DNA of 64,000 nt, from positions 1,033,264-1,097,263 of the forward strand of contig NZ_LN869529.1 in assembly GCF_001244995.1 (NCBI RefSeq), written 5' to 3'. Shown piece by piece: positions 1 to 64,000 of the stretch. Below the pieces are notes generated by a model. That model was not told the origin of the DNA. It searched no databases and saw only the letters and a list, made by a program, of their open reading frames with translations. A program made the translations under genes and the position numbers. The DNA is from Intestinimonas massiliensis (ex Afouda et al. 2020) (GTDB taxonomy: Bacteria > Bacillota > Clostridia > Oscillospirales > Oscillospiraceae). How positions within the stretch are numbered: position 1 is the stretch's first letter; every line of letters begins with the position of its first letter.

Positions 1-345
1 CTTCACTGCTCCTTGAAAACTGAATAGTTCAGTGCTGCGGATCTTTCCGCTTCTGCGAAGCAACACAGCTTCCGACGCCAAGACCTCCCGAAAGGGAGTG
101 AGCGACCTCCGGAGAGCTATAACAGTCGTGTGGTGCGGCTGCTTGCGACGATGCAGATGCCGGGTATAATGATACTTCCGTCTTTTCTTTGAATGGGCGG
201 CTCGGAGCGATCCTCGGAGGGGTGAGAGTCCCATGATACCGATTGACCATTGGTAGTCCGCAGCATTCCCAGAACTGCATAGTTCTTCTGGCAGGGGCGC
301 GAGCTGCAAATATGCCGGACAATGAAACAAACCCAAAAGAAACTT
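1..345 (+). ncRNA. Structured, ORF-poor leader with boxA-like motif (putative ncRNA)
   Basis: No convincing gene lies here. Positions 7-21 read TGCTCCTTGAAAACT, close to the boxA antitermination element of Gram-positive rRNA leaders. Several compact hairpins follow on the plus strand: GAAGC/GCTTC (57-72), CTCCC-GAAA-GGGAG with a GNRA tetraloop (85-98), and AGAACT-GCAT-AGTTCT (271-286). CTCGGAG is repeated directly near 210-228. The GNRA loop argues that the plus strand is the transcribed one. I infer a structured 5' region or ncRNA belonging to the mobile element; no known RNA family was recognised. Confidence 0.4.
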
Positions 346-373
346 ACTATATAGTTTCAGGATGAAAACTATG

Positions 374-417
374 TGGCAGGGTATCTTCACAAGATGCTCT
401 GCCATATCCTTTTGTCC
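374..417 (+). terminator. Terminator/attenuator-like hairpin before the small gene
   Basis: TGGCAGGGTATCTT (374-387) pairs with AAGATGCTCTGCCA (391-404) allowing G-U pairs, with a 3-nt loop, and is followed by a T-rich stretch (TATCCTTTTGTCC). It separates the structured leader from the DUF6870-type gene and could end the upstream RNA or attenuate read-through. Confidence 0.45.
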
Positions 418-451
418 TGAACATTTTCACGAAACAGGAGGTGCTTAGAAT

Positions 452-694
452 ATGATGGGCATAGAAACAATGAAAAATGTCAGCCCGAAAACGGTTGACC
501 GTAACACACTCGTTCAAAGAAGCAGCATCCGGCTTGATCCTGCGGCACCGCAAGAGGTCAGGCTGAGGGAGTTCATCAAGCAGATCAGAAATCCCTACTG
601 TTATCTGGACGGGAAAACTGTGGTGAAAATCACCTTCGCCGCGACGGACACAACAATGGAAGATTGTCTGGAACACTATCTGAGAGGTCTTTGA
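452..694 (+). CDS. Small DUF6870-like protein of mobile elements
   Basis: An 80-aa protein with an ideal ribosome binding site (AGGAGG, 9-10 nt before the ATG). The C-terminal half contains I-x-N-P-Y-C-Y, K-x-V-V-K-I-x-F-A-x-T-D and a final E-x-Y-L-x-x-L. I recall this pattern from short DUF6870-type proteins that often sit beside conjugative-element genes; the assignment is from memory, not a search. No catalytic motif or membrane segment is visible. It lies between the structured leader and the recombinase promoter, in the same direction, so it probably belongs to the element. Function unknown. Confidence 0.7.
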   Translation: MMGIETMKNVSPKTVDRNTLVQRSSIRLDPAAPQEVRLREFIKQIRNPYCYLDGKTVVKITFAATDTTMEDCLEHYLRGL

Positions 695-729
695 TTTATG
701 AACAGTCTGAATCTTTTCACCCGGTTCTA

Positions 730-758
730 TGGACAAGCGATTGAGCCTGTGGTATAAT
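730..758 (+). promoter_or_regulatory. Sigma-A promoter of the recombinase operon
   Basis: TGGACA (730-735), a 17-bp spacer and a perfect TATAAT (753-758). It is the only good promoter before the recombinase genes and predicts an approximately 140-nt untranslated leader. Confidence 0.8.
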
Positions 759-764
759 AAAATC

Positions 765-907
765 GGTCAAAAAAAGAAGAATACGGATTAAGCCGCTTGC
801 CTTGATGGTCATGTGGCGTTTTCGTGTTCCTCTTATAAGAGTTGAAGCAAGCCTTCGTCTTTCTGATTTGATGTACCACACCAAACAGAAAAACGGAGGT
901 TATTTTT
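765..907 (+). promoter_or_regulatory. Structured 5' leader of the recombinase operon
   Basis: The transcript leader contains GCTTGC (795-800) pairing with GCAAGC (847-852). Inside that large loop is the self-complementary CTCTTATAAGAG (830-841). The recombinase RBS (CGGAGG) follows at about 894. The nested stems suggest a regulatory fold, but no known riboswitch class was recognised. Confidence 0.4.
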
Positions 908-2542
908 ATGCCAGATAAGGTTTACCGCACGGCGATCTACTGCCGTCTGTCCCGTGAGGATGGAGACAAAGTTGAAAGCAACTCCATCGCCAGCCAGAGA
1001 GCCATCTGCGAGGACTACATTGCAAGGCATGAGGATTTGGAGCTGGTCTGTGAGCCGTTTGTGGATGACGGTTACAGCGGCGTTTCCTTCAATCGTCCTC
1101 AGTTCAAAAAGCTGGAAGAGGCAATCCGCAAGGGTGCGCTTGACTGCATCGTGGTCAAGGATCTCAGCCGCTTCTCAAGAAACTACATCGACGGCGGGCG
1201 CTACATTGAAAAGATTTTCCCGCAGCTTGGCATTCGCTTCATCGCAATCAATGATGCGTATGACAGTCTGACCGGTGATCCGCAGTCCGACTCCTTTGTT
1301 ATCCCGTTCAAAAACCTGATTAACGATTCTTACTGCAAGGACATCTCCATGAAAATCCGAAGCAGTCTGGAAGTCAAGCAGAAGAGCGGTGAGTTCGTCG
1401 GTTCGTTCGCCCCTTACGGCTACATGAAATCGCCGGAGAACAAAAACCAGCTCATCGTGGATGAAGCGGTCAGCGAATATGTGCAGATGATCTTTTCCAT
1501 GTACAAGGACGGCTTCTCCATTGGGCGCATTGCAAAGCGTCTGAACCAGATGGGCGTTCTGTCCCCAATGGAATACAAGCATTCCGCCGGTGTGAAGTTT
1601 GATACCGTCTTCAAAACCGGCGATACCGCAAAATGGACATACAAAGCCGTCCAGCGTATTCTCACCAACGAGGTTTATATCGGCGTTCTGGCGCAAGGCA
1701 AGCGCGGCACTCCCAACTACAAAGTCCGCGTTGTGAAAAGCAAGGATGAATCCGAGTGGGTCAAGGTAGAAAATGCGCATGAAGCTCTTGTGTCCTACGA
1801 GGACTTCATGGCAGTCAAGGTCATGATGCAGCGGGATATGCGCTGTTCGCCCGATCAGGACGAAGCGCATCTGTTTTCCGGCTTCCTGTTCTGCGGAGAC
1901 TGTCAGCAGCCAATGATCCGCAAGACCGTCCCGTCGAAGACGAAAAAGTATATCTACTACGTCTGCTCCACCAATAAGCACACCCGGACGTGCAGCCCGC
2001 ACAGCATCGCCGCAAAAGAGGTTGAAGAGAAGGTCTTCCGTGCCATTCATGACCAGATCGAGCTTGTCATCAATCTGGAACACGCGCTTGCGATGATAGA
2101 ACGGCTTCCGTCTCAGAGCCGTAAGGCTTTCAATTACGAAGCTCAGATCGCCAAAATCAAGGAAGAGATTGAACGGTACCAAAAGCTCAAGCTGGGGCTT
2201 TACGAGAACTTCATCGGCGGCGTCATTGATAAATCGGAATACTTCGAGTTCCGCAGCAGCTACACCAAAATCATTGAGGACAAACAGGAGGCACTTCTGC
2301 GGGTCAAAAAAGAAATGAAGCAGACGGTGACAACCGGCACGACCGAACGGAACTGGGTAACGCTTTTCAAACAGTATGAAAACGTCGAAGAACTGAACCG
2401 CCGTGTGCTGATGTCCCTTGTTGACCGCATTCTGATTCACGAAAACCATGCAATCGAAATTGTCTTCAAATACAGGGACGAATACCAGCAGACGATTGAA
2501 TACGTTCTCGGCTATGCCGATGAACTGGATATTGCCGTATAA
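908..2542 (+). CDS. Large serine recombinase 1 of 3
   Basis: A 544-aa large serine recombinase (TndX/TnpX-like group), which cuts and joins att sites to integrate or excise the element. The N-terminal resolvase domain (about 5-150) has Y-C-R-L-S with catalytic Ser15, the S-I-A-S-Q helix motif and V-V-K-D-L-S-R-F-S-R-N with the active-site arginines. The recombinase domain follows (about 160-290). A Cys-rich zinc ribbon begins F-C-G-D-C near 320 and ends around a C-x(n)-C pair near 355. A coiled coil occupies about 390-480. All expected parts are present, so it should be active. It is the first gene of a tight operon; RBS CGGAGG precedes the ATG. The start is supported by the promoter and leader upstream. 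Confidence 0.93.
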   Translation: MPDKVYRTAIYCRLSREDGDKVESNSIASQRAICEDYIARHEDLELVCEPFVDDGYSGVSFNRPQFKKLEEAIRKGALDCIVVKDLSRFSRNYIDGGRYIEKIFPQLGIRFIAINDAYDSLTGDPQSDSFVIPFKNLINDSYCKDISMKIRSSLEVKQKSGEFVGSFAPYGYMKSPENKNQLIVDEAVSEYVQMIFSMYKDGFSIGRIAKRLNQMGVLSPMEYKHSAGVKFDTVFKTGDTAKWTYKAVQRILTNEVYIGVLAQGKRGTPNYKVRVVKSKDESEWVKVENAHEALVSYEDFMAVKVMMQRDMRCSPDQDEAHLFSGFLFCGDCQQPMIRKTVPSKTKKYIYYVCSTNKHTRTCSPHSIAAKEVEEKVFRAIHDQIELVINLEHALAMIERLPSQSRKAFNYEAQIAKIKEEIERYQKLKLGLYENFIGGVIDKSEYFEFRSSYTKIIEDKQEALLRVKKEMKQTVTTGTTERNWVTLFKQYENVEELNRRVLMSLVDRILIHENHAIEIVFKYRDEYQQTIEYVLGYADELDIAV

Positions 2543-2557
2543 AGGAGGGATGAGCAA

Positions 2558-4264
2558 ATGGCAAGAAAAAGCAGAAAGCAAATTGCAGTCGAAGAGCCGG
2601 TTATCGAGTCTGTTTCTTCCGAGGTCTTCTCAACAGCCATCTATGCCCGTCTTTCCGTTGAAAACAGCGGCAAGTCTGAAAAGGTTGATGTCATCGCAAA
2701 TCAGATTGAGATTTGCAAGTCCTACATTGCAGAGCGTCCCTACCTGAATCTGATAGATACCTATGTGGACAACGGACGAACGGGTACGGTTTTTGATAGA
2801 CCGGAGTTCAACCGTCTGATGAACGACATCCGCACCGGCAGAATCAAGTGCCTTGTGGTTCGTGATCTCAGCCGGTTCGGGCGAGATTACATTGAGGCAG
2901 GAACCTATCTGGAACGGGTCTTTCCGCAGATCGGGCTTCGGTTTATCGCCATCAAGGAAAACTACGATAACTTTGATGCGGACGGCTCCGGCGAAAGCCT
3001 CATCATCCCTCTGCAAAACATGATCAACACCCTCTACTCGAAGGACATCTCCCGCAAGGTTTCTACTGCGCTCAAGGCACAGATGGAAAGTGGAGAGTTC
3101 AAGAAGCGCAATCTCCCGTATGGTTATCGCTGGGATGAAGAACACAGCAATATGGTCTTCGATGAGGAAACCGCACCGATTGTCCGGAAGATTTTCCAAT
3201 GGAAGATTGAAGGGCTGTCCCTTCCTGCGATTGCAGATCGGCTTGATGCAATGAACGCGCCCAATCCGGAGTTTCAGAAGTATCAGGTTGGCGTCCGCAC
3301 AGGCAATGCTACGGCGAAAAAGATTTGGAACAAGTCTTCACTCACTACCATTCTGGATAATCCCCACTACGTCGGAGATACCGTTCTCGGACGGACGCTG
3401 AACGCTATCTACAAGGGCGTCAAAAATCAGCATATCGACCGCGAGGAATGGATTGTTTTTCCCAATACTCACGAAGCGATTATCTCCCGTGAGGACTTCC
3501 AGAAGGTACGAGAAATGCGGAACGCTGCTGCAAGGACAAGGGTTGAGAAGATGGAGCGCACGGAAGAAATCCGCGCTACGTTGATCAATCTCTTTGAAGA
3601 CAAAATCGTCTGCGCAGACTGCGGCAGGAAGCTCTATTTCCATCGCAAGCGCGTTGACAAGCACAAGGACGGCGCATGGTACGCCTTCTATGAGTGCAGT
3701 TCATCCGTCAAGCGCGGCAATCTCTGTACGCCACACTATACGCGGCAGGACAAGCTCGAAGCCGATGTGCTTGCGGCGATCCAGCTTCAAGTCAAGGCGG
3801 CTCTCAATTACGACAAGCTGCTTGCCAAGCTGAGAAACAGCGAAGGCGAACGCAGCATCCGCGATCAGCAGAATGCGCTCATCACAAGCCTGAATCTGAA
3901 ACTCAGCGGCATCTCCAAGAAGCGTACTCGGCTCTATGAGGACTTCACGGAAGGCATTCTCGATGAAGAGGAATACGCCTTTGCCAAGAAAGCCTACGAT
4001 GAGCAGTATGTCGATCTTTCACGGCGGTTGGATGAAGCGGTTCAGCGGAAGGTAAAGTTTGCCGAGGCAATGTCCGAGGACAACAAGTGGCTAACGCTGA
4101 TGAAATCCGTCAGCGGTGCAACGATGCTCTCTCAGGAGTTGGTTGACGAGTCCGTAGAGCTTGTGAAAGTCCATGAGGACGGCTCAATCGAGCTGGTCAT
4201 GAAATACGGCGATATTTACGCTCTGACCGTTCAGAGTATCAAGGAAGTACAGGAGGCGATGTAA
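2558..4264 (+). CDS. Large serine recombinase 2 of 3
   Basis: A 568-aa large serine recombinase. Compared with recombinase 1 it has an N-terminal extension of about 18 residues before the resolvase domain; the catalytic Ser is Ser33 in Y-A-R-L-S. V-V-R-D-L-S-R-F-G-R-D carries the conserved arginines. The zinc ribbon includes V-C-A-D-C-G-R-K and a later Y-E-C-S pair, followed by a long charged coiled coil and a C-terminal beta segment. It begins 15 nt after the stop of recombinase 1 with a good RBS (AAAGGAGG). Tandem large serine recombinases occur in some ICEs, and CcrA/CcrB of SCC elements are a two-gene parallel, so the proteins may act as hetero-oligomers. That cooperation is inference. 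Confidence 0.93.
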   Translation: MARKSRKQIAVEEPVIESVSSEVFSTAIYARLSVENSGKSEKVDVIANQIEICKSYIAERPYLNLIDTYVDNGRTGTVFDRPEFNRLMNDIRTGRIKCLVVRDLSRFGRDYIEAGTYLERVFPQIGLRFIAIKENYDNFDADGSGESLIIPLQNMINTLYSKDISRKVSTALKAQMESGEFKKRNLPYGYRWDEEHSNMVFDEETAPIVRKIFQWKIEGLSLPAIADRLDAMNAPNPEFQKYQVGVRTGNATAKKIWNKSSLTTILDNPHYVGDTVLGRTLNAIYKGVKNQHIDREEWIVFPNTHEAIISREDFQKVREMRNAAARTRVEKMERTEEIRATLINLFEDKIVCADCGRKLYFHRKRVDKHKDGAWYAFYECSSSVKRGNLCTPHYTRQDKLEADVLAAIQLQVKAALNYDKLLAKLRNSEGERSIRDQQNALITSLNLKLSGISKKRTRLYEDFTEGILDEEEYAFAKKAYDEQYVDLSRRLDEAVQRKVKFAEAMSEDNKWLTLMKSVSGATMLSQELVDESVELVKVHEDGSIELVMKYGDIYALTVQSIKEVQEAM

Positions 4265-5872
4265 ATGAGCAAGGAATACAACATCGGCATCTACATCCGC
4301 CTCTCAATGGCTGATGAAGATTCCGGCTATGGCAGCAAGGCGGAAAGTGACAGCATCGGCAACCAACGTATGCTCATCAATCGCTTTCTTGACAATCATC
4401 CGGAGCTGTCTCACTGTCAGCGGTCTGAGTTTGCGGATGACGGTTATACCGGCACGAACTTTCACCGTCCTCAGTTCACGCAGATGATGGAGAAGGTCAA
4501 GCGCGGCGAGATTAACCTGATCTGCGTCAAAGACTTTTCCCGCTTTTCTCGTGACTACATTGAAACGGGAAACTATCTGGAATGCACTTTTCCATTCATG
4601 GGCGTCCGCTTTATTTCCATCAACGACGGCTATGACAGTGACGATTACAAAGGCACAACGGGCGGTCTGGAAGTGGTTATGCGCAGCATCATCTACGCCG
4701 CATACAGCAAAGACCTTTCCGTAAAGACCACATCGGCAAAAATCCAGATGATGAAGCAGGGCAAGTATGTCGGTGGCTACGCCCCATACGGCTACGTCCT
4801 GCATCCCACCATTCGGAACAAACTTGCCGTAGACCCGGAGGCGGCTGATGTGATCCGTCGTATTTTCCGCGAGGCGCTGGAAGGCAGCAACACCTCTCAG
4901 ATCGCCCGCAGCCTGAATGATGACGGCATCCCGACGCCGGGGCAATACTTCAAGAGCAAGCATCCCGACAAGAAGAAGTTCAGTAACATGAGCGAGAAAA
5001 TCAGTTGGGAAACCGTGATGGTCTATAACATCCTCAAAAACCTTGTTTACACCGGAACACTGGTCAGCCGCAAAATGAAGTCCTGCGGTGTCGGCTCAAA
5101 AAAGCGTGTTGTCAATGAGCCGATTATCGTAGAAGGAACGCATGAAGCTATTATCAGCAAGGAAGACTTTGAGCTTGCTCAGAAGGTCATTCGAGGCGGA
5201 GGACGGAATCCCACGCGCAAGCAGCATGACTATCCGCTCAAGGGACTCGTCCGATGCGGTAACTGTAAACGTGCTATGACACGCCGAAAGAACAAGGCTG
5301 GCATTCGATACTTCCAGTGCATTCACTCGGTCAACAACGGAAACACAGACTGTCCGGTTGGCAGGAGCTTTCCGGAAATGGATATTGAGAAGGTTGTCTT
5401 CCATGCCCTTACTCAGTTTCTTGCTTTGGCACAGAAGGAAGCAATACAGAACCGCGAAGTCGGTGATCTGCGGAAATCTGCCATCAAGGAATGTGCTGAT
5501 AAAATCCGCACTCTGCAAAAGCAGAACGAGCAGAACAAGGCGTCCAAGCTGAGGCTCTACGAGAAGTATGCAGCCGGAAGCATCACGAAGGAGGCGTACA
5601 TTCAGCAGAAAGCGGCAGCGGATGTGAAGATTGCTGAAAACGATGGAGCAATCCAGCGCAGTCACGAGCGGATGAAGGAGCTTGACTCCGAGACCGCCTG
5701 TTCAGATGAAAAGCTGGATGCGGTCTGCGAACAGTACGGCGACTGCAAAGCTCTGACCTATGAGCTGACCCACGCATTCATTTCTGCGGTCTACATTTAC
5801 GATCTTGACAACATAGAAATCGTCTGGAAGTTCAAGGACTTCCTCACTACATCAGAAGGAGAAGCCAAATGA
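4265..5872 (+). CDS. Large serine recombinase 3 of 3
   Basis: A 535-aa large serine recombinase starting directly after the TAA stop of recombinase 2, with AGGAGG inside that gene's last codons. The catalytic Ser14 lies in Y-I-R-L-S. The S-I-G-N-Q motif, V-K-D-F-S-R-F-S-R-D arginines, a zinc ribbon (R-C-G-N-C-K and Y-F-Q-C) and a coiled coil (about 390-480) are intact. The 3' end overlaps the next gene by ATGA, implying translational coupling with the small partner. The three large recombinases are clearly paralogous but diverged, so this is an old tandem array, not a recent duplication. Confidence 0.93.
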   Translation: MSKEYNIGIYIRLSMADEDSGYGSKAESDSIGNQRMLINRFLDNHPELSHCQRSEFADDGYTGTNFHRPQFTQMMEKVKRGEINLICVKDFSRFSRDYIETGNYLECTFPFMGVRFISINDGYDSDDYKGTTGGLEVVMRSIIYAAYSKDLSVKTTSAKIQMMKQGKYVGGYAPYGYVLHPTIRNKLAVDPEAADVIRRIFREALEGSNTSQIARSLNDDGIPTPGQYFKSKHPDKKKFSNMSEKISWETVMVYNILKNLVYTGTLVSRKMKSCGVGSKKRVVNEPIIVEGTHEAIISKEDFELAQKVIRGGGRNPTRKQHDYPLKGLVRCGNCKRAMTRRKNKAGIRYFQCIHSVNNGNTDCPVGRSFPEMDIEKVVFHALTQFLALAQKEAIQNREVGDLRKSAIKECADKIRTLQKQNEQNKASKLRLYEKYAAGSITKEAYIQQKAAADVKIAENDGAIQRSHERMKELDSETACSDEKLDAVCEQYGDCKALTYELTHAFISAVYIYDLDNIEIVWKFKDFLTTSEGEAK

Positions 5873-6264
5873 AAGTATTTCTTTATATCCGCGTTGCCTG
5901 TGCGGATCAGCTTGCGGCAGCAGACCAGCGGGAAGAGCTGGAACGCTATGCGAAGGACAAAGGCTATGAGGTGGCTGCTGCTGTGGCGGCAGACGGCATC
6001 TCCGGCGTCCATACGGAAGGTATCATGAACTTCCTGCTGAACGAAGCCAAGCGTCAGGACATCGGTACGATCCTCACCCGCGACACCTCGCGAATCAGCC
6101 GGGACACTTCCTCTTTCATGAGGTTTGAGCGAAAGTTCCGGGAGAACGGCATCCGGTTCGAGTATCTGTCCAAGCCTGACAACGAGCTTCCGGTCACTCC
6201 GATGTTGGAGGCATTTGCGGCGGCGTATAAGAAGCGTCGCACAAAGAACGGCACAAGAGCGTAG
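5869..6264 (+). CDS. One-domain resolvase-like protein, catalytic Ser replaced by Ala
   Basis: A 131-aa protein consisting only of a resolvase N-terminal domain. The position of the nucleophile in Y-x-R-[VL]-S is Y-I-R-V-A here, so the serine needed for strand cleavage is missing. The arginine motif survives as T-R-D-T-S-R-I-S-R-D. It lacks the recombinase domain, zinc ribbon and coiled coil of the large proteins and ends in a basic tail. It overlaps recombinase 3 by ATGA, so it is coupled to it. I infer a non-cleaving partner that joins or regulates the recombinase complex, for example as an orientation or directionality factor. The same substitution recurs in the gene at 8822-9235. Confidence 0.82.
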   Translation: MKVFLYIRVACADQLAAADQREELERYAKDKGYEVAAAVAADGISGVHTEGIMNFLLNEAKRQDIGTILTRDTSRISRDTSSFMRFERKFRENGIRFEYLSKPDNELPVTPMLEAFAAAYKKRRTKNGTRA

Positions 6265-6272
6265 AGAAAACG

Positions 6273-6332
6273 CAAGCCGTTCACGGGTGGTTGTCCACCT
6301 ATGAACGGCTTGTAAATTCTCAAAATTTTTTT
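6273..6332 (+). terminator. Intrinsic terminator ending the recombinase operon
   Basis: CAAGCCGTTCA (6273-6283) pairs with TGAACGGCTTG (6302-6312), enclosing an inner stem GGTGG/CCACC (6286-6299). A T-run follows at 6326-6332. It closes the operon and lies about 20 nt before the predicted element boundary. Confidence 0.85.
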
Positions 6333-6356
6333 AGTCCCTACTTGACACAAGAAGAC
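6333..6356. other. Predicted right end of the mobile element (junction into another recombinase gene)
   Basis: Up to about 6353 the sequence is unrelated to a recombinase. From the GAC codon at 6354 it reads straight into D-L-S-R-L-G-R-N-Y, the middle of a serine recombinase catalytic domain whose first roughly 75 residues are missing. The codon expected before the Asp is Lys (AAG), but GAA is found, so the switch falls at or next to the GA of GAC. TndX/TnpX-type recombinases are known to cross over at GA dinucleotides. The left end lies outside the window, so the attachment pair cannot be compared here. Confidence 0.5.
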
Positions 6357-7376
6357 CTCTCCCGGCTGGGCCGGAACTACATTGAGGTGGGCAAGCTCAC
6401 CGAGGAATTTCTCCCGCTCCATGATGTGCGGCTGGTGGCGGTGTCCGATGGCGTGGACAGCGACGAAGGCGAAGATGATTTTACCCCGTTCAAGAACATT
6501 ATGAATGAATACTACGCCAAAGACATTTCCAAGAAGCGCCGCATCGTCAATAAGATGAAAGGCAACGCCGGGATTCCGCTTTCTCCGCCGCCCTACGGCT
6601 ACATAAAGAACCCGGACGATCCCCGGTTTTGGGTGATTGACCCGGAGGCTGCCGAGGTGGTGCGCTGTATCTACCGCATGGCGCTGGACGGGTATGGGCT
6701 GGCTGAAACTGCCGCTGCCCTCGGTGCGGATGGGATTGTCAACCCGACCTACTATTGGCACAGCAGGAGTACAAGCAGGGGAGGCTCTAAAAGCACCGTG
6801 GAGCCCACAAAATGGGGACACACCACGATCAAGAAAATCTTGACCACCCAAGAATATTGCGGCGATGTCATCAACTTCAAAAGCTATTCCAAATCCTATA
6901 AAATGAAGCGCCGGATTGAAAACCCGGAGGAAAACCGGGCGATCTTCCTCAATGTCCATGAGCCTATCATTGACCGGCCAACTTGGGAAAAGGTACAGGC
7001 GTTAAAGGCCGGGACACGGCGCAAGCGTCCCACCGTTACGCAGGAGTCCAGCGCCTTTTGCGGCTATCTGAAATGCCCGGAGTGTGGCGGCAATCTGAAT
7101 TTCCATTTTAACCAGGGCAACCACGACATCAAATTCTTTAGCTGTAAGAACCACAATTCCGGGCTCCGTAAATGCTCGTCTACCCACTATATCCGGCCGG
7201 ACTTCTTGGAGCAGGTCGTGCTCTACGAGATCCACCGGCTGGCCTGCTTCGCTAACGAATACGAAAATGACTTCATCAAAGCGATGGTAGGTCGCTCGGC
7301 AAAGGTAGCGGAAAATGACCGGGTACGCAAGAAACGGGAGCTGGACGGACTGTTGGCCCGGGACAAGGAACTGGAT
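6354..7376 (+). pseudogene. Large serine recombinase remnant A (lacks N-terminus and C-terminal end)
   Basis: About 341 codons of a large serine recombinase beginning at D-L-S-R-L-G-R-N. The catalytic serine and first half of the resolvase domain are gone. The recombinase domain (P-P-Y-G-Y, E-Y-C-G-D-V) and zinc ribbon (K-C-P-E-C-G-G then F-S-C-K) are present. The coiled coil breaks off at E-L-D (7368-7376), where remnant B begins in frame. No start codon with an RBS exists; the open frame runs back through the upstream terminator to a TTG. It is therefore a dead fragment even though the frame is open. Confidence 0.8.
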
Positions 7377-8822
7377 ATGTCACGGTTGGGCCGGGACTAT
7401 TTGCAGGTTGGAATGTATACAGACAAGTTTTTCCCAGAACATGATGTGCGCTTTATCGCTGTCAACGATGGCGTGGACAGCGCCGAGGGGGAAAATGAGT
7501 TTGCACCATTCCGTAATATTATGAATGAGTGGTACGCCAGAGATATATCCCGCAAGATACGCAGTTCCCATCGGTTGCGTGGAAACACAGGCGTTCCGCT
7601 TTCCCAGCCGATGTATGGATACATCAAAGACCCGGAGAACCCCCGGCGGTGGATTGTGGACGAGGAGGCCGCCCAAGTGGTGCGATATATCTATAAGCTG
7701 TGTATCGACGGCATGAGCGAGTACCGCATTGCCGACCATTTGGAAAAGCAGAAAATTCTAACCCCCACGGAGTATTGGAGAAGTAAAGGTATCCGCAGGA
7801 GCGGAAAAAAGGGCGGCGCATACAAGGATAGCCCCTATTACTGGTGCAAGACCACCATCAACAAAATTCTCAACGCCCGTGAGTACATGGGCGATGTGGT
7901 GAACTTCAAAACCTACTCTAAGTCATTCAAAGACAAGCGACGCTTTGAGAACCCCGAGGAAAATCAAATGATTTTTGAGGGTGTCCACGAGGCAATTATT
8001 GACCGTCAAACGTGGGAAATGGTACAGCGCACCCGGCAAGGGAACAAGCGGCGTCAACCCAAGAAAGTTGAAAAGAATATGTTTTCGGGGTTGCTGTTCT
8101 GCGCTGGCTGTGGGCGTAAGTTGCATTTCAACGTCAACCACCCGCACACGGAAATCCAATACTTCAACTGCTCCAACTACCGGGGCAACCGGGGAACGTG
8201 CAACGACACCCATTATATTCGGGCCGATGCGCTGGAACAGGTCATGCTTTTGGAGCTGCGCCGCATGACTGCCTTTTTGCAGGACAAGGAGGAGGACTTT
8301 GTAAAGCTGCTGATGTCTAAATCCATGCAGGAGGCCGTCAAGGAGAGTAAACGCCGGGGGCAGGAACTTCGGGCCATGTTGGCCCGAAGTAACGAACTGG
8401 ATGCCCTGTTCTCTAAGACCTACGAGGACAATGCCAGCGGCAAGCTATCCGACGAGCGGTATATGATGATTACCAAACGGTATGACGATGAACAGCTTGC
8501 TCTTAAAAAGAAAATCTCCGCTCTGCAAGCGGAGATCGACGAGGAGCAGCGGAGCAAGGACAGCGCCGCCACCTTTCTACGGACTGTCAAGAAGTACACC
8601 AATATTGAGGAGCTAACGCCGACTATTCTAAACGAGCTGGTGGAAAAAATCGTCGTTCATCAAGCCGAGGGTGTGGGAAAAGGCCGTACCCAGCGGCTTG
8701 ACATCTATTACAATTTCATCGGCACCCTTGACACGCCGGAAGTTGCCGCCTTGCCCGCAAGCGTCACCCTTGACACAAGGCAAGGGGTGGCGGTTGAGTA
8801 CATTCCCCGAAAGGCCGGGTGA
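7374..8822 (+). pseudogene. Large serine recombinase remnant B (lacks N-terminus)
   Basis: About 482 codons of a second recombinase starting at D-M-S-R-L-G-R-D-Y, the same motif where remnant A begins. It is fused in frame to remnant A through a shared GAT codon. The recombinase domain, zinc ribbon (F-C-A-G-C-G-R-K, F-N-C-S), coiled coil and natural C-terminus are all present. The intact continuation E-L-D-A-L-F is visible in B's own coiled coil at 8394-8410, which shows where A was cut. No catalytic Ser remains in the whole fused frame. Its 3' end overlaps the second one-domain partner (TGATG), the same arrangement as the intact operon. Confidence 0.8.
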
Positions 8823-9235
8823 TGACGGTGAATAAGAATAAGCCCGTGAGAGTAGCCCTGTACTGCCGTGTAGCCCATGAAAGCCAGCTCTGCATTGACG
8901 CACAAAAGGCCCAGCTTACGCAATATGCCCATTCGCTGGGTCATACCGACCTTACATATTACACCGACAACGGCGCAAGCGGCTTGACCCTCGACCGCCC
9001 CGGTTTTCGCCAAATGGAGGCCGCCATACGGGCCGGGGGTGTTGGTGCGGTGTTGGTAACAGACTTTTCACGATTGGGCCGTGATATGTGGCAAGTGCTA
9101 CGCTGGGGCGATAGTGTCAAGCGTGAGGGCGTGGCCGTTCTTTCAGCGAGACACCCCGGTGAGCCGCTTGTATCGCCAATCATGGAGAGCCTTTACAAAG
9201 CCTATGCCAGCCAACGCCGTAAAAAAAGAAAATAG
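8822..9235 (+). CDS. Second one-domain resolvase-like protein with Ser->Ala
   Basis: A 137-aa resolvase-domain-only protein. The nucleophile position reads Y-C-R-V-A, Ala instead of Ser, exactly as in the partner at 5869-6264. V-T-D-F-S-R-L-G-R-D keeps the arginine motif. ATG 8822 overlaps the stop of remnant B; a GTG at 8819 is an alternative start. The C-terminus is R-K-K-R-K. Those A-rich codons double, on the other strand, as the U-tract of the tRNA-Pro terminator. The upstream recombinase is a remnant and no promoter is seen, so expression is doubtful although the frame is intact. Confidence 0.78.
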   Translation: MTVNKNKPVRVALYCRVAHESQLCIDAQKAQLTQYAHSLGHTDLTYYTDNGASGLTLDRPGFRQMEAAIRAGGVGAVLVTDFSRLGRDMWQVLRWGDSVKREGVAVLSARHPGEPLVSPIMESLYKAYASQRRKKRK

Positions 9236-9259
9236 GAGCAATCTTTCGATTGCTCCTAT
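9219..9259 (-). terminator. Intrinsic terminator of tRNA-Pro, overlapping the recombinase-partner 3' end
   Basis: A perfect 12-bp stem ATAGGAGCAATC (9232-9243) / GATTGCTCCTAT (9248-9259). Read on the minus strand the loop is GAAA and a U-rich tract (TTTTCTTTTTTTAC, 9231-9218) follows. The TAG stop of the plus-strand partner gene lies inside the stem. Confidence 0.85.
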
Positions 9260-9263
9260 CTCC

Positions 9264-9292
9264 CGAATGTTCAGTGTCGTTATGAACATTCG
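9264..9292 (-). repeat. Inverted repeat between tRNA-Pro and its terminator
   Basis: CGAATGTTCA (9264-9273) and TGAACATTCG (9283-9292) form a 10-bp stem with a 9-nt loop, 3 nt beyond the tRNA CCA end. It may guide 3' processing of the precursor or be an att-site relic; nothing decides between these. Confidence 0.6.
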
Positions 9293-9295
9293 ACA

Positions 9296-9372
9296 TGGTC
9301 GGAGTGGCGGGACTTGAACCCGCGGCCTCTTGGTCCCGAACCAAGCGCGATACCAAACTTCGCCACACCCCG
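9296..9372 (-). tRNA. tRNA-Pro (anticodon CGG)
   Basis: A full cloverleaf on the minus strand. The acceptor stem CGGGGTG pairs with CACTCCG, the anticodon stem CTTGG/CCAAG encloses loop TTCGGGA with anticodon CGG followed by G37, the T-arm has GGTTCAAGTCC, the discriminator is A and CCA is encoded (9296-9298). Its 3' end faces the mobile-element remains, the usual orientation of tRNA-linked islands, although serine recombinases do not normally target tRNAs. Confidence 0.95.
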
Positions 9373-9390
9373 AAACAACGTTACCAATGT

Positions 9391-9419
9391 ATTATAGTGA
9401 TTTAGCCGCAGAATGTCAA
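9391..9419 (-). promoter_or_regulatory. Consensus promoter of tRNA-Pro
   Basis: On the minus strand TTGACA (9419-9414), 17-bp spacer, TATAAT (9396-9391). Both hexamers are perfect; transcription would start about 10 nt before the tRNA 5' end. Confidence 0.9.
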
Positions 9420-9443
9420 GAACTTCCCTTCGGCTTTTTCTGT

Positions 9444-9479
9444 GGTTTTGCCGGAGCCCATATGGGCTCCGGCAAAACC
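9444..9479 (-). terminator. Terminator downstream of lgt (36-bp palindrome)
   Basis: A perfect 36-bp palindrome made of GGTTTTGCCGGAGCCCAT and its reverse complement, just after the lgt stop codon. In the lgt direction an A/T-rich stretch follows. Confidence 0.8.
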
Positions 9480-9481
9480 CG

Positions 9482-10399
9482 TCACGCATCCTCCTGCTTG
9501 TCCTCTGCAGCCTGCGGAGCCGACGCTTCCCTGTCCGCTTCCGCCGCCCGCAAACGATTCACATAGAGTTCCTCCGGCGTATGCTTTTTAACCGCCAGGT
9601 GGTAGACCAGAAGCGCCACAGCCACCACCGCTGTAGCAAAGCCAAAAACCTGCGAAACCCGTATGCCCGTGTGGAAGAAATACAGGCTGTCGGTACGCAA
9701 TCCCTCGATAATCCCGCGCCCAAAACCATACCAGGCGAAGTAGGTCAGCATAAGCTGGCCGTCAAACCTTCGAAATTTCCTGGAGATCAGCACAAGAAGC
9801 AAAAAACCTGCCAGATTCCACATGGATTCATAAAAAAAGGTCGGGTGGACCTCCATATACTGCCATACTCCGTCCATATAAACGTCGATTCCCATGCGCC
9901 AGGGAAGCTCCGTCGGACCGCCGAATGCCTCTACATTCATAAAATTTCCCCACCGACCGATGCACTGTCCAATAAACAGTCCGAACACGCCTACATCCGC
10001 AAAGGCGAGGAAATTAATTCTGCGCACTCTGCAGAAAATCAGCAGGGTAAAAAAGGCGACGATGACCGCCCCATAGATTGCCAGCCCGCCATCCCGGATA
10101 TCCATCATTTTATAGAGGCTCAGGCTTCCGTCCTCCTTACGGAACAGGTCCAGATAAAAGACGATGTAGTAGAGCCGCGCCCCGATAATGGACAGGGGCA
10201 CGGCAAAAAACAGCATGTCGATCACATCGTCCTGCCGGATTCCCAGCTTGGGGGCCTTATGGTAGCAGTAGACCACCGCCAGCAGGAAACCCACAGCGAT
10301 GATGATACCATACCAATAGACAGCAAAGTCTCCCAAGCGGAAGGCCACCCGATCCAGGTGGAACTCCAGCCCCAGGCCTGGAAAGGCCACGGTTCTCAT
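9482..10399 (-). CDS. lgt: Prolipoprotein diacylglyceryl transferase
   Basis: A 305-aa membrane enzyme that moves diacylglycerol from phosphatidylglycerol to the lipobox cysteine of prolipoproteins. Several lipoproteins in this window would be substrates. About seven hydrophobic segments are visible, starting near residue 22 (Y-W-Y-G-I-I-I-A-V-G). The Lgt signature G-R-W-G-N-F-M-N-V-E-A-F-G and the downstream H-P-T-F-F-Y-E-S motif are present. The ATG at 10399 overlaps the preceding stop as ATGA and gives the normal Lgt N-terminus. A longer frame upstream lies inside the M16 gene and was rejected. The C-terminus carries a charged tail. Last gene of the ymfF-ymfH-lgt operon. Confidence 0.95.
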   Translation of the reverse strand: MRTVAFPGLGLEFHLDRVAFRLGDFAVYWYGIIIAVGFLLAVVYCYHKAPKLGIRQDDVIDMLFFAVPLSIIGARLYYIVFYLDLFRKEDGSLSLYKMMDIRDGGLAIYGAVIVAFFTLLIFCRVRRINFLAFADVGVFGLFIGQCIGRWGNFMNVEAFGGPTELPWRMGIDVYMDGVWQYMEVHPTFFYESMWNLAGFLLLVLISRKFRRFDGQLMLTYFAWYGFGRGIIEGLRTDSLYFFHTGIRVSQVFGFATAVVAVALLVYHLAVKKHTPEELYVNRLRAAEADREASAPQAAEDKQEDA

Positions 10400-11676
10400 G
10401 TCCTCGCCTCCTTGGGCTCTACAATGGACAGACCGGTGCGCTCCGGCACTACCCAACGGCGGATGCAAGCCTCTACGTCCACCTTTTGAATGGTGTCGAA
10501 CACCTCCGGGAAGCGGAAATGCTCCGCGCCCGCAAAATGGCCCTGGGCCAGGCCCACGCAGATATTCTCAAACGAATTCAGGCCCCGCACACGGCCGCCG
10601 TAAGCCGCGCGCTTCAGCCTGTCCCACAGGGCAGGCTGGATGCCCTCCCGACCAATTCGCTCCGCCTCCTGAAGGACGGCGTCCCGCACGGCCCGCGGGT
10701 CCCGGCTCTCCCCACCGGCGGCCAGGAAGGCACAGCCAGGATACGCCTCATAGCCGTATCCAAAATTCTGGTTGACCAGGCCCTCTCGGTACAAGCGCGC
10801 ATAAAGGGCGGTGGAGGTGCCGAACAGAGCTTCACAGGCCAGCTCCCCCATAAGCTGACAGCGCAGGCGCTCCTCCCCCATGGGAGCGGCGTCCGCCTTC
10901 CAGCCCAGTTGGAAAATGGGTGTGGAGACCTCCATCCGCTGAACCTTTTCCGGCATGGCGGCCGTCTCCGGCTCTTCCCCGCCGTAATCCCTTGGGATAT
11001 CCGCAATCCCCTCCCGGGGCAGGATCTCCCGGGCGATCTCGCAGATGCGCTCTGGGTCCACATTGCCCGCCACACACAAGACCATATTTCCCGGATTATA
11101 AAACGCCGCATGGCAGGCATACAGGGTATCCGCTGTGATGTGGGAAATGGACTCCACCGTGCCGGCAATGCTCACCTTAATGGGGTTGTGAACATACAGG
11201 GTCTCCATCATCCCATAAAACACCTGGTTTTCCGGATCGTCCTCGATCATACGGATCTCCTGGCCAATGATGCCCTGCTCCTTATCCACGCTCTCCGGCG
11301 TAAACCAGGGCTCCGACACGAAGGACAGTAAAATCTTCAGGTTCTCCTCAAACTTCTCCGTGCTCTCGAAGTAGTAGCCCGTAATGGCTGAGCTGGTGAA
11401 GGCGTTGGGACTGGCTCCGTTAGCGGCCAGGTCCTGAAGGGCGTTGCCGTCCTTGGTGTCAAACATCTTGTGCTCCAGGAAGTGCGCCACCCCGGCAGGG
11501 GTATCGTGCCACTCCCCGTTGAGCTGGAAGCGCATGTCCATGCCGCCATAATTGGTGGCAAAAAAGGCGTAGCTCTTGGAAAATTCCGGCTTTACATCCA
11601 CATAGACATGCAGGCCGTTGACCAGCTCGCCGTGATACAGGCTCTCTCCAATGCGCGGGTACTCCTTCTTAACCAT
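10396..11676 (-). CDS. ymfH: M16 family zinc peptidase, active-type subunit (YmfH-like)
   Basis: A 426-aa M16 (pitrilysin/insulinase) protein. The inverted zinc motif H-F-L-E-H is at about 66-70, and the second glutamate is provided by a downstream E-x(6)-E pattern (G-Q-E-I-R-M-I-E). Bacillus YmfH is linked to EF-P 5-aminopentanol modification, and NCBI naming follows that; the exact role here is inferred by homology. It overlaps the partner gene ymfF by 8 nt and lgt by 4 nt. Length is typical for the short bacterial M16 subunits that work as pairs with an inactive partner. Confidence 0.88.
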   Translation of the reverse strand: MVKKEYPRIGESLYHGELVNGLHVYVDVKPEFSKSYAFFATNYGGMDMRFQLNGEWHDTPAGVAHFLEHKMFDTKDGNALQDLAANGASPNAFTSSAITGYYFESTEKFEENLKILLSFVSEPWFTPESVDKEQGIIGQEIRMIEDDPENQVFYGMMETLYVHNPIKVSIAGTVESISHITADTLYACHAAFYNPGNMVLCVAGNVDPERICEIAREILPREGIADIPRDYGGEEPETAAMPEKVQRMEVSTPIFQLGWKADAAPMGEERLRCQLMGELACEALFGTSTALYARLYREGLVNQNFGYGYEAYPGCAFLAAGGESRDPRAVRDAVLQEAERIGREGIQPALWDRLKRAAYGGRVRGLNSFENICVGLAQGHFAGAEHFRFPEVFDTIQKVDVEACIRRWVVPERTGLSIVEPKEART

Positions 11677-12970
11677 GTGCTTTGCCCTCCCGGCCCTTCA
11701 AGAAGTAAACGGTATCCAGCTCCAGACGGCGGGCGGCCGCCACCACCTGGTCCATCGTGACCGCCTCCACCCGGCGGGCCAGTTCGTCCGGCCCCTCGGT
11801 CAGTTCGGCCACCGCCTGGCCCAGCCAGTGCTCCTCCAGTCGGCCCTGGGCGTCCATCGTGGTCCGCAGGGCGCTGATGACCGACTGGCGTGCCCCTACC
11901 AGCTCCCATTCCTCGATGGTCCCGGCCCGGCAATTTTCCATCTGCGCCAGGATCTCCGCCTTGGCCGCCTCAAATTTGTCAAATTCAATGCCGGAAGAAA
12001 CCACCATCAGCCCGCTGAACTTCTCCAGCATGGAGCTGGCATAATAGCACAGCGACAGCTTCTCCCGCACATTGAGGAAGAGCTTGGAGGTCGGTGTGCC
12101 TCCATAGACGGCGTTCATCACCAGCAGGGCCGGAAACTCAGGGCTGGCCGCCGTCAGGCCGCCGGTGCGGAAGCCCAGCGCCAGCTTGCCCTGGGTCACG
12201 TCCATAGCCTCTTCTTCCAGCCGCGGCCCGCCTGGAGCCGCATGGGCCCCGACGGACTGTACCCCCTCCGCTGTGCGCGTCTCCTCTCTGGGCAGGTCCC
12301 GGAAGGCGGCGGCCAGGGCCGCCTCTACCCGCTCCAGCGGAGCCGAGCCGCAGTAATAGAGCTCCACACGGGCCGTCCGCAGCAGAGCCCGGTACGCCTC
12401 CCACAAGCCGTCTGCCGTGATGGCGGCGGCGGACGACTCGTCCCCCAGCTTATCCACACCGGCGGGTTCTCCGGCACAGACCAGTTGAATCAGCTTCTGC
12501 ACGGAATATTGGCGCTTGTCGTTGACCTGGGCCCGAATCCGGTCCACCAGGTTGGCGCGCTCCCCTTCCACATACTCGCGCCGGAAGCCGCCGTCCTCCT
12601 TTACCGGGTGGAGGAGCAGGTCCCCCAGCAGGGCCGCGGCGGGCTCCAGAATCGCTTCCCGGCCCGGCGTATAGGTGTCATCCAGGAAACTGCCTGTAAA
12701 GCCAATACACTGAACAGACCCTTTTTTACGGACGTTGGGCTCGATGGAGCCGCCGTACAGCTCGTCCAGCGCGGCGGACAGGGCTTCCATATCCGGCGCC
12801 CGCTCCGTTCCGCGCCGAAGAACGAATGGCACCAGCGCGTTCAGGGAGGCCGTCTCCTTCCGCAGCGAGGTAAGCAGCGTGGCGCCCAGCAGACAGGTCT
12901 TAAATTTTTCGGTATGCACCGCCGTCAGATGAACGCCGGGCATCAGGTCCTTTTGCGTTACTTGGATCAT
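11669..12970 (-). CDS. ymfF: M16 family peptidase-like, inactive-type subunit (YmfF-like)
   Basis: A 433-aa M16-fold protein without an H-x-x-E-H motif, hence the presumed non-catalytic partner of the following YmfH-like gene. Conserved fold features include L-x-R-G-T near residue 53, the Y-G-G-T-P-T-S-K-L-F block around 290 and R-E-K-L-S-L-C-Y-Y, typical of the M16C half. RBS AAAGGACGG precedes the ATG at 12970. It is the first gene of the operon behind its own promoter at 13009-13036. Confidence 0.85.
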   Translation of the reverse strand: MIQVTQKDLMPGVHLTAVHTEKFKTCLLGATLLTSLRKETASLNALVPFVLRRGTERAPDMEALSAALDELYGGSIEPNVRKKGSVQCIGFTGSFLDDTYTPGREAILEPAAALLGDLLLHPVKEDGGFRREYVEGERANLVDRIRAQVNDKRQYSVQKLIQLVCAGEPAGVDKLGDESSAAAITADGLWEAYRALLRTARVELYYCGSAPLERVEAALAAAFRDLPREETRTAEGVQSVGAHAAPGGPRLEEEAMDVTQGKLALGFRTGGLTAASPEFPALLVMNAVYGGTPTSKLFLNVREKLSLCYYASSMLEKFSGLMVVSSGIEFDKFEAAKAEILAQMENCRAGTIEEWELVGARQSVISALRTTMDAQGRLEEHWLGQAVAELTEGPDELARRVEAVTMDQVVAAARRLELDTVYFLKGREGKAHG

Positions 12971-13008
12971 CGGTGGACCGTCCTTTCTCTGTTGCAGTCA
13001 TAGAAGGT

Positions 13009-13036
13009 ATTATACTATATTTTTTCCATTTTTCCA
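13009..13036 (-). promoter_or_regulatory. Promoter of the ymfF-ymfH-lgt operon
   Basis: TATAAT (13014-13009) with TGGAAA (13036-13031, 4 of 6 consensus) 16 bp upstream, inside the short gap after the glucan-synthase gene. No terminator separates the two genes, so read-through is also possible. Confidence 0.6.
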
Positions 13037-13039
13037 CCC

Positions 13040-16000
13040 TCAAAACGTAAAAAGGATGGTATGCTCTCCCGTCAGGTCCCGAATGGGGATGCCGCCGGCG
13101 TGGGAACGCCCGTCCAGCGTCATCTCCTTCCTCCCACCCCGGCGCACCTGGATGTGAAACAGGCCCTTCCCGCTCTGCCAGCGGGCGGAAAAGCCCGGCC
13201 AATCCTCAGGCAGCTTGGGCTCCAGATAGAGCAGGCCCGCCCGCAGCTTCAGGCCCAGCAGCTCTTCCACCGCCGTACGGTAATACCAGCCCGCCGCGCC
13301 GGTGTACCAGCTCCAGCCGCCCCGGCCCTGATGCAAAGGGTTGGAGTAGACGTCGGCGGCTAGGACGTAGGGCTCCGCCCGATAGCCGGCCGGATCGTGG
13401 GCGCTGGGCAAAAGGGCTCTGAGCACTTCCCATCCCTCCTGCCGCCAGTCCATCCGCAGGCAGGCCAAGGCCAGCCACACCGCCGCATGGGTATATTGTC
13501 CGCCGTTTTCCCGCACCCCTGGGAGATAGCCCCGGATATAGCCCGGGTCCCGCTCCCCCTCGTCAAAGGGAGGGGTAAACAGGCGGACCACCGCAGGTTC
13601 CCGGTCAAACAGCCGGTCCAAAGCCGCGCGCAGGCCCCGGGCCGTCCGCTCCGGCTCTCCCATCCCGCTGATGACGGCAAAAGACTGGGGCAAAGAGTCG
13701 ATCTGGCACGCCTGGTCGGCATGGCTGCCCAGGGTAGCGCCGTCGTCATAGTAGCCCCGGAGGAACCATTCGCCGTCCCAGGCGGCGTTGGCCGCCCGGG
13801 CGCAGGCGGCCAACGCCGCCTGATAGCGCTCTGACCGAGCCTCGCCGCACAGCGGGAGCAGACGGCGCAGCACCAGTCCCAAAAACCAGGTCAGCCACAC
13901 GCTCTCGCCGGAGCCGCCGGCCCCCACCAGATCCATCCCGTCGTTCCAGTCCCCCGTCCCCATGAGCGCCAGCCCATGGACGCCAAAGCCCCGGTCCAGC
14001 ACCCGGTCTGCCGCCCGGAGGGCGTGCTCCAGGACCGCGGCCCGCTCCTCCGACCGGGCGGGCTCCTCGTAGCGTTCCCGTTCCCCCTCTGCCAGTACAT
14101 TGCTGACAAGGAATTCTACTTGCTCATTTAAAAGTGAGCGGTCCCCTGTCTGATCCAGATACTCGCACAGGGCATAGGGCAGCCACAGCAAGTCGTCGCT
14201 GATGCGGGTACGCACCCCCTTGTCCGGCGCTCCATTTTGCCCGGGGTGCCACCAGTGCATCACGTCTCCCTCCCGGTACTGATGGGCGCAGGCCCGCAGG
14301 ATCTGCGCCCGGGCCAGCTCCGGCGCGATTGGGAGAACAGCGCAAACATCCTGAAGCTGGTCCCGGAATCCGAAGGCCCCGCCGTTTTGATAGAGGGAAG
14401 TCCGTCCAAATAGACGGCAGGCGATGATTTGATAGGGCGCCCAGCCATTGAGATAACGGTTCAAGGCCTGATCCGGCGTGTCAAACCACAGCGCCCCCGT
14501 CTTTTCCCGCCAGTAGTCCTCCGTCTCCCGGAAGAGCCGGTCGGCCAGGGTAAAGTCGATAGGCTCCGTCCCCTCCGGCCCAGTCCGCAAGCAGAGCCTG
14601 TCCCGGATGGACCAGCTCCGCTCCGCTTCGCCCTCCCGGCGATAGAGGACCCGGCCCTCGCCCCCCGCCTCCAGGAGGAGGATACGGGCATCCAGATCCG
14701 GCGGTACAAAGGCGGTGCAGCGGATCGTCCGCCCCCGCCAGGTCTTTTCCCACTTGGCATTTCCTGGGAAATACGTCACCTGGCAGGGCATCCCGTCCGC
14801 ATGGGCAAAAAAGGAGCAGACCTCTTCTCCGCTCTGGTACAGGAGTTCCTCCGGTCCCCCGATTGCCAGCGGGTCGTTCTGCCAGCGGGTCAACGGCTGC
14901 TCCCTGGCATTGCCGTGCCAGAGGTGTCCGCCCCCCGTCTCATCGGTCATCCAGCCGAAAGACCCGTTGCAGAGCATCATCGACCACCCCACCGGGGGCA
15001 GGGTCTCCCCGGTCTGAAAGGAAAACGCCCCCGACCGGGCCCAGGAAAACGCAGGCATCTCTGTAACACTTGACAGGTTTATCTCCTTTACAGTCTCTTC
15101 TAGAGCGGATTTCCGTTCTGGGAACGAGCCCCCCGTCCCCAGAAGCAGCCCCACAGACTGCAAAGGCCCGGCTGCCTGGGCCGCATCCAGCAGGTAGACT
15201 CCGCCCTTTACGCCGATGCGATGGGACCAATCCTGGTCTCGCAGCCCTTCCAACAGTTCCTCCCGGATTGGCTGGCGGTAATCGCCGCCCTCCGAGAGAA
15301 GGAAAACCAAATCAAACCGGAACCCGCTGCGGTCCAGAAACTGGTGCTCCAGAGTCAGGCGAAGGGCATCCTCCAACTGCTCCTGCGCCTCTACCGGCAG
15401 GACCGCAATGGGCAGGTCGCCCGAGATGCCGAAGGGCCACAGGGCGCGTTGTTCCTCGGAACCGGGCCGCACCGGGGACCGGTCGGGAAACTGGAGCCGC
15501 CTCAGGAGCTCAAATGCATGCAAAGTTATTTCACTTGTCAGATTGAGCTGGCGGATCAGCCAGTCCATCCGGCCGCCGCAGCTCTCCTCGGGGCGACGCA
15601 GCAGACGGGCCGCGCTCTCCACGGCATGGTCTCCGTCATCGGCGGCGGACAACGCCATCCGGAAGTGAGTCTCGGTCCCGCCGGAAAGCGTCAGAGGAAA
15701 GCGGGCCAGCAGACACGGGTCCAACACAGCCCCCTCCGTCCCCTGGGGCGGGCGAGTCAACGCGCTTTCCAGGGCCAGCAGTCCACCCCGGCCCAGCGCC
15801 GTCTCCCGGGAGGTATCCAGTCTGGCCTCCGCCCCCTCCCACAGTACCGCCATGGCCGGACGGTTTTCCCCGCTTCGCCGGGGACGGCGGGTAAAGAGGA
15901 CACCGTCTCCCAGGTCCCGGCTCTCCAGCGACAACTTGGAGAATGCCGGGTGCGCCTCGTAGTCCTCTCTGCGCGCCAGCACGGGTTCCAGGTAGCAGAC

Positions 16001-19000
16001 CAGCTCCACTGTCCGCTCTCCTGCGCCGTTCCACCGCAGGGTCACCTCCCGTAGCTCCCCGTTCTCTTCCTCCAAAACCTGTAAGGTTAAAATACTTGCG
16101 TATAAATTCCACTCCATGGTCCACGCTGCGCCGTTCCCGTCAAAGCGCCAGCCGTAGGCCGGCTCCTCCCGATAGAAGGGCGCGGGCGTCAGGGGCATCA
16201 GCCCCTCCGGCCCAGAGAGAAACAGGGCAACGCCCGGCCCCTGCCAGGGCCGCGCCAGGCTGCACCGAGTCAAATCTGTCCCTCCCATCACGGAGCGGGA
16301 CGCCCCCGCGTCGGTGCACAGGACCCGCCAGGCCCCACCGGACAGCAGGTGGCATTCCGGTAGGCTCCGGTTGCAGCCCTCCCCCATCCGCTGAAAGCCT
16401 CCCGGCTCTCCCCGTCGGGGCTTCTCCGGCACCTCCCGCCGGGGCGCGCGCAGGACCTGGGCCCCCACCGGCACCTTCTCCTGGAGCAGCTCGCGGTAGG
16501 AGGCCATGGCGGCGTCGGCCATAAAGCGCCGCTGCATGATCGGTCCATTGAGGGTATTGTCGATGGCCACCAGGCTCATGCCCAGATGGTGGGCCATATA
16601 GGAGCGCACTGGCTCAAAGGTTTTTCCGCCGGTCCGGCGGTCGGGGGTGAAGTCCGCCGCCTCGTAAAGACCGTAGGGGCCCTCCAGCCCCATATCCCGC
16701 AGGCGGCGCAGGTTGCGTACTGCCCGGCCCGGCGCCAGTGGCAGCGTCAGGAAGGTGGAATAGGGGGAAATGACCAGCTCCCGGTCCAGGCCCCGCTTGA
16801 GGCCCAGCCGCTGGACGCCGTGGGCCTTGTACTGATAGTTCAGCCCGGCGTCGAAGGAGTTGAAGGCCGACTCGGAGATCCCCCACGGCGCGCCGGTCCC
16901 CGCCACCCGCTTTCGCTGCGCGTAGGCGCAGAAGGTCAGCGATTCGTACAGCAGCGAGTTCGGCTCAGCGGGCAGCAACAGGTGAGGCATGAAATATTCA
17001 AACATGGTGCCCGTCCAGGAGGCCATGCCGCAATAGTGGTCCCAGGACACCAGGGCCCGGGACAGCCTCCGCCAGTGGCGGGGCTCCACCTCCCCCCTGG
17101 CCACGGCGATATAGCTGGTCTGCCGGGCCTCGCTGGCCATCAGGTCATACCAGCCTTGGGTATACTCCCCTTTGGTGCAGTCGTAGCCGATATAGAACAG
17201 CCGGCGGGTGGCATCGTACAGCGGGGCAAACTCCATGGCCGCCCCCAGCGCCGCCGCCCGGTCGGCCTCTCCGTCCGCCCCCCACTCCCGCAGGCCCGCC
17301 TCCAGCGCAATCAGGCAGCCGCACAGGTTTCCGCTGTCCACCGTGGACACGTAGCGCGGCTCCAGCGGTACAGCGGCGGCGGTGTCGTACCAATTATACA
17401 GATGTCCATGCCACTTGGGCAGCTTCTCCACCGTGTCCAGAATGTGCCCGATGAGGGAGAGCGCCCGGTTTCGGGGCGTCAGCTCCAGGTCCGCCGCCGC
17501 CAGACAGCACAGCAGCGCCATGCCGATGTTGGTGGGCGAGGTCCGCCGGGCCAGGCCCACGGCAGGCTGTTCCTGCCAGTTGTCCGGCGGCAGCCAGTGG
17601 TCCTGCGGCCGGAGGAACTCGGCAAAATACTGCCAGATCAGGGCCGCCTGGTGGAGCAGGAAGGGCCGATCCTCCTTCTCCAGCCTCCGCGCCCGGGCGA
17701 CGGGGCGGCTCATGGCCCAGGAAAAGACCGGAGAGGCCATCCACACCAGTCCGACGGCGGCTCCGGCTGGGAACCGGGAACATACCACGCAGAGCAGCCC
17801 CGCCGCCACCGATGGCCACATTTTTTGGTAATTGGCCCAGAGTCCGTCCCCCGCTCTCCGTTCCGCCTCGGCAGCGGTGGTCCAGGCCAGGAGTTTCTTG
17901 TGGGACACCCCCATCCGCCACAGGGCGGTGAGGGCGGCGCTGGCGCAGATCCATGCCTGATAGGGCAGGAACAAAAGCTGCACCAGCGTCTGGAGGAGAA
18001 CCCCTCCAAACCCCGTAATAATAGTGGAGTGGTAGCGCTCCGTAAGGCCTCTTCCCCGCCGGAAGGCCAGATCGGCCCCGGAAAGAAGCAGATGGGAGGC
18101 GGCGGCCAGGACCGCCACCCCCGCCGCCGCCGCGAACACCGGCCCGGACAGGCACATACCCAGCACCAGGGCCAGCAGGGTGGACACCGGCACCAGGCTG
18201 CGGCGCAGGTTGTCGAAGAGCTTCCACTTGGCGATGGGCCCCACGGGGTTGGCCTCCCGCCTGCCGTTCTCATCCCGGACCGTCCGGCCCAGCCAGGGCA
18301 AAAGCTGCCAATCCCCTCGCACCCAGCGGTGGAGTCGGGAAAAATAAGAGGTTACCTTATAGGGATAGCCGTCGGTAAGCTCCACGTCTCCGATGAGTCC
18401 CGCCCGGAGATAGGCGCCCTCCAGCAGATCGTGGGACAAAATGGTATTTTCGGGAAACCGCCGGTCCAGGCAGGTAAAAAACACGTCCACGTCGAAGATG
18501 CCCTTGCCGGTATAGGTGCCCTCATCAAAGAGGTCGTGATACACGTCGCTGGCGGCCGAGCCGTAGGGATCCACCCCCCCCTGGCCAGCGAAGATGCGGG
18601 AGAACTGGGAGTGATTGGCCGCCTCCAGCTCCACCCCCACCCGAGGCTGGAGCAGACCGTAGCCGGAGACCACCACCCTGCGCCTGGGGTCCACTCTGGG
18701 CCGGTTCATGGGGTGCAGCATGGCGCCGACCAGCTCCCGGGCGGTGCCCACGCTCAGGCAGGTGTCCGAGTCCAGCGTGATGACATAGCGGGTCCCCTTC
18801 AGCGCCGTGCGGTCCCCGGCCAGCACCTCCAAGCCGGAACGCCGCCCCTTCAGCAGCCGGACCAGCTCGACTAGGGCCCCGCGCTTGCGCTCCCAGCCCA
18901 TGTAGCGCTCGTCCACGGCATGGAAAGCGGGCCGGCGGAAAAAGAGATAAAACCCCCCGCCGTATTTGGCGTTCAGACCCTCCACGGCATTTCGGGCCGA

Positions 19001-20215
19001 CTCCGTCCAGCGGCGCTCCGCCTCTCCCATGGGGCTGTCCCGGTCCGGCAGGTCGGCCAAAAGGCCGAAGCGCAGCTCCGCCCCCGCGTCCCGATTGGCC
19101 AGCCGATAGCGCTCCAGCAGGGCGGCCAGCTTGTCTCCGCTGTGCCCGTCGGTGAGCAGGCTGGCGATGACACACAGGGTCCGCCCCTCCTCCGGCACCC
19201 CCCCCTTCAGCGCCAGCCGGTGGACCGGCCGGGGATGCACCAGACGCACCACCAGGAAGTCGGCCCCGTTCTTCACTATGTCGGATACCGGCAGAAGCAG
19301 CAGCATCGGCGCCCACAGGCAGTCCAGCCGGAACCCCAGCAGTAAGGAGAGGAAGAGCGTGGTCACCACCACCGCCCCCACATACAGGACGCCTGCGGTC
19401 AGGTGCGTCTGGGGCTCAAAGAGCTGGAAGCCCACATGCCGCTCTTCCCCCTGTGCCTGGGCTGCCGATTGGATCGCCCGCTCCGCCGTGTCAATCTCGG
19501 AAAGGCCCTTCTGCCGGGCCAGGCGGCAGACCTGATGGCGGTAGCGGCCCCGGGTCTCGTCGTCCATGAGGGAATAGACCCCCGCAGGATCGCTCTGGAG
19601 GATGGCCTCCACCCGGCTGGCCCGCTCCAGCAGCCCGGACAGGTCGGCGGTGGACAGGGTCCGCAGGGCGGTAAACACCGACCCCATCCCGGCGCTCAGC
19701 CGCTCCTCCTCGCCATCCTCCCGGTTCAGCTCCCTGCACAGCAGGTCCAGCCGCTCCACCAGAGCGCATTTCAGGGCCGGAACGAAGAGCGAGAGCTCCC
19801 GCTCCGTCAGCGGCTGGGCGCCCTGCGCCCGCTCCAGAAAGAGCTCCAGTCTTTGGGGGCCGGCGTCCGCCCCCGCCCCCCAGACAAAGGCCCGGGCCAA
19901 CTCCAGCACCAGCGGCCGGCGCACTCTATCCCGCACGATATACCGCAGCCGCCGGGCCTTTCGGAAGGCTGCCGCTCCGTCCCGGCCCTCCCGCTGCGCC
20001 AAATACCAGTTGTCCAACAGCCACTCCGCCGCCCCGCTCTTCTCCGCCCGCCAAACCCGGTCCCGCACCGCGGTAACCCGTTGGAGGCACTCCAGGGCCA
20101 GCCGCCAGACCGGCCGCCCCCCCATCCAGCCCTCCGGCCGGAAGGCGCGGGCGGTATTCTCTCCAAACTGCCCCAAATGCTTATCGTCCATGGGAAGAAA
20201 TGTGGTGCGGTCCAT
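13040..20215 (-). CDS. Cyclic beta-1,2-glucan synthase-like protein (GT84 + glucoamylase-like + GH94)
   Basis: A 2,391-aa multidomain membrane protein of the NdvB/ChvB/Cgs family, which builds cyclic beta-1,2-glucans from UDP-glucose. After a charged N-terminal region come two hydrophobic segments (about 275-315), then the GT84 domain. This has I-T-L-D-S-D-T near 480, H-D-L-L-E-G-A-Y near 600 and the Q-x-x-R-W-like H-R-W-V-R-G-D-W-Q near 635. Further membrane segments run to about 860, then a glucoamylase-like domain (about 900-1190). The C-terminal half is a GH94 phosphorylase-like module with the acid motif G-D-W-N-D-G-M-D near 2088. Proteobacterial Cgs is about 2,860 aa, so this is a shorter Gram-positive form. 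The gene is very GC-rich. RBS AAAGGGGAG supports the start. Confidence 0.9.
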   Translation of the reverse strand: MDRTTFLPMDDKHLGQFGENTARAFRPEGWMGGRPVWRLALECLQRVTAVRDRVWRAEKSGAAEWLLDNWYLAQREGRDGAAAFRKARRLRYIVRDRVRRPLVLELARAFVWGAGADAGPQRLELFLERAQGAQPLTERELSLFVPALKCALVERLDLLCRELNREDGEEERLSAGMGSVFTALRTLSTADLSGLLERASRVEAILQSDPAGVYSLMDDETRGRYRHQVCRLARQKGLSEIDTAERAIQSAAQAQGEERHVGFQLFEPQTHLTAGVLYVGAVVVTTLFLSLLLGFRLDCLWAPMLLLLPVSDIVKNGADFLVVRLVHPRPVHRLALKGGVPEEGRTLCVIASLLTDGHSGDKLAALLERYRLANRDAGAELRFGLLADLPDRDSPMGEAERRWTESARNAVEGLNAKYGGGFYLFFRRPAFHAVDERYMGWERKRGALVELVRLLKGRRSGLEVLAGDRTALKGTRYVITLDSDTCLSVGTARELVGAMLHPMNRPRVDPRRRVVVSGYGLLQPRVGVELEAANHSQFSRIFAGQGGVDPYGSAASDVYHDLFDEGTYTGKGIFDVDVFFTCLDRRFPENTILSHDLLEGAYLRAGLIGDVELTDGYPYKVTSYFSRLHRWVRGDWQLLPWLGRTVRDENGRREANPVGPIAKWKLFDNLRRSLVPVSTLLALVLGMCLSGPVFAAAAGVAVLAAASHLLLSGADLAFRRGRGLTERYHSTIITGFGGVLLQTLVQLLFLPYQAWICASAALTALWRMGVSHKKLLAWTTAAEAERRAGDGLWANYQKMWPSVAAGLLCVVCSRFPAGAAVGLVWMASPVFSWAMSRPVARARRLEKEDRPFLLHQAALIWQYFAEFLRPQDHWLPPDNWQEQPAVGLARRTSPTNIGMALLCCLAAADLELTPRNRALSLIGHILDTVEKLPKWHGHLYNWYDTAAAVPLEPRYVSTVDSGNLCGCLIALEAGLREWGADGEADRAAALGAAMEFAPLYDATRRLFYIGYDCTKGEYTQGWYDLMASEARQTSYIAVARGEVEPRHWRRLSRALVSWDHYCGMASWTGTMFEYFMPHLLLPAEPNSLLYESLTFCAYAQRKRVAGTGAPWGISESAFNSFDAGLNYQYKAHGVQRLGLKRGLDRELVISPYSTFLTLPLAPGRAVRNLRRLRDMGLEGPYGLYEAADFTPDRRTGGKTFEPVRSYMAHHLGMSLVAIDNTLNGPIMQRRFMADAAMASYRELLQEKVPVGAQVLRAPRREVPEKPRRGEPGGFQRMGEGCNRSLPECHLLSGGAWRVLCTDAGASRSVMGGTDLTRCSLARPWQGPGVALFLSGPEGLMPLTPAPFYREEPAYGWRFDGNGAAWTMEWNLYASILTLQVLEEENGELREVTLRWNGAGERTVELVCYLEPVLARREDYEAHPAFSKLSLESRDLGDGVLFTRRPRRSGENRPAMAVLWEGAEARLDTSRETALGRGGLLALESALTRPPQGTEGAVLDPCLLARFPLTLSGGTETHFRMALSAADDGDHAVESAARLLRRPEESCGGRMDWLIRQLNLTSEITLHAFELLRRLQFPDRSPVRPGSEEQRALWPFGISGDLPIAVLPVEAQEQLEDALRLTLEHQFLDRSGFRFDLVFLLSEGGDYRQPIREELLEGLRDQDWSHRIGVKGGVYLLDAAQAAGPLQSVGLLLGTGGSFPERKSALEETVKEINLSSVTEMPAFSWARSGAFSFQTGETLPPVGWSMMLCNGSFGWMTDETGGGHLWHGNAREQPLTRWQNDPLAIGGPEELLYQSGEEVCSFFAHADGMPCQVTYFPGNAKWEKTWRGRTIRCTAFVPPDLDARILLLEAGGEGRVLYRREGEAERSWSIRDRLCLRTGPEGTEPIDFTLADRLFRETEDYWREKTGALWFDTPDQALNRYLNGWAPYQIIACRLFGRTSLYQNGGAFGFRDQLQDVCAVLPIAPELARAQILRACAHQYREGDVMHWWHPGQNGAPDKGVRTRISDDLLWLPYALCEYLDQTGDRSLLNEQVEFLVSNVLAEGERERYEEPARSEERAAVLEHALRAADRVLDRGFGVHGLALMGTGDWNDGMDLVGAGGSGESVWLTWFLGLVLRRLLPLCGEARSERYQAALAACARAANAAWDGEWFLRGYYDDGATLGSHADQACQIDSLPQSFAVISGMGEPERTARGLRAALDRLFDREPAVVRLFTPPFDEGERDPGYIRGYLPGVRENGGQYTHAAVWLALACLRMDWRQEGWEVLRALLPSAHDPAGYRAEPYVLAADVYSNPLHQGRGGWSWYTGAAGWYYRTAVEELLGLKLRAGLLYLEPKLPEDWPGFSARWQSGKGLFHIQVRRGGRKEMTLDGRSHAGGIPIRDLTGEHTILFTF

Positions 20216-20330
20216 GGGGACTCCCCTTTCCGTGCTGTGCTCATTTTCTCCCTAGCTTTTCCCAATCGGCCCCCAACCTATTCCTCCCGCCCCGCAACCG
20301 GGAAAATCTCCGCCTTTCCGGGATTTCATC

Positions 20331-20359
20331 TTGACAACGGGTGCAAAATGTTGTATCAT
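20331..20359 (+). promoter_or_regulatory. Promoter of the ylxM-ffh operon
   Basis: TTGACA (20331-20336), 17-bp spacer, TATCAT (20354-20359). The transcription start falls about 45 nt before ylxM. Confidence 0.88.
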
Positions 20360-20411
20360 ATTCGTTGTGTAAAGGCCAAAAGCTTTACAAAATGCAGACG
20401 GAGGTGTGGAC

Positions 20412-20780
20412 ATGAAGAATCAGGCTTACCGCATGGCCCTGCTCTTCGACTTTTACGGCGATCTGCTCACAGACCGGCAGAAGGAGTTCTACGACCTCTA
20501 TTACAACGAGGACCTCTCTCTGGCCGAGATCGCCGAAAATTATGGTATCACCCGCCAGGGCGTACGGGACGTGATTGTCCGGGCGGAGGCCTACCTCACC
20601 GAAATCGAGGACAAGACCGGCCTGATCCGCCGGTTCCACACCATGCAGGCCCAGCTCAAGGAGGTGGAGGGCTGCGCCCACAGACTTCTGGAGCTCAACG
20701 CCGCTCGCTTTGAGGACGACGAGCTGGAAGCGCTGGGTAAGCGGCTCGAGGGCCTGGCCGAGACTTTGATTCAGGAGTAA
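20412..20780 (+). CDS. ylxM: YlxM/p13-like DNA-binding protein of the SRP operon
   Basis: A 122-aa member of the UPF0122/YlxM family, an HTH protein nearly always encoded just before ffh and thought to modulate the signal recognition particle. The sequence shows L-L-T-D-R-Q-K-E-F-Y-D-L-Y-Y then a sigma-70 region-4-like HTH (L-A-E-I-A-E-N-Y-G-I-T-R-Q-G-V-R-D) at about 35-55. ATG 20412 lies 7 nt after GGAGG; the in-frame GTG at 20406 sits too close to the RBS. Two nt separate the stop from ffh. Confidence 0.93.
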   Translation: MKNQAYRMALLFDFYGDLLTDRQKEFYDLYYNEDLSLAEIAENYGITRQGVRDVIVRAEAYLTEIEDKTGLIRRFHTMQAQLKEVEGCAHRLLELNAARFEDDELEALGKRLEGLAETLIQE

Positions 20781-20782
20781 GC

Positions 20783-22141
20783 ATGGCATTCGAAGGTTTG
20801 ACCGAAAAGCTCTCCTCCGCCTTTAAGAAGCTGCGCGGCAAGGGCCGCCTGTCCGAGTCCGACGTCAAGGAGGCCATGCGTGAGATCCGTCTGGCCCTGC
20901 TGGAAGCCGACGTGAGCTACAAGGTGGTCAAGGAGTTCATCAAAAAAGTCACGGAGCGGGCCGTAGGAGCCGATGTGCTGGAGAGCCTCACCCCCGCTCA
21001 GATGATCGTCAAGATCGTCAACGAGGAGCTCACCGCCCTGATGGGCGGCCAGAGCACCAAGCTGAACCTATCTCCCAAGCCGCCTACCGTAGTCATGCTG
21101 GTGGGTCTCAACGGCGCGGGCAAGACCACCAACGGAGCCAAACTGGCGGGGTATATGAAGAGGCAGAACGGCAAGCGCCCTCTGCTGGCAGCCTGCGATA
21201 CCTTCCGCCCCGCTGCCATCCACCAGTTGGAGGTCGTAGGCGGGCAGTTGGACATTCCCGTGTTTCAGATGGGGCAGATCGACCCGGTGGATATTGCCAA
21301 GGCAGCCATTGAGCATGCAAAGAAGCACGGCAACGACATTGTGTTCGTGGATACCGCCGGCCGGCTCCATGTGGACGAGGAGCTGATGGAACAGCTCAAG
21401 GTGATGAAGGCCGCCATTGACCCCGACGAGATCCTGCTCATCGTGGACGCCATGATCGGTCAGGACGCTGTCAACGCCGCCCAGACCTTTGACGAAGCCC
21501 TGGACATCACCGGCGTCATGCTCACCAAGCTGGACGGCGACGCCCGGGGCGGCGCGGCGCTCTCCATCAAGGCCGTCACCGGCAAGCCCATCAAATTCGT
21601 GGGCGTGGGTGAAAAGCTGGACCAAATCGAGGTCTTCCACCCGGACCGTATGGCCTCCCGCATCCTGGGTATGGGTGACGTGCTCTCCCTCATCGAAAAG
21701 GCGGAGCAGAACTTCGACGCGAAGAAGGCTGCCGAGCTCCAGGAGAAGATGAAGAAAAACCGTCTCACCCTGACGGATTACTACGAACAGCTTATCCAGC
21801 TCAAAAGCATGGGCTCGCTGTCCGATATCGCCGGGATGCTCCCTGGCGTCAACGCCAAGGCGCTGGAGGGCGCCACCGTGGATGAGCGTCTGCTGTCCCA
21901 GACTGAGGCCATCATCCTCTCCATGACCCCTGCAGAGCGGGAGAACCCCTCCCTGCTCAACTCCAGCCGCAAAAAGCGCATCGCCGCCGGCAGTGGCACC
22001 CAGGTTGTGGACGTCAACCGACTGCTCAAGCAATTTGAGCTGATGCAGCAGATGACCCGCCAGATGGCAGGCGGCAAGCTGGCCAAAAAGATGGGCCGCT
22101 TCGGCGGCATGGGTAAAAGGAAGGGCTTTCCCTTCGGATGA
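20783..22141 (+). CDS. ffh: Signal recognition particle GTPase Ffh
   Basis: A 452-aa SRP54 protein that binds 4.5S/6S SRP RNA and targets nascent membrane proteins to FtsY. It has an N domain (1-95), a G domain with G1 G-L-N-G-A-G-K-T-T (108-116), D-T-A-G-R (about 190) and [10 protein letters not shown] (about 248), and a Met-rich M domain ending G-G-M-G-K-R-K-G-F. Length is normal. The SRP RNA gene itself was not found in the window. Confidence 0.98.
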
Positions 22142-22212
22142 TCCCGGTTGGTAAGCGTCCCCGCGGACGTTTCCATATAAAAGATGTAGAACAATATGGA
22201 GGTGAATATAAA

Positions 22213-22449
22213 ATGGTGAAAATCAGACTGCGTCGGATGGGCGCCAAGAAGGCTCCCTTTTATCGTATCGTGGTGGCCGACTCCCGTTATCCCCGCGACG
22301 GACGCTTTATCGAGGAGATCGGCACCTATGATCCCAAGGCCAATCCCGCTGAGCTGAAGGTGGATGTGGAGCGCGCCCAGGCCTGGATCAAGACCGGCGC
22401 CCAGCCCACCGAGACCGTCAAGTCTCTGCTGAAGAAGGCCGGCGTGTAA
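22213..22449 (+). CDS. rpsP: 30S ribosomal protein S16
   Basis: A 78-aa S16 protein starting [10 protein letters not shown] and containing the family motif [14 protein letters not shown] 22213 follows GGAGGTG by 8 nt. An earlier in-frame start overlapping ffh was rejected because it adds an unrelated N-terminus and lacks an RBS. Confidence 0.98.
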
Positions 22450-22460
22450 GGAGAACACCA

Positions 22461-22691
22461 ATGAAGGAACTGCTTACCTATGTGGCCCGGAACCTGGTGG
22501 AGCATCCCGAAGCGGTTTCCGTCACTGAGACCGCCGGGGCGGGCGAGACCGTTCTGGAACTGCGGGTGGCCCCCGAGGATATGGGCAAGGTCATTGGCCG
22601 TCAGGGCCGCATCGCCAAGGAGATCCGCACGCTGATGCGCTCCGTGGCCCAGCGCAAAGGAACGAAGGTTTCAGTTGAGATCGTCGATTGA
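22461..22691 (+). CDS. khpA: KH-domain RNA-binding protein KhpA
   Basis: A 76-aa single KH-domain protein (YlqC/KhpA). The nucleic-acid-binding loop reads V-I-G-R-Q-G-R-I (about 48-55), a GxxG variant. KhpA partners with KhpB/Jag in RNA binding and control of cell elongation. Its place between rpsP and rimM is the standard Firmicute order. Confidence 0.95.
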   Translation: MKELLTYVARNLVEHPEAVSVTETAGAGETVLELRVAPEDMGKVIGRQGRIAKEIRTLMRSVAQRKGTKVSVEIVD

Positions 22692-22697
22692 GACAAG

Positions 22698-22730
22698 AAC
22701 GGCGGGGGCAGCCCCGCCGTTTTCGTTTAT
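22698..22730 (+). terminator. Terminator-like hairpin between khpA and rimM
   Basis: AACGGCGGGG (22698-22707) / CCCCGCCGTT (22712-22721) with loop GCAG, followed by TTCGTTTAT. It probably reduces transcription of rimM-trmD relative to the ribosomal genes; no new promoter was found before rimM. Confidence 0.75.
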
Positions 22731-22747
22731 TGAAAAAGGAGCGACCT

Positions 22748-23251
22748 ATGAAAAACAAGTTTTTAGAGGCCGGGCAGATCGTCAACACCCACGGTGTACA
22801 GGGGGAGTTGAAGATCGTCCCATGGGCCGACTCGCCGGAGTTTCTCCGCGGCTTTGACGTCTTTTATATCGATGGTACACCGTTCAAGGTGCTGGGCGCC
22901 CGCGCGCACAAAGGAAATATCCTTGTCAGGCTGGAGGGCGTGAGCGACGTCAATGCCGCCATGCGTCTCAAGGGCAAAATCATCTCCATCGACCGCACCG
23001 GAGTGGTCCTCCCTGAAGGGCGGCACTTTATTGCCGACCTGATTGGCCTGGAGGTGCGGGACGCCGCCAGCGGCGAGGTGCTGGGAGCGATCGCCGATGT
23101 GCTCACCCCGCCGGCCCACGAGGTCTATGTGGTGAAGGGCGGGCGCCACGAGTATATGATTCCCGCCGTGGATGAATTTTTGGCGGAGACCAATGTGGAA
23201 GGCGGCTACATTCGGGTCCGCCTCATCGAAGGGATGGCCAGCGATGTATAG
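22748..23251 (+). CDS. rimM: Ribosome maturation factor RimM
   Basis: A 167-aa 16S rRNA processing factor that binds S19 and assists 30S head assembly. The N-terminal RimM domain contains G-x-I-V-N-T-H-G-V-Q-G-E-L-K, and the PRC-barrel half has H-E-V-Y-V-V-K and I-P-A-V-D-E-F-L. ATG 22748 has an AAGGAG 6 nt upstream. The gene overlaps trmD by 8 nt. Confidence 0.96.
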   Translation: MKNKFLEAGQIVNTHGVQGELKIVPWADSPEFLRGFDVFYIDGTPFKVLGARAHKGNILVRLEGVSDVNAAMRLKGKIISIDRTGVVLPEGRHFIADLIGLEVRDAASGEVLGAIADVLTPPAHEVYVVKGGRHEYMIPAVDEFLAETNVEGGYIRVRLIEGMASDV

Positions 23252-24005
23252 GATCGATATCATGACCCTCTTTGACGAAACGGTGGGGGATATGATGAGC
23301 GAGTCCATCCTGGGCCGGGCCCAGGAGCGGGACCTGATCCGCATCGAAGCCCATCAGATTCGGGATTATACCTTAAACAGGCAGAAGCAGGTGGACGACT
23401 ATCCCTACGGGGGCGGACGCGGGGCCGTGATGCAGGCCGACCCGCTCTACCAGTGCTGGAAACACATTGTAGACACCTACGGCCCCGGACGCACCATCTA
23501 CATGTCTCCGGCAGGCAAAACCTTTGACCAGGCCGCCGCCAAGCGCCTGAAGAACGATTATGATCACCTGATCCTGGTCTGCGGGCACTACGAGGGCATC
23601 GATGAGCGGTTCATTGAGGAGTGCGTGGACGAGGAGCTTTCCATGGGGGATTTCGTCCTTACCGGCGGGGAGATCCCCGCCATGGCGGTGGCCGATGCGG
23701 TGGCCCGCATGGTCCCCGGCGTCCTTCCCGACCCGGAGTGCTTCGAAGAGGAGAGTCACTACAACGGGATGCTGGAATATCCCCAATACTCCCGTCCCGA
23801 GGTGTGGCATGACCGCGCCGTCCCGTCCATTCTGCTGTCCGGTCACCACGCCAACATCGCCAAATGGCGGCGCAAGCAGGCCCTCCTCCGTACCCGGACC
23901 CGGCGGCCGGACCTCTATGCGCGACTGGACCTGTCCTCCAAGTCTGACCAGAAGCTGCTGCGGGAGCTGGAGGCCGAGGAGGCGGAAATACCCCCCCTTA
24001 CCTGA
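23244..24005 (+). CDS. trmD: tRNA (guanine-N1-)-methyltransferase TrmD
   Basis: A 253-aa SPOUT methyltransferase making m1G37 in tRNAs reading CNN codons, including the tRNA-Pro of this window. The N-terminus M-Y-R-I-D-I-M-T-L-F, D-D-x-P-Y-G-G-G-x-G, C-G-H-Y-E-G-I-D-E-R and the knot loop L-T-G-G-E-I-P-A-M are present. ATG 23244 lies inside the end of rimM, giving translational coupling. Last gene of the operon; no obvious terminator follows. Confidence 0.97.
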   Translation: MYRIDIMTLFDETVGDMMSESILGRAQERDLIRIEAHQIRDYTLNRQKQVDDYPYGGGRGAVMQADPLYQCWKHIVDTYGPGRTIYMSPAGKTFDQAAAKRLKNDYDHLILVCGHYEGIDERFIEECVDEELSMGDFVLTGGEIPAMAVADAVARMVPGVLPDPECFEEESHYNGMLEYPQYSRPEVWHDRAVPSILLSGHHANIAKWRRKQALLRTRTRRPDLYARLDLSSKSDQKLLRELEAEEAEIPPLT

Positions 24006-24388
24006 CGCGATTCTCCCTTTTTCAGCAGAAAATATGCATTTTTTCTCTCCAGGTTACACAAACTTTCGTGGGACAGCCCTCCCCTGTCTCCGACAGCTTT
24101 CACAAGATTTTTTGGAATTATCTTGCTGTTCTGGAACTTTCCTTGTCAAAACACAGGGAAAATCTTTCAATTGGAACGAATCTTTTCTCCAGCTCGCCGG
24201 TCCTCGACACCAACGGCCCCCCTCTCTTCCCGTTTCATCGCCCAAATCGCCCAATCCATTGGGGCACAAGCATTTTATCTGTAACTTTTTGTTACCTTTC
24301 GTTTCTCTTTTTCCCTCATGCCGACGGAATCCGCCTTCACATAATTTCCCTTTTTACATTGAAATCTTCTGAAAACCGGGTTGTAAGT
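24006..24388. other. Intergenic region after trmD
   Basis: No gene or known RNA family was recognised in this roughly 380-bp, pyrimidine-rich stretch. The only structure noted is GTAAC-TTTTT-GTTAC (24281-24295), reminiscent of a WalR box (TGTAAC then TGTTAC) but with a 4-bp rather than 5-bp gap. A c-di-AMP riboswitch, often found before cell-wall hydrolases, was looked for and not seen. Confidence 0.5.
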
Positions 24389-24417
24389 TTGACTTTTGCT
24401 CCAAATGTGGCTATAAT
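24389..24417 (+). promoter_or_regulatory. Promoter of the 3D-domain protein gene
   Basis: TTGACT (24389-24394), 17-bp spacer, TATAAT (24412-24417); RBS CAGGAGG sits just before the ATG at 24486. Confidence 0.9.
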
Positions 24418-24485
24418 CCCTGTACTGTAGTCCAAATGCAAAAGTTACAAATCATTGCAGTCTTGTTTCAGGAGGTTCTTCCTTT

Positions 24486-25385
24486 ATGTTGACACGATTA
24501 TCCCAGCGGGGCCGCGTCATCGTCTTTCTGCTGACTGCCGCCCTGGCCGTCACTCTGGTTACAGGCTCCGCGACGCCCCGCACCACCTATATCATCACCG
24601 ACGGTGACGTGATCACCACGGTGGAGGGCTACGCCGGAGAGCTGGACGGCGCACTGGAGCGGGCGGGCATCGCTCTCTCCGCTGCCGACCAGGTCCGGTC
24701 CGTCCGCGAGGACCGGGTCGTCCAGGTGGAGATTGCCCGCCCCCTCACCACTTATGAGACGGAGCTCGCCGAGCTGCTGCCCTACCAGACCGTCCGCCGT
24801 GAAAACCCCGAGCTGGAGCTGGGGCAGGAGCAGGTCGTCCAGACCGGCCGTCAGGGGCGGGTCATCGAGACCACCCGGATCGTCACCGATCCGGACGGCA
24901 CCGTGCACCGCTCTGATCTGGGGCGCTCTGTGGCGGAGGAGCCCGTAGACGAGATCGTGGAGTACGGCACCCGGCTGCCCGCCGTGGCCGCCTCCTACCT
25001 CAGCGTCACCAGCGACGTGCTCACCCATGTGAACGCCGCGGAGGACGGCAGCGGCGTCCTTACCACCGCCTCCGGCCAGACGCTGCGTTACGCCAGGGCC
25101 CTCACCGTCAAGGCCACCGCCTACACCACGGAGCGCCAGTCCTGGAAAAAGACCGCCACCGGCACCATCGCCCGGGTAGGCGCCATCGCCGTGGACCCCA
25201 AGGTCATTCCCTATGGCACCCGCATGTATATCGTCTCCTCCGACGGCACCATCACCTACGGCGTTGCCACGGCGGAGGACTGTGGCGGCAGCATCAAAGG
25301 CAACCGGGTCGATCTCTTCTTCGACACCTACAGTGAATGCATCAACTTCGGCGTCCGTAGCTGCACCGTCTATATCCTGGACTAA
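24486..25385 (+). CDS. Secreted G5/3D-domain cell-wall protein (YabE/Rpf-like)
   Basis: A 299-aa exported protein. An N-terminal signal/TM segment (about 9-27) is followed by a DUF348-like repeat (I-x-D-G-D-V-I-T-T-V-E-G-Y), a G5 domain (about 95-165, with V-x-T-G-R-Q-G) and a C-terminal 3D domain (about 210-299). The three conserved Asp positions of the 3D domain are seen in A-V-D-P, A-E-D-C-G-G-x-I-K-G-N-R-V-D and F-F-D-T. Such proteins are lytic-transglycosylase-like cell-wall remodelling factors (YabE, YocH, YuiC group). The family is secure; cleavage specificity is not. Confidence 0.88.
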   Translation: MLTRLSQRGRVIVFLLTAALAVTLVTGSATPRTTYIITDGDVITTVEGYAGELDGALERAGIALSAADQVRSVREDRVVQVEIARPLTTYETELAELLPYQTVRRENPELELGQEQVVQTGRQGRVIETTRIVTDPDGTVHRSDLGRSVAEEPVDEIVEYGTRLPAVAASYLSVTSDVLTHVNAAEDGSGVLTTASGQTLRYARALTVKATAYTTERQSWKKTATGTIARVGAIAVDPKVIPYGTRMYIVSSDGTITYGVATAEDCGGSIKGNRVDLFFDTYSECINFGVRSCTVYILD

Positions 25386-25393
25386 ACCCATCC

Positions 25394-25424
25394 GGAAAAC
25401 CACCTCCCACTGAGGTGGTTTTCC
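25394..25424 (+). terminator. Terminator of the 3D-protein gene
   Basis: GGAAAACCACCT (25394-25405) pairs with AGGTGGTTTTCC (25413-25424) just after the stop codon. Confidence 0.8.
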
Positions 25425-25458
25425 ATACGCTCCGGCCACAATTTTAATCTGGTTATTC

Positions 25459-25487
25459 TTGACTTCCCTTTGGTCCAATGATACAAT
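25459..25487 (+). promoter_or_regulatory. Promoter of the degV-like gene
   Basis: TTGACT (25459-25464), 17-bp spacer, TACAAT (25482-25487), with transcription start about 28 nt before the ATG. Confidence 0.88.
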
Positions 25488-25521
25488 CTAATTTACAATA
25501 CCAGATTAGGAGATTCTTTTT

Positions 25522-26358
25522 ATGAGTTTCAAAATTATTGTGGACAGTTGCTGCGACCTGACCCCCTCCCTCCTGCGGGAGCCCTGCTACAGCAGCGTCC
25601 CCCTCACCATCCGGGTGGGGGACAAGGTTATCGTGGATGACGCCGCCTTCGACCAGGCGGAGCTGCTGTGGCGGATGAAGGAAAGCGAGAGCGCTCCCCA
25701 GACCTCCTGCCCCTCCCCCGCCCAGTATCTGGACGCTTTTGACTGCGGCGCCGACGAGCTGTACGTGGTCACCCTCTCCGCCCTGCTGTCCGGCTCCCAT
25801 AACAGCGCCCAGCAGGCCCGGCAGATCTGGCTGGAGGAGCATCCGGATGCCAAGGTGCACATCTTCAATTCCTGTTCCGCCTCGGCCGGGGAGGCGCTTT
25901 TGGCCATGAAGATCCGGGAATTTGCCTCTCAGGGTCTGCTCTTCCAGCAGGTCATCCGCGAAGTGGACCGCTTCTCCCGGGACATGCAGACCCTGTTCGT
26001 GCTGGAGTCCCTGGACAATCTGCGGAAGAACGGGCGGCTCACCGGACTGCAGTCGGTGGTCACCGGGGCCCTGCGCATCAAGCTGCTGATGGGGGCCACT
26101 CCCGAGGGAGAAATCTGCAAAAAGGGTCAGGCCATCAGCATCAAACAGGCTCTGTCCAAAATGGTGGAGCTGATGGTCAAGGACGCCAAGCATGTGGGCC
26201 GGACCCTGGTGCTCTCCCACTGCAACTGCCTGGAACGGGCCTTCCAGCTCAAGGAGATGGTGCTCAAGGCCTGTCAGTTCCGGGACGTCGTCATTGTGGA
26301 GACCAGGGGCATCAGCACCGTCTACGCCAACGACGGCGGTATCGTCGCCGCCTATTGA
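25522..26358 (+). CDS. DegV family fatty-acid-binding protein
   Basis: A 278-aa DegV/FakB-type protein. It starts F-K-I-I-V-D-S-C-C-D-L-T and has T-L-S-A-L-L-S-G-S-H-N-S-A around 95-107, where the S-G-(T/S) element contacts the fatty-acid carboxylate. Further blocks are E-S-L-D-N-L-R-K-N-G-R-L and the C-terminal G-P-G-like loop. FakB proteins present fatty acids to the kinase FakA for phospholipid synthesis. No fakA is nearby, so it is a stand-alone copy; ligand unknown. Confidence 0.9.
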   Translation: MSFKIIVDSCCDLTPSLLREPCYSSVPLTIRVGDKVIVDDAAFDQAELLWRMKESESAPQTSCPSPAQYLDAFDCGADELYVVTLSALLSGSHNSAQQARQIWLEEHPDAKVHIFNSCSASAGEALLAMKIREFASQGLLFQQVIREVDRFSRDMQTLFVLESLDNLRKNGRLTGLQSVVTGALRIKLLMGATPEGEICKKGQAISIKQALSKMVELMVKDAKHVGRTLVLSHCNCLERAFQLKEMVLKACQFRDVVIVETRGISTVYANDGGIVAAY

Positions 26359-26361
26359 ACG

Positions 26362-26404
26362 AAAAAGGTGCCGGAACCAAAGAATTGGTTCCGGCACCTT
26401 TTTT
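26362..26404. terminator. Bidirectional terminator between degV-like and GNAT genes
   Basis: A 19-bp stem AAAAAGGTGCCGGAACCAA (26362-26380) / TTGGTTCCGGCACCTTTTT (26385-26403), with T-runs in both directions, serving two convergent genes. Confidence 0.93.
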
Positions 26405-26409
26405 GGCGT

Positions 26410-26919
26410 CTATCGCTCCTTGCCCACGGGCCGCAGGCGGGCCATAACGTACTCGTCCACATAGCGGCCATTTCGCACGGTGGTCATACGCTTGCACCCC
26501 TCCTTCTCAAAGCCCAGCTTTTCATAGAGGTGGATGGCCTTAACGTTGTCAGTGAACACCTCCAGCTCCACCCGGACCAGCATGAGCCAATTGTCGGCCA
26601 GATCCAGCACCGCCTGCATCAGCGCGGTACCCACGCCCTTCCCCTGCCAGTCGGTGTGGACAAAAATGCCCACGTCGGCCGTGTGGCGCATCCGAAGCTG
26701 GGGCTTCACCTTAAGCCCCACCACACCGATAACCGTGCCGTCCGGGGTCACAGCCACAAAATTGTGGTCGTCGGGCCCCAGCGACGCGATGCCGTCCTGG
26801 TTGCGCTTGACCCGCTCCGAGGGCAATCCCAGCGTGTTCTCGAATACCCCCGGCATCCGACGCAGGGCGTTAAAGCCCTCCGCGTCCTGCGGCCCAATGG
26901 GTCGTATGCTGTATTCCAT
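26410..26919 (-). CDS. GNAT family N-acetyltransferase
   Basis: A 169-aa GNAT protein. The acetyl-CoA motif A is V-G-I-F-V-H-x-x-W-Q-G-K-G-V-G-T-A-L (Q/RxxGxG/A, about 85-102), and L-Y-E-K-L-G-F-E-K-E-G is motif B. The layout resembles RimJ/PhnO-like and spermidine acetyltransferases. Substrate is unknown. It follows the DHHW-protein gene by 14 nt with a strong RBS (GAGGAGG), so it is the third gene of the MBOAT operon; a role in surface modification is only suggested by that context. Confidence 0.85.
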   Translation of the reverse strand: MEYSIRPIGPQDAEGFNALRRMPGVFENTLGLPSERVKRNQDGIASLGPDDHNFVAVTPDGTVIGVVGLKVKPQLRMRHTADVGIFVHTDWQGKGVGTALMQAVLDLADNWLMLVRVELEVFTDNVKAIHLYEKLGFEKEGCKRMTTVRNGRYVDEYVMARLRPVGKER

Positions 26920-26933
26920 CTCTCTTCCTCCTC

Positions 26934-28121
26934 TTATCGAATGTTTCCATTGCCTTCGGTGGACAGATATGCGGTGTCGTCCCGGATACAGATCACCACA
27001 TCCGGCCGATACTCCTCCAAATACTCCAAAATACCCTTCTGGTCATAATAGCGCAGATCCAAACTGCGGGTCTCATTGAAGCCGGTATAGAACAGGGTCT
27101 CCAGCGGATTCGTGAACGAGTCCCCAAAAATCAGCAGATTGGGCAGCTCGGGCCGGTCCGTCCGGAGGATGGTCTCGGCCTTGTCGCCCCCCATATACAC
27201 GTCGTAGGTCACCTCTGCCGCCGGGTCCTCCGGCAGCTCGTACAGGGTCGCCGGAACCGGGGCCCCGTTGTCCGTCCGGGTAAAGGGGACAGGCGCGGCC
27301 TGCACTCCGATAGAGAGCTTCTCCGCCCCGGTCCACAGGCCGTAGAGCTTTCGGTTCCGGGACCCCAGGAAGGGATTGGGCGCGGGCACGATGGTCAGCT
27401 CCTCCTCTGTCAGCACCGGCAGGTTCCACCCCGTATCGGCATTGATATGCGCCATCATAGCCTGATAGGAGGCGAAAGCTCCCCGGTAGCTGAAATGATG
27501 GTCGGAGGCGGAGTAGCAGCCCGCTGGCCTCCCCTGGGCCGCGAATACGTCCCCCATATTCAGGAAATCCAGCCCTTTCTCCTCCATAGAAGCGGCAAAA
27601 GCGGCGGTCATACCGTCTACATGCCATTTGCGGTTTTCCAGATAATCCGGGTAGCGGTCGTAGAAATAGGAGCTCTGAAGAGGGACGCCCAAGTAATAGA
27701 ACCGGCCGCCCCAAGTCTCTAACGTCTCGTTCAGCCGGGCAAGGCCCTCGGTGACCTGGTCCGCCGTTTCGGCCAGATAGGCAAGGTCCCAGGTTCCATA
27801 TGTCTGGAAGGGCAGCAGCACGTCAGCGGCCACCACCACGTCGTTGACCACAGGCTTTTGCAGCAGCCGGTAGTCGATTTGGGTGTTGAGGCCCAACAGC
27901 CGGTCCCGGCTGGGGATGTGGTCGGTCAGCCAGGTATCCCAGGCGCTGAAGTATGCCCCGCTGAGCAGGTCCGCCGTCTGGTACTCCGGCATGGCTGCCA
28001 GAGTGCGGTTTTCATAATAAGAGGTCTGATTGTCCGCCCCCCGCAGGGCGATGAGCAGCGGCACCGCCGCCAGAATCCCCAAAAAGCACAGCAGGAAACC
28101 CATCTGTGAGGCCCGTTTCAT
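26934..28121 (-). CDS. DHHW/AlgX-like SGNH protein, partner of the MBOAT acyltransferase
   Basis: A 395-aa protein with one N-terminal TM/signal anchor (about 8-27) and an extracytoplasmic SGNH-like domain. S-D-H-H-F-S-Y-R-G (about 200) matches the family's D-H-H-[WF] motif, and F-G-D-S-F-T-N-P (about 330) supplies the serine. Members of this group (AlgJ/AlgX, PatB, DltD relatives) take acyl groups passed across the membrane by an MBOAT protein and attach them to surface glycans. ATG 28121 follows AAAGGGGG. The gene begins 14 nt after the MBOAT stop, so the pair forms an export-and-transfer module. The target polymer is unknown. Confidence 0.85.
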   Translation of the reverse strand: MKRASQMGFLLCFLGILAAVPLLIALRGADNQTSYYENRTLAAMPEYQTADLLSGAYFSAWDTWLTDHIPSRDRLLGLNTQIDYRLLQKPVVNDVVVAADVLLPFQTYGTWDLAYLAETADQVTEGLARLNETLETWGGRFYYLGVPLQSSYFYDRYPDYLENRKWHVDGMTAAFAASMEEKGLDFLNMGDVFAAQGRPAGCYSASDHHFSYRGAFASYQAMMAHINADTGWNLPVLTEEELTIVPAPNPFLGSRNRKLYGLWTGAEKLSIGVQAAPVPFTRTDNGAPVPATLYELPEDPAAEVTYDVYMGGDKAETILRTDRPELPNLLIFGDSFTNPLETLFYTGFNETRSLDLRYYDQKGILEYLEEYRPDVVICIRDDTAYLSTEGNGNIR

Positions 28122-28135
28122 GGCTTGTCCCCCTT

Positions 28136-29551
28136 TCAGAAGCGGAAATAGATGAAGGGATTGAAGCTGGAGCTCACCAGCCGCAGGAAGGACAGGCCAA
28201 ACATCCCCAGCGCGATGAGCTTGGGGCCCCAAGCCAAAAGGGCTTGGGCCGCAGCACCGCTCTTTGACTCCAGCCAGTTTTGGAGCCAGCTCTTGACGGG
28301 CATGGCCGCAGGGATGGCCAGGAGGAGTTCCCAACGAAATTCCAGCAGATAATAGGTGGTGCGGCCGTCAGTAAGCCCTCCCTGGGCAAAGCCCGCCATG
28401 GCCTGCAAAAACCGCACGGCATAGTCCAAGGTCTCGGCGCGGAACAGCACCCAACTCACGACAATCAACACCATGGCGTAAAGGTGTCGCAACGCCGCGG
28501 GAGCCCGCTCCAGAATTCTCCCCCAGCCGTACTTTTCTCCCAACAGCAACAGCCCGAAATAGAGGCCCCAGCACAGGAAATTCCACGCCGCCCCATGCCA
28601 CAGGCCGGTGAGCGCCCAGACCACCAGGATGTTGCGGATATGCTTCCAGTGGGCGCAGCGGTTGCCCCCCAGCGGAATATAGAGGTAATCCCGGAACCAG
28701 GTGGACAGGGAAATATGCCACCGCCGCCAGAACTCCGTGACGGACTGAGAGAGATACGGGTAGTTGAAATTCTCCAGGAAGTGAAAGCCGAACATCCGCC
28801 CCAAGCCGATGGCCATATCAGAATAGCCCGAAAAGTCGAAGTAGATCTGCCCCGTATAGGCCGCCGCCCCCAGCCAGGCCAGCGCGGTGGTCAGGAACTC
28901 CGGCCGGGTGGCATAGACCTGGTCGGCCAGCAGGCCGAGCTGGTTGGCCAGCAGCATTTTCTTGCCCAAGCCGAAGAGAAAGCGGACCGCTCCATCTGTA
29001 AACGCATCCAAAGTCTCCCGTCGGTTCCGGATCTCGTCCGCCACGGTGGTATAGCGGACAATGGGGCCCGCCACCAACTGGGGAAACAGGGAGATATAGA
29101 GCGCTACCCGCAGAGGGTTGCGTTCAGGCGCAGCCTCTCCCCGATAAACGTCCAGCACATAGCTCAACCCCTGAAAGGTAAAAAAGGAGATCCCGATGGG
29201 CAGCGCCACTTCCGGCACCGGAAGCCCGGTCCAGATGCGGTTCAGGTTTGCCCCCAGAAAGCCGGCATATTTGAACCAGCCCAGCAATCCCAGGTTGACT
29301 GCCGTCACCAGGCCCGTCCACAGCCTGCGTCTCCGTCGGTCCGGAGCGGCCAACAGGCCCCCCGCGTAGTTGACCGCGATGGAGAGCAGCATCAGCAGCA
29401 AAAATCGGGGGCCGCCATAGCCGTAAAAAAACAGGCTGAACAGCAGCAGGACCAGATTCCGTCCCTCTCGCAGACGGGCCGGCAGCAGAAAGTAGACCGC
29501 CAGCAACAGCGGTAAGAACACAAACAGAAAGCTGATGCTGCTAAAGACCAT
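28136..29551 (-). CDS. MBOAT family membrane-bound O-acyltransferase (AlgI/DltB-like)
   Basis: A 471-aa polytopic protein. It opens M-V-F-S-S-I-S-F-L-F-V-F-L-P, typical of AlgI-like MBOATs. It contains P-I-G-I-S-F-F-T-F-Q, Q-L-V-A-G-P-I-V-R-Y, Y-F-D-F-S-G-Y-S-D-M-A and F-W-R-R-W-H-I-S-L-S-T-W-F-R-D-Y-L-Y-I-P-L-G-G-N. The catalytic His is in L-T-G-L-W-H-G-A. About eleven hydrophobic segments are visible. It is the first gene of an operon with the DHHW protein and GNAT. RBS GGGAGG. No dltA/dltC is present, so D-alanylation of teichoic acid is unlikely; acetylation of a surface polysaccharide is the likelier role. Confidence 0.93.
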   Translation of the reverse strand: MVFSSISFLFVFLPLLLAVYFLLPARLREGRNLVLLLFSLFFYGYGGPRFLLLMLLSIAVNYAGGLLAAPDRRRRRLWTGLVTAVNLGLLGWFKYAGFLGANLNRIWTGLPVPEVALPIGISFFTFQGLSYVLDVYRGEAAPERNPLRVALYISLFPQLVAGPIVRYTTVADEIRNRRETLDAFTDGAVRFLFGLGKKMLLANQLGLLADQVYATRPEFLTTALAWLGAAAYTGQIYFDFSGYSDMAIGLGRMFGFHFLENFNYPYLSQSVTEFWRRWHISLSTWFRDYLYIPLGGNRCAHWKHIRNILVVWALTGLWHGAAWNFLCWGLYFGLLLLGEKYGWGRILERAPAALRHLYAMVLIVVSWVLFRAETLDYAVRFLQAMAGFAQGGLTDGRTTYYLLEFRWELLLAIPAAMPVKSWLQNWLESKSGAAAQALLAWGPKLIALGMFGLSFLRLVSSSFNPFIYFRF

Positions 29552-29588
29552 GAAGCGCCTCCCAATGCCGTATCAAAGCGTGTTGTAT

Positions 29589-29617
29589 AGGATACCACAA
29601 ACAAGCCTGTTTGCCAA
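29589..29617 (-). promoter_or_regulatory. Promoter of the MBOAT operon
   Basis: Minus strand TTGGCA (29617-29612), 17-bp spacer, TATCCT (29594-29589). It is back-to-back with the rsmA promoter, leaving about 35 bp between the two -35 boxes. Confidence 0.7.
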
Positions 29618-29651
29618 CTCTCTTTCCTGCATGCGCGCGCAGCACCAGTGA

Positions 29652-29680
29652 GTGACAAATGCTCAGAAAGCTGGTATAAT
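29652..29680 (+). promoter_or_regulatory. Promoter of rsmA
   Basis: GTGACA (29652-29657), 17-bp spacer, TATAAT (29675-29680). The predicted start near 29687 rules out upstream in-frame start codons for rsmA. Confidence 0.85.
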
Positions 29681-29714
29681 GCCTATACTTGACCGCAAAG
29701 GTGGAACATACGAT

Positions 29715-30566
29715 ATGGACCTGTGCAACATCAGCGACATCAAGGCCCTGCTGGGCCGACATGGCTTCCATTTTTCCAAATCCATGGGGCAGAACTTTCT
29801 GATCGCCTCCTGGGTGCCCGAGGATATGGTAGCCGGAGCCGGAGTGACCCGGGAAAACGGTGTGCTGGAAATCGGCCCCGGTATCGGCCCGCTCACCGTC
29901 CGGCTGTCCGGCGCGGCGGCCAAAGTCGTGGCCGTGGAGCTGGACCGCGCCCTTCTCCCTGTGCTGGCCGAGACCTTGGCCGGGCGGGACAACGTACAGG
30001 TCGTCCCCGGGGATATCCTCAAGCTGGACCTGGCCGCCCTGGTGGAGCGGGAGTTTTCCGGCCTGGTCCCCATGGCCTGCGCCAATCTGCCCTACAACAT
30101 CACCACGCCGGTGCTTACCGCCCTCATTGACTCCGGCCTCTTCTCCGCCATCACCGTAATGATCCAGCGGGAGGTGGCCGCACGGATCTGCGCCGCACCG
30201 GGCACCTCAGATTACGGGTCCTTTTCCGTCTACTGCCAGTACCACACCCTTCCCGAGCTTCTCTTCGACGTGCCCCCGGAGTGCTTCGTCCCCGCCCCCA
30301 AGGTGACCTCCTCGGTCATCCGTCTCACACCCAGGCCCGCCCCGCCGGTGGAGGTGGATCAAAAGCGCTTTTTCCAGGTGGTCAAAGCCGCCTTCGGTCA
30401 GCGCCGCAAAACTCTGCTCAACGCCCTGTCCGCCGGGCTGGGAGATTGCGGCGACAAGGAGCGGCTCCGGGCCGCCGTCGCGGCCTGCGGCCTTCCCCCC
30501 GATGTCCGCGGCGAGCGGCTGGGCATTCCGGAATTTGCCGCCCTGACCCGCGCGCTCTACTCCTGA
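29715..30566 (+). CDS. rsmA: 16S rRNA (adenine1518/1519-N6)-dimethyltransferase
   Basis: A 283-aa KsgA/RsmA enzyme that dimethylates two adenines in helix 45 of 16S rRNA. F-S-K-S-M-G-Q-N-F-L at the N-terminus is characteristic. SAM-binding V-L-E-I-G-P-G-I-G-P-L-T lies near 52-63 and the catalytic N-L-P-Y-N-I near 122. ATG 29715 lies 10 nt after AGGTGG and downstream of the predicted transcription start. Confidence 0.96.
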   Translation: MDLCNISDIKALLGRHGFHFSKSMGQNFLIASWVPEDMVAGAGVTRENGVLEIGPGIGPLTVRLSGAAAKVVAVELDRALLPVLAETLAGRDNVQVVPGDILKLDLAALVEREFSGLVPMACANLPYNITTPVLTALIDSGLFSAITVMIQREVAARICAAPGTSDYGSFSVYCQYHTLPELLFDVPPECFVPAPKVTSSVIRLTPRPAPPVEVDQKRFFQVVKAAFGQRRKTLLNALSAGLGDCGDKERLRAAVAACGLPPDVRGERLGIPEFAALTRALYS

Positions 30567-30592
30567 GCAGGCTCTTTTTGCACAAAACCCTG

Positions 30593-30623
30593 CAAATTCA
30601 AACGGCGATCCGTTTGAATTGCC
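30593..30623. promoter_or_regulatory. Palindrome between rsmA and pckG (operator or weak terminator)
   Basis: TTCAAACGG-CGAT-CCGTTTGAA (30597-30618) is a perfect 22-bp palindrome, extendable on both sides to GCAAATTC/GAATTGC with one bulged A. No T-run follows. It ends about 30 bp before the pckG -35 box, so it could be an operator for the carboxykinase gene. Confidence 0.55.
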
Positions 30624-30650
30624 ACTTCTCCGCCAATTCTTGGGTTTCCC

Positions 30651-30679
30651 TTGCAATTTGTATGGTTCTATCTTACAAT
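30651..30679 (+). promoter_or_regulatory. Promoter of pckG
   Basis: TTGCAA (30651-30656), 17-bp spacer, TACAAT (30674-30679); RBS AAAGGAGG follows before the ATG at 30718. Confidence 0.83.
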
Positions 30680-30717
30680 AATGACAACTCTCACCCACAC
30701 CAAAGGAGGCTCTTTTT

Positions 30718-32490
30718 ATGGAACTCACCCAAAATCGCGCAGTTTTGGACTGGATCGACCAGATGTTCAACCTGTGTCAGCCCGACTCCATCGTCTGGAT
30801 CGACGGCTCTGAAGCGCAGTTGGAGGAGCTGAGGGCTCAGGCGGTGGCCACCGGCGAACTGACCAAGCTGAACGAGGAAAAGCTGCCCGGCTGCTACCTG
30901 CACCGCACCGCCCCCAACGACGTGGCTCGGGTGGAGGACCGCACCTTCATCTGCTGCCGGAAGCAGGAGGACGCCGGCCCCACCAACAACTGGATGGACC
31001 CTCAGGAGATGTACGCCAAGCTCTTCCAACTGTATACCGGCGCCATGAAGGGCCGCACCATGTACGTCATCCCCTACTCCATGGGCGTGGTGGGCTCCCC
31101 CTTTGCCAAGTACGGCATCGAGCTCACCGACTCCATCTACGTAGTGCTCAATATGGCCATCATGACCCGGGTGGGGCGGCAGGTGCTGGACGCCCTGGGG
31201 GACTCGCCCGACTATGTCAAGGGTCTCCACGCCAAAGCGGACATTGATCCGGAGAACCGCTATATCGTCCACTTCCCCGAGGATAACACCATCATGAGCG
31301 TCAACTCCGGCTACGGCGGCAACGTGCTGCTGGGCAAGAAGTGCTTCGCTCTGCGCATCGCCTCCGTTCTGGGCCGGGATCAGGGCTGGATGGCCGAGCA
31401 TATGCTCATTCTGGGCATCCAGAACCCGCAGGGCGAGGTTCGCTATCTGGCCGCCGCCTTCCCCTCGGCCTGCGGCAAGACCAATCTGGCCATGCTCATC
31501 CCCCCTGAGCACTACCGCAAAGCCGGCTGGAAGGTCTGGTGCGTGGGCGACGATATCGCCTGGCTCCGTGTGGGCAAGGACGGCCGCCTATGGGCCATGA
31601 ACCCCGAGTACGGCTTTTTCGGTGTGGCGCCGGGCACCAATGAGAAGTCCAACCCCAATGCCCTGGCCTCCACCCGCGAGGGCACCATCTTCACCAATGT
31701 GGCCCTCAACCTGGACGACAACACCGTGTGGTGGGAGGGTCTGGACAAAAATCCGCCCCAGCACGCGCTGGACTGGCTGGGCAATCCCTGGAACGGCACC
31801 ACCTCCGGTGAAAAGGGCGCCCACCCCAACTCCCGCTTCACCGCTCCCGCCAAAAACTGCCCCTGTATCTCCCCGGAATTTGAACGCCCCACCGGCGTGC
31901 CCATCTCCGCCATCGTCTTCGGCGGCCGCCGGGCCAAAACCGCTCCCCTGGTCTATCAGTCCCGCGATTGGGACCATGGGGTCTTCGTAGGCTCCATTAT
32001 GGCCTCCGAGACCACCGCAGCCGCCGCCGGCGCGGTGGGCGTGGTCCGCCGGGACCCCATGGCCATGCTCCCCTTCTGCGGCTATCACATGGCCGACTAC
32101 TGGCAGCACTGGCTGGACATGGGCAAGGTGCTCGGCGAAAAGGCCCCTAAGATCTTCAACGTAAACTGGTTCCGCACCGACGACGAGGGCCACTTCATCT
32201 GGCCCGGCTTCGGCGATAATCTGCGGGTGCTGGAGTGGATCATGAAGCGCTGCTTTGACGAGGCCGACGCGGTGGACTCCCCCATCGGCTATCTGCCCAA
32301 GGCCGAGGACATCGACCTGGAGGACGCCGGCGTAGATCTGAACACTCTCAAGGGCCTGCTGGAGGTGGACCGGGCCCTTTGGCAGGAGGAGGCCGCCGGT
32401 ATCCACACCTTCTATCAGAAGTTCGGCAACAAGCTGCCCCAGGAGCTGTCCGATTCGCTGGAGGAGCTGGAGGCCCGTCTGGCCGAATAG
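30718..32490 (+). CDS. pckG: Phosphoenolpyruvate carboxykinase (GTP)
   Basis: A 590-aa GTP-dependent PEPCK converting oxaloacetate + GTP to PEP + CO2 + GDP, or the reverse, CO2-fixing direction common in fermenting gut bacteria. The kinase-1a P-loop F-P-S-A-C-G-K-T-N (about 250) contains the reactive cysteine of GTP-type enzymes. G-D-D-I-A-W-L, the N-P-E-Y-G-F-F-G-V-A-P-G-T block and F-G-G-R-R follow. Length fits the GTP class (about 600 aa), unlike the ATP enzyme (about 530). Single-gene unit with its own promoter and terminator. Confidence 0.97.
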   Translation: MELTQNRAVLDWIDQMFNLCQPDSIVWIDGSEAQLEELRAQAVATGELTKLNEEKLPGCYLHRTAPNDVARVEDRTFICCRKQEDAGPTNNWMDPQEMYAKLFQLYTGAMKGRTMYVIPYSMGVVGSPFAKYGIELTDSIYVVLNMAIMTRVGRQVLDALGDSPDYVKGLHAKADIDPENRYIVHFPEDNTIMSVNSGYGGNVLLGKKCFALRIASVLGRDQGWMAEHMLILGIQNPQGEVRYLAAAFPSACGKTNLAMLIPPEHYRKAGWKVWCVGDDIAWLRVGKDGRLWAMNPEYGFFGVAPGTNEKSNPNALASTREGTIFTNVALNLDDNTVWWEGLDKNPPQHALDWLGNPWNGTTSGEKGAHPNSRFTAPAKNCPCISPEFERPTGVPISAIVFGGRRAKTAPLVYQSRDWDHGVFVGSIMASETTAAAAGAVGVVRRDPMAMLPFCGYHMADYWQHWLDMGKVLGEKAPKIFNVNWFRTDDEGHFIWPGFGDNLRVLEWIMKRCFDEADAVDSPIGYLPKAEDIDLEDAGVDLNTLKGLLEVDRALWQEEAAGIHTFYQKFGNKLPQELSDSLEELEARLAE

Positions 32491-32504
32491 CAGCCTCCTT
32501 CAAA

Positions 32505-32541
32505 AGAGGAGCCGGGATTTTTCGGCTCCTCTCTTTTTTAT
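32505..32541 (+). terminator. Terminator of pckG
   Basis: AGAGGAGCCG (32505-32514) / CGGCTCCTCT (32523-32532) followed by CTTTTTTAT. Confidence 0.92.
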
Positions 32542-32824
32542 ATTCCATAATGTTATAATATGTGTAATATAAGAAGGTATTTTTATGGACGCGTCATTGT
32601 TCTGCGCACGAAAAAGGCTCTGAAGGTTTATATGAGCCCGGTCCGACAGCCGCTTCTGCGGACGCTGGGCGGCTGCCTGCCGCAGGACAAGGGCCGCATG
32701 ATTCATGCTCCAGCCATGTGCTGAATCGCGATCGCGTACATCGGCGGGGAACGGCAAAATTCATGGTGGCTTTCTGCGGCGGGATAAGGTAAACTGGGGC
32801 CAGACCATACTGCGGAGGATCGCT
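32542..32824 (+). promoter_or_regulatory. Leader region before the transglutaminase-like gene
   Basis: About 280 bp without a confirmed gene. TATAAT at 32555-32560 gives a possible -10 but has no good -35 (the region overlaps the pckG terminator T-run). A 12-codon reading frame (ATG 32584 to TGA about 32622) has a weak RBS (AGAAGG). CAGCCGC (about 32649) can pair with GCGGCTG (about 32667). It may be a structured leader; nothing known was recognised. Confidence 0.35.
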
Positions 32825-33856
32825 ATGGAAGCCTATTATTATCAACAGATGGACCGGATCGGGCAAAGCGTCTACCACGCAATGAAAACCGGATTTGCCG
32901 AGCTGCGCCCCTCCTTTCCGGTCCCGTGTCTGGATGGCCGCCGGTTGAGCGACGTCTTTTTCAAGCTGCGTCTGGACTGCCCTGACATCTTTTACGTCAC
33001 CGGGTTTTCCTACCGCCTTGTCCCGGGGGCCTCCAATGTGGAACTGCTGCCGGACTATCGGTTCGGCAAGGGTAAGGTGCGCGAGCATCAAAAGGCCCTC
33101 TCCGCCCGGATCGACAAGCTGGTCCGCCCGGCTATGGCCCTGACTGCGGCGGAGAAAGAACAATATATCCACGACTTCATCTGCCGGAATGTGCACTACG
33201 ACAAGCTGAAGAAGCCCTATTCCCACGAGATCATCGGACCGCTGAGCCAGGGCGTGGGAGTGTGTGAGGGGATCGCCAAGTCGGTCAAGGTCCTGTGCGA
33301 CGCGCTGGACGTGTGGTGTATCATCGCGATCTCCGAAGCGGCGCCGGACCGAGGTATCCAGTACCGCCATGCTTGGAATGTCCTTCGGCTGGATGGGCGG
33401 TATTTTCACCTGGACGCCACCTTCGACGCCTCCCTGAGCCGGGACGGCCCGCTTCGGCACGACTACTTCAATTTGGATGACAAACACCTGCTCCGCGACC
33501 ATGAGCCGGCCATGTACCCTATTCCCGCCTGCACGGACGGGGAGCGGTTCTACTACCGGGAGAAAAAGCTCTCCTTCACCAAGACGGAGGAGGCATGCAA
33601 GCGGGCGCAGCAGGCCATTCGAAAAGGCCTTCCTTTTCTCTTCCACTGGAGAGGTGGTCCTCTGACCCGGGAGGTGCTGCGGGAACTGCTGCTGGGACTG
33701 GAGCAGGCGGCGCAGCAGAAGGGCCGTCACGCGGCGGTGTCCCTCAACTGGCCCCAGGCGGTGCTGCTGGTCCGCTTTCCAGAGCAGGCACCCGAGCAGG
33801 AGGTCATCTCGGAGGAGGCCAACGAGGCGGAGCGATATCAGGCACCGGACCCATAA
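32825..33856 (+). CDS. Transglutaminase-like (papain-fold) protein
   Basis: A 343-aa protein with a bacterial transglutaminase-like domain. The triad is visible: Cys in G-V-G-V-C-E-G-I-A (about 148), His in Y-R-H-A-W-N (about 182) and Asp in H-L-D-A-T-F-D (about 197). No signal peptide or TM segment precedes it, so it appears cytoplasmic, unlike many secreted family members. RBS GGAGG is 7 nt before ATG 32825; longer upstream frames lack an RBS. The tail is acidic. Catalysis (protease or crosslinking) is unknown. Confidence 0.82.
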   Translation: MEAYYYQQMDRIGQSVYHAMKTGFAELRPSFPVPCLDGRRLSDVFFKLRLDCPDIFYVTGFSYRLVPGASNVELLPDYRFGKGKVREHQKALSARIDKLVRPAMALTAAEKEQYIHDFICRNVHYDKLKKPYSHEIIGPLSQGVGVCEGIAKSVKVLCDALDVWCIIAISEAAPDRGIQYRHAWNVLRLDGRYFHLDATFDASLSRDGPLRHDYFNLDDKHLLRDHEPAMYPIPACTDGERFYYREKKLSFTKTEEACKRAQQAIRKGLPFLFHWRGGPLTREVLRELLLGLEQAAQQKGRHAAVSLNWPQAVLLVRFPEQAPEQEVISEEANEAERYQAPDP

Positions 33857-33867
33857 GCCCGTCTCCT

Positions 33868-33912
33868 AAAATCACCACGGGGTCCCTGAACGGGACCCCG
33901 TGGTGATTTTTT
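33868..33912. terminator. Bidirectional terminator between the transglutaminase-like gene and nahK
   Basis: A 19-bp stem AAAATCACCACGGGGTCCC / GGGACCCCGTGGTGATTTT with a 5-nt loop and T-runs on both strands. Confidence 0.93.
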
Positions 33913-33926
33913 ACGATAGGTTGCCG

Positions 33927-35042
33927 CTACTGTCCGACCGATCTCCGAACAACGTCTGCCATCTCGCCCCACCGGCGCTCCATATCGGAGACCAGTTTGA
34001 ACTGTGTCCGGCAGCGGTCCAGGTTCTGACCCTCCCGGTGGACCGCAAAATAGTGGTCTCCCTCCAGATAGTCGGTCAAAAAACGCATCCCGCACTCAAG
34101 CGTCATTAATTTTGCCCCCCAGGGCAGATATTCCAACTCCGCGGAGGTCAGAGAGCCGGCACAGCCCTCTAAAAATCCCCGGGTATAGACGGCAAATAAA
34201 TCCAGATCAAAGCCAACCTTGGATAAGTCCTTTTCATCCTCCGGCGCATGATTGGCTCCAAACCGGATGGAATCCCCAAAATCGTTGATGGCCAGGCCCG
34301 GCATCACGGTATCCAGGTCGATCACGCATACCGCTGCCCCCGTCCTGCGGTCCAGAAGCACATTGTTGAGCTTTGTGTCGTTGTGTGTGACGCGCAAGGG
34401 GAGCTTCCCGGCCCGCTGGGCCTCCAGCGCCACAGAGCAGTCGGGCTCCCGGGCCAGAACGAAGTCGATCTCCGGGCGGACGCCTCCGGCCCGGCCCATC
34501 ACGTCGGCCTGTACAGCCGCCTTGAACCTGCGCAGGCGGTCCTCGGTGTCGTGGAATTTTTCAATGGTCTCGAACAGCGTGTGCGCCGGATAGTCCCGCA
34601 GACGCCTCTGAAACTGCCCGAAGGCCCGGGCCGAGGCGGCAAAGAGCTCCGGCGTTTCAGCGGATTGGAGACAGACGGTATCCTCGATAAAGGGCATACA
34701 TCTCCAAGCGCGCCCCCCCCGGTCGGTATAAAAGGTCTCACCGGCCCGGGTATGCAGAATGGTGAGGGTCTCCCTCTCCGGGTCGCCGCCCTCCTCCGTT
34801 ATGATCCTTTTCAGGTAGTCGGTAACCCCGACGATATTCTGCATGAGCTGGACCGGGCTGCTGAAAGCGGCGTCACTGATTCGCTGCAGAATGAATCGGA
34901 CGCAGTCGCCCTCCGGCGGCTGCGTATGTACGCAGAACGTGTCGTTGATATGGCCCTGCCCAAAGCGGACGGCCCCCACCACAGGCGCATGGAGGTCGTA
35001 CGCCTCCAGTACCTCACCAAGGTACTTCTCTGCCGGCTGCAT
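33927..35042 (-). CDS. nahK: N-acetylhexosamine 1-kinase-like phosphotransferase (NahK type)
   Basis: A 371-aa aminoglycoside-phosphotransferase-fold kinase. The N-terminal glycine loop is F-G-Q-G-H-I-N-D-T-F, a lysine-region equivalent follows at F-I-L-Q-R-I, the catalytic loop is H-N-D-T-K-L-N-N-V (about 217-225) and the metal-binding segment is V-I-D-L-D-T-V. In bifidobacteria NahK phosphorylates GlcNAc/GalNAc at C1 after GH112 phosphorolysis. The galE neighbour and the GH112 gene 6 kb away make that role likely. ATG 35042 overlaps the galE stop (TGATG). The assignment rests on fold motifs plus context. Confidence 0.82.
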   Translation of the reverse strand: MQPAEKYLGEVLEAYDLHAPVVGAVRFGQGHINDTFCVHTQPPEGDCVRFILQRISDAAFSSPVQLMQNIVGVTDYLKRIITEEGGDPERETLTILHTRAGETFYTDRGGRAWRCMPFIEDTVCLQSAETPELFAASARAFGQFQRRLRDYPAHTLFETIEKFHDTEDRLRRFKAAVQADVMGRAGGVRPEIDFVLAREPDCSVALEAQRAGKLPLRVTHNDTKLNNVLLDRRTGAAVCVIDLDTVMPGLAINDFGDSIRFGANHAPEDEKDLSKVGFDLDLFAVYTRGFLEGCAGSLTSAELEYLPWGAKLMTLECGMRFLTDYLEGDHYFAVHREGQNLDRCRTQFKLVSDMERRWGEMADVVRRSVGQ

Positions 35043-36064
35043 CACACGCCCTCCTCATACCCGTTTGGGTTCATGCTCTGCCACTTCCAGGAGGAGGCGC
35101 ACATTTCATCAATCCCGTATTCCGCCTGCCAGCCCAGCTCCGCCAAGGCCCTGGACGGGTCGGCCCAGCACGCGGCAATGTCGCCGGGACGGCGGGGGTC
35201 CAGCACATAGGGAAGGGGCTTGCCGCAGGCCCGCTCATAGGCGTGGAGCACATCCAGTACGCTGTACCCCCTGCCCGTGCCCAGGTTGCAGATAAACAGG
35301 CCGCAGTTCTGGTCGAGCTTGTTTAACGCGGCCACATGGCCGCGGGCCAAATCCACCACATGGATATAGTCCCGCACACCGGTGCCGTCGTGGGTGGGCC
35401 AGTCGCTGCCGAACACGTGGAGCTCAGGCAGTTGTCCCACCGCCACCTTGGCGATATAGGGCACCAGATTGTTGGGGATGCCGTTGGGGTCCTCTCCAAT
35501 CCGCCCGGAAGCATGGGCGCCGATGGGGTTAAAATACCGCAGCAGGGCCACATTCAGACTGGGGTCTGCGGCGCAGCAGTCGGTGAGGATCCGTTCCAGG
35601 AAGAGCTTTGTGGTCCCATAGGGGTTGGTGGTGGACAGGGGGAAATCCTCCCGGATGGGGACGCTGGCTGGATCGCCGTATACGGTGGCGGAGGAGGAGA
35701 ACACAAAATTCCGCACCCCATGGGCGCGCATGGCGTTCAGCACCGTCAGGGTGTTCACCAGATTATTGGTGTAATACTCCAGAGGTTTACACACGCTCTC
35801 CCCCACAGACTTGAGCGCGGCAAAATGAATCACGGCTTGGATATCCGGATGCTGAGCGAACAGTGTCTCGACCCCGGCGGCGTCGCACAGATCCACCTCG
35901 ACAAAGGGAATGGGCTTCCCCACAATTTCCTCCACCCGGCGGACCGCCTCACGGCTGGAATTGACCAGATTGTCGGCAATCACGATGTCGTAGCCTGCAT
36001 GGATGAGCTCCACACAGGTATGGCTGCCAATATAGCCGGCGCCGCCGCTGACCAGAATAGACAT
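35042..36064 (-). CDS. galE: UDP-glucose/UDP-N-acetylglucosamine 4-epimerase
   Basis: A 340-aa short-chain dehydrogenase-type epimerase. NAD-binding G-G-A-G-Y-I-G is at 7-13, and S123-S-S with Y149-x-x-x-K153 forms the catalytic set (Y-G-T-T-K). It would interconvert UDP-Gal/UDP-Glc and possibly the HexNAc forms, channelling LNB/GNB sugars into glycolysis. ATG 36064 has AAGGAG 8 nt upstream; a GTG nine bases earlier lies on the RBS. No galT-type uridylyltransferase is in the window. Confidence 0.93.
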   Translation of the reverse strand: MSILVSGGAGYIGSHTCVELIHAGYDIVIADNLVNSSREAVRRVEEIVGKPIPFVEVDLCDAAGVETLFAQHPDIQAVIHFAALKSVGESVCKPLEYYTNNLVNTLTVLNAMRAHGVRNFVFSSSATVYGDPASVPIREDFPLSTTNPYGTTKLFLERILTDCCAADPSLNVALLRYFNPIGAHASGRIGEDPNGIPNNLVPYIAKVAVGQLPELHVFGSDWPTHDGTGVRDYIHVVDLARGHVAALNKLDQNCGLFICNLGTGRGYSVLDVLHAYERACGKPLPYVLDPRRPGDIAACWADPSRALAELGWQAEYGIDEMCASSWKWQSMNPNGYEEGV

Positions 36065-36257
36065 ATATACCACTCCTTACTGTATCAGGCTTCTATGGCC
36101 ATTGTACTGACGAATCGAAAAAAGGAAATGGACGGTTTTGCAGAATATTTGCACGATTGGATTTGTCGCACCGTCCGGCCTACTCCCCCGGGTCTTCTGA
36201 TTCAATGCCCGGACGCTGCCGATAGACTCGCTGTGGGATAGGGCATGGCGGACCTCA

Positions 36258-37130
36258 TCATGGCTCGGACTGGGATCGGCTCCCAGATCGCTGCTGTTTT
36301 CGGTACTCCATGGGACTCATCCCCGAGAGCTTGCGAAAGCTTTGGGAAAAGTAGCTGGGAGAGGAAAAGCCCAGCATATGGGCGATCTGCGACAGCGAGT
36401 GGTCCGTGGTGCTGAGGAGATAGCGGCTCTCCTGGATACGCCGGGAAATGAGATAGTTGATGGGCGAGATGCCGTATTCCCGGCTGAAGGCATGGACCAT
36501 ATAATACTTATTGACGTGGGTCAACTGCGAGAGCAGCTCCAGATTGATGCTCTCCTTAAAGTGGCTGTCGATATACCGGCGCACGGCGGCGCACTCCTTA
36601 CTGGTCCTCCGCCCCGTCGGCGCTACGCTGAGCGTGAAATTGGTCCTGCGCATGAGGCGGACCAGCAGCACCTCCAGCAGGTCCTGACACACCACCTGAT
36701 AGCCCTCCGCCTTTGTCTCGATCTCCCGCAGCATGGCCCGCAGATAGAAGAGCATCTCCTCGCCCCCGCCCCGGAAATTGACGAGGGCATATCGGTCGTC
36801 CCCGTCCTCAGCGGGCTCGAACTCCAGCCCCTCCACCCCCAGAACGATGTACTCCAACGGGCTGGCATTGAGACTCAGCTCCGTATGCTCCACATTGGGA
36901 TTGACGATAACCAGATCGTCGGTGGAGACCGGCAGCAGCCGGTCAGCAATGTTGAACTGTCCCATCCCGCCCACCACATAAAACAGCTCCGTGCAGGCGT
37001 GGGTGTGCAGGAGGCTGTGCCAGTCGCCGCCGTATTTGGCGGTACTCACATACAGCAATTTGGTGACTGAGCGGTCAATGGGGCTCGGGTTTCCCCCGGA
37101 AAGCTCATAGCGGTCGTTGCTCACGGCCAT
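36258..37130 (-). CDS. AraC family regulator of the galacto-N-biose/lacto-N-biose locus
   Basis: A 290-aa regulator with an N-terminal cupin sensor (H-T-H-A-C-T-E-L-F-Y-V around 42-53) and a C-terminal pair of HTH motifs (about 185-285). The second HTH is the classical I-A-H-M-L-G-F-S-S-P-S-Y-F-S-Q-S-F-R-K. It lies between the nahK/galE pair and the divergent ABC-phosphorylase operon. The repeated CTTGCGTT/ACGCAAG motif in both promoters it faces is its likely operator. The inducer is presumably a GH112-pathway sugar (inference). Confidence 0.9.
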   Translation of the reverse strand: MAVSNDRYELSGGNPSPIDRSVTKLLYVSTAKYGGDWHSLLHTHACTELFYVVGGMGQFNIADRLLPVSTDDLVIVNPNVEHTELSLNASPLEYIVLGVEGLEFEPAEDGDDRYALVNFRGGGEEMLFYLRAMLREIETKAEGYQVVCQDLLEVLLVRLMRRTNFTLSVAPTGRRTSKECAAVRRYIDSHFKESINLELLSQLTHVNKYYMVHAFSREYGISPINYLISRRIQESRYLLSTTDHSLSQIAHMLGFSSPSYFSQSFRKLSGMSPMEYRKQQRSGSRSQSEP

Positions 37131-37153
37131 CCCCTTACCATCGCTTTAGAATT

Positions 37154-37189
37154 CTTGCGTTAGAAACCTAAAATGCTTGCGTTTCAATC
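37154..37189 (-). promoter_or_regulatory. AraC-type tandem operator overlapping the araC-like gene promoter
   Basis: CTTGCGTT occurs at 37154-37161 and again at 37176-37183, 22 bp apart (two helical turns, as expected for AraC-family half sites). On the minus strand a promoter TTGAAA-17 bp-TCTAAC spans these repeats, implying autoregulation. Confidence 0.6.
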
Positions 37190-37359
37190 ATAGCACACTG
37201 TCTCCCGTTCTGCAATCTGAAAAAAAGAAAGTAATTGCGCCTCACAACTCAATCTTTTTCTTTTATTCGGCATTTCTGTTAAAATCCTCGGCGCAATTTT
37301 GTGGATATTATGCACAAAACAAGTTTTTCAATTCCGCAATTATTATTTAAAAAGCCAGA

Positions 37360-37423
37360 AAAGCAATTTTTCTAAAAATGCACGCAAGAATAAAATTGAA
37401 CTGTGGCTTCCATCGGCTATACT
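37360..37423 (+). promoter_or_regulatory. Promoter and probable activator site of the sugar ABC/phosphorylase operon
   Basis: TTGAAC (37396-37401), 16-bp spacer, TATACT (37418-37423). Just upstream, ACGCAAGAA (37382-37390) is the reverse complement of the CTTGCGTT repeats next to the regulator gene. A degenerate copy (AAGCAAT) lies 21 bp further up at 37361. This is the layout of a class II AraC activation site adjoining the -35. Confidence 0.6.
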
Positions 37424-37498
37424 TAAAGTATCTCAAGCGGCGGGTGTGCTCCAAAGCCGCCGCCCATCTAAAACAATTTAACAGGAGGTCAAGAGGAA

Positions 37499-38863
37499 AT
37501 GAAAATGAAAAATGTGCTCAGCGCCGCTTTGACCGGCGCCCTGATGCTCTCCCTGTTTGCCGGGTGCTCCGGCGGCAGCGGCTCCAGCCCCTCTCCCAGC
37601 GCTTCCGCCTCCCCGGAGGCCTCCCAGCAGCCCGAAGCCACCACCATTCAGGTGGCCGCCCTGGAATCGGGCTACGGCGCCGACATGTGGCGGGAAGTCG
37701 CCGACGCCTTCACTGCGCAGACCGGCATCCAGGTGCAGCTCACCGTGGATAAGAAGCTGGAGGATGTCATCGGTCCCGCTATGCAGGGCGGCGAATTCCC
37801 TGACGTGATCCATCTGGCCACCGGCCGCGAGGCCGGCCTGACCGATCAGTTCATCAAGGACAACAACATCATGGATATCACCGACGTGCTCTCCATGACC
37901 GTGCCCGGCGAGGACGTGAAGGTCAGCGACAAGATCGCCGGCGGCTTCACTGACACCTCCCTGACCAACCCCTACGGCGATGGGAAGACCTATCTGGCCC
38001 CCATGTTCTACTCTCCCTGCGGCCTGTTCTACAACAAGGGCCTGTTTGATGCAAAGGGCTGGACTGTTCCCACCACCTGGGACGAGATGTGGGCGCTGGG
38101 CGACCAAGCGGCGGCTGAGGGCATCTCGCTGTTCACCTACCCCACCACGGGCTACTTCGACGCCTTCTTCTATGCGCTGATGTACTCTGTGGGCGGTCCC
38201 GAATTCTTTGACAAGGCTACCCACTATGAGGAGGGCATCTGGGATACCCCCGAGGCCCAGACCTGCTTCGACATCGTGACCAAGCTGGCCTCCTACACCG
38301 ACCCTGTCACCCCTGCCCAAGCCAACGACAATGACTTCACCCAGAACCAGCAGCTCGTGCTGGACAACAAGGCCCTGTTTATGCCCAACGGCACCTGGAT
38401 CGTGGGCGAGATGGCCGAGGCCCCCCGCGCGGATGGCTTTGAGTGGGGTATGACCGCGCTTCCCGCGGTGGAGGCCGGCGGCGACGGCTACAGCTACACC
38501 TGGTTTGAGCAGGCCTGGATGCCCGCTGGCGCCGAGCATGTGGAGGCCGGAAAGCAGTTCCTCGCCTTCCTGTACAGCGACACCGCCTGCGAGATCTTTG
38601 CCAAGGCCGGCGCCATCCAGCCCGTGTTGGGCATTGCCGACAAGCTGGAGGGCGACAACGTGATGTTCTACTCCATCTACGACAACGGCGCCAAGGCAGC
38701 CATGGGCAACTTCGCCGCCTATAACTCCGTTGCCGGGCTGGGCACGGTTCGTGAGGTATTCTTCGATCCGGTGAACAAGCTGGTCTCCGGCAACGCCACC
38801 GAGCAGGCGTGGATCGACGGCATCAAGGCCGCCAGCGACCAGATGCGCGCCAATCTGAAATAA
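37499..38863 (+). CDS. Sugar ABC transporter substrate-binding lipoprotein
   Basis: A 454-aa family-1 extracellular solute-binding protein. The lipobox L-F-A-G-C gives a mature N-terminal Cys23, followed by a Ser/Pro/Gly-rich linker. The sugar-binder fold is seen from V-A-A-L-E-S-G-Y onward, with W-x-V-P-T-T-W-D-E-M (about 190). The operon (two permeases, GH112 phosphorylase) indicates galacto-N-biose/lacto-N-biose as the ligand. No ATPase gene is present, so a shared MsmK-type ATPase must serve it. RBS AGGAGG; ATG 37505 is an alternative start. Confidence 0.93.
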   Translation: MKMKNVLSAALTGALMLSLFAGCSGGSGSSPSPSASASPEASQQPEATTIQVAALESGYGADMWREVADAFTAQTGIQVQLTVDKKLEDVIGPAMQGGEFPDVIHLATGREAGLTDQFIKDNNIMDITDVLSMTVPGEDVKVSDKIAGGFTDTSLTNPYGDGKTYLAPMFYSPCGLFYNKGLFDAKGWTVPTTWDEMWALGDQAAAEGISLFTYPTTGYFDAFFYALMYSVGGPEFFDKATHYEEGIWDTPEAQTCFDIVTKLASYTDPVTPAQANDNDFTQNQQLVLDNKALFMPNGTWIVGEMAEAPRADGFEWGMTALPAVEAGGDGYSYTWFEQAWMPAGAEHVEAGKQFLAFLYSDTACEIFAKAGAIQPVLGIADKLEGDNVMFYSIYDNGAKAAMGNFAAYNSVAGLGTVREVFFDPVNKLVSGNATEQAWIDGIKAASDQMRANLK

Positions 38864-38878
38864 ACAGAAGCCATGGAA

Positions 38879-38910
38879 GCGGCGGTGAGCGGAAAGCTGC
38901 TCACCGCCGC
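38879..38910 (+). terminator. Intercistronic stem-loop after the binding-protein gene
   Basis: GCGGCGGTGAGC (38879-38890) / GCTCACCGCCGC (38899-38910), a 12-bp perfect stem with no T-run. Such stems raise binding-protein mRNA over permease mRNA by partial termination or by protecting the 3' end. Confidence 0.7.
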
Positions 38911-38938
38911 CCTATTCTTCCCGAAAGGAGCCGAGCAT

Positions 38939-39814
38939 GTGAACAAGCACAGCGGACGCCGCCGGTTCATTGCCCTGTGTGTGGCGCCGGCCGCCCTCCT
39001 CTTCGCCTTCTTTATGGTCCTCCCCACTCTGAACGTATTCCGCATGTCCCTTTTTGAGCGGGGCGCCTATTCCCCTACGGAAACCTTCGTGGGACTGCAA
39101 AATTTCAGGACCCTGCTCCAGGATGCCAAATTTATCTCCTCCATGCAGAATACCATCCTGCTCATCGTGGTGGTCACCGTGGTGACCTTCGCCTTCGCCC
39201 TGGTGTTCGCCGGCATCCTGACCCGGGAAAAGATCCGGGGGCAAAATTTCTTCCGCATCATCTTCTATATTCCCAACATTCTCTCCGTGGTAGTCATCGC
39301 GGGTATCTTCTCCGCCGTCTACAAGCCAGAAAACGGGATGCTGAACAGCATCCTATCCATGTTGAAGGGTGAGACTGTGATGGTGCTCTGGAAGGACCAG
39401 CCCCTGGTCATCGTCAGCATCATCATCGCCATGGTGTGGCAGGCCATCGGTTATTACATGGTCATGTATATGGCCTCCATGGCCAGCGTGCCACAGAGCC
39501 TCTACGAGAGTGCCGCTCTGGACGGGGCCGGTCGGATAACGCAGTTTTTCCAGATCACCATCCCCCTCATCTGGACCAACATCCGTACCACCCTCACCTT
39601 TTTCATTATCTCCACCATCAACATGGCCTTCCTTTTTGTCAAGGCCATGGTGGCCAAGGGGATGGCCGATGTGGGCCTCAGCTTCATGTATAACCAGAAG
39701 GACGCGGGTCTGTATGGCTACAGCATGGCGGCGGGCGTGGTCATTTTTCTCTTCTCCTTCGCGCTGGCCGGTCTGGTGAACTGGGTCACCCGGCGCGAGC
39801 CGCTGGAATTCTAA
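38939..39814 (+). CDS. Sugar ABC transporter permease 1 (MalF-like)
   Basis: A 291-aa inner-membrane permease with six hydrophobic segments. The EAA loop is Y-E-S-A-A-L-D-G-A-G-R-I-T-Q-F-F-Q-I-T-I-P. GTG 38939 is chosen because AAAGGAG lies 8 nt upstream; the longer frame starting at 38873 runs through the intercistronic stem-loop. Confidence 0.92.
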   Translation: MNKHSGRRRFIALCVAPAALLFAFFMVLPTLNVFRMSLFERGAYSPTETFVGLQNFRTLLQDAKFISSMQNTILLIVVVTVVTFAFALVFAGILTREKIRGQNFFRIIFYIPNILSVVVIAGIFSAVYKPENGMLNSILSMLKGETVMVLWKDQPLVIVSIIIAMVWQAIGYYMVMYMASMASVPQSLYESAALDGAGRITQFFQITIPLIWTNIRTTLTFFIISTINMAFLFVKAMVAKGMADVGLSFMYNQKDAGLYGYSMAAGVVIFLFSFALAGLVNWVTRREPLEF

Positions 39815-39830
39815 GGAGGTGCGTCGCAGC

Positions 39831-40721
39831 ATGGATCAAGTTAAAAAACACGGTGCGGGTGAGCGCCTCTACAAGGTCTTTCTCTACGTCGCTCTCATCA
39901 CCCTGGCTATCTGCATCATCGTGCCGGTGGCCTGGGTCTTTCTGGCCTCCATCAAGCAAAACCGCGAGTTTTATGGGAACCCCTGGGCGCTGCCCGCCGG
40001 GTTCTACTGGCAGAATTTTACCGACGCCTGGAATGCCGCCCGGATGGGTGAGTATATGCTCAACTCGGTCATCGTCACCGTACTGGCGCTGCTGCTGCTG
40101 CTGGCGGTGGCCCTCCCCGCGGCCTACTGCCTGTCCCGCTTTCACTTCAAAGGCCGCCGGTTCCTGAACACTTGCTTTATGGCCGGACTCTTCATCAACG
40201 TCAACTACATCGTGGTCCCCATCTTCCTCCTGCTCAAGGATGGGGACGCATTCCTCAAAAATACCGTCGGCGGAGGGTTCCTGCTGAACAATATTTTTGT
40301 ACTGGCGGTAGTTTACGCCTCCACGGCCCTGCCCTTTACCATCTACCTGCTGTCGGGCTACTTCGCCACCCTGCCCCATGATTTTGAGGAAGCTGCCTAT
40401 ATCGACGGCGCAGGCTACGGCCGGACCATGGTGAGCATCATCTTCCCTATGGCCCAGCCCTCCATCATCACCATCATCCTCTTCAACTTCCTCTCCTTCT
40501 GGAACGAGTATATCATTTCCATGACCCTGATGAGCTCGGCCAAGGGTCCCAAGACTCTGCCGGTGGGACTGCTGAACCTGATGCAGGCCCAACAGTCCAA
40601 GGCCGAGTACGGTATTCTGTACGCCGGTCTGGTGCTGGTGATGCTGCCCACGCTGATCCTCTACATCTGCGTGCAGAAAAAGCTGACCCAGGGTATGACC
40701 GTGGGCGGTCTGAAAGGATAG
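39831..40721 (+). CDS. Sugar ABC transporter permease 2 (MalG-like)
   Basis: A 296-aa permease with six hydrophobic segments and EAA loop F-E-E-A-A-Y-I-D-G-A-G-Y-G-R-T-M. ATG 39831 follows AAGGAGG by 11 nt; an in-frame GTG at 39819 overlaps the RBS. The C-terminus M-T-V-G-G-L-K-G is typical of MalG-like subunits. Confidence 0.92.
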   Translation: MDQVKKHGAGERLYKVFLYVALITLAICIIVPVAWVFLASIKQNREFYGNPWALPAGFYWQNFTDAWNAARMGEYMLNSVIVTVLALLLLLAVALPAAYCLSRFHFKGRRFLNTCFMAGLFINVNYIVVPIFLLLKDGDAFLKNTVGGGFLLNNIFVLAVVYASTALPFTIYLLSGYFATLPHDFEEAAYIDGAGYGRTMVSIIFPMAQPSIITIILFNFLSFWNEYIISMTLMSSAKGPKTLPVGLLNLMQAQQSKAEYGILYAGLVLVMLPTLILYICVQKKLTQGMTVGGLKG

Positions 40722-40729
40722 GTGCCGCG

Positions 40730-40924
40730 ATGCGATTTTGGAAGGAACATACCACCCTGCGCGCCGGTCTTATGGCGATATTTGTTGTCTTGGGCTTTGT
40801 GCTGCTCATCGTGGGCTGGAAGATGACCGGCCAACTGACCGGCCTGGCGCTCATGCTGGCGGGGGTCGTGCTGCTGCTGACCGCCCTGATGCTCTACAAC
40901 AAGCCGTTTGAAGAGCCCAGATAA
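40730..40924 (+). CDS. Small two-helix membrane protein in the sugar ABC operon (possible DUF6903)
   Basis: A 64-aa protein with two hydrophobic helices (about 12-30 and 37-54) joined by G-W-K-M-T-G-Q-L-T-G, and a short basic N-terminus. It starts 8 nt after permease 2 and ends 21 nt before the GH112 gene, so it is co-transcribed. I recall similar tiny proteins (DUF6903) beside GNB/LNB importers, but this was not searched. It may be a transporter accessory subunit. Confidence 0.75.
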   Translation: MRFWKEHTTLRAGLMAIFVVLGFVLLIVGWKMTGQLTGLALMLAGVVLLLTALMLYNKPFEEPR

Positions 40925-40945
40925 TCTGAAGTCTTTAGGAGAAAG

Positions 40946-43120
40946 ATGCCTATGAGTGAGCAAGTGCACAGGGGGCGCGTCACCATCCCCACGGATGTGG
41001 ATGTGGTGTCAGAGACACTGGAGATCCTGAAGCGCTGGGGCGCCGACGCCATCCGGGACTGCGACGGCACCAACTACCCCGAGGCCCTCAAGGGAGTGGA
41101 CGCCAAGGTCTACTCCACCTACTACACCACCCGGAAGGACAACGCCTGGGCCCGGTCCCATCCGGAAGAGGTACAGCAATGCTACATCATGACCGGCTTC
41201 TATACCGCCGCCGGCGGCGCGCTGTCCATCCCCCTGATGCAGGGCATCAGCCCGGAGCTCATACAGGTCAATACCCGGGACGACATCAAACGCTGGTGGG
41301 AGGTGATGGACCGCACGGCCGGGACGGTCGTGGCCCCGTCGGCCTGGCGGTACGACGGAGACAGCGGCTGCGTGGTGCTGGAACAGCCCCTCCCCTTCCA
41401 TGAGTATACCGTCAGCTTTCTGGCTTACCTCATCTGGGACCCGGTGCATATGTATAACGCCGTGACCAACGGCTGGAAGGATTTTGAGCACCAGATCACC
41501 TTTGATGTCCGGCAGCCCAAAACCCGCAGGTACACGATGGAACGCCTGCGGAAGTTCATCGCCGCCCACCCCTATGTGGATGTGATCCGGTACACCACCT
41601 TTTTCCACCAGTTTACCCTCCTGTTCGATGAGCTAAAGCGGGAAAAGTATGTGGACTGGTACGGCTATTCCGCCTCGGTCTCCCCCTACATTCTGGAGCA
41701 GTTCGAGCGGGAAGCGGGCTATCCCTTCCGGCCGGAATACATCATCGATCAGGGGTACTACAACAACCAGTACCGAGTGCCGAGCCGGGAATTTCTGGAT
41801 TTTCAGGCCTTCCAGCGGCGTGAGGTGGCAAAGCTGGCAAAAGAGATGGTGGACATCACCCACGAGCTGGGCAAGGAGGCGATGATGTTCCTGGGGGACC
41901 ACTGGATCGGCACCGAACCCTTCCTGCCCGAGTTTCAGAGTATCGGCCTGGACGCGGTGGTGGGGAGCGTGGGCAACGGCTCGACTCTGCGGCTCATTTC
42001 GGATATTCCCGGCGTGAAGTATACCGAAGGCCGCTTCCTGCCCTACTTCTTCCCGGATACCTTTCACGAGGGCGGGAACCCGGTGAAGGAGGCCCAAGAG
42101 AATTGGGTGACCGCCCGCAGGGCGATCCTGCGCAAGCCTATCGACCGCATCGGCTACGGCGGCTACCTGAAGCTGGCCTGCCAGTTCCCGGATTTTGTCT
42201 GCTATGTAGAGAGGGTGTGCGACGAGTTCCGCCAGCTCTATGCCAACATTCACGGCACGACCCCCTACTGCGTCGGCCGGGTGGCGGTCCTAAACTGCTG
42301 GGGAAAGGCCCGCTCCTGGGGCTGTCACATGGTCCATCACGCCCTGTACCAAAAGCAGAACTACTCCTACGCCGGGATCATCGAGGCCCTGTCCGGCGCT
42401 CCCTTCGACGTGCAGTTTCTCTCCTTTGATGAGGTGAAGGCAGACCCCCAAGTCCTGGACGACATTGACGTCCTGCTCAACATCGGGGACGGCGATACCG
42501 CCCATACCGGCGGCCCTGTGTGGGAGGACCCCGCGGTGTCGGCAGCCGTGCGCGGCTTCCTCTGGAACGGCGGCGGCTTCATCGGCGTGGGAGAGCCCTC
42601 CGGGCATCCGTATCAGGGCCATTACTTGCAGCTCGCCTGTGCTTTGGGAGTTGAAAAGGAGATTGGCTTTACACTGAATTACGACAAATACAACTGGGAC
42701 GAGCACCCGGATCATTTCATCCTCGCCGATCACACGGGCCCGGTGGACTTTGGCGAGGGCAAAAAGAGCATCTACGCCCTGGAGGGCGCGGAGGTCCTTG
42801 TCCAGCGTGACAGAGAGGTGCAGATGGCCGTCAACAGCTACGGCAAGGGCCGGTGTGTCTATCTGTCCGGACTGCCCTACTCGTTTGCCAACAACCGGCT
42901 GCTCCACCGGGCGATCCTCTGGTCCGCCCATCGGGAGGACGAACTGCACCGTTGGTTTTCCAGCAACTACAACGTAGAGGTCCACGCCTATGTGAAAAAC
43001 GGGAAGTACTGCGTGGTGAACAACACCTATGAACCACAGCACACCGTCGTTTACCGCGGGGACGGGTCCCATTTTACGCTGGATCTGGCGGCCAACGAGA
43101 TCAAATGGTATGAGCTTTGA
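40946..43120 (+). CDS. lnpA: 1,3-beta-galactosyl-N-acetylhexosamine phosphorylase (GH112)
   Basis: A 724-aa GH112 enzyme cleaving galacto-N-biose (mucin core 1) or lacto-N-biose (milk oligosaccharides) with phosphate to Gal-1-P and GalNAc/GlcNAc. The N-terminal TIM barrel has D-C-D-G-T-N-Y-P and F-L-G-D-H-W-I-G-T-E-P. Asp318 there corresponds by position to the proposed acid Asp313 of the bifidobacterial enzyme. A Rossmann-like middle domain (L-N-I-G-D-G-D-T-A-H-T-G-G-P) and a C-terminal beta domain follow. Length matches the family. No signal peptide, so it acts after import. RBS AGGAG fits either ATG 40946 or 40952. Confidence 0.93.
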   Translation: MPMSEQVHRGRVTIPTDVDVVSETLEILKRWGADAIRDCDGTNYPEALKGVDAKVYSTYYTTRKDNAWARSHPEEVQQCYIMTGFYTAAGGALSIPLMQGISPELIQVNTRDDIKRWWEVMDRTAGTVVAPSAWRYDGDSGCVVLEQPLPFHEYTVSFLAYLIWDPVHMYNAVTNGWKDFEHQITFDVRQPKTRRYTMERLRKFIAAHPYVDVIRYTTFFHQFTLLFDELKREKYVDWYGYSASVSPYILEQFEREAGYPFRPEYIIDQGYYNNQYRVPSREFLDFQAFQRREVAKLAKEMVDITHELGKEAMMFLGDHWIGTEPFLPEFQSIGLDAVVGSVGNGSTLRLISDIPGVKYTEGRFLPYFFPDTFHEGGNPVKEAQENWVTARRAILRKPIDRIGYGGYLKLACQFPDFVCYVERVCDEFRQLYANIHGTTPYCVGRVAVLNCWGKARSWGCHMVHHALYQKQNYSYAGIIEALSGAPFDVQFLSFDEVKADPQVLDDIDVLLNIGDGDTAHTGGPVWEDPAVSAAVRGFLWNGGGFIGVGEPSGHPYQGHYLQLACALGVEKEIGFTLNYDKYNWDEHPDHFILADHTGPVDFGEGKKSIYALEGAEVLVQRDREVQMAVNSYGKGRCVYLSGLPYSFANNRLLHRAILWSAHREDELHRWFSSNYNVEVHAYVKNGKYCVVNNTYEPQHTVVYRGDGSHFTLDLAANEIKWYEL

Positions 43121-43130
43121 GCCATGCAGA

Positions 43131-43170
43131 GAAAAAGCGTGCCGCAGGAGAGCCTGCGGCACGCTTTTTC
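43131..43170. terminator. Bidirectional terminator between lnpA and cobC
   Basis: An 18-bp perfect stem GAAAAAGCGTGCCGCAGG (43131-43148) / CCTGCGGCACGCTTTTTC (43153-43170) with A/T tracts at both ends, separating two convergent operons. Confidence 0.95.
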
Positions 43171-43172
43171 CG

Positions 43173-43796
43173 TCAGAGTCCTTTTTTGTGATCCAGGGGA
43201 CGGCTTTCAGGGATCGGGCGATAGGTCCGGGGCGCCAGACCGCCGCCGTCCGCCTCCAACTCGATCTGGTAGCCGTGCCCCGGCGCACTCTGCCACTGGA
43301 AGCGGTTTTTCCCCTCGCCGGGGAACAGGCCCGCCATAATGGCGGCAATCGGACCGCCATGGGTCACGATCAGTGCGTCCCCCGCCCCGACTAGCCGCCG
43401 AAAGGCCCGCCAGACCCGGGCCGTCATCTCCCTGCCGCTCTCTCCGCCCGGACAGCGTTGGTTCTCGTTGTCTCCGCTGATCCAGGTCTGATAGTCCGCG
43501 CGTTCGGCCAGCTCCTCATAAGAATGCAGCTCAAACACGCCGAAATCCAGCTCCCGCAAATCGGGCTCAACCTGGTGGGCCACCGGACCGAAGAGAGCCT
43601 TCAGCGTCTGCTCTGTCCGCACCATTCCGCTGGTATAAATGGAATAGCCCGCCCGCTCAGGGTATCCGGCGCCCTCACGCAGGTGCAGCAGCTCGGCCAG
43701 TCCCCGATCCGACAGGGGCAGGTCGCTTGATCCGCAGTACAGACGCGCCTCATTGGCCCGCGTGGCTCCATGCCGAATGAGACAGACTCGCCTCAT
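43173..43796 (-). CDS. cobC: Histidine phosphatase, probable alpha-ribazole phosphatase CobC
   Basis: A 207-aa histidine-phosphatase-family protein. The catalytic R-H-G is at 8-10, and the second histidine is in I-V-T-H-G-G-P. E-L-D-F-G-V-F-E and the cob operon context point to CobC, which dephosphorylates alpha-ribazole-5'-phosphate or cobalamin-5'-phosphate. ATG 43796 overlaps the previous stop as ATGA; a much longer frame upstream overlaps the neighbouring genes and was rejected. Last gene of the operon. Confidence 0.88.
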   Translation of the reverse strand: MRRVCLIRHGATRANEARLYCGSSDLPLSDRGLAELLHLREGAGYPERAGYSIYTSGMVRTEQTLKALFGPVAHQVEPDLRELDFGVFELHSYEELAERADYQTWISGDNENQRCPGGESGREMTARVWRAFRRLVGAGDALIVTHGGPIAAIMAGLFPGEGKNRFQWQSAPGHGYQIELEADGGGLAPRTYRPIPESRPLDHKKGL

Positions 43797-44152
43797 TTCA
43801 GCGCCTGCGGTATGCCGTAAAAAAGCCGCGTCACCGACTCCGCCTGCCGGGAGAGCTGCCCCAGCAGCGTCCCCACCGCCTCCCGCCAGACGCGCAGCTC
43901 CGCCTCCATGGGTACCACGCCGCAGGAGATATCCCGGCACAGAATGACCCCGTCCGGACGAAGCGGCACCTCGGGCTGCTCCCCACGGCGGACACAGCCC
44001 AGAACATATTCCTCCAGGCGGCAGATACAGCGCTTTCCGGGGTCAATGGGATGCTCTGGCGTACAGAAAAACAGATCCTCGTCCGTCAGAGCATATGTCC
44101 GGCGGGCGTATTCCAGTTTGCCCTGGTAGGCCCCTCCGATCACCAAGTCCAT
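43793..44152 (-). CDS. Short CobU-like (cobinamide kinase-related) protein
   Basis: A 119-aa protein related to CobU. The N-terminus has a P-loop variant I-G-G-A-Y-Q-G-K-L. The C-terminal half (I-S-C-G-V-V-P-M-E then W-R-E and G-I-P-Q-A-L-K) matches the CobU end. The central region with the guanylylated His motif is missing, so the full kinase/guanylyltransferase cycle is unlikely. It is the second CobU-type gene of the operon. It overlaps cobS by 13 nt and cobC by 4 nt. It may assist salvage or bind nucleotide; function unknown. Confidence 0.75.
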   Translation of the reverse strand: MDLVIGGAYQGKLEYARRTYALTDEDLFFCTPEHPIDPGKRCICRLEEYVLGCVRRGEQPEVPLRPDGVILCRDISCGVVPMEAELRVWREAVGTLLGQLSRQAESVTRLFYGIPQALK

Positions 44153-44916
44153 GCCCACACCTGCTTTCCTAAAAATGTCAGAGCAGCGACGCCGCAGAAT
44201 TCCCCAACCGTCACCGCAAAGCCGGAGATGTCTCCGGACATCCCGCCCAACTGCCGGACGCCGCACTGCAGGGCCAGGGCGCTGCCGCACGCGGCGGCGG
44301 CGGCGCAAAGGCCGGGTATGCCAAACAGTGCGGCGGAAAGAACCGGAAAAATCACCGTCAGAGCAGCCGCAGTCAGACGATGGATACGCCCGACCTGCGC
44401 CTGAAAGCCGCCGGCGTAGGAACTCCCCCCCATGGGGGACAGCGACAGGACGGCCAGAGCGGCGGGGCCGCGGGCGGCGGCGGGCAGGAAGAGCAGGGGC
44501 CGCCACACCTTCGACCACTCCGCCGTGGCAAAAAGTGCGACGCTCAGCAGCAGAAGGAGGTCCACGCAGATCACGGCAAAGGCCCCCACATGGGAGTCCT
44601 TCAAGATCCGCTGCCGCTCCTCCAGCGGGCGGCGGGATAAAATGGCGTCACAGCAGTCCATGAAACCGTCCAGATGGAGAAAGCCGGTCAAAAGGCAAGG
44701 CAGGGCCGCCAGCAGGGCCGGACCGAACAGGCCCAGGCCTCCCCACCGGGCGATCAGCCAGGCGGCCGAGCACCAAATGCCTCCCAGCAGCATGCCCAGG
44801 AGCGGAAAGCAGACCAGCATCAGCGGTCGGAGCCGCTCGTCCCAGCGCTGGTACGGGCACGGGATGGCACAGAACATGCCCCAGGCCATAAAAAAGGCGG
44901 TGGTCAGCCGTTTCAC
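44140..44916 (-). CDS. cobS: Adenosylcobinamide-GDP ribazoletransferase CobS
   Basis: A 258-aa membrane enzyme joining adenosylcobinamide-GDP to alpha-ribazole(-phosphate). The signature L-T-G-F-L-H-L-D-G-F-M-D-C-C-D-A is near 75-90, followed by L-K-D-S-H-V-G-A-F-A. Several hydrophobic segments are visible and G-G-x-S-G-D near the end is conserved. ATGA overlap with cobU. Confidence 0.95.
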   Translation of the reverse strand: MKRLTTAFFMAWGMFCAIPCPYQRWDERLRPLMLVCFPLLGMLLGGIWCSAAWLIARWGGLGLFGPALLAALPCLLTGFLHLDGFMDCCDAILSRRPLEERQRILKDSHVGAFAVICVDLLLLLSVALFATAEWSKVWRPLLFLPAAARGPAALAVLSLSPMGGSSYAGGFQAQVGRIHRLTAAALTVIFPVLSAALFGIPGLCAAAAACGSALALQCGVRQLGGMSGDISGFAVTVGEFCGVAALTFLGKQVWAWTW

Positions 44917-45446
44917 CAGGGCATTGCCCCCTTACACAGAATATAGTTGCCGCCGCAGGTCTCCGCCACGGTATCGCAGTAGGCCGCCAGGGCTTTTCCG
45001 ATATCGGCCAGCCCCCTGCGGTAGGCCTCGGTGTACCCATCGTAGCGGCCTGCGTCGGAAAAGATAAAGTCGCAGACAAAAACTGCATGCTCGGCCCCGG
45101 CGGCAAAACGCAGCAGATCCGCGCACACCCGGCGGGGGGCGTCGGGATCAAAGCTCCCATCCGGCCGGAACATCTCATTGGCCAGCAGAGCGGTCACGCT
45201 GTCCACCAAAAAGGTGCCGCACCGCCCAGCCAGGCAACTGGAAAGGTCCCAGCCCTGTTCCACCGTCTGAAAACCACAGCCCTCCCGGTCCTGCCGGTGG
45301 CGGCGAATCCGGGCCCGGTCCTCCTCGTCATGGGGGATCATCGTAGCCACATACCACAGCGGGCCCTCGCCAGCCAGCGCCCTGGCGGCCCGCTCTCCCA
45401 GTGTGGATTTTCCGTTTTTGCTTCCGCCGGAAAGAAAAATCGTCAT
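44913..45446 (-). CDS. cobU: Adenosylcobinamide kinase / adenosylcobinamide-phosphate guanylyltransferase
   Basis: A 177-aa bifunctional CobU. The P-loop G-G-S-K-N-G-K-S is at 7-14, H-R-x-x-R is seen as R-R-H-R-Q-D-R near 48-54 (the guanylylated His region), and L-V-D-S-V-T-A-L-L-A-N is near 80-90. The end (C-D-T-V-A-E and a short tail) differs from the usual V-S-x-E-V-G-x-G-I-V-P C-terminus, which instead appears in the separate short CobU-like gene. Overlaps cobT and cobS by 4 nt each. Confidence 0.93.
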   Translation of the reverse strand: MTIFLSGGSKNGKSTLGERAARALAGEGPLWYVATMIPHDEEDRARIRRHRQDREGCGFQTVEQGWDLSSCLAGRCGTFLVDSVTALLANEMFRPDGSFDPDAPRRVCADLLRFAAGAEHAVFVCDFIFSDAGRYDGYTEAYRRGLADIGKALAAYCDTVAETCGGNYILCKGAMPW

Positions 45447-46534
45447 ACGGTAAAGCTGTCCTTTGCTCGTATTTCATCCAGATAGCCGTCGTTGATGGCC
45501 GCGTCTTCAAACGTGGCCATTCCATTCATCGCGGCGCAGGCGGCGGCCATGACCTGAAAGGCCAGCGGACAGCCGCTGCCCTCCCCCAGGCGCATGTCCA
45601 GCAGCAGCCAGGGTGAGAGACCCAGCTCCCGGGCCGCCAGCGCATAGCCCCGCTCATAGGAGGCATGGGAGGGAAAACAATATCCGGCGGCGGCGGGGCA
45701 GAGCCGGGCGGCGCACAGGGCGGCCACTGCGGAGATGAAGCCGTCAATCACCACTGGGATGCGGCAGCGGGCCGCTCCCAGAAACACTCCGCACAGGGCC
45801 GCCAGGTCGAAGCCGCCCACCTTGGCGAGCACATCCACCGGATCAGCGGCATCCGGAGCATTGCGGCGCAAGCTCTCCGTGATCACCTGCTTTTTGCGCG
45901 CAAAGCTCTCATCCGTGATTCCTCCGCCCCGGCCGGTCACCGTCTCCACCGGCGCGCCGGTGAGGGCGGACAGCACGGCGGCGGAGGTGGTAGTGTTTCC
46001 GATTCCCATCTCTCCCGTGCCCAGCCCTTGTATTCCGTCCGCCTGGGCCTGCGCCGCCAGGGCCGCGCCGGTCAGGATGGCCCGAAGCGCCTGCTCTCGG
46101 GCCATGGCGGCCCCATAGCGGATGTTTTGGGTCCCTTGGGCAATTTTCCGGTCGAGGATCGCCGGGCATTCATAGGGACAGGCGATGCCCATATCCACCA
46201 CCTGCACCTCATCGCCAAACCAGCTTGCAAGGGCGGACATTCCGGTTTTCCCACGGGTCATATTCACCGCCTGAGCGGCGGTGACGGACTGCGGCGCGGA
46301 CGCCACCCCCTCCTCCACCACGCCGTTGTCGGCACACAGGACCAGAATGCGGCGGTGGTCCAGGCGGTTGTGCACCCGTCCGGTGATGCCGGACAGCCGG
46401 ACAGAGATCTCCTCCAGCTTCCCCAGGCTGCCGGGGGGCTTGGCCAGCCGGGACTGGCGGGAGCGGGCCGCCTCCATGGCGGCTTCATCCAGCGGTCGGA
46501 CTGCGGCAAGCAGCCGCTGCAACTCCGATTCCAT
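45443..46534 (-). CDS. cobT: Nicotinate-nucleotide--dimethylbenzimidazole phosphoribosyltransferase CobT
   Basis: A 363-aa CobT making alpha-ribazole-5'-phosphate from NaMN and the lower-ligand base. K-P-P-G-S-L-G-K-L-E lies near 32-41, C-A-D-N-G-V-V-E-E-G near 67, G-E-M-G-I-G-N-T-T-T-S-A-A near 173, and the catalytic Glu in R-L-G-E-G-S-G near 315. The gene begins 4 nt after the TIM-barrel gene and overlaps cobU. Confidence 0.97.
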   Translation of the reverse strand: MESELQRLLAAVRPLDEAAMEAARSRQSRLAKPPGSLGKLEEISVRLSGITGRVHNRLDHRRILVLCADNGVVEEGVASAPQSVTAAQAVNMTRGKTGMSALASWFGDEVQVVDMGIACPYECPAILDRKIAQGTQNIRYGAAMAREQALRAILTGAALAAQAQADGIQGLGTGEMGIGNTTTSAAVLSALTGAPVETVTGRGGGITDESFARKKQVITESLRRNAPDAADPVDVLAKVGGFDLAALCGVFLGAARCRIPVVIDGFISAVAALCAARLCPAAAGYCFPSHASYERGYALAARELGLSPWLLLDMRLGEGSGCPLAFQVMAAACAAMNGMATFEDAAINDGYLDEIRAKDSFTV

Positions 46535-46538
46535 ATGC

Positions 46539-47303
46539 TCACCTCCGCAAAAAGCCGCGCTGCAGCAGCCAGTTCACCGACGGACCGGCCTCGACGCTCT
46601 CGATGGTCAGGGTGGATCCGGGCGCTTTGCATATTAGTTCTGTCAGACATTTCTCCATGTCGATGGTTCCCGTCCCCAACGGAGCGTGCAGGTCCCGGTC
46701 CCCCTCATTGTTGTGGAGGTGCACATGGGACAAATAAGGGGCGCAGCAGGCGATCCACTCGGATACAGGAACGTTTGAGGCGCTGGAGTTGGCGTGCCCC
46801 ACATCCAAGCACAGTCTAAGCCGCGGATCGTCCACACGGCGGATGATTTCGAGCAAAAGGCCGGGCTCATCCTCCATGACGTTTTCCATACAAAGCAGTG
46901 CATCCGCCGGAACCTCCCGGAGGAATTCCGTCCAGAACTCCACGGAACGCTCGGCAAACCAGGTTTTATCGTAGACCAGCGGGATATAGCCTGAGTGGAC
47001 CACCAGCCTGTTGATTCCATAGGCGCCGGCCAGCGCGATCCCCTGCCGGTAACGTTCCCAGGCCAACCGGCGGGCTCTGGGATCGATAGCCGCCGGGCAG
47101 AGCTCGTTGAAGGGGAGATGAAAGGCGGCGCGGTCCGTCCGGGCCAGCTCGCGCCGCACGGCGGCGTCGGCCTGCGCAAAGCCGTCGTCCATATTGCTGG
47201 CGGTGCAGTATTCCGCGATCTCCAGCCCCAGACCATACCTGGCCGCCAGCGCTTCCGCCTCCTCCGCCACCGTTGAGAGATACCAGTTTTGGTTTTGGAC
47301 CAT
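46539..47303 (-). CDS. Xylose isomerase-like TIM-barrel protein, first gene of the cob operon
   Basis: A 254-aa sugar phosphate isomerase/epimerase (AP endonuclease 2-type TIM barrel). Metal-ligand candidates occur in F-H-L-P-F-N-E, V-V-H-S-G-Y, M-E-N-V-M-E-D, C-L-D-V-G-H-A and H-V-H-L-H-N-N-E-G-D. The family also includes inosose dehydratases and hydroxypyruvate isomerases, so substrate cannot be read from sequence. ATG 47303 follows AGAGGGTGG; a longer frame extends past the predicted transcription start. It is tightly coupled to cobT (4-nt gap). That suggests a cobalamin-linked job, for example in ribose or lower-ligand metabolism, but this is inference. Confidence 0.85.
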   Translation of the reverse strand: MVQNQNWYLSTVAEEAEALAARYGLGLEIAEYCTASNMDDGFAQADAAVRRELARTDRAAFHLPFNELCPAAIDPRARRLAWERYRQGIALAGAYGINRLVVHSGYIPLVYDKTWFAERSVEFWTEFLREVPADALLCMENVMEDEPGLLLEIIRRVDDPRLRLCLDVGHANSSASNVPVSEWIACCAPYLSHVHLHNNEGDRDLHAPLGTGTIDMEKCLTELICKAPGSTLTIESVEAGPSVNWLLQRGFLRR

Positions 47304-47328
47304 ATCCACCCTCTTTTCTTTCTCTGCA

Positions 47329-47357
47329 ATCATAGCACAGGAGCCGGACGGTATCAA
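47329..47357 (-). promoter_or_regulatory. Promoter of the cobalamin operon
   Basis: Minus strand TTGATA (47357-47352), 17-bp spacer, TATGAT (47334-47329). The start near 47322 leaves a leader of only about 20 nt, too short for a cobalamin riboswitch. Confidence 0.8.
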
Positions 47358-47660
47358 GTAACGGCGGACCTTTCAAAACCCTCTTGCCAAAATTTTCATT
47401 TCCAATCACATCGTTATCTCCGGAGGTAATATGGACGCGCCAAGCTCCCCGCACTGCTGCATAACCCGACAACCGCTTCCCGTGGAATATCGTCAAGCTA
47501 TCATCGTCCTGCGCACGGGCGTCGCCATCGCACCCACCCTTTTGAAAAACAGCCCGCCTCCCTGTTGGAAAAGGCTGGTAAATACCGCGGCTGAAAACAA
47601 CAAAAAGACAGGTAGTTACCGCCAAACAGCGCACTTCTGACAAAATTCAATACGCAGGAA
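47358..47660. other. Unexplained interval upstream of the cob operon
   Basis: About 300 bp. No cobalamin riboswitch (B12 box) or other known RNA was recognised on either strand. On the plus strand a 69-codon frame (47431-47640) starts 5 nt after CGGAGG but has no promoter and no recognisable protein features. Confidence 0.4.
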
Positions 47661-47754
47661 AAAGCACAACTCGACGAGTTGTGCTTTCAGCCTGTCGAAA
47701 AAGGCCAACGCCTTTTTCGACAGGCTGAGGCGGCCCCACAAAAGTGGGGCCGCC
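47661..47754 (-). terminator. Three consecutive perfect hairpins after the small peptide gene
   Basis: In minus-strand order: GGCGGCCCCAC/GTGGGGCCGCC (47754-47729), an 18-bp stem CAGCCTGTCGAAAAAGGC/GCCTTTTTCGACAGGCTG (47727-47688), and AAAGCACAACTC/GAGTTGTGCTTT (47687-47661) followed by TTCCTG. Each stem is uninterrupted. One terminator would suffice; the middle stem may be a dispersed repeat. Confidence 0.8.
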
Positions 47755-47767
47755 AACTCAGATTCCC

Positions 47768-47848
47768 TTAGCAGCCGACGCCAAAATACCGGCAGAGAGC
47801 CTCCCAGATGGAGCCGCAATTAAAGTTATTGCCAGTGAAGCAAAACAT
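47768..47848 (-). CDS. 26-aa cysteine-rich peptide
   Basis: A very short gene. It begins M-F-C-F-T-G-N-N-F-N-C and ends C-R-Y-F-G-V-G-C, with four Cys and many aromatic residues. Support is unusually good for its size: AAGGAGG 8 nt before the ATG, a TTGAAA-17-TACAAT promoter 45 nt upstream, and strong hairpins 14 nt after the stop. No radical-SAM, lanthionine or exporter gene is adjacent. It could be a secreted or membrane-active peptide, a sporulation-type micro-protein, a type I toxin or a signalling peptide. No family was recognised. Confidence 0.72.
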   Translation of the reverse strand: MFCFTGNNFNCGSIWEALCRYFGVGC

Positions 47849-47892
47849 GGGTTAAACCTCCTTATAAGTATTGGTCTCGCGAAGACGCTTTA

Positions 47893-47921
47893 ATTGTAAC
47901 CATTTTGTAACTATTTTTCAA
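47893..47921 (-). promoter_or_regulatory. Promoter of the cysteine-rich peptide with a WalR-like box
   Basis: Minus strand TTGAAA (47921-47916), 17-bp spacer, TACAAT (47898-47893). Within it, plus strand 47895-47911 reads TGTAAC-CATTT-TGTAAC, an exact fit to the WalR consensus TGTWAH-N5-TGTWAH. The 11-bp repeat is also generic for OmpR/PhoB-type regulators. Because it overlaps the -10, repression is more likely than activation. Confidence 0.7.
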
Positions 47922-48008
47922 ATGTAATATTTTCCGGTACCCAACCGGACCATCTTATGATAATCCAAACTACATTATCCAGGTGGGTAAAATGTGAATA
48001 TTGAATAA

Positions 48009-48049
48009 AATCTATGCGGGGGAACATCTACATTATGATGCTCCCCCGC
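48009..48049 (-). terminator. Terminator of the lipoprotein gene
   Basis: GCGGGGG (48016-48022) / CCCCCGC (48043-48049) with an inner CATC/GATG pairing; on the minus strand the stem is followed by ATAGATTTTATT. Confidence 0.7.
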
Positions 48050-48063
48050 GTTATTATGGTGAA

Positions 48064-48747
48064 TTATCTTATTTTCCACCCATCATCAGCCTGCCAATTG
48101 TCCCCGGCCCAATACAAAATATCAGAAGAATCTTCTCTGTTCAAATATGTATGAATTTCCAACCCTTGCAGGGGAGAATCCTCTATATCAACGATTTTTG
48201 TGGTATCTTTGATTGATTCTTCATTTGGAAACGCTTCTCCAGAATTCATAACAATGCCTTTTGTCGTGTCCATGCGGATAACGCTGATTGGTTCTGGGGC
48301 CGTTCCAACGGGGAAAACATCCAACGCAAAAATGTTTACTGCGCCATAATTGCTCCCCGAGACGGGAACTTCCAGAACAATCGCATCCTTATCTTTTGAA
48401 AACAGTTTTCCTGTCAAAAAGTTATATGGCCCACATACAGGGAAAACATTCGCCACAGTTTCTCCTGTCCCCAAATGGATACGGAGTACAGTTATCTTCT
48501 CGTTATATTCTCCGTATTCAAAAATACTTACATAGGCTTCGTCATCTGCATTACCAATGCCATCCAAGTTCAGCCCTTGAAATAACTGTCCATCAGACTG
48601 GACTCCCTGTGCCCAAAGCGGCTCTGCATCTGTTTCAGTAAAATAATATTGCTGTATGTCGGATTGGCCAATATCAGCTTCTTTACCACAGGCAGCCAGC
48701 ATAAAAACGCAAAGAATGGCCATGACAAAAGGAAAAATCCTTTTCAT
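48064..48747 (-). CDS. Lipoprotein of unknown function
   Basis: A 227-aa exported lipoprotein: signal peptide M-K-R-I-F-P-F then lipobox L-A-A-C (Cys20). The mature part has N-L-D-G-I-G-N-A-D-D-E-A-Y-V, like the D-x-D-G repeats of VCBS/FG-GAP-type proteins, and W-A-G-D-N-W near the end. The gene is more AT-rich than its neighbours, hinting at recent acquisition. A promoter TTGCTT-16-TAGAAT lies just upstream on the minus strand (about 48810-48783). No family recognised. Confidence 0.8.
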   Translation of the reverse strand: MKRIFPFVMAILCVFMLAACGKEADIGQSDIQQYYFTETDAEPLWAQGVQSDGQLFQGLNLDGIGNADDEAYVSIFEYGEYNEKITVLRIHLGTGETVANVFPVCGPYNFLTGKLFSKDKDAIVLEVPVSGSNYGAVNIFALDVFPVGTAPEPISVIRMDTTKGIVMNSGEAFPNEESIKDTTKIVDIEDSPLQGLEIHTYLNREDSSDILYWAGDNWQADDGWKIR

Positions 48748-48882
48748 TTTTCAATAACACCTCTCTCTTGTGGTCACTACAATTCTAATAGGTGTAGTAT
48801 AAAAAGCAAGGGCAGAACTATAATTTCCACCCTAAGGGAGGGAACGAAGTTTACTCCCTTGTTGTTAGATGCTCATCTGAAA

Positions 48883-50697
48883 TTAGTGAATCGTACCAGG
48901 TGCATAGGGTCCATAAATGGATGTCAAGAACCCATCATCGTCTAAGGTTATCTCCAGGAAGGAATCGTCTGCAAGTGTCAGTTTGATCACTCCCTCATAC
49001 TGCGCTGGGCCGATGGACACAACCTCGCCGTAGTCAAAGTAACTGCTTTTCCGATACCACCATAGGGCACGCCGTTCCTTCGTCATGTCCGTCCATTCGC
49101 CGGGGAGGTCCACCGCATCCTTCCGCAGAGGCGACCAGGGCGCCCACTCTGACTGCCACTGTAGGTTTACGCTGGGGATAAATAGGCTGTAATCCACAAG
49201 CTCCCATCTGTTGTTGTAGTTTGGCAGATCGTAGCTCATGTAGAAAAAGCTCCGATGATCTCCGTCCCGGTCGATGGCGACCTGCTGGGATTCTATGCCG
49301 CCCCAAAGATAGCAGCGCTCCGGACGGTATCCCGACAACGCCTCCAGTTCCTCCAGCAGAAGGGCCCCCTGCTCCCGCGCGGTGGGCATCGGAGTCCCTT
49401 CCGGCGTCCAACCGGCCATCTCATCGGGGCGCAGCTCCATAAAGGTCACAGTGGTGCCGCCGATGGCCCCGCCCTGTGTGCGGGTGTCCTTGACGCCGTC
49501 TCTTCGCCAGAGAAAGCCGGGGGAGAGGCGGTCGTACACCGGGGCGTATTCGTTCAGATACCACTTGGTACCCAACTCATAGGAAAAACCAAAGGCTCTG
49601 CCCGGCTCATAAAACAGGAAGAAACAGTCCTCCGGCACCAATAGCTCGTCCATTTCCTCCGGCAAGGTATACATACAGTATCCGTCTGGCAGGCGGTCGT
49701 AGATCTGGTAAGACTTGCGGGGGACTTCGCCCTCCGGCTTGGCCACGATTTCCAGCTCCCCGTCCAGGTCAAGGTCTGCCATACCCGCTAAATGCTCCGT
49801 GATATGAAAGACGATCCTGGGTTCCTGGTCGATAACGGAGAAGAACACCGCCTGGTCATCACCGCCGCAGCGCACCACAAAGCTGGGATAGCCCAGAACG
49901 TTTCCGGCGAAGGTGGCCCAAGAGCCGTCCTCGTTCCATACAAGCCCCTCCTCGTCGCAGCGAAACAGCACGTTCCAATCTTGCCCGCCGCCCCGTCCAA
50001 GGAACCAGCAGGTGGGGCCGTCGTAGGGCTCCTCAGTCCGAACCAGGGCAAGGGTGCAGTTCTCCTCCATTTGCACCTCCGACTTCACCTCCCAACCCTC
50101 GGAGAGGTATTTCTCCGGGGGCCCCCAGGGCCGCAGGCGGTCGAAGTCCGCCAGGTCGGTGCGCTCTAATTCCAGATGGTCGGGCCACTGATAGTATTCC
50201 AGCTGCCGGGCAAGGCGTTCTTCCTCACCGGGAGATGACAGGGGCATATCAAACAGCACCGTTCCATCCTCTTGGGTAGGAACGGTTACCGCCACGTCTA
50301 CCGCTCCCTGCGGGGTCTGAAAGGCCATGGTGACCTGTTTGTTTCCAGTTGACATTTCTTCCTCATTGGAAGTAGACAACTGTTGCGCGGTAAACCAGCC
50401 CAGAGAGAAAACCATCGCAAGTGCGACCACTCCCACAATGCTCGTCAATAAAATGCACTTTTTCGACATTTTGGGAGTAGAAGGCGGTTCCCGCTCCTCC
50501 TCTTTGAGCAATTCAGCCAGCGTACCGGCAGGAAGATCAAGCGCCGCTTCGATGCCTTCCAGGTTTCGCGGGGTGGGGACAGATTGACCCATCTCCCATT
50601 TGGACACCGCCTGTCTGCTGACGCCAAGTTCTTCCGCCAATCGCTCCTGGCTCATGCCCTTTTCTTCTCTGGCCTGACGAATCGCAGTTCTCAGCAT
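48883..50697 (-). CDS. Membrane-anchored XRE-type regulator with large extracytoplasmic domain
   Basis: A 604-aa one-component sensor. It has an N-terminal XRE HTH (5-57; S-Q-E-R-L-A-E-E-L-G-V-S-R-Q-A-V-S-K-W-E), a linker, a single TM helix (about 81-103) and roughly 500 residues outside. The outer part contains M-A-D-L-D-L-D-G-E-L-E-I, a VCBS-like calcium motif, and many aromatic residues. No protease or kinase motif is visible. The start at 50697 is set by AGGGAG 8 nt upstream. GTTGCG motifs in the promoter are candidate self-operators. The ligand is unknown. Neighbouring lipoprotein also has a D-x-D-G repeat. Confidence 0.82.
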   Translation of the reverse strand: MLRTAIRQAREEKGMSQERLAEELGVSRQAVSKWEMGQSVPTPRNLEGIEAALDLPAGTLAELLKEEEREPPSTPKMSKKCILLTSIVGVVALAMVFSLGWFTAQQLSTSNEEEMSTGNKQVTMAFQTPQGAVDVAVTVPTQEDGTVLFDMPLSSPGEEERLARQLEYYQWPDHLELERTDLADFDRLRPWGPPEKYLSEGWEVKSEVQMEENCTLALVRTEEPYDGPTCWFLGRGGGQDWNVLFRCDEEGLVWNEDGSWATFAGNVLGYPSFVVRCGGDDQAVFFSVIDQEPRIVFHITEHLAGMADLDLDGELEIVAKPEGEVPRKSYQIYDRLPDGYCMYTLPEEMDELLVPEDCFFLFYEPGRAFGFSYELGTKWYLNEYAPVYDRLSPGFLWRRDGVKDTRTQGGAIGGTTVTFMELRPDEMAGWTPEGTPMPTAREQGALLLEELEALSGYRPERCYLWGGIESQQVAIDRDGDHRSFFYMSYDLPNYNNRWELVDYSLFIPSVNLQWQSEWAPWSPLRKDAVDLPGEWTDMTKERRALWWYRKSSYFDYGEVVSIGPAQYEGVIKLTLADDSFLEITLDDDGFLTSIYGPYAPGTIH

Positions 50698-50726
50698 AGA
50701 CACCACTCCCTTCCTGTCTTGCCTTA

Positions 50727-50784
50727 ATTATAGCAAGTGGCCCCGGTTGCGTCTACAAACTTTCTCGCAACCAGAACAGTTGCG
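50727..50784 (-). promoter_or_regulatory. Promoter of the XRE sensor gene with GTTGCG operator repeats
   Basis: Minus strand TATAAT (50732-50727) with TAGACG (50755-50750) 17 bp upstream (4 of 6). GTTGCG occurs at 50746-50751, CGCAAC at 50766-50771 and GTTGCG at 50779-50784. One copy abuts the -35, fitting autoregulation by the XRE protein. Confidence 0.5.
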
Positions 50785-50786
50785 GG

Positions 50787-50826
50787 AAAAAGCAGCGGGA
50801 ACATCGTAGAGATGTCCCCGCCCTGC
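50787..50826 (-). terminator. Terminator after the small minus-strand ORF
   Basis: GCAGCGGGAACATC (50792-50805) pairs with GATGTCCCCGCCCTGC (50811-50826, one bulge/mismatch), and TTTTT follows on the minus strand. Confidence 0.7.
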
Positions 50827-50829
50827 TCA

Positions 50830-51027
50830 TTATCCTTGCTCGTCCCTGCCCGCCTCTTGTTGTACTTTCCACTCGGCAAACTCCCGTTGCCCTTCCTCGC
50901 TCTCGAAAAAGGCTTGAATCTCCGGGAGCAGGGCACGGGCGAGAGATTCTACCTCGTGATAGGGAATCCCCGTGCCGTAGTCAGGAAGATAGCTTCTGAT
51001 ACAAGCTGATTCTCTTTCTTCGCACAT
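50830..51027 (-). CDS. Small hypothetical protein
   Basis: A 65-aa frame starting M-C-E-E-R-E-S-A and containing Y-H-E-V-E-S-L-A-R-A-L-L-P-E-I-Q-A-F-F-E-S-E-E-G, a good amphipathic helix, with an acidic and glutamine-rich end. It is followed within 4 nt by a terminator, which supports transcription. However, no clear RBS or promoter is present and the stem at 51057-51101 stops transcription from upstream. It resembles short accessory proteins of conjugative elements from memory; it may be a relic. Confidence 0.45.
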   Translation of the reverse strand: MCEERESACIRSYLPDYGTGIPYHEVESLARALLPEIQAFFESEEGQREFAEWKVQQEAGRDEQG

Positions 51028-51056
51028 CACACGCCAAAGAGAAGACCCCTCGTGCC

Positions 51057-51101
51057 AAAAACGGCCTGCATCTTGCTTGCTGCAAGATGCAGGCCGTTTT
51101 T
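51057..51101. terminator. Terminator of the family-5 ABC importer operon
   Basis: A 20-bp perfect stem AAAAACGGCCTGCATCTTGC (51057-51076) and its complement (51082-51101), loop TTGCT, with A/T tracts on both sides. Confidence 0.93.
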
Positions 51102-51148
51102 CTTTTCCACGAGACCCATGCCGCCGTTCCGGCCGCTTTCAAATCGTA

Positions 51149-51889
51149 TCATTCCGCCGCCTTCAGCAGTTGCCTGGTATAGGGGTGCTGCGGGTGGTCA
51201 AAGAGTTCATCCACCGTATTCTGCTCCACGATTACGCCGTCCTTCATCACCAAGACCCGATTGCAGATCTGATAGACCACGTTTAAATCGTGGCTGATGA
51301 ACAGATAGCTCAGGTCAAACTCCTTTTTCAAATCCACCAGGAGCTGCAGGATCTGCGCCTGAATGGTCACATCCAGTGCGCTGACCGGCTCGTCCGCGAT
51401 GATGAGCTTGGGGCGGGTGATCATGGCCGCGGCGATAGAGACCCGTTGGCGCTGCCCACCGGAGAGCTCCCAGGGACGGCGGGAGGCAAACTCTCCTCCC
51501 AGACCGATCTTATCCAGCATGTCCAGCACGGCGGCCCTGCGCTGTGCCCCCGTCATGCCCCCTGCCACCCGCAGCGGCTCTTCCAGTATCCAGCCGATGG
51601 ACCGGGCCGGATTCAAGCTGCTGAAGGGGTCCTGAAAGACCATCTGGGGCCGGACCGAGTGATGCACGATCTCTCCGTCGTAGTCCTTGAGCATCCCCAG
51701 AATCGTGCGGGACAGCGTGGTCTTGCCGCAGCCGCTCTCCCCTACCAGGCCCAAAATCTCACCCTGTCCGATGTCAAAGGTGACATCCTTCAGAATCTGT
51801 CTGCGGGGCCCCTTGTGGCTCAAGATCGAGTGGTCCTGGCGGTAATAGCTGTTCAGGTGCCGAACTTCCAGCACCGGTCCCCTGGCCAT
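51149..51889 (-). CDS. dppF: Peptide/nickel-type ABC transporter ATPase (DppF-like)
   Basis: A 246-aa ABC ATPase: Walker [10 protein letters not shown], signature L-S-G-G-Q-R-Q-R, Walker [13 protein letters not shown]. It stops right after H-P-Y-T-R-Q-L-L, lacking the C-terminal oligo_HPY extension of OppF/DppF, so it is closer in size to NikE. Last gene of the five-gene importer operon. RBS AAGGAGG. Confidence 0.9.
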
Positions 51890-51908
51890 GGACCATCCCT
51901 CCTTCTGC

Positions 51909-52709
51909 TCAGGTCAGTTTTCGGTTCCGCGTGGGAATCGCGGCGATGAGCCGTCTGGTGTATTCCTGCCGGGGATTTTGGAAAATATCCTGCACCAGGC
52001 CGGTCTCCACCAGGTGTCCCCCCTGCATCACAGCCACCCGGGTACACAGCTTCTGCACCACGTGCAGGTTGTGGCTGATGAACAAAATCGCCATGCCGTG
52101 TTCCCGATTCAGCTTTTTCAGCAGCTCTAGAATCTGCGTTTGAATGGTCACGTCCAGGGCGGTGGTGGGCTCGTCGGCCAGCAGCAGCTTGGGGCCGCTG
52201 ATGATGGCCGAGGCGATCATCACACGCTGGAGCATCCCGCCAGAAAGCTCGTGGGGATATTTTCGATATAGGCTCTCCGGATCGGGCAGCTCCGCCTGGA
52301 TCATGGCCTCCAGCGCCCGCTGCCGCCGTGCCTCCGGCGAGAGGCGGGCGTGGACCCGCAGGCTCTCCTCCACCTGCGGCCCGATGCGCAGCACCGGGTT
52401 CAGGCTGGTCATAGGCTCTTGAAAGACCACGGCCAGATCATCGCCCTGAATCTTCCGCAGCTCTTCCTCCGGACATTGGAGGATTTCCCGCCCCCCCAGC
52501 TTGATGCTGCCGCTTACTTCGGCCTGCCGCCGGGGCAGCAGCCCGCTGATGCTCATGGCCGTTACCGATTTTCCACTGCCGCTCTCCCCTACCAGGCCCA
52601 AAATCTCCCCTTCCTCCAGAGAAAAGGAGACGCCGTCTACGGCGTTGCGGCCCTTTGCCGCGATGTGAAAATGGACCCGCAGGTCCTGAACGTTCAAAAG
52701 CTCTGCCAT
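51909..52709 (-). CDS. dppD: Peptide/nickel-type ABC transporter ATPase (DppD-like)
   Basis: A 266-aa ABC ATPase: Walker A G-E-S-G-S-G-K-S, signature L-S-G-G-M-L-Q-R, Walker [13 protein letters not shown]. It also lacks the long C-terminal extension (NikD-like length). Pairs with the following ATPase as a heterodimer; 19-nt gap. Confidence 0.9.
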
Positions 52710-52718
52710 GCTTCCACC

Positions 52719-53525
52719 TCAATTCCGGCGGCCGCGCTGCTGGAGTCCCTCGCTGAGGAGGCTGAACCCCAGAATCAGCAGCACGATGGTGCCCCCGACG
52801 CTCAGCGCGTACCAGGGGGCGCTTCTCAGATAGGTCTGGCTGTCGTTGAGCATGGAGCCCAGACTGGCATGGGGCGGCTGAATGCCAATTCCCAGAAAGC
52901 TCATGCTGGCCTCGCTGAGAATGGCGTTGTTGAAGCCGATGGTGATGGCAGGCAGCAGCACGGAGAAGGTGTTGGGCAGGATGTGGGAAAACAGGATGCG
53001 GGCATCGCCTACCCCCATCAGCTTGGCGCTTTGGATGTAGTTCAGATGCCGGCACCGGGCAAACTCGCCCCGGACGATACGGGCGAAGCTGGGGATAAAG
53101 AGGATGCCCAGCGCCAAAATGATGTTGTAGGTACCGCTCCCCACCACGCTGACAATGACCAGAGCCAGCAGGATACTGGGAAAGGCGGTAATGGAGTCAC
53201 AAACTCGGGTCAGGATCACGTCGGCCGTACCGCCATAGTAGCCGCACAGGCTGCCAACGAGAATACCGGCCAGGCAGCCGATGGCCACCACGCTGACAGC
53301 AATCAGAAAGGACGTGCCCGCCCCCTGGAGCACCCGGCTGAAGATATCCCGGCCAAAGTTGTCGGTGCCCAGCAGATGCTGCAGGGAGGGCGCCTGCATT
53401 TGGGCGGAGGCGTCCATCTGGGTAGGACTGTAGGGGGTCCAAATGTACCCCATCAAAATGAGCAGCGTCATCACCAGCGAGATGCCGCCGCCGATATAGA
53501 AAAAAGAGTTCCTTGCTTTTTTCAT
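52719..53525 (-). CDS. dppC: Peptide/nickel-type ABC transporter permease (DppC-like)
   Basis: A 268-aa permease with a single N-terminal helix, then the permease core. The loop G-T-D-N-F-G-R-D-I-F-S-R is typical of DppC/NikC, and the EAA region includes L-S-E-A-S-M-S-F-L-G-I-G. It follows the other permease gene by 14 nt. Confidence 0.92.
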   Translation of the reverse strand: MKKARNSFFYIGGGISLVMTLLILMGYIWTPYSPTQMDASAQMQAPSLQHLLGTDNFGRDIFSRVLQGAGTSFLIAVSVVAIGCLAGILVGSLCGYYGGTADVILTRVCDSITAFPSILLALVIVSVVGSGTYNIILALGILFIPSFARIVRGEFARCRHLNYIQSAKLMGVGDARILFSHILPNTFSVLLPAITIGFNNAILSEASMSFLGIGIQPPHASLGSMLNDSQTYLRSAPWYALSVGGTIVLLILGFSLLSEGLQQRGRRN

Positions 53526-53539
53526 AGAAATGGTCCCTC

Positions 53540-54481
53540 TCAGCGCAGTCGGATGCGTGGATCGACCAGTTGATAGAGCAGGTCTGCCACAAAGTTCACT
53601 ACAACAATCCAGGCCGCCAGAATGACCACGATGGCCTGCACCACAGGAAAGTCGCGGTTGGAGATACTGGCCAGCAGCAGCCGGCCCACGCCGGGGATGG
53701 TAAAGACCTGTTCAATAATGATGCTGCCGGTCATGATCTCGGCAGCAGAGACGGCTAAAAAGGTGATGACAGGAATCAGGGCATTTTGCAGCACATGGCG
53801 CTGCAGGATGGCCCGGCGGCTGTTGCCGCGGCTCTGGGCCGTGCGGACATAATCCTGGCCCAGCTCGTTGAGAATGGCGCCCCGCAGCATCTTCACCGTC
53901 ATGGCGATGCGGGGAATGGCAATGGATAGGGCGGGAAACAGAAGATAGGCAATACAGGCGCCCCAATCCTGAGTATAGGAGACAAAATTGCCCGGGGTAA
54001 AAAGCCGGAATACGATGCCGAACAGGAAACAGGCCAGGATGCCGATGAAGAAGGAGGGGATACTCATCACCACCTGATCGAAGGCGGTGATGAGCCAGTC
54101 CAGGGCCTTGCTACGGACGCTGCCCGCCAAAATGCCCAGCGGGATGGACAGAATCACGGTAAAGGCAAAGGAAAGGATCGTCAGGATGGCGGTGATGGTC
54201 AGCTTTTCCGAAAGCATCTCCCCCACCGGCATGTGATAGCTGTAGCTGGTACCCATATCTCCGGTCAGGAAGGCGGTCAGCCAGTTCCAATAGCGCACAG
54301 GAACGGGCTTGTCCAGCCCCAGCTCCGCCCGCAGAGCGGCCACTGCCTCCGGCGTGGCCTCGGTGCCCAGCATCTTGGTAGTTGGATCGCCGGGAATGAC
54401 CTGAAAGGCGAGAAAGGCGAGGAGTGAAACGATGAACAATGTAATAATGAGAGTGAGGAATTTTTTTGCGACATATTTCAT
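53540..54481 (-). CDS. dppB: Peptide/nickel-type ABC transporter permease (DppB-like)
   Basis: A 313-aa permease. The N-terminal helix is followed by F-x-V-I-P-G-D-P and the characteristic R-Y-W-N-W block; the EAA-type loop is Y-V-R-T-A-Q-S-R-G-N-S-R-R-A-I. I-I-I-E-Q-V-F-T-I-P-G-V-G is conserved in DppB/NikB. RBS GAGGCGGGGAG. Confidence 0.93.
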   Translation of the reverse strand: MKYVAKKFLTLIITLFIVSLLAFLAFQVIPGDPTTKMLGTEATPEAVAALRAELGLDKPVPVRYWNWLTAFLTGDMGTSYSYHMPVGEMLSEKLTITAILTILSFAFTVILSIPLGILAGSVRSKALDWLITAFDQVVMSIPSFFIGILACFLFGIVFRLFTPGNFVSYTQDWGACIAYLLFPALSIAIPRIAMTVKMLRGAILNELGQDYVRTAQSRGNSRRAILQRHVLQNALIPVITFLAVSAAEIMTGSIIIEQVFTIPGVGRLLLASISNRDFPVVQAIVVILAAWIVVVNFVADLLYQLVDPRIRLR

Positions 54482-54513
54482 CTCCCCGCCTCCTCTCGTT
54501 TCATATTCCGGCT

Positions 54514-56061
54514 TTACGCGGCAAAGTAGAGTTTCGCCATGTCGATCACATAGAGGGGATAGAACTCATACCCCTCCAGCGCCGGGTCCATAGCCACGAA
54601 ATCGGCCATGTCCTGGAGATAGACATTGGCGGCGGTATCGCTGAGGATCTTCAGGCACTGCTTATACAGGGCCGTCTGCTCCTCGTCGTCGGTGGTGCTC
54701 TGCGCGGCGGCAAAGGCGGCGTCATAATCCGGATTGTTGTAGTTGATCATGTTCTTGTCGTTGTCGCTGACCCAGCGGGCCAGCATGCCGCTGGCGTTCA
54801 GGGTGCTGGAGTCGAAGCCCACCACCGTGGACTGGAAGTTGCGCCCGCCGTATACGTCGTTCACCCAGGTGTTCCAGTCCACCTTTTGGATGTCCGCCGT
54901 GACGCCCACCGCCGAGAGCTGCTGGGCCAGCACCACAGCCGTGTCCACGTGGGGCTGGTAGTTGCTGGGTACCGTGATGGTGAAGGTGAACCCGTCGGGA
55001 TAACCCGCTTCCGCCAGCAGCTCCTTGGCCTTCTCCGGATCGTGGGGATAGGCGTCGGCCAGAGAGGCGTCAAAGTACTTGCCGAAAGACGGATACATGG
55101 AGGACCCCACCTTGGTGCCGTGGCCATCGGAGGTCAGGTCCAGCATGGCGTCCACGTCCACCGCATAGCACAGGGCCTGGCGCACTTTCACGTTGTCGAA
55201 GGGGGCCACCGCGTTGTTCAGGTAGATGGCCTGCACCAGGTTCATGGTGCCCTCCAGCACCTTATAACCGTTGGACAGATTGTTGACCTGATCCATGGTC
55301 AGATGGGCCACCAGGTCCAGGGAGCCGCTGTCCAGCGCGGTGAACAAAGCCGTGCCGTCCTCATAGATCTTGTAGGTCACCTTGTCCAGATGGGCGGGCT
55401 CTCCATAGTATTCCGCGTGCTTCTCCAGAATAATGTTTTCCTGGACGCTGCGGGAGATATACTTGAAGGGGCCGGTCCCCACCGGCTTGGTGGCCTGGTC
55501 GGCGTAGTCGGCGGGCACGATGTACACGCTGGCCACATAGCTGAGGAAATCGCTGTTGGGTGCGCTGAGGGTCATGGTAATCTGGTTTCCGTCCACCACC
55601 GTATCCGTGACAGCAGAAAGCGCCGTCACCACGGCGGAAGTCACCGAGGTAGCGGCGCAGGTTTCAAAAGAGTAGAGCACATCGTCCGGCGTGCAGGTCG
55701 CGCCATTGTGGAAGACCACACCGTCACGCAAAGTGAAGGTGTAGGTCAGTCCATCTTCCGACACTTGGTAATCGGAGGCGACTGCACAGACGTAGTTTCC
55801 GTCCGAGTCGGGCTTGACAAGGCCCTCAAAGACGTTAAACATGACCTCTCTAGTTCCTGCGGCCGTCATTTGATACGGGTCAAGACTATCATCCAGGTCC
55901 TGGGCGATGCCCACGGTGAGTTCGTTCGCGTGGACCGCCCCGGAAGAAGGCGTAGTTTCGTCGCTGGGGGTGGGCGTCTGAGTCGTTGCTCCTCCGCATG
56001 CGCTGAGTGAACACGCCAGAGCGGCCGCCGCCAGGAAAACTGCAAGAATACGTTTTTTCAT
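54514..56061 (-). CDS. dppA: Family-5 extracellular substrate-binding lipoprotein (DppA/NikA-like)
   Basis: A 515-aa solute-binding protein. The lipobox L-S-A-C gives Cys22, then a Thr/Pro-rich linker. Family-5 features include L-T-Y-T-F-T-L-R-D-G-V-V-F-H-N-G (about 130), P-V-G-T-G-P-F-K-Y and R-Q-A-L-C-Y-A-V-D. Short ATPases suggest a NikABCDE-like or short-peptide system; the ligand cannot be decided by sequence. First gene of the operon. RBS AAGGAG. Confidence 0.92.
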   Translation of the reverse strand: MKKRILAVFLAAAALACSLSACGGATTQTPTPSDETTPSSGAVHANELTVGIAQDLDDSLDPYQMTAAGTREVMFNVFEGLVKPDSDGNYVCAVASDYQVSEDGLTYTFTLRDGVVFHNGATCTPDDVLYSFETCAATSVTSAVVTALSAVTDTVVDGNQITMTLSAPNSDFLSYVASVYIVPADYADQATKPVGTGPFKYISRSVQENIILEKHAEYYGEPAHLDKVTYKIYEDGTALFTALDSGSLDLVAHLTMDQVNNLSNGYKVLEGTMNLVQAIYLNNAVAPFDNVKVRQALCYAVDVDAMLDLTSDGHGTKVGSSMYPSFGKYFDASLADAYPHDPEKAKELLAEAGYPDGFTFTITVPSNYQPHVDTAVVLAQQLSAVGVTADIQKVDWNTWVNDVYGGRNFQSTVVGFDSSTLNASGMLARWVSDNDKNMINYNNPDYDAAFAAAQSTTDDEEQTALYKQCLKILSDTAANVYLQDMADFVAMDPALEGYEFYPLYVIDMAKLYFAA

Positions 56062-56076
56062 TGCTGATTCTCCTTC

Positions 56077-56173
56077 CGCCGTTTCCGAAGAGACGGCGTT
56101 ACAACAAAATAACTTCTTCTCCCATTATTAAATTGTCGCGTCCTATTGTAGAGCATAACGGGCGAAATTACAA
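56077..56173 (-). promoter_or_regulatory. Promoter and leader hairpin of the family-5 ABC operon
   Basis: Minus strand TTGTAA (56173-56168), 17-bp spacer, TACAAT (56150-56145). In the leader CGCCGT/ACGGCG (56077-56098) forms a small stem just before the dppA-like RBS. Confidence 0.75.
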
Positions 56174-56366
56174 GTGCTCTTTTCAAAAATATCGGTGGAG
56201 CCGCATATTTTTCCGTTGGTCCACTCCTCCGTGCCCGGGGCGAAGGGCCGCAAAAAGGCGCAGAAGCCTCGGTCGGAGGCGCTTAAACCAAGATCGGAGC
56301 ATCTCCGTCGATGCACAGCCGGCTGTCCGGCTCAAGTCTGTTTTTGCCGTTTCAAAATCAACTGCG
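56174..56366. other. Intergenic region between the ABC operon and the YibE/F-like gene
   Basis: About 190 bp with no supported gene. Only scattered short inverted repeats (for example GCCGGCTGTCCGGC at about 56320-56333) were seen. Confidence 0.5.
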
Positions 56367-56385
56367 GGATGCCCAACGGGCATCC
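56367..56385 (-). terminator. Terminator of the YibE/F-like gene
   Basis: GGATGCCC (56367-56374) / GGGCATCC (56378-56385); on the minus strand CGCAGTTGATTTTG follows. The T-tract is imperfect. Confidence 0.6.
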
Positions 56386-56394
56386 GGCAGTGTC

Positions 56395-57582
56395 CTATGT
56401 CTTTGGTTGGGGTCCCATAAGCCGGGAGCTCAGCAGCGCCACCAGTGGGACCGTCAAAACGATGCCGATGGAGCCCGCCACGCCCCGGATAACCTCAACG
56501 GCCATAGCATCGGTATTGGCGATCTGGATCAGGGGATAGTCATAGACCCGGAACAGAATCAGCATGTTCAGCGAGGCGCCGGCAAAAGCTAGGATCAGCG
56601 TATTTGCCATGGTGCCCATGGCGTCCCGCCCGATGTTCATACCGGAGCGAAACAGCTCCGCCCGGGTCAGGTTTGGGTTCAGCTCCCTCAGTTCATTGCA
56701 GGACGACGCGATGGACATAGCAACATCCATAACCGCCCCCAGAGAGGCGATCAGGATGCCGCTGACCAGCAGCCCGCTGATGTGCAGCTTCGAATCGCCG
56801 GCCCGAAGCACCAGTTCCTCTGCCTCCGACAGGTTAAAGCCGTTCAATGGAGAGATGGTCCCGGCCAGGCCGGCAAAGATTCCCGCCGCCGCCACGCCGC
56901 CGACGCAGCCCAGCGTCGCGCACAGCGTCTTGCGGCTGAAGCCGGTGAGCAGGAGAAGGGACGCCGCTGTGGTCAGCGCCACCACGCCGATGGAGACCAG
57001 AATCGGGTCCGCCCCCCGGAGAATCAGGGGGACCAGCAGATACCACAGGCAGGCCAGCGTATAGGCCAAGCCCAGCAGCGCCATGGCCCCCTTCTTCCCC
57101 CCGATGAGGACGAGCAGCGCTCCAAACACCACCAGCAGTCCAGCCAGCACGAGTCCCCGGTCATAATTGGGCACCGAGATGATGTAGGGCTCCCCGTGAT
57201 CGTCGTAGTCCAGGCGCACCACGATGCGCGTCCCCAGGCGGCAGTCCACGTTGGTATAGGCGTTGAGATAGTTGGAGGTCTCCAGGACCGTACCTTTGAA
57301 CGGGCCGGTGAGCAGCTTCACCTCGATGTACTGTTCCCCCAACCGTCTGCCCTCGGTCCAGGTGTCCTCCGCACTGTGGTCCGCCAGCACATCCGTAACC
57401 CTGGCAACGGCAAACAGGCGTTTCCGGGCGGCCCGCGCCTCCCGTTCGCCTTCACCGCCCCGCAGAGCCGCGGCCGTGACGACCAGCACCGCCAGCAGGA
57501 GCAGGGCCGCGCCGATCTCCCAGACACGCCGCCCCTTCAACGGCTTTACCACAGGCTGTTTCTTCCCCTTTGACTGCTTCAT
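56395..57582 (-). CDS. YibE/F-like multi-pass membrane protein
   Basis: A 395-aa protein. The N-terminal TM (about 22-42) is followed by an extracytoplasmic segment with L-L-T-G-P-F-K-G and V-R-L-D-Y-D-D-H-G-E-P-Y. About seven further helices carry the YibE/F blocks L-V-S-G-I-L-I-A-S-L-G-A-V-M-D-V-A and F-R-S-G-M-N-I-G-R-D-A-M-G-T-M-A-N-T-L-I-L-A. The family's function is unknown. ATG 57582 has GAGGGGG upstream. It follows the giant SLH gene in the same direction with a GC-rich stem between them. Confidence 0.88.
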   Translation of the reverse strand: MKQSKGKKQPVVKPLKGRRVWEIGAALLLLAVLVVTAAALRGGEGEREARAARKRLFAVARVTDVLADHSAEDTWTEGRRLGEQYIEVKLLTGPFKGTVLETSNYLNAYTNVDCRLGTRIVVRLDYDDHGEPYIISVPNYDRGLVLAGLLVVFGALLVLIGGKKGAMALLGLAYTLACLWYLLVPLILRGADPILVSIGVVALTTAASLLLLTGFSRKTLCATLGCVGGVAAAGIFAGLAGTISPLNGFNLSEAEELVLRAGDSKLHISGLLVSGILIASLGAVMDVAMSIASSCNELRELNPNLTRAELFRSGMNIGRDAMGTMANTLILAFAGASLNMLILFRVYDYPLIQIANTDAMAVEVIRGVAGSIGIVLTVPLVALLSSRLMGPQPKT

Positions 57583-57606
57583 GGTGTTCCCCCTCGGGCA
57601 GGAATG

Positions 57607-57639
57607 GCCGGGGCCGCCTCCCATGGGAGCGGCCCCGGC
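57607..57639 (-). terminator. GC-rich stem between the SLH-protein and YibE/F-like genes
   Basis: GCCGGGGCCGC (57607-57617) / GCGGCCCCGGC (57629-57639) with inner TCCC/GGGA. No T-run follows in the minus direction, so it may attenuate rather than fully stop transcription. Confidence 0.6.
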
Positions 57640-57659
57640 ATGCAGGGATGGGATGCTTT

Positions 57660-60600
57660 TTAGGTCTGTTCCCGCTCAACGTACCGCATCAGCAGGGCGG
57701 CAAACTCGGAGCGGGCCGCCTGGTCCAGGGGCCGCAGGCAGCCGGCGGCGTCCCCCTTGAGCAAGCCCACACCCACGGCCCACCGGACGGCAGGGGCCGC
57801 CCATTCGCTGACCTGCCCCGCGTCCTTGAAGCCGATGAGATTGGTATCCTCCCCAACCGATACGTCCTCACCCTTGTACCGGGCATAGCGGTACAGGATG
57901 GCGGCCAACTGCTCCCGGGTGACCGGGTCGTTCACGCCAAACCGTCCATCGCCGTAACCCTTGGCGATCTCCCGGGCGGCGGCCCAGCTCACCCCTGTAC
58001 CATACCAGGCCCCGGCGGCCATATCCCCAAAGGTGGCCGCTGTGCCGGTGTAGGTCTCGCCGGAGAGGCGGTAGAGCACCGTGGCAGTCATGGAGCGGGT
58101 CATCGGGTCATCTGGCCCGAAGGTGGTCCCGGACGTGCCCTGGAAGAGCCCGGCGCCATAGACATAGCACACCGCGTCGTAGTACCAGGCATCCTCGTCC
58201 ACATCCAGGAAGGGCAGCGTCTCGTCCGGTTCGGGCTCCAACGGCACATCGGGGTTCGGAATGGTCTGCCCGGCGCTGGAGGAGCCGGAGGAGGGACGTT
58301 TGCACACGACATCCGCCCGGTCCCGGATGCGAATCCGCGGGAAGGGGCCGTCCGGAGCATTGAAGGTGTTGTCGTAGGACGCCAGGCCGGTCGCGGTGAT
58401 TTTGCGTCCCACCCGCAGGTTCTGCACGTCCTGGCCCGTGGTGATATAGCCGTCAATGAACACGCGGGCCAGCTCGCCATTCTTATCCCGGACCATAATG
58501 GTCTGTACCAGGCCGTTGGCCTTCTCAAAGCTGGCCACCGTTCCGGAGATGGTCACCAGGCTGCCCAGGACACTGCCGTCGTTGAGCTGTCCGGCCGTGA
58601 TCGTCTTGGGTTCCACATTGCCCTCCCCGACAGCTTTGATGGAGGTCACGGCAATCTGGCGTTCGCCCTGATAGGACGAGGTGGTGCCGGTGATGCGGAC
58701 CCTGTCGCCAACCTTGTAGTCGCCAGCCACGGGGAAAGCGTTGATGCCGGCGGTGTCGTCCTGAACATAGATGCAGTCGAAGAAGGCGGTATCCTTGTCA
58801 TAGCCGGAGGCATTGGAGGTGACCACGCCCTCGATGGTGAACTTGACGCCTTCGGACTCTGCTGCTTGGACATCCGCGATGGGAGTAATGGAAGTGGGAT
58901 TGAGATACTGCACCAAATTCTCACAAATGGTGTAGTTGGCATAATTCTTCTCGGAACCGGAATCCTCGATGGTGGCCTGGACCTCAAAATTGGACATGAA
59001 GGCCGCGCCGGAGACGATGACCATGCCCCGATCCGGCTGCCGCTCACTGGCCATCACCAGCAGGCGGTCGTCATTTTCGGCATAGGCATATTGGGGGGTG
59101 CTATCACCACCCAGCCCGTCTTTGTCCACGTCCACGGAATAGGTGGTGGCGTGGCCGAACACCACCGGACTCACGGTCTCCGGGAGAGTATCAATTGGGT
59201 TGCCGGAGGCGTCCACCGCGTAGATGGAGGCGCCGCCGTAGTGGCTGAAGACCTGGGTATACATCCGGTCGAAGGGGTGGTTTGCATCAAATTCGACGTT
59301 TTCCGTCAGAAGGTTCTCCCAGTTGTAGCTGGAGAAGTAGAGCCTCCATTTGTCCACGCCGTCGGCGGCGCTGCGGACGTCGTCATACGTGGCGTCGTCG
59401 CTGATGCGCAGGCTGGAACCCAGCGCCGCCAGCAGCTCGTTCTGCGTCGCGGCCATGTGCTTGATATCCGGATTGCCCTGGATCACGTCATAGTTCTCAT
59501 AGTTGTCCGACCAACCGGCCATAATCACCATGCCGCCCGCCTCGTGGAAGGCCCTGACGGCGACCAGCTCGGCCGGAGAGTAGGTCCTGGGGTCGCTCTG
59601 TGCATCGGCCAGACGACGGGAGGGGGCGGTAAAGATCAACGCCTTGTATTTTTCGTTGGCGCAGGCGGCGATCAGCTCCTCGCTGGACTTGAGCTCCACC
59701 GTCCGCACACCGTAGCCCGCGGCCAGGTTGCCGAAGTTGCCCATGGAGTCCTTATAATTGCCTGCCACATACTCATTGTAGTGGGAGGCGTCGATGCCGA
59801 TATACACCAGCTTGGCGGAGTCCAGCACGTCCAGCGTCACGTCCATGGCGTATTCATATTCCACACCCTTCTGCTCCATCAGGACCGTCACGGTGATGGT
59901 CATGACCTTGGCAGTCGTCGGGGTATACCGGAACGGGATCTGGAGCGACCCAGAGGCGGGGACCGTGTAGCCGGCGGCGTCCACGCCCAAGGTCTCGCCG
60001 CCGCTGGTGTAGTTCACCGATTTGACGGTGGCGTCCGCGCTCTCGCTGTTGAACAGAGTGGTGGTGATGGTCAGTTCCTCGTCGGTAACGGGGGTGGAGG
60101 TGCCGCACACCACGCTGGAGATGCCCAGCTTCAGGGTCTCGCCCACCCAGACCGGCGCGGTGACCGCCATATCCCCGTCACCCTCGGTGACGCGGATGTA
60201 GTAATAGCTGTATGTGGGGTCCAGGGTGCAGCTCAGCAGGCCGGAGGCCAACTCAGCGGGGTCATCCCAGGCATAGGCCACCCGGCCGGAGTTGACGATG
60301 ACCTCGACCTTGGAGATAGAGTCCGTCCGGTCGGGATCGGAGACCTGAACGCTGAGGTTCAGCTCTTCCGGGATCTCCTCAAGGATGGAGCCCAGCGGCT
60401 GCTCGTTGACCGTGTAGTAGATCTCCAGGTTCTTGTCCTCCGTGGCGTACATCCGGTGGTTGCGGATGGCCTCGTAGATGCCCTGCTCGCTGAAGTCGTC
60501 GGTGAGAATGACGTCTCGCGCGTCATTGGCGTTGCCCCACTTGCCCTTGTGGTTGTCCTGGTTATTGGTGGGGGCCACATGCCAGCCCTTATCCAGCGCC

Positions 60601-63284
60601 ATAGTGTAATACTCATAGCTGGGGTAATAGCCGCCGGCACCGATGGCGCCCTCGCCGTTGCCCACCTCCACCATATACATCCGGCTGTCAATGAGGGCAT
60701 CCCAGTAAGAGAAGTCGGAGAAGGTGCCGAAAGTGGAGCCCGGATGGTTGAACTGGGACAGGGAGTCCACGCCCTCCGGCTGACTCAGCAGGGCGTAATA
60801 GGCCTTCAGGCCCGCGTCGTCGGTTTTGTTGTTCAGGGCCGTGTTGTTCCGGGACACGATACCCTCGGTATTGAAGGTGTTGATGTGGCCGGGGCCGCCG
60901 GACCAAGTCATCTCAAACCCGCCCAGAGCAATCTTGCCGTTGTTCTCGGCGTTGAAGGCGTCGATGGCCGTCTTGTAGGAATTCCAGGTCTCCTGGCTGT
61001 ATGCGGTGGCCAGGCTCATATCATAGAGGGCCCCTTCCGGATTGGCCGCGCCGGACTTGTCAAAATAGTTGGAGTGGTCGGTGAAGGCCACAAAGTCCAC
61101 ATTGGCGCTGTCCGGAAGGTTGGCCACATAGCTCAGGGCGGACTCCAGCGTGCCGGAGCCGTCGGAGTACTGGGTGTGGGAGTGGAGCTGGCCGAAGTAG
61201 AGCCGCTCGGTGGACTGCCCCACCGTGAAGCTCCAGGTCTTTCCGGAGGACTTCCCGTCCGCGCGGGTGACCGTAACCGTGGCGGTATACCGCCCGTCTG
61301 TCAGGTCGGTCTCCGGGATGTAAACCGCCTTGCCGCCGTCCACGGTCATGACCGCCTCATCCAACGCCGTACCGCTGGACTTCAGGGTCAGCACAGCGAC
61401 CGGGGCCTCTCCCCCGTTGCTGAACTCAGCCGAAATAACGGGCCGCTTCTCCGCCCCGGTCTCCGCGCCGGCCGCAGGCGTCACCGCTCCGATGACGGGT
61501 TCATCCTTGACGGCGACGATAGCGGTCCCGGAAATGGCCGTGCCCTTGGTGTCCTGACCGGTCACGGTGATGGTGATGCTCTCGCCGTTGACTGCATCCA
61601 CGGGGATGGTATAGGTGCCGTCCCCGTTGGCGGTGAGCACGGTCTCCCCCGCCTTTACGGTGAGCCCGGCCTCAGACACGCCGAACACCGCGTCCACGGT
61701 GAAGGTAAAGGTATACGACTGGCCCACATAGGCGTCCGGCAGGGTCCCAAACACGACCTGGGGGAGATTGACTACGCCGTCAGTCACCTTCACGCCGTCC
61801 GCCACAGGGTAGAACTGGAACGTATAGATGTCCTTGTCGGTGACGTTGTACATGCTGTAGGTCTTGTAGGCTCCGGCATAGTATTCCAGGTACTGGCTGT
61901 ACTTGCCGTTAAACTTGGCCGTCCGGCTCTCCAGCGTAAAGCCGCCGTTGTACTCCGCCAGCGTCCAGTCGGCATCCTCCGTAGCCTCCTGCTGGTAGAA
62001 AGCGTTGTTGCCGGTGCCGTTGGAACAGAGGTAGCCGTCATGGGCCGTCTTGAAACGGTAGTAGTCTCCGTTCTTCTCTACCGTGAAGACCCGTCCGCCA
62101 TTGGCCGCCGCAGCTTTTCCGTCCGTGAGCTCAGCCGCGGCGCTGGTAATGGAGGGGCTTCCTGTGTTGTCATCCTGCCCGGCCAGCACGCCCTGGGAGG
62201 AGTGGTTATACAGCACCACCTGATCGCCGGCAGCCGGGAGCGCGCCGCCGGGCGTCGGGATGTCTCCAGAAACCTTATAGAACGCCTGCGCAAAAAGGCC
62301 CTCCTTGTCAGCCGCGATGGTTCCATAGGCACTCCAATTGCTCTTTTCCGCATACCACTCCAGGTACATGCCGCGTGCCGCATTTTTAATGTAGTAGCAG
62401 TTCTCCGTCTCTGCCTCAGAGACCTCCCAGGCGGTATTTATATCATCGAGAGGCGTACTGGAGTAGCTTGCTCCCATAGACAGTTTCTTGCCATCAGCGG
62501 TCGCAAAAGTATACGTGCCGTCCGCATTAACGCCCACCGTCCACACATCGGCCGCCGTAAAGCCGGAGAGCGTCCCCTCCGATATCGTCACGTCTGTGCC
62601 CATGTTATAGTACCCGTTGTAGGTCGTGGAAAGCGACTTGCCATTGGCAGGGTTGTAAATCACTACCCTGGCACCATCGGTCAACGGGCCCTCAGGTTCA
62701 GGATCGGGGTCGGGCGTGGGGTCCGGCTCACTGGAGCCTTCGTCCAGCTTATATAGGGTAAAGTCGGAGGGATATCCATCTGGATTGCCGGATACCGTTG
62801 CACTCTTATATGCCCTGAATTTGTTCTCCGATCCCTTATTGCTGGCCAATATCACCGTGTCCTCGCCATGTCCAGCAAACTGGAAGGTCCCTGTTTCAGA
62901 GCAGGTAACGCCCCAGCTATAGGCACCGGATTGGATGCCGTTATTATTTCCTCCCTTCGGAGCAATCGTGACTCCATTGCTGTCCGTCAGGGTCACCACA
63001 GAATCTCCTACCGTGATATCCCAGACCGTATTTGCAGCCGGATTCACCACTTGGTTGTCAGATGATGATGTAATGGCTTGGGCAGATACCCAAGTTCCAT
63101 CCAAAACACCTGGTCCATAATCCGTACCGACTGCCATTACATACTTGCCCGTTACCAATTCCTCCATGGAACTGATTCTTGTGTATGTGCTGTCGCCCGT
63201 TGCCCAAGCCACCGCCGGCAGCATGGTCACGACCATCACCGCAGTCAGCAGCAGTGCCAGCATGCGGCGTCTGAGTCTGTTCAT
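57660..63284 (-). CDS. Giant secreted PHP-hydrolase surface protein with C-terminal SLH domains
   Basis: A 1,874-aa cell-surface protein. The signal peptide (1-28) ends A-V-A-W-A. The first roughly 650 residues contain repeated beta-rich modules (Y-x-F-K-T-A-x-D-G-Y-type lectin or wall-binding repeats) and an Ig-like part. A PHP/CehA-type metallohydrolase domain begins L-H-S-H-T-Q-Y-S-D-G near 698, with F-T-D-H-S-N, N-H-P-G and D-N-H-K-G as further metal ligands. A GIFT/Rossmann-like domain (near 1190-1370) and two OB-fold repeats (near 1480-1640) follow. Three SLH domains (about 1690-1874) bind secondary cell-wall polymer. ATG 63284 has GAGGAGG and the signal peptide; earlier starts were rejected. 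It may hydrolyse phosphoesters or nucleic acids outside the cell (inference). Confidence 0.88.
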   Translation of the reverse strand: MNRLRRRMLALLLTAVMVVTMLPAVAWATGDSTYTRISSMEELVTGKYVMAVGTDYGPGVLDGTWVSAQAITSSSDNQVVNPAANTVWDITVGDSVVTLTDSNGVTIAPKGGNNNGIQSGAYSWGVTCSETGTFQFAGHGEDTVILASNKGSENKFRAYKSATVSGNPDGYPSDFTLYKLDEGSSEPDPTPDPDPEPEGPLTDGARVVIYNPANGKSLSTTYNGYYNMGTDVTISEGTLSGFTAADVWTVGVNADGTYTFATADGKKLSMGASYSSTPLDDINTAWEVSEAETENCYYIKNAARGMYLEWYAEKSNWSAYGTIAADKEGLFAQAFYKVSGDIPTPGGALPAAGDQVVLYNHSSQGVLAGQDDNTGSPSITSAAAELTDGKAAAANGGRVFTVEKNGDYYRFKTAHDGYLCSNGTGNNAFYQQEATEDADWTLAEYNGGFTLESRTAKFNGKYSQYLEYYAGAYKTYSMYNVTDKDIYTFQFYPVADGVKVTDGVVNLPQVVFGTLPDAYVGQSYTFTFTVDAVFGVSEAGLTVKAGETVLTANGDGTYTIPVDAVNGESITITVTGQDTKGTAISGTAIVAVKDEPVIGAVTPAAGAETGAEKRPVISAEFSNGGEAPVAVLTLKSSGTALDEAVMTVDGGKAVYIPETDLTDGRYTATVTVTRADGKSSGKTWSFTVGQSTERLYFGQLHSHTQYSDGSGTLESALSYVANLPDSANVDFVAFTDHSNYFDKSGAANPEGALYDMSLATAYSQETWNSYKTAIDAFNAENNGKIALGGFEMTWSGGPGHINTFNTEGIVSRNNTALNNKTDDAGLKAYYALLSQPEGVDSLSQFNHPGSTFGTFSDFSYWDALIDSRMYMVEVGNGEGAIGAGGYYPSYEYYTMALDKGWHVAPTNNQDNHKGKWGNANDARDVILTDDFSEQGIYEAIRNHRMYATEDKNLEIYYTVNEQPLGSILEEIPEELNLSVQVSDPDRTDSISKVEVIVNSGRVAYAWDDPAELASGLLSCTLDPTYSYYYIRVTEGDGDMAVTAPVWVGETLKLGISSVVCGTSTPVTDEELTITTTLFNSESADATVKSVNYTSGGETLGVDAAGYTVPASGSLQIPFRYTPTTAKVMTITVTVLMEQKGVEYEYAMDVTLDVLDSAKLVYIGIDASHYNEYVAGNYKDSMGNFGNLAAGYGVRTVELKSSEELIAACANEKYKALIFTAPSRRLADAQSDPRTYSPAELVAVRAFHEAGGMVIMAGWSDNYENYDVIQGNPDIKHMAATQNELLAALGSSLRISDDATYDDVRSAADGVDKWRLYFSSYNWENLLTENVEFDANHPFDRMYTQVFSHYGGASIYAVDASGNPIDTLPETVSPVVFGHATTYSVDVDKDGLGGDSTPQYAYAENDDRLLVMASERQPDRGMVIVSGAAFMSNFEVQATIEDSGSEKNYANYTICENLVQYLNPTSITPIADVQAAESEGVKFTIEGVVTSNASGYDKDTAFFDCIYVQDDTAGINAFPVAGDYKVGDRVRITGTTSSYQGERQIAVTSIKAVGEGNVEPKTITAGQLNDGSVLGSLVTISGTVASFEKANGLVQTIMVRDKNGELARVFIDGYITTGQDVQNLRVGRKITATGLASYDNTFNAPDGPFPRIRIRDRADVVCKRPSSGSSSAGQTIPNPDVPLEPEPDETLPFLDVDEDAWYYDAVCYVYGAGLFQGTSGTTFGPDDPMTRSMTATVLYRLSGETYTGTAATFGDMAAGAWYGTGVSWAAAREIAKGYGDGRFGVNDPVTREQLAAILYRYARYKGEDVSVGEDTNLIGFKDAGQVSEWAAPAVRWAVGVGLLKGDAAGCLRPLDQAARSEFAALLMRYVEREQT

Positions 63285-63526
63285 AGTGATCCTCCTCTGA
63301 TTTTTCACAGTGATCCCTTCGGGGGTAATCCCAAAAAGAATATCCGGGGTTCTCACCTGCTCTAGCCCAGTACGCTTTGGCCCATCACTCCTCTGTTCAG
63401 TCAAATCGTCACTCATCTTCTGATCCATCCGTTCCTGTTCCTTTTAAACTGTTTCAAATTCAAGTTTTTATGTGCAGGTTCACCTCCAACTGTTACAATT
63501 TTACGAATTCAAATCCGTATAGATCT

Positions 63527-63590
63527 ATTGTAACGTTAATTCCGGTTACATTCAATGTACTATTGTAAAATTTACACATATTTCTGTAAA
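63527..63590 (-). promoter_or_regulatory. Tandem promoters of the SLH surface-protein gene
   Basis: Two minus-strand promoters: P1 TTTACA (63590-63585)-17 bp-TACAAT (63567-63562), and P2 TTGAAT (63555-63550)-17 bp-TACAAT (63532-63527). TGTAAC (63529-63534) and GTTACA (63545-63550) form an inverted repeat with a 10-bp gap across P2, a likely operator. The leader to the ATG is about 235 nt. Confidence 0.7.
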
Positions 63591-63728
63591 TTGCCGGTCA
63601 AGTTTTCGGCAAATCGATCGCCTTCAGCCGTCTGCACATCGACCCTCGGCCTGTCTTTCCCCGTCCATGGTCACTTTCCCTTGAAAACAGCCGTTTTTAG
63701 AGGTAGATTGAAACAGGGTGGTGGCCAT

Positions 63729-63921
63729 ATGAAGCGGCGCTCATTGTTCTTGGCATCCTGCTGCTCCTTCCATTTCTCTTTATTTTTCTGGCCTATGGCT
63801 CCTTCCGTTACCGCTACTGTGATTTTCCCGTAGACGGCGTGCAGGCGGATATCGATCAAAAGCGCGCTGAGCTCTCCCACTTCTTTTTCCGGCCCCCTTC
63901 TGGAGAAACGTGTAGAGAGGA
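63729..63921 (+). pseudogene. Frameshifted remnant of a membrane-anchored protein
   Basis: ATG 63729 lies at a proper distance from AGGGTGG, but its frame stops after about 34 codons. One frame over, from 63731, the sequence encodes a convincing TM helix (L-I-V-L-G-I-L-L-L-L-P-F-L-F-I-F-L-A-Y) followed by F-R-Y-R-Y and a polar stretch up to the terminator. One missing base just after the ATG would join them. I infer a degenerate 5' fragment of a lost gene. Confidence 0.35.
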
Positions 63922-63966
63922 AAAAAGCCGTGCCGTGGATGAAATCCATCCACGGCACGGCTTTTT
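63922..63966. terminator. Bidirectional terminator at the right edge
   Basis: A 20-bp perfect stem AAAAAGCCGTGCCGTGGATG (63922-63941) and its complement (63947-63966) with T-runs on both strands. Confidence 0.92.
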
Positions 63967-63979
63967 GCTCTCAGAATTA

Positions 63980-64000
63980 TCAGCGGACCGCCTTAACGGC
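63980..64000 (-). CDS. Last codons of a minus-strand gene entering from the right edge
   Basis: Read on the minus strand, GCC GTT AAG GCG GTC CGC TGA ends a frame with A-V-K-A-V-R, 14 nt before the terminator stem. It is too short to identify. Confidence 0.35.
   Translation of the reverse strand, partial: AVKAVR

Follow-up and report, generated by a model that had tools for sequence, protein, structure and literature searches.

In Tn4451/Tn4453 and Tn5397, a single large serine recombinase (LSR; TnpX and TndX, respectively) crosses over at GA, and in Tn4451 a promoter is formed at the joined ends. Streptococcal ICEs with serine integrases in triplets have been described with hsdM, traG, and mutT as targets, traG belonging to another ICE, and it has been argued that ICEs choose targets of low host cost (PMC4701971). 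IMEs are described as inserting into traG, snf2, and maff2 of Tn5252-superfamily ICEs (PMC5357655), while Tn6103 of C. difficile is described as carrying the nested elements Tn6104-6106, inserted by LSRs with a 2-bp repeat (PMC3158075). A multi-targeting clade of LSRs has also been described, in which one LSR type enters varied genes, mostly at short AT-rich motifs, and in which DUF4368 is common (PMC10083194).

The locus studied here lies in Intestinimonas massiliensis (ex Afouda et al. 2020). The window that we analyzed is a stretch of 64,000 nucleotides of contig NZ_LN869529.1 (positions 1,033,264-1,097,263; G000:C7:1033264-1097263 in our numbering). We read its positions 1-6355 as the right end of a 60,095-bp ICE whose triplet-LSR operon recombines a 50-bp, GA-centered attP with an attB formed by the codon run Lys-Asp-[Leu/Met]-Ser-Arg-x-Gly, and we put the probability of this reading at roughly 90%. 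We saw directly the junctions at the two ends, their GA core, the target's two colinear halves, the many LSR targets, and a natural contig with joined ends.

The element differs from Tn4451/Tn4453 and Tn5397 in having three LSRs instead of one, and the catalytic domain of TnpX was a distant match only. With the streptococcal triplet ICEs it shares three LSR genes in a row and in the same orientation at one end, short junction repeats, and a disrupted target, the arrangement of a triplet module as described there; in contrast to them, its target is a catalytic codon of many kinds of LSR, and its own LSR codons are altered (PMC4701971). Since its target is not hsdM, traG, or mutT, it falls outside the specificity groups described for those elements (PMC4701971). 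As with the IMEs that target Tn5252 ICEs, a conserved gene of another mobile element is entered and disrupted; those IMEs are described as hitting conjugation or backbone genes, whereas here an integrase gene is hit, by an intruder that is itself an ICE with conjugation genes (PMC5357655). Tn6103 is similar in that mobile elements are nested in an ICE through LSRs with a 2-bp repeat, but its nested elements lie in two other ORFs, and we found no integrase target reported for it (PMC3158075). The multi-targeting clade likewise combines one LSR type with many target genes; here, however, the target genes all belong to one family, the LSRs themselves, and are entered at one codon, and DUF4368 was found at threshold in LSR1 and was absent in LSR2 and LSR3, which places the element outside that clade (PMC10083194). 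The large LSR survey names other favored targets, and we found no mention of LSR genes among them (PMC10083194). Our searches of open-access main texts, some with narrow phrases, found no description of LSR genes or integrase active sites as attB. ICE insertion into the genes of other ICEs is already known; integrase active-site code as attB is apparently new.

The two junctions and the genes of the element

Element DNA gives way to an LSR gene at window position 6354, where the sequence reads GAC CTC TCC CGG CTG GGC (D-L-S-R-L-G). Positions 6330-6355 are TTTAGTCCCTACTTGACACAAGAAGA, the sequence from 6356 on is CCTCTCCCGG, and GA followed by CCTCTCCCGG encodes D-L-S-R. The LSR catalytic domain after 6354 has no N-terminus, its Pfam Resolvase match being limited to profile positions 71-132. 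A PF00239 search of the same genome located the missing half 60 kb upstream, with Resolvase positions 1-72 at C7:979297-979527. This N-terminal half (G000:C7 up to 979521; L012) reads ...SAVFVK, ends in GTGTTTGTGAAA-GA, and passes directly into TTATTGTGCGATAATAGGACTAAA, the left end of the element. The GA core that both junctions have in common (6354..6355, plus strand) is the place of crossover, and counted with one GA copy, the element is 60,095 bp long (C7:979524-1039618). Aligned to the intact homolog L151, the N-terminal half corresponds to residues 22-126 and the C-terminal half to residues 127-261 (56% and 61% identity); zero residues are lost between them, and they join at the GA of the Lys-Asp codons. 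One of the family's targets is present intact in the same genome (L025); where it is occupied, its left flank agrees with this intact gene at 81% in DNA and 95% in protein, and its right flank at 87% and 97%. An earlier note on this DNA had claimed, from the right junction, that an element had inserted inside the catalytic motif of another serine recombinase gene, and had expected the missing N-terminal part next to the left end. The paired junctions, the GA core, and the colinear halves of one gene confirm the insertion, and the recombinase N-terminus does adjoin the left end.

The recombinase operon lies on the plus strand and begins with three genes whose products all contain the Resolvase, Recombinase, and zinc-ribbon (Zn_ribbon_recom) Pfam domains of LSRs: LSR1 (908..2542), LSR2 (2558..4264), and LSR3 (4265..5872). 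They are followed by a small fourth protein with the Resolvase N-terminal domain only (5869..6264; motif TRDTSRIS) and by a terminator-like hairpin, recognized by reading the sequence, that closes the operon (6274..6311). The right arm of the element end (6330..6353, plus strand) makes up, together with the left arm, an attP of 50 bp (24 + GA + 24), that is, the short common core between two near-symmetric arms of an LSR attP; its outer 8 bases are inverted repeats (TTTAGTCC / GGACTAAA). Scans of ten plus eight proteins, a part of the element, revealed a relaxase resembling MobA/VirD2, TrbL_2, and both a VirD4-like protein (CD1115 family) and a VirB4-like ATPase (CD1110 family). Also encoded are ArdA, topoisomerase III, and a type I restriction set whose proteins resemble HsdR and HsdM. 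The element thus combines what an ICE requires: defined ends and a site-specific recombinase together with VirB4, a coupling protein, and a relaxase.

A relative of the element was found with its ends joined. The genome of Anaerotignum lactatifermentans (G414) has both ends solely on one 64,072-bp contig, which carries the same 34 bp at each terminus and reads right end-GA-left end (joint L096/L251); this contig, the sole copy there, is the circular form of the relative, as assembled. The joined ends (L251:21-49) contain TTGACA-17 bp-GATAAT with TG ahead, matching 11 of 12 consensus bases and forming a predicted promoter directed into the conjugation genes at the left end. Its -35 half, TTGACA, lies at window positions 6342..6347 (plus strand), and the left-end part lies at L012:6270-6275. 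The -35 place was not TTGACA in any of the 14 integrated copies that were read with a left end (from L012 and L097-L110), and the predicted promoter would be switched on only in the circle.

Beyond the insertion, older remnants follow. Remnant A, the C-terminal part of the cut LSR from its Asp codon (6354..7379, plus strand; Pfam, BLASTP, and alignment to L151), is fused in frame at GATATG (7374-7379) to remnant B, a second LSR (7374..8822, plus strand; Pfam and sequence). In L045, a homolog of remnant A crosses the same GATATG within the run ELDMLFER and continues differently afterwards. We had considered the fusion as a second recombinase-made junction and set this aside as unneeded, since the 6-bp identity seen with the L045 homolog explains a deletion; the fusion is probably a deletion between neighboring LSR genes of an older element. 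A small resolvase-domain protein beside remnant B (8819..9235, plus strand; Pfam) probably belongs to the same older element, whose attachment site is likely the adjacent tRNA-Pro gene (9296..9372, minus strand; ARAGORN). Elsewhere in the genome, remnant B and the tRNA stretch both have matches at G000:C7:1171447-1172813 (74% and 91%, respectively), and the older element type therefore seems tied to tRNA-Pro genes.

Recurrence of the target and the attB codon run

Relatives were collected through an LSR3 scan of named genomes (43 loci), end-pattern searches, which gave more, and a scan of viral contigs (15). At each occurrence of the end pattern, the right-end flank was extracted where there was one, and the flanks were clustered at 90% identity over 60 bases. 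From the resulting 50 clusters, we set aside the circle joint (L096/L251), L306, and L343; L055 and L276 were without flank. L306 and L343 have right ends 100 bp behind triplet LSR3 genes, non-LSR flanks, and susceptible motifs of their own. Using BLASTP alignments that begin at the first residue, 41 of the 47 distinct right-end flanks (87%) were assigned to LSR genes, with the point of entry at the Asp codon of K-D-x-S-R (41/49 if L306 and L343, triplets outside the clade, are counted), and because so many fall at the same codon, chance is excluded. The left flanks were N-terminal halves of LSR genes in 13 of 15 distinct cases, all 13 with AAA or AAG before GA. The survey thus shows ends inside K-D-[LM]-S-R codons recurring in dozens of different LSR genes. 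The proposal of the earlier note that the V-K-D codon serves as attB and that the gene of a resident integrase is split is supported by this recurrence and by the N-terminus at the left flank. Incidentally, this work came across no copy of the truncated gene that lacked an element beside it.

The right-end pattern was present in 11 of 400 family genomes, in which the reversed pattern had zero matches, and LSR3 relatives at E <= 1e-70 were present in 24 of 393 class genomes. Among the hosts are Fournierella, Oscillibacter, Angelakisella, Gemmiger, Negativibacillus, Pseudoflavonifractor, Faecalibacterium, Intestinimonas, and Mediterraneibacter. A distant subfamily with a changed end (TTGACACAAGGAGA) and an LSR3 approximately 44-49% identical accounts for 7 of the 38 LSR flanks used in the site analysis. 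At several junctions (L062, L064, L066, L272, L273, and L297), more LSR genes lie downstream of the cut gene, which indicates that cousin multi-LSR (triplet) elements are among the victims.

The bases A-3, A-2, and T-8 are fixed in 13/13 left flanks, and T+3, G+9, G+14, and A+21 in 31/31 right flanks of the close family. Most fixed attB bases are dictated by the amino acids, and a background set of 31 KD.SR LSR genes that are not targeted, taken from G000 and carrier genomes, looks similar; the attB is therefore in effect the conserved codon run. A weak preference was seen for C at -14, present in 10 of 13 targets versus 9 of 31 background genes (p = 0.007, uncorrected over approximately 54 positions).

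A second motif of LSR genes is also entered. Six relatives outside the clade end at the GA of D-[DEK]-G-x-[ST]-G in LSR genes (L072:2610, L286:8192, L287:7822, L288:6499, L290:6321, and L291:5233), with BLASTP alignments starting from residue 1 in all six. They comprise L072 and five of the 80 viral loci that the L072 recombinase retrieved; being chosen for their LSR fragments, they give no frequency. TTGACA stands 6 bases before GA at these ends as well. Self-exemption was sought in this group and was not seen, its own LSRs retaining DDG/DNG motifs much like those of the targets. A protein search with the L072 recombinase (E <= 1e-120) gave no match in 391 class genomes, a result that had no positive control and carries no weight. 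The triplets L234 and L235 (also L316, at a contig end) end at the GA of D-D-L-G-R in a SpoVT-like gene, and TTGACA again stands 6 bases before GA at L234 and L235.

Motifs of the own recombinases

Each of the element's three LSRs is without the K or the G common to the targets: LSR1 (VKDLSRFS) and LSR3 (VKDFSRFS) have S in place of G, and LSR2 (VRDLSRFG) has R in place of K. The fifth residue after Asp in the 31 background LSR genes is G in 29 and A in two. Among complete triplets in which every motif could be read, none of the 32 from the clade has an LSR of its own that combines K with G (0/21 in genomes and 0/11 in viral contigs), compared with at least one such LSR in 51 of 51 other triplets (16/16 and 38/38, three being common to both sets). 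The replacing residue varies inside the clade (S, T, or M). This clade is a single branch of the LSR1 tree (100/99 support, 40 rows), and the apparent self-exemption therefore has one origin and does not represent independent cases. L070, L232, and L233, the closest relatives that seem to use a different target, have the susceptible form in LSR1; an LSR fragment beyond the element end was sought at these three loci and was absent. Judging from the codons, loss of the K or the G codon of the site in each of the element's own LSR genes would protect them from insertion. TnpX, aligned through PDB 2mhc, has an intact KDMSRLG motif, and its gene would therefore be open to insertion and not exempt.

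Readings of the target choice and their meaning

Insertion most likely occurs by crossover of the triplet LSR at GA between attP and the target codon run, and the element's own LSR operon would catalyze this step. The half of the target with the catalytic serine and the remainder end up 60 kb apart, and a resident whose integrase is cut after that half should lose movement by this enzyme for as long as the intruder is present. Why this site is used can be explained in several ways. An even chance, in our estimate, goes to LSR genes being only a safe harbor, numerous, conserved, and useless to the host, with damage to the resident as a by-product and self-exemption merely preventing self-insertion. 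Carriers offer many such genes: PF00239 matches number 11 to 44 per genome in ten carrier genomes, and of the 22 in the I. massiliensis genome, four are intact with K and G. One chromosome of Faecalibacterium sp. I4-3-84 (G409) holds two copies (L048 and L049) in two different LSR genes, which also means that there is no strict exclusion, and the argument that ICEs choose targets of low host cost points the same way (PMC4701971). A safe harbor alone leaves unexplained why the active-site codons of recombinases, and not some other common gene, were reached twice, by the unrelated K-D and D-[DEK]-G specificities, although codon conservation could explain this.

We consider it possible, but short of probable, that these are anti-integrase elements, evolved at K-D-[LM]-S-R-x-G and D-[DEK]-G to silence the integrases of rivals, cousin triplets included, with their own three LSRs immune. 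The disruption of the resident gene is plain from the junctions; competition may be its purpose. Self-exemption fits both element competition and a plentiful target that the host can dispense with. If the elements did evolve against rival integrases, attack and immunity at the level of codons would amount to an arms race inside the integrase active site.

A recombinase of low specificity, for which LSR genes are merely a favored subset of the many GA sites that it enters, appears unlikely. It would account for the six of 47 right-end flanks that are not LSR genes by BLASTP (L047, L054, L084, L088, L271, and L278), of which L047, L054, and L088 retain pieces only of the LSR site; the two non-LSR left flanks, L097 and L109, pair with the right ends L047 and L054. 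Such flanks indicate that the enzyme reads DNA and not gene identity. Against low specificity, 87% of the distinct flanks lie at one codon of one protein family, and in three of the six exceptions (L084, L271, and L278) the junction still carries 15-20 bp that correspond to the LSR motif before unrelated DNA begins. The L271 and L084 flanks share 77% over 560 bp further on. The flanks of L271, L278, and L084 are perhaps the end of another element that copies the LSR motif.

More improbable still is a regulatory switch, in which reversible insertion silences and releases the resident integrase to the benefit of both. The right part of the cut gene is usually open to its C-terminus, so that precise excision could restore the target gene, and with a circular form in existence, restoration is possible; the targeting of unrelated residents in many genera argues against co-adaptation. 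Finally, we give practically no credence to a scenario without any insertion, in which the truncated LSR is a surplus member of a tandem recombinase array that has decayed, since, even though remnants A and B and several LSRs stand in tandem, the N-terminus that it lacks is found 60 kb away at the same GA core, as it likewise does in the paired junctions represented by 13 of 15 left flanks.

Insertion of an ICE into the catalytic codon run of other LSR genes has several implications. Annotators should be aware that an LSR gene split in two marks the ends of an element in gut Clostridia, and the targets form a natural set of attB variants for studying how serine integrases tolerate sequence change. 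Both element-against-element conflict and codon-level self-immunity are directly testable with small plasmids. Mobile elements need integrase genes to move, and a landing code in the active site gives this ICE family targets in very many of them. While inserted, it should stop each host element from moving by the cut enzyme, and it must protect itself.
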